Below are positions 1 through 8,753 of a stretch of DNA of 8,753 nucleotides, piece after piece. This DNA is from Planctomycetota bacterium. Its GTDB lineage: Bacteria; Planctomycetota; UBA1135; UBA2386. Positions within the stretch are counted from its first letter, which is position 1. Each line of letters begins with the position of its first letter. The stretch covers positions 1-8,753 of the forward strand of contig QJVU01000741.1 in the NCBI GenBank assembly GCA_003235605.1, written 5' to 3'. The notes beneath the pieces were generated by a model. It did no database searches and had not been told where the DNA came from. It saw only the letters and a list, made by a program, of their open reading frames with translations. A program made the translations under genes and the position numbers.

Positions 1-86
1 CAGCTGCCCGGGTAGTACGCGTGTTCGTACGCAGCTTCCGAGCTGCCCTTCTTGGGCGTATGGAACTCCTGGTCGCAAACCCACAG
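1..86 (-). CDS. PP2C-like protein phosphatase, N-terminal fragment (runs off left edge, non-standard start)
   Basis: Only about 28 codons are visible. The frame reads WVCDQEFHTPKKGSS followed by AAYEHAYYPG. I recognise this as resembling the N-terminus of PP2C-like phosphatases that follow TerY-type vWA genes, where an F-x-x-PK-x-GSS segment precedes an acidic/aromatic 'YEDAF.P' stretch. From memory only; no search was run. Coding support is good: 22 of 27 codons end in G or C, against 17 of 32 in the alternative frame starting at the ATG at 94-96. The frame is the same as that of the upstream vWA gene and follows its TGA (93-95) directly, but contains no ATG, GTG or TTG before the conserved block. 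The only near-cognate start is CTG at 84-86, so the start is a guess. If the call is right, it would dephosphorylate Ser/Thr targets, opposing a kinase expected farther left. No catalytic Asp residues are within the window. Confidence 0.5.
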   Translation of the reverse strand, partial: MWVCDQEFHTPKKGSSEAAYEHAYYPGS

Positions 87-92
87 CCTGGT

Positions 93-935
93 TCATCTCA
101 GGTTGCTGGGCCGCGTTCCGATATCGATGGCCTGTACCAGGATCACCATGTCGGCGTTCAGCACGAAGCACTTCGAGTTCTCCGACGGGCTGAAGCCGTG
201 CTCGCGGGCCAGTGCCGCCATGGTGGGCGTCAGTGGCGAAGCGGTCTCCAGGAGCATGCGCGAGTAGTCGTCCGGAAGCTGATCCGGAGAGTCCGGAAAC
301 AGGATCGGCTCGGCGTTCGGGTTGGCCGACAGGTGGATGTTGAACAACATCACGTTGCCGTCCGACGTGAACAGGTTGGTCAGGGCGCGGATCCGCTCGA
401 GCGGCTGCCCGTCCGTGGCCTCACCGTCGGTGATGTGGATCACGGTTGGTGGGTAGCCATCCGGGTGGGCGGCGATCCACTCATTGAGGACGCGTTCGGC
501 CTCACCAGCTGCCCGGCACATGGGTGTGCCACCGTCAGCCATCGGATCAAACCACACCGGAACGCGCACGGTCTGCTCGATCAGCCCGCCAGCACCGTCC
601 GGGATCTTCTTGGTGCGCTCCTCGAGCCTCGCGGGATGCTCGGCAATCTCGCTGATCGGGACCAGGTCCCGGCCGGCGATGTCGCCGACGAAGCTCGGGC
701 CCACGTTCTTGCCATAGCCGATGACGCCGACGTGATAGTAGTCACGCACACCCTCGACCTTCGCGCACTTGATCGACAGCTCCTGAAGCCACCGGTTCAC
801 GCTGTCGGCGACACCCTTTGCCTTCTGCTGGGTGTCGTCGCCAGCACGAATGTGCTCGTTCATCGACGTGGACTGGTCAATCAAGAACAAGAAGCAGGAT
901 GGACTCTCTCTGCTGATCTCTGCTGTGTATGCCAT
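93..935 (-). CDS. TerY-like von Willebrand factor A (vWA) domain protein
   Basis: A 280-residue vWA protein, close to full family length. The MIDAS metal site is complete: D20-x-S22-x-S24 in the segment FLIDQSTSM, T137 in GGTPM, and D170 in ITDGE. The N-terminus (MAYTAEISR...SCFLFLIDQS) and the C-terminus (NADMV...DIGTRPSNLR) both fit the family of vWA proteins encoded next to PP2C phosphatases and Ser/Thr kinases (TerY-P triads), so I take it as intact. It is probably a cytoplasmic Mg-dependent protein-interaction module; no signal peptide or membrane segment is seen. I chose the ATG at 933-935 because it begins the conserved N-terminus and has a GAGGAG-type ribosome site just upstream. The frame is open to an ATG at 1002-1004, but that adds 23 unconserved residues. 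It lies 177 bp downstream of the DUF4388 gene, and the next gene follows at once. The family assignment is firm; the partner and target are inferred. Confidence 0.9.
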   Translation of the reverse strand: MAYTAEISRESPSCFLFLIDQSTSMNEHIRAGDDTQQKAKGVADSVNRWLQELSIKCAKVEGVRDYYHVGVIGYGKNVGPSFVGDIAGRDLVPISEIAEHPARLEERTKKIPDGAGGLIEQTVRVPVWFDPMADGGTPMCRAAGEAERVLNEWIAAHPDGYPPTVIHITDGEATDGQPLERIRALTNLFTSDGNVMLFNIHLSANPNAEPILFPDSPDQLPDDYSRMLLETASPLTPTMAALAREHGFSPSENSKCFVLNADMVILVQAIDIGTRPSNLR

Positions 936-939
936 TGGG

Positions 940-950
940 CTCCTCGCCTC
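940..950 (-). promoter_or_regulatory. Ribosome binding site of the vWA gene
   Basis: Read on the minus strand, this stretch is GAGGCGAGGAG. The AGGAG core (940-944) ends four bases before the ATG at 933-935. It decides the start in favour of this ATG over the upstream in-frame ATG at 1002-1004. The remaining 177-bp gap (936-1112) between the two genes shows no convincing -35/-10 pair or terminator stem-loop by eye, so the vWA gene may be transcribed together with the DUF4388 gene upstream. Confidence 0.6.
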
Positions 951-1112
951 GTCCTCACTCGCAATAACGAAGTTCTCTTCCAAACTCCTTCGGTTTCGAC
1001 GCACTCGCGCCAGCTTCTTGAGCCAATCTTCGGGACCTGTCTGCGCGCCGGAATCGATGCCACGCCATGGGGCCTGGGTGATCTCGGTCAGTCCGGAATC
1101 CCCACTTGCCCC

Positions 1113-2465
1113 TCAGGTTCGCCGAATCCACCGGACCGGCCAGCTCCTCCGTACCTGCTTGACGTCTTGCGGAGACTCTTCGATCTCGTCTTCGAATTCA
1201 CCCTGCTGTTCGTGCTCGGAGTGCTCTTCGTACTCACCGTACTCTTGATCGTCGTCGTACTCTTGATCGTCGTCGTACACTTGATAGCCGTCGTACTCTT
1301 GAAGGTCGTCGTACTCTTCGTACTCGCCCTGTGCCGTGGGGTCGCCTTCCATGTATTCCTCGACCCCTTCGAACTCATGGCGGACTGTGTCGTCGAAACT
1401 ACCGCCTTGGTCCCAGGGCTCCACCTGGCCGAACAGCTCCCCCTCGACAGCCGCCGGGGCCTCCGACCCCTCTGCCGGCTCGATCGGATCTGGTCGCTCG
1501 AGCTCGTCCTGCCTGCGCGCGCTCTCCAGCAGCAGCCTGGTGACGTTCATCCGAATGCGTTGCTCGACGCCTGATGTCTCGCCCTCATAGAACGAGAAGT
1601 TGCAGTTGTTGGCCGCATACAAGCGGTTGAACAGCTCCTGCACCTGCGCCTCCAAGGCAAGCTTGAGGTCTTCACGCGACACCAGCTCTTCATGGTCGGA
1701 GGAGTCGTCAGGGCTGGCATAGGGGTTGAACCGCCGGTAGAAGTCCTCGAGCTGCTCGGTGCCGATCTTGTCGCGGGCCACCAGGATGCTCCCCAGCAGC
1801 TGCTCGTCGGTCGAACGATCGCTGGATGCATGCACGATGTCGCCTTCGAGGATCTCCAGCGTGAACGTCTCTTCCGTGTTGGTGAGGTAGAGTGTTCCGG
1901 ATTGACGGTTCACGCTCAGGAACTCGAGGATGCTCGCAATCGGTAGCTTCTTCGTGGATCCCCTGAGCTCTGGCTCTGGCAGCGGTGCAGTCTGCTCCGG
2001 CCCGACCTGCTCCGCGGCAACCTGCTCCGGTCCGGGAAGCTCCGGTCCGGCCTGTTCCGGCCCGGGATGCTCCGGCTCGGGAAGCTCCGGCCCGGCCTGT
2101 TCGGGCGACGGGACAGGAGAGGTCCCTCCGACTGGGGCGGGTGGCACGGGCTGCCGCGCCGGCGGTAGGGACGGTGGCTTCATGGCTGCGGCCGCCCATG
2201 CCGGCGGGCCCGATGGCGCAGGTGTCCCGCCAGCGGCCGCACCGCCGGACGGAGGCCCCACGACGAGCTGCCGCACGTGGTCCATCCACCAGGGCTCCTT
2301 GGCCTGCGTGGCAGCATTCCCGTGCTCCCCGTGCTCCCCGTGCTCCGCGTGCTCCGCGTGATCCGCGTGATCCGCGTGCGCTGCCGACTCCGTCCGCTCT
2401 GCCTGCTGATCGGTTTTCTCCTGCTTCTGCGGGCCAGGGTCCGTCGTGTTGCTCTGCTCAGCCAT
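1113..2465 (-). CDS. DUF4388 (PATAN-like) domain protein with repetitive disordered flanks
   Basis: A 450-residue protein in three parts. Residues 1-165 are low-complexity: a His-Ala/Gly-Asp/Glu repeat (about 27-50), a short WWMDHVRQLVVG segment (59-70), a Pro/Ala/Gly linker and a Pro-Glu-rich repeat (121-161). Residues about 167-320 form a DUF4388 domain, with the typical pattern LPIASILEFLSVNRQSGTLY, then FTLEILEGDIVHA, LLGSILV and a helical C-half ending MNVTRLLLESARR. Residues about 330-450 are very acidic, with a Tyr-Asp-Asp-Gln-Glu hexapeptide repeat (about 380-411), and the protein ends in a short basic patch (RRSWPVRWIRR). DUF4388/PATAN domains occur in bacterial signalling proteins, often with response regulators, and are thought to mediate protein contacts. 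No enzyme motif is visible, so I read it as an adaptor or scaffold. Start: the ATG at 2463-2465 opens the hydrophilic region; the frame reaches an ATG at 2664-2666 that would overlap the divergent gene. It is first in the minus-strand run towards vWA and PP2C. Confidence 0.82.
   Translation of the reverse strand: MAEQSNTTDPGPQKQEKTDQQAERTESAAHADHADHAEHAEHGEHGEHGNAATQAKEPWWMDHVRQLVVGPPSGGAAAGGTPAPSGPPAWAAAAMKPPSLPPARQPVPPAPVGGTSPVPSPEQAGPELPEPEHPGPEQAGPELPGPEQVAAEQVGPEQTAPLPEPELRGSTKKLPIASILEFLSVNRQSGTLYLTNTEETFTLEILEGDIVHASSDRSTDEQLLGSILVARDKIGTEQLEDFYRRFNPYASPDDSSDHEELVSREDLKLALEAQVQELFNRLYAANNCNFSFYEGETSGVEQRIRMNVTRLLLESARRQDELERPDPIEPAEGSEAPAAVEGELFGQVEPWDQGGSFDDTVRHEFEGVEEYMEGDPTAQGEYEEYDDLQEYDGYQVYDDDQEYDDDQEYGEYEEHSEHEQQGEFEDEIEESPQDVKQVRRSWPVRWIRRT
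1239..1328 (-). repeat. Five tandem 18-bp repeats encoding Tyr/Asp/Gln/Glu hexapeptides
   Basis: Five consecutive 18-bp units lie at 1239-1256, 1257-1274, 1275-1292, 1293-1310 and 1311-1328. The first two are identical; the third and fourth differ at a few positions; the fifth is diverged. In the DUF4388 protein they encode variants of DDDQEY, giving a highly acidic, tyrosine-rich disordered segment. The identity of the first two units suggests recent slippage or unequal exchange, so copy number may vary between strains. Confidence 0.85.
1985..2105 (-). repeat. Degenerate Pro-Glu-rich coding repeat
   Basis: Imperfect repeats built on gctccggcccg/cctgttccggcccg variants encode GPE-Q/L/H-x units, residues about 121-161 of the DUF4388 protein. 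The units vary in length and sequence, so this is an old or diverged repeat. It probably forms an extended linker between the His-rich N-terminus and the DUF4388 domain. Confidence 0.65.
2322..2375 (-). repeat. Six tandem 9-bp repeats encoding a His-(Ala/Gly)-(Asp/Glu) tract
   Basis: Six 9-bp units follow one another: two gtgctcccc, two gtgctccgc and two gtgatccgc (plus-strand reading). They encode His at every third position, spaced by Ala/Gly and Asp/Glu. With the flanking copy this gives seven histidines (H30, 33, 36, 39, 42, 45 and 48) in the DUF4388 protein. The paired units suggest stepwise duplication. A His/acid tract of this spacing can bind divalent metals, but nothing here proves that it does. 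Confidence 0.8.
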
Positions 2466-2654
2466 GGTCCATCCCCATATCGTCGGTCGAGGGGGTCGCA
2501 CTACAGCCGGTTCCGGATCGGGTTGCTCTTCGAGAACCGGCCTTGATTCGCCGGTCTCGTCGGGGATTCTGCCGCAGGCGCAATGTCCCCGGGCATGGGA
2601 GCCGATGAGAAGGGACCAACCTGATCCCACCAGTAGCACCATCGAAAGACCCGG
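2466..2654. promoter_or_regulatory. Divergent intergenic region between the DUF4388 and helicase genes
   Basis: These 189 bp separate two genes facing away from each other, so promoters for both should lie here. I see no convincing sigma-70 boxes in either direction: TTGATT at 2543-2548 has a 17-bp spacing to ATTCTG, which is a poor -10. The clearest element is the inverted repeat listed separately (2531-2559). The ribosome sites are weak: GAAAG about 8 bases before the helicase ATG, and GGGGA about 8 bases before the DUF4388 ATG. The frame of the DUF4388 gene stays open across the region, but that extension would overlap the helicase gene and looks non-coding. Confidence 0.6.
2531..2559. repeat. 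Inverted repeat (possible operator or 5'-leader hairpin) in the divergent promoter region
   Basis: The left arm CGAGAACCGGC (2531-2541) pairs with the right arm GCCGGTCTCG (2550-2559): ten base pairs with one bulged A, around the 8-base loop cttgattc (2542-2549). No T-run follows on either strand, so it does not look like an intrinsic terminator. Its position about midway between two divergent genes suits an operator controlling both, or a hairpin in a leader transcript. Confidence 0.5.
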
Positions 2655-5600
2655 ATGTCCGCTCAAGAAGCCAAGGAACGGCTACTCCAGCTCCTCGACT
2701 ATGTACAGCACATCGTGCGGCTGCCCGAGCGCGCGCGGTTCTCGGTCAAGGACAGTGGTAGCTTCGTCTACCTGCAGGAGAACCTTCACAACCAGATTGG
2801 CGTGCAGTTCGACGTTCGCGGGCCGCAGGGTCGGTCGTGGCTCAAGCTGGTTCGGCTGCAGCGGATCGATCCTCCCGAGGTGCCTCCGGAGCTGAAGGGG
2901 TGGATCTCCATGATCCGGAATCCGTTCCGGGAGCCGAAGGTGGCTTCGGAGCGGACCGAAACCGTGACGGCGGCCGAGGGACAGACGCTGGTCGAGCAGG
3001 GTCTCGTCGATCCCCAGGAGATCAAGAAGATCCGAAAGCTCTCACCCAACAAGGAGAAGCAGGTCCAGGTAACGCGACGCCTGCAGAAGGACGGCGCCCT
3101 CAGCGAAGCCGTCGGCAAGTACCTGGGTGGTCCGTGGCGGCGGTGGGCAGAGATGGAGAAGCCCCGGCGGTCTGCCATGAAGATATACGACGACTTCTTC
3201 AAGCTGCACCAGTCGATCCAGGCTGGGGCGGTCGAAGCCCCCGTCGAAGTAGTCTGGGGCATAGGAGTGGCAGTCTGGAAGACTCATTCCGGCACGATCA
3301 AGCACCCTCTGATCGAGGTCCTGGTGGAGATCGACGTCGATGCGGAGACGAACGACATCCTCGTCCGGCGGCGCAACACCGACCCCACGCTGTTCATCAA
3401 GCAGTTCTTCAATCTGGACAGTCCCGGCCTGGTCAAGCTCCAGGAGGAGGCCAGGAAGTACTTCGAGGAGTTCCGGAAGGGTCAGGACCATCGCGACTTC
3501 AGTCCGTTCGTCAAGGAGACCTTCGAACCGCTGTTGCGGTTGGCTACGACGCTGCTGACCGCCTCGGCCCAGTACTATCCCGACGTTGCTGACGACCCGA
3601 AGAGCGTGGCGCTGCCGGAACCGACGGAAGTGCTGCAAATCACCGACACCTGGGCGATCTACGCGCGTCCGCGCAGTGACAACCTGTTCTACGAAGACAT
3701 CGAGCGCCTGAAGAAGATCGTGGAGGACAGCGACTTCGACTCGTTGTCGACGGCCGCCCGCAAGTTCGTGGCAGACCCCTCGGATGCACCTACCTACGAG
3801 CCGCGGCAGGTGAACCTGCTGGGAGGGCTGCGGGACAAGGCCGGCGATATCGAGGTGAAGGGCAGCAGACCAAAGGATGCGGAGTACGAGCTGTTCTTTC
3901 CCAAGGAGTACAACGACGCACAGGTCAAGATCATCCACGAGCTCGAGCGCTCCGATGGAGTGGTGGTGCAGGGTCCGCCCGGGACTGGGAAGACCCACAC
4001 GATCGCGAACATCATCTGTCACTATCTCGCCACCGGCCGGCGGGTGCTGGTCACCTCCCAGGGCGAGCCGGCGCTGAAGGTGCTGCGCGAGTTCATTCCC
4101 GAGGAGATCCGCCGCCTGACGATCAGCCTGCTGACCAAGGACCGTGAAGGCCTGCAGCAGCTGGAGACCGCGGTCACGCTGCTGGCAAACGAGGTCACCC
4201 GGATCGTGCCCGAGCAGATCGAGAGACAGATCATCGACAGTGAGCGAAGGCTCCGCAAGCTGGGCGCGCAGATAGAGGCGAACGAGCGGGCCGTGCGTGA
4301 GATCGCCGAGCGGCAGCTGACCCCGCATCAGCACGAGCTGTTCGGGAAGGATCCGGTGAGTCCATCGGAGCTTGCCAAGCACCTGGCTGGCGTGCGCAGC
4401 CGTCATGAGTGGCTGCCGGACAACCCGAGCCTGGATCCGAAGTTCGATCCCAGGTTCAACGCCGAGCACATTGCAGCGGCAAAGCAGGCCCGGAGGCGGC
4501 TGGGGAAGGACCTCCAGTACATCAGCAGCAAGCTGCCGACGATCAAGAACCTGCCCGACAACTCGAAACTCCAGGAGATCCACGAGCGGATCATCAACGC
4601 GGATCAGAACGACCCGCATGCCCAGGATCCTGACTTTCCGAAGCTATCCGTGCTGGCGGAGAACGCCCTGGTACGGGCCGCCGAGCTGAGCGGCAAGCTG
4701 CGGACCCTGGTCCAGGTGCAAGACCTCGTTGCGCCCCACCCCTGGCTGGCGGAGCTCCTGCGGACCTGGCTCGAGCTCGGGTGCCACTGCCCGGCAACCA
4801 AGCCCTTCGACGACCTTATCCCGGATCTGCAGAACCTCGCCGAGCGGGTTCCCGTGTTCGAGGTGCGGCCGGTGGAGATACCGGACCTGGGCGATCATGC
4901 CGAGACCGTGCTCGCGGCCGTGGCGCGCGCCGCCAAGGGCCGGCGCCCCTTCGGCGCCTTGGGGCTGGGGGGAAGTCGGGCAAAACAGCTGTTTGCGCAG
5001 GTCACCGTCGACGGCGAACCGCCGGTGAACGCCCAGGCCTGGCAACACGTGGAGGACTACCTCCAGCTCTGTGACGATGCCTATGTGGTGGCCCAGGAAT
5101 GGAACGCCATCGCCCAGCAGTTCTCCCTGCCGCTGGTGGACGAGGCCAGCGCCTGGGTGGCGCCCTCCCTGACGCAGTATTTCGACCTGATCATCAGGGC
5201 TTGGCGGGTGGCGGACTCCAACGACCTGAGGCAGGAGATCCCCGAGCTGTTCCCCCACGGCATCGACGTGGAGGACGTGTACTGCAACCGGGAAGCGGCC
5301 CTGAGGGCCATCGAGGCTGCGGAGGTCAACCTCACCCGGCACGAGCGAGGCTCTGCGCAGCAGCTGGTCGATCGCCTCCACAGCGCACTGGATGGGTGCG
5401 AAGGTCCGGTGGTGAAGGAAGCTGCGCTGTTCCTGCGGGGGAAGGTGGGGAACCAGCTGGTCCGGACCAGCGAGATCAGCTCCAAGTGGGACTCGCTGCT
5501 GGCTGACCTGAAGCGCGTGCACTCCTATGCCCGGGACTTCGAGGTGGTCCGGAAGCTGGCAGAGCTGGTAGAGCGATCGGGGGCTCCCAAGTGGGCCGCG

Positions 5601-7601
5601 GCACTGCGCACGCAGCCGGTGATCGGCGACGTCGACCCCTGGACGCCGGACTGCGCGATGGAGTCATGGAACTGGAGGCGGCTGGCGACCTACTTGCAGA
5701 GCATTGACGGGCGCGGTCCCCTTCGCGAGCTTTCCCGCCAGTACCTGGCTCTCGAAGCGGAGCGAAAGGTCACGCTCACCGAGGTTGTCCGGCTGCGTAC
5801 GTTCCTCGGTCTCTATGTGAACATGACCGACCTGGCCAAGAGCGCGCTGGTGCGGTTCACTGCGGCGATCCGCCACATCGGTTCGGGTGACGGTAGCCGC
5901 TCTCGGCGCCACAAGCGGGACGCGCAGGACGCCATGAACGACTGCTACGGCGCGGTGCCGTGCTGGATCATGCCGATCTGGCGCGTGTCCGAGACGTTGC
6001 CCCCGGAGATCGGCTCCTTCGACCTTGTGATCGTCGACGAGGCTTCACAGTCCGACATCCTGGCCATGCCGACGCTGTTGCGAGGACAGAAGCTCTTGAT
6101 CGTTGGCGATGACAAGCAGGTCAGCCCGGTGGCACCCTTCGTCGAGGAGCGCAAGCTCGTTCAGCTCCGCCAACAGCATCTCAACAACCAGATCTTCGTG
6201 GATCTGATGATCCCCGGAAGCTCGCTCTACGATCTCGCCAACGCCGTGTTCTCGGGACGCCGGATCATGCTCGACGAGCACTTTCGCTGCGTCGAGCCGA
6301 TCATCCGCTTCAGCTTCCGCTTCTATCCGGAGAAGATCATCCCGGTCCGGATCCCGAAAGCGTCGGAACGCCTGGAGCCGCCGCTGGTGGATGTCTATGT
6401 GCCTGGTGGCAAGCGCGACAAGAAGAAGATCAACCACCCCGAGGCCAATGCCATCGTCGACGAGATCGAGAGGCTGGTGAACGACCCCGCATTCCGCCGC
6501 CGCACCATCGGTGTCGTGTCGCTCATCGGTGCCCAACAGGGCGAGTACATCCAGAAGCTCCTGCTGCGTCGCATCGGCCAGGAGAAGTACATGCGGCACC
6601 AGATCGACTGCGGCGATTCGGCGACCTTCCAAGGCCGCGAGCGGGACATCATGTTCGTGAGCATGGTCCAGAGCAAAGGGCGCATCGCCGCCCAGACAGC
6701 GGTGATCTACGAGCAGCGCTTCAACGTGGCGATGTCCCGCGCCCGGGACCGCATGTACCTCTACCGCAGCGTCGAGCCTGCCGACCTCAACCCGAACGAC
6801 CTGAAGGCCAAGGTCATCGAGCACTTCACGCTGAAGCCGGAAGGAGTCCGCGAGAACGTCGAGGACCTCGCCGACCTGTGCGAGACCGACCTGGAGCGCT
6901 CGGTCTACGAGCGCCTCCTGGCCCTGGGCTACCGGGTCACGCCACGGGTGAGCGTGGGCGACCATTCGATCGACCTCGTGGTGGAGGGAGCCGACGACCG
7001 GCGGCTGGCGGTGGAGCTGGATGGCGACCGCGACCAGACCGCCGACGAGTGGGTGGCGCACTGGTCCCAGCAGAAGGTCCTGGAAAGGGTTGGCTGGCGC
7101 TTCTGGCGCTGCTGGGCTTCGAGCTTCGCCCTGGATTCGGAAGCCTGCATGAAGGACCTGTTGGACGTTCTCGCCGAGATGGAGATCGAAGCGATCGGGC
7201 AGGTCAAGGTGCAGAGCATCCACTCCGAGCAGCGGGTGATCGAGGAGATCGCAGACGACGATGCCACCGAGGAGAGCGTCCGCGCCGCCCGGGAGGCGGC
7301 AGAAGAGCTTGAGGCGCTGGAGAGCAGCGATGCCAAGGACGAGCCCGTCGTGGCGGTGGGAGACCGCATCCTGGTGTCGTACAGCGATGACCCGTCCCGC
7401 TACCGCACGCTGGTGATCAGCGAGTCCGAGCACGATCCCGAAAACGGCATCTTCATCTCCTCGGACCCGGTGGGACAGGCGCTGCTGGGAGCGGCCGTCG
7501 GCGAGGAGATCGAGACCCGCCTCGACGACAACACCCAGCGCGTGCTGACGATCTTCGAGATCGAGAAGTCCAGGACCGAGGCGTCCCTGTCGAGGACGTG
7601 A
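2655..7601 (+). CDS. Large SF1 helicase fused to a PD-(D/E)XK (MTES_1575/DUF559-type) nuclease and a GreA/GreB C-terminal-like domain
   Basis: A 1648-residue cytoplasmic protein. Residues 1-~410 are an N-terminal region of unknown fold, including a WGIGVAVWKTHSG...HPLIEVLVEIDVD block (from about 200). The SF1 helicase (UPF1/AAA_11-AAA_12 type) has Q423 (Q-motif), Walker A GPPGTGKT (440-447), motif II DEAS (1128-1131), motif III GDDKQ (1151-1155), DEHFRC (1207-1212), motif V TFQGRERD (1324-1331) and motif VI NVAMSRARD (1357-1365), all intact. About 680 mostly helical residues, including a coiled coil near 520-560, separate Walker A from motif II. Residues about 1412-1490 look like a Vsr/DUF559-type nuclease: E1414, D1440 in SIDLVVEG, E1454-L-D1456-G, K1474. 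After an acidic linker, residues about 1565-1640 (VGDRILVSY...DPVGQALLGAAVGEEIE) match the pattern of the GreA/GreB C-terminal domain, which docks on the RNA polymerase secondary channel. It is divergent from the DUF4388-vWA-PP2C run. It probably translocates along and cuts nucleic acid. The helicase call is firm, the nuclease strong, the GreA-like call good; substrate unknown. Confidence 0.9.
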   Translation: MSAQEAKERLLQLLDYVQHIVRLPERARFSVKDSGSFVYLQENLHNQIGVQFDVRGPQGRSWLKLVRLQRIDPPEVPPELKGWISMIRNPFREPKVASERTETVTAAEGQTLVEQGLVDPQEIKKIRKLSPNKEKQVQVTRRLQKDGALSEAVGKYLGGPWRRWAEMEKPRRSAMKIYDDFFKLHQSIQAGAVEAPVEVVWGIGVAVWKTHSGTIKHPLIEVLVEIDVDAETNDILVRRRNTDPTLFIKQFFNLDSPGLVKLQEEARKYFEEFRKGQDHRDFSPFVKETFEPLLRLATTLLTASAQYYPDVADDPKSVALPEPTEVLQITDTWAIYARPRSDNLFYEDIERLKKIVEDSDFDSLSTAARKFVADPSDAPTYEPRQVNLLGGLRDKAGDIEVKGSRPKDAEYELFFPKEYNDAQVKIIHELERSDGVVVQGPPGTGKTHTIANIICHYLATGRRVLVTSQGEPALKVLREFIPEEIRRLTISLLTKDREGLQQLETAVTLLANEVTRIVPEQIERQIIDSERRLRKLGAQIEANERAVREIAERQLTPHQHELFGKDPVSPSELAKHLAGVRSRHEWLPDNPSLDPKFDPRFNAEHIAAAKQARRRLGKDLQYISSKLPTIKNLPDNSKLQEIHERIINADQNDPHAQDPDFPKLSVLAENALVRAAELSGKLRTLVQVQDLVAPHPWLAELLRTWLELGCHCPATKPFDDLIPDLQNLAERVPVFEVRPVEIPDLGDHAETVLAAVARAAKGRRPFGALGLGGSRAKQLFAQVTVDGEPPVNAQAWQHVEDYLQLCDDAYVVAQEWNAIAQQFSLPLVDEASAWVAPSLTQYFDLIIRAWRVADSNDLRQEIPELFPHGIDVEDVYCNREAALRAIEAAEVNLTRHERGSAQQLVDRLHSALDGCEGPVVKEAALFLRGKVGNQLVRTSEISSKWDSLLADLKRVHSYARDFEVVRKLAELVERSGAPKWAAALRTQPVIGDVDPWTPDCAMESWNWRRLATYLQSIDGRGPLRELSRQYLALEAERKVTLTEVVRLRTFLGLYVNMTDLAKSALVRFTAAIRHIGSGDGSRSRRHKRDAQDAMNDCYGAVPCWIMPIWRVSETLPPEIGSFDLVIVDEASQSDILAMPTLLRGQKLLIVGDDKQVSPVAPFVEERKLVQLRQQHLNNQIFVDLMIPGSSLYDLANAVFSGRRIMLDEHFRCVEPIIRFSFRFYPEKIIPVRIPKASERLEPPLVDVYVPGGKRDKKKINHPEANAIVDEIERLVNDPAFRRRTIGVVSLIGAQQGEYIQKLLLRRIGQEKYMRHQIDCGDSATFQGRERDIMFVSMVQSKGRIAAQTAVIYEQRFNVAMSRARDRMYLYRSVEPADLNPNDLKAKVIEHFTLKPEGVRENVEDLADLCETDLERSVYERLLALGYRVTPRVSVGDHSIDLVVEGADDRRLAVELDGDRDQTADEWVAHWSQQKVLERVGWRFWRCWASSFALDSEACMKDLLDVLAEMEIEAIGQVKVQSIHSEQRVIEEIADDDATEESVRAAREAAEELEALESSDAKDEPVVAVGDRILVSYSDDPSRYRTLVISESEHDPENGIFISSDPVGQALLGAAVGEEIETRLDDNTQRVLTIFEIEKSRTEASLSRT

Positions 7602-7605
7602 GGTC

Positions 7606-8753
7606 CTAGGCTTCCCCCCCCATGTCCGCAGACTTCGGCGGCGTGGTCTTGTTGGTCTTGGACGGCGGCGTTTTCTTCGGCCTGGTCTTGGTCTTGGCCT
7701 TGGTCTTGGCCCCGGTCTTGCGCTTGGTCGTGGGCGTTGGCTCCGGCCTTGCCGCCTGCTCCGCCTCGCCCGTGGCGGCGAAGCTCACCGCACGGCGCGC
7801 CTGCGGATCCCAGAGCCGTGGCGGAATCGCGAAACGAAGGTCTTCGAGCTGGTGGGGGCCGCCGTCCCACATGTGCCTCGTGTTCACCGTGGCCTCGACC
7901 ACGGCCCAGAGCACGGCGTGTTCGAAGGGATCTCCCGGCTGCGGCAGGTTCGCGGTCATCATGTCCAGGCCCGCCGCAGCCACCAGGGAACCCGGGCCGG
8001 TGAGGCCCGCCACCACGAGAACCAGCTGTCCCTCCTGGCGTTGAGCGGCCAGCACACCGTAGCTGTGGATCCTGGTCTCCAACCTCGTGGTCCCTGACCC
8101 CGCCCTGCGCTGGAGAGCTGCCTCGGAGCAGAAGGAGTCCTCGCCGGCAATCAAGACCCAGCCCTTGCCTTCGCGGACGTAGGCCGCCAGGTCCGGGTGG
8201 GTCTGGGTCAGCTCATCCAGGGGTCGGGAGAAGTTGCTCGCCACGCCATCCTGCTCGTGGTTCAAGAACCCGAAGCTGAACGGCAGCTTGTCCCATCCGC
8301 CGCGTGTCTTCTTTGGTCGCCGGAACATCAAGCGCAATGCAAGCTCGCTGGCCCTGTTTGAGCGAGGGGAGCCCATGCAAGCCAGTGCAGCCGGTCCTTT
8401 CTTGCCCCGCTTGCGGAACTGGTTCTTCCATTTCCCGAACGGGGTACCCGCTTTTTCCTGACGGCGCTGCACATAGACCTGGGTGAACTTGACAGCGGGG
8501 CCATGCTGGTTCACCGCTTGCTGGATCTCGGCAACACCGTGATCGTCCCAGTAGTTGGTCATCGGACCATCCTCCGAGCTGAAGCGACTCGGGATGAAGA
8601 TGGTCGTCTCGGAGCTCTGCGCCAGATCCTGGACCAGGGAAGGAAACTCGAACAGCGCAGATCGGGTCAGTTCGTGGTTGAAGTACACATCCAGAGCCTC
8701 CCACTCGACGATGCTCATGCTCACGCTGCGATCGTATGTGGCGAGCTTGGACA
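7606..8753 (-). CDS. Unrecognised protein with a Lys/Thr-rich C-terminal tail (5' end beyond right edge)
   Basis: I do not recognise this gene. The frame has a GTG at 8722-8724 and an ATG at 8716-8718 but stays open to the right edge. The extra codons read SKLATYDRS and mostly end in G or C, so the true start probably lies outside the window and at least 382 residues are coded. Numbering from the GTG, residues 1-110 are mixed alpha/beta with a basic end (KWKNQFRKRGKKG). Residues about 185-262 hold a block of the form GWVLIAGEDSF...HSYGVLAAQR...LVLVVAGLTGPGSLVAAAGL, which resembles a 'Y-x-v...vvaG-x-x-G-x-g-T/S-x-aA' pattern I associate loosely with bacterial regulators, without a firm family. 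Residues about 332-364 are a Lys/Thr/Pro repeat resembling histone H1-like tails, suggesting nucleic-acid binding. It converges on the helicase gene with four bases between the stop codons. It could belong to the same locus or to an unrelated neighbour. Confidence 0.7.
   Translation of the reverse strand, partial: SKLATYDRSVSMSIVEWEALDVYFNHELTRSALFEFPSLVQDLAQSSETTIFIPSRFSSEDGPMTNYWDDHGVAEIQQAVNQHGPAVKFTQVYVQRRQEKAGTPFGKWKNQFRKRGKKGPAALACMGSPRSNRASELALRLMFRRPKKTRGGWDKLPFSFGFLNHEQDGVASNFSRPLDELTQTHPDLAAYVREGKGWVLIAGEDSFCSEAALQRRAGSGTTRLETRIHSYGVLAAQRQEGQLVLVVAGLTGPGSLVAAAGLDMMTANLPQPGDPFEHAVLWAVVEATVNTRHMWDGGPHQLEDLRFAIPPRLWDPQARRAVSFAATGEAEQAARPEPTPTTKRKTGAKTKAKTKTRPKKTPPSKTNKTTPPKSADMGGEA
7684..7731 (-). 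repeat. Short-period repeat encoding a Lys-Thr-rich tail
   Basis: On the plus strand this is a run of ggtctt/ggcctt/ggtctt-type units. Read on the minus strand it gives alternating Lys-Thr and Lys-Ala (KTGAKTKAKTKTRPKKT) near the C-terminus of the unrecognised protein. It is a low-complexity basic tail, typical of disordered DNA-binding extensions. Confidence 0.6.

Follow-up and report, generated by a model that had tools for sequence, protein, structure and literature searches.

The described systems closest to this locus include the TerY-P triad, for which PMC11090510 cites Anantharaman 2012 and Gao 2020. The triad is hypothesized in print to act as a phosphorylation switch, phage protection by TerY-P-like modules on their own has been demonstrated, and the available portions of PMC11090510 and PMC4978471 link such triads with helicase-containing systems. 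For the large helicase encoded beside it, the described counterparts are the anti-phage protein ProA, Hhe, the candidate system PDC-S37, MkoA of Mokosh, and CnuH of the CoCoNuT systems. The window analyzed here, which is the whole 8,753-nucleotide stretch of contig QJVU01000741.1 from a Planctomycetota bacterium, carries the following features.

1..92, minus strand: PP2C-like gene, its first 30 or so residues, continuing past the left edge
93..935, minus strand: TerY, 280 aa, vWA member of the TerY-P triad, PADLOC PDLC02224, MIDAS intact
1113..2465, minus strand: DUF4388 (PATAN-type) protein, 450 aa, PF14332
2466..2654, no strand: 189-bp intergenic region separating the divergent DUF4388 and helicase genes
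2655..7601, plus strand: helicase-nuclease-Gre fusion, 1648 aa, UPF1-like
2655..3884, plus strand: its conserved N-terminal region, residues 1-410, aligned in 23 sequences including the window's
3909..4421, plus strand: its first helicase (RecA-like) region, AAA_11, Walker A GPPGTGKT
6018..6758, plus strand: its second helicase region, AAA_12, with Walker B DEASQS, GDDKQVSP, EHFRC and SRARDR
6894..7169, plus strand: its MTES_1575 PD-(D/E)xK (Vsr-like) nuclease domain, PF18741, E 4.3e-23
7341..7565, plus strand: its GreA/GreB C-terminal (Rnk-like) domain, residues 1563-1637, PF01272
7606..8753, minus strand: orphan gene convergent with the helicase gene, 5' end past the right edge

We consider it probable that this is a defence neighbourhood in which a TerY-P module and a stand-alone helicase-nuclease are two adjoining but independent units, the DUF4388 gene and the orphan gene being lineage-specific.

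Gene content of the window

TerY covers its PADLOC model from end to end (positions 1-277 of 277, E 2.1e-96) and retains all MIDAS residues, with DQSTS at residue 20, GGTP at 135 and TDG from 169; the Pfam vWA model scores 20.2 bits, below its cut-off of 23.8. As in the TerY-P triad, TerY with its MIDAS is followed on one strand by a PP2C-like start. The PP2C-like frame has a third-position GC of 0.83, against 0.53 and 0.50 in the other frames, and no ATG, GTG or TTG was seen within its roughly 30 residues in the window. Comparisons of this peptide, using 300 shuffles, were made with 23 PP2C ORFs taken from TerY loci, each limited to its N-terminal 140 residues. Nine of the 23 comparisons were equalled by only 0-3 of the 300 shuffles, five were marginal (8-50 of 300) and nine gave no match; eight of the nine non-matching ORFs are long or diverged, and their PP2C part may fall past the 140 residues compared.

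The DUF4388 gene lies 177 bp from TerY. Its start was placed at 2465 from relatives opening with MAEQSN or MTEQ, giving 450 aa from a raw ORF of 517, and the protein matches PF14332 with 75.4 bits (E 5e-21; cut-off 25). It is composed of a Pro-rich N-terminal region, the DUF4388 domain and an acidic, Tyr-rich tail, the last 110 residues of which contain nine Tyr. Seven relatives are listed, one of them named as Planctomycetota. The acidic FDDT motif, present once in the window protein, occurs in three of the seven (twice in P0121, three times in P0123 and once in P0124).

With a full-length TerY match followed on the same strand by a PP2C-resembling peptide, a DUF4388 domain well above threshold, and a 1648-aa helicase with its motifs in place, the gene inventory of the first-pass annotation holds: it had described a TerY-like vWA gene with intact MIDAS opening a TerY-P-type module, a DUF4388 gene preceding it, and a giant helicase-nuclease set divergently. 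A scan of the whole window found no sigma-70-like promoter in the divergent intergenic region, and promoter- and terminator-like sites across the window did not exceed shuffle counts.

The convergent orphan gene at the right matches no Pfam family at E <= 0.1. Nine homologues are listed, one named as Planctomycetota, and the full-length ones are about 75 residues longer at the N-terminus. Neither this gene nor the GreA/GreB C-terminal domain appeared in the first-pass annotation.

The helicase-nuclease protein and its relatives

The helicase motifs and the nuclease D...ELDGD are intact in the 1648-aa protein, so that SF1 helicase motifs and a PD-(D/E)xK nuclease share one chain, which places it in a broad Hhe/ProA-like kind. 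Its helicase relatives in the PDB are UPF1, SEN1, SMUBP-2 and DNA2. Residues 1-410, to which no family is assigned, were modelled by AlphaFold with a pLDDT of 86 and had no PDB fold match at E <= 0.001. The MTES_1575 nuclease domain is found in all 23 aligned sequences, the window's among them, and Pfam detects a Gre-type domain in 22 of these. On the window protein PF01272 scores 33.8 bits (cut-off 26.9), and the Rnk structure 3bmb resembles this tail (E 0.0018). A custom HMM found a Gre-like tail in 111 of 120 listed relatives, the same 120 from which it was built. No Pfam family for the GreA/GreB N-terminal coiled-coil matches the window protein, in which the helicase-nuclease part precedes the Gre domain instead. 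In Gre factors and Rnk, the Gre-type C-terminal domain contacts RNA polymerase. Because of the 75-residue Gre domain match we propose a similar role here, the Gre-like tail suggesting docking to RNA polymerase.

A comparison with the described helicase systems shows partial likeness to several. The best NCBIfam match is ProA (NF058533, E 3.1e-56), its best stretch covering the second half of the helicase, the nuclease and the C-terminal region (model 1283-1812 of 1903), but at 190.7 bits against a curated cut-off of 1500; with a score so far below, full ProA membership was rejected. Hhe (NF042953, PADLOC PDLC02194) likewise combines helicase and nuclease parts in one giant protein, but the window protein reaches only 127.9 bits against a cut-off of 2000 and has no DUF4011 among its Pfam families with E <= 1, and full Hhe membership was rejected on both counts. 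The best PADLOC match is PDC-S37 (E 1.7e-53), which is a candidate system only and whose best stretch covers residues 1102-1553 of the window protein. MkoA of Mokosh (PADLOC PDLC03920) matches in its helicase part (model 786-1070 of 1112, E 2.5e-34), but MkoA is a kinase-helicase fusion, with the kinase at model positions 8-283, whereas the window protein has nuclease and Gre domains and no kinase domain, for which reason Mokosh was rejected.

The genome-contig scan with the helicase returned 12 loci at 32-35% identity, none named as Planctomycetota; relatives in genomes mostly share 29-39% identity with it and are thus more remote than its two closest protein matches. Viral contigs contained five helicase relatives, among them relatives near a type I HsdM and a terminase, and searches of viral contigs found no relatives of TerY, the DUF4388 protein or the orphan gene. 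The helicase relatives have BREX, DISARM-type, Wadjet-type and restriction-modification genes as neighbours, with instances beside Wadjet-type genes, beside restriction-modification and AbiE, and beside BREX on plasmids. Their neighbours (136 ORFs) matched 75 PADLOC families, against 11 in 133 control ORFs, and the 25 neighbour matches listed include BREX, DISARM-type, methyltransferase and AriA models. For the closer type of helicase relative, eight of ten neighbours matched no PADLOC model at E <= 1e-8.

Linkage across genomes

Genomes were sampled from three phyla other than Planctomycetota, and 24 TerY loci of 5-20 kb each were compared. Between window TerY and the TerY proteins of loci L087-L101, identity is 41-59%. 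Relatives of PP2C and the kinase stand beside TerY in 22 of the 24 loci, both misses falling at contig ends; in 21 of the 22 the order is TerY-PP2C-kinase, L102 being the exception, with PP2C and kinase upstream. By tblastn (E <= 1e-4) none of the 24 regions contains a relative of the window helicase or DUF4388 protein, and none of 39 helicase loci contains a relative of TerY, PP2C or kinase (the viral-contig loci L129 and L131 fall outside this check).

The DUF4388 gene just upstream of TerY sets the window apart from described TerY-P triads: none of 25 genomes with TerY has a DUF4388 domain closer than 100 kb to it on the same contig. Thirteen of these genomes carry DUF4388 elsewhere, with up to 10 matches per genome. 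No MTES_1575 domain lies 20 kb or less from TerY in any of the 25. TerY and the helicase were found together in one of 301 genomes of the first sample (1.75 expected), in a single genome, G372, among 288 from the phylum of G003 (0.04 expected, hypergeometric P 0.04), where they are 69 kb apart, and in none of 297 in the third sample. Since Planctomycetota lay outside the sampled phyla, these counts leave room for a combination specific to that lineage.

Discussion

We prefer the reading of two adjoining independent modules because no recurrent linkage of TerY-P, the helicase and DUF4388 was seen in the sampled phyla. That result, with the genes, their domains and their intact motifs, is the established part of this reading. 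Module one would be the front of a TerY-P triad, that is, the vWA metal-binding protein and then PP2C, with the Ser/Thr kinase, which may bear an OB-fold or zinc ribbon fused at its C-terminus, predicted beyond the left edge. Module two would be a stand-alone protein of the ProA/Hhe/PDC-S37 kind, a helicase-nuclease in which a UPF1-like motor is expected to travel along nucleic acid and a Vsr-like nuclease, its activity likewise predicted, to cleave it. The Gre-type C-terminal domain probably tethers this protein to RNA polymerase, and such predicted docking would lead to action on transcribed invading DNA. Phage defence in the host organism is a prediction for both modules. Neither module would include the DUF4388 protein or the orphan gene. 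Several observations weigh against this reading: the helicase scores far below the ProA and Hhe cut-offs, most of its relatives in genomes are distant, and eight of the ten neighbours of the closer type lack a PADLOC match.

The first-pass annotation had offered, as a plausible reading, one system governed by a TerY-P phosphorylation switch, for which DUF4388 would be readout or substrate and the helicase-nuclease divergent to it the controlled effector. The genes are indeed adjacent, and published work ties TerY-P to the UPF1-like helicases of CoCoNuT types II and III-A (PMC11090510) and places it with DNA-processing genes (PMC4978471). The MkoA model matches both the window helicase (through its helicase part) and, through positions 8-283, kinases that lie upstream of TerY at three loci, and Mokosh thus couples a kinase with such a helicase; because MkoA joins the two, the single-system explanation gains some weight, as it does from the co-occurrence in G372. 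Nevertheless, the set did not recur in the three sampled phyla, the parts never adjoin in the TerY regions and helicase loci compared, and the genes lie in separate transcription units, with the helicase divergent and 177 bp between DUF4388 and TerY. We therefore regard a single functional system as unlikely, and its more elaborate form, in which a helicase-nuclease anchored by its Gre/Rnk tail cuts invaders at stalled polymerase under a TerY-P switch with DUF4388 as relay, as very unlikely. That a TerY-P-type module begins in the window, and that TerY-P and the helicase family are each tied to phage defence, are the parts of the earlier interpretation that stand.

A narrower possibility is that DUF4388 is a lineage-specific addition to the TerY-P triad only, perhaps phosphorylated on its acidic tail, the helicase being separate. 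The shared strand and order with TerY, the FDDT motifs and the tail Tyr residues are consistent with this, and an extra kinase gene just upstream of TerY in L105, L125 and L126 indicates that accessory genes can fill that slot. Yet the 177-bp gap, the absence of DUF4388 near TerY in the 25 genomes despite up to 10 matches per genome, the lack of FDDT in P0122 and of an acidic tail in P0125-P0127 argue against it, and we give this arrangement a small chance of being correct. A CoCoNuT-like type IV restriction system, in which the helicase with its fused Vsr nuclease would be CnuH and TerY-P an accessory, and CnuB/CnuC would lie beyond the window, appears extremely improbable. The fusion of a UPF1-like helicase to a Vsr-like nuclease, present in the window protein, is described for type III-B CnuH in the available text of PMC11090510; the same text, however, reports TerY-P as never found with type III-B, and a Gre-type domain like the window's is not among the CnuH domains it describes. 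CnuB and CnuC were not found within the window, and CoCoNuT was rejected as an assignment, the four window ORFs scanned having no McrB/McrC-like match.

Taken together, the adjacency of TerY-P and the helicase-nuclease is not conserved as a system across the sampled genomes, which corrects an over-reading of this locus. The Gre-type end, on the other hand, is common to most of the listed close relatives in a defence-linked helicase family. If it does dock to RNA polymerase, it would provide a simple means of directing a nuclease to invading DNA under active transcription.

Gene content and assignments

The window carries five genes: a PP2C-like start, TerY, a DUF4388 protein, a helicase-nuclease and an orphan. 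The gene set named in the first-pass annotation is thereby present, including the DUF4388 protein and the divergent giant helicase-nuclease.

Features of the window (coordinates, strand, identity and basis)
1-92, minus: PP2C-like protein, about 30 residues, cut by the left edge (translation, PP2C N-terminal comparison)
93-935, minus: TerY (full-length PADLOC TerY match, MIDAS)
1113-2465, minus: DUF4388 protein (start from its relatives)
2655-7601, plus: helicase-nuclease, 1648 residues (Pfam domains, motifs)
7341-7565, plus: GreA/GreB C-terminal domain, end of the helicase-nuclease (Pfam, own HMM)
7606-8753, minus: orphan, convergent with the helicase-nuclease, 5' end past the right edge (homologues)

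The window TerY matches its PADLOC model over the full length and keeps the MIDAS residues, bearing out the TerY-like vWA protein originally proposed; its Pfam vWA match is sub-threshold, and the PADLOC model is therefore the better test. The 30 residues of the PP2C-like peptide that lie in the window were set against residues 1-140 of each of 23 PP2C ORFs taken from TerY loci, using 300 shuffles. For its motif F..PKKGSSEAAYEHAYYP, only 0-3 of 300 shuffles were as good in nine comparisons, five were marginal (8, 8, 10, 22 and 50 of 300), and nine gave no match within those 140 residues. The non-matching ORFs are L087 and eight long ORFs from more diverged triads, whose PP2C part may fall outside the residues compared. 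On these 30 residues we accept the peptide at 1-92 as the predicted start of a PP2C protein, as first annotated; no ATG, GTG or TTG was seen in its frame.

The start of the DUF4388 protein was placed at 2465 because its relatives open with MAEQSN or MTEQ. DUF4388 is the PATAN-type domain. According to PMC7690835, PATAN response regulators are linked to cyanobacterial type IV pili. The protein's tail (1113-1500, minus) is acidic and includes nine Tyr among the final 110 residues; FDDT motifs occur in relatives (two in P0121, three in P0123). At least seven homologues were found for this protein and at least nine for the orphan, one in each case recorded as a Planctomycetota MAG, which makes a planctomycete the presumed host; the orphan matches no Pfam family and keeps the GSPRSN-type and AGLTGPG-type motifs of its own family.

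The helicase-nuclease contains the Pfam domains AAA_11, AAA_12, MTES_1575 and GreA_GreB, with Walker A, Walker B, GDDKQ, SRARDR and the nuclease motif D...ELDGD intact. The E of ELDGD is missing from two of 22 relatives, being replaced by G in the closest (P0002) and by Q in P0005. A profile of the window sequence and these 22 relatives matched UPF1, SEN1, SMUBP-2 and DNA2 in the PDB. In PADLOC the protein matches PDC-S37 best, then MkoA of Mokosh; the best NCBIfam matches, anti-phage ProA (190.7 bits, cut-off 1500) and Hhe (127.9 bits, cut-off 2000), fall well under both curated cut-offs. The protein search returned at least 2289 relatives at E <= 0.001 among 7996 candidates scored, the nearest among the matches listed being 76% and 67% identical. 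Among the 120 of these matches that were listed, 111 have the Gre region, the window's own included, according to an HMM derived from these 120 themselves; the stricter precomputed PF01272 assignment gives 79 by our own count, and hmmscan finds PF01272 in 22 of the 23 aligned sequences. The Gre-type domain has a single PDB match at E <= 1, to Rnk. Both Rnk and the C-terminal domains of Gre factors bind RNA polymerase. Literature searches, judged by title or listing, found nothing on a combined Gre/helicase/Vsr architecture, nor any title on it under MTES_1575, DUF4011, DUF3320 or ProA.

Tests of linkage between TerY-P and the helicase-nuclease

Three loci, titled Akkermansiaceae, Chloroflexi and Deltaproteobacteria in their records, defined the phyla whose genomes were sampled. 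In these phyla TerY is present at E <= 1e-10 in 2 of 288, 33 of 301 and 1 of 297 genomes. Regions of 5-20 kb were fetched around TerY in 24 of the 36 genomes (G695, G735 and ten weaker matches were left out). PP2C and kinase relatives are present in 22 of these regions, and in the two others TerY lies at the end of its contig; 21 have the gene order TerY-PP2C-kinase, and PP2C and kinase lie upstream in L102. At E <= 1e-4 the 24 regions contain no relative of either the window helicase or the DUF4388 protein. DUF4388 domains occur in 13 of 25 TerY genomes, the nearest on TerY's contig being 158 kb away, and MTES_1575 exceeds its cut-off in six of the 25, nearest to TerY at about 20.5 kb (G866) and 70 kb (G372).

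From the helicase side, 39 loci were searched: 12 from genome contigs, four plasmids, 17 genome regions (all six genomes of one helicase scan and 11 of 56 of another) and six further loci, with L112 and L123 repeating L008 and L012. None matched TerY, PP2C or kinase; identity of the helicase relatives in the linkage loci is mostly 29-39%, lower than that of the two nearest listed proteins. With the helicase scored at E <= 1e-40 in the phyla of G002 and G003 and at E <= 0.001 in that of G004, both genes occur in one of 301 genomes (1.75 expected; 2.2 Mb apart), one of 288 (0.04 expected, P 0.04; 69 kb apart) and none of 297, respectively. A single system uniting the window's genes did not recur in the TerY regions or helicase loci covered.

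Defence setting of the helicase relatives

Plasmid helicase relatives adjoin a DUF4194 and AAA cluster (Wadjet type, by our own reading of the annotation), restriction-modification and AbiE genes, and BREX genes. In the 17 genome regions, the 136 ORFs lying up to 6 kb from the helicase matched 75 PADLOC families at E <= 1e-20, versus 11 for control ORFs (133 scanned of 182 called, from 17 regions in 11 of the same genomes); these are counts of models, several per gene, not of genes. Of ten neighbours scanned around closer-type relatives (L161, L045, L127, L128, L130), one is HsdM and another has weak pAgo-type matches. None of the remaining eight matches PADLOC at E <= 1e-8; by Pfam they are transporter, transposase, recombinase, terminase, carbohydrate-binding or without family. 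On viral contig L127 the helicase relative lies near a resolvase and HsdM. On the IMG/VR contig L130 it lies at 191-4789, and a gene for the large subunit of terminase (11204-12907) stands roughly 6.4 kb away, which suggests prophage carriage.

One system or two

PMC11090510 describes TerY-P triads as common in CoCoNuT types II and III-A and hypothesises that they are switches in DNA-processing systems; it also describes TerY-P-like modules with an OB-fold on the kinase as shown stand-alone defence, and type III-B, with a UPF1-like helicase fused to a Vsr-like nuclease, as never with TerY-P. Two other sources report that TerY-P acts against phages in P. aeruginosa PAO1 (PMC10889362) and that in H. 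pylori it clusters with genes for helicase and nuclease (PMC4978471); PMC12458937 and PMC10250203 contributed nothing decisive to the question.

One result runs against a reading as two modules. Positions 786-1070 of the MkoA model match the window helicase and positions 8-283 match kinases near TerY (three of ten proteins checked); a known defence protein therefore joins a kinase to such a helicase, and extra kinases can occupy the place just upstream of TerY. A kinase-controlled helicase would accordingly be mechanistically plausible. Kinase-type models are matched by eight of 114 TerY neighbours. Kinase-type genes lie directly upstream of TerY on the same strand at L105:10551-12164, L125:9406-10989 and L126:7785-9374 (PD-T4-6, mad6 and MkoA kinase-part models), additional to the triad kinase. 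The observation of the genes themselves holds; the single system does not recur where sampled.

Two separate defences side by side are the likely mechanism. TerY-P would act as a phospho-switch in one module, and in the other the helicase-nuclease may travel on RNA polymerase. In the window's lineage, a link by regulation between TerY-P and the helicase is possible.
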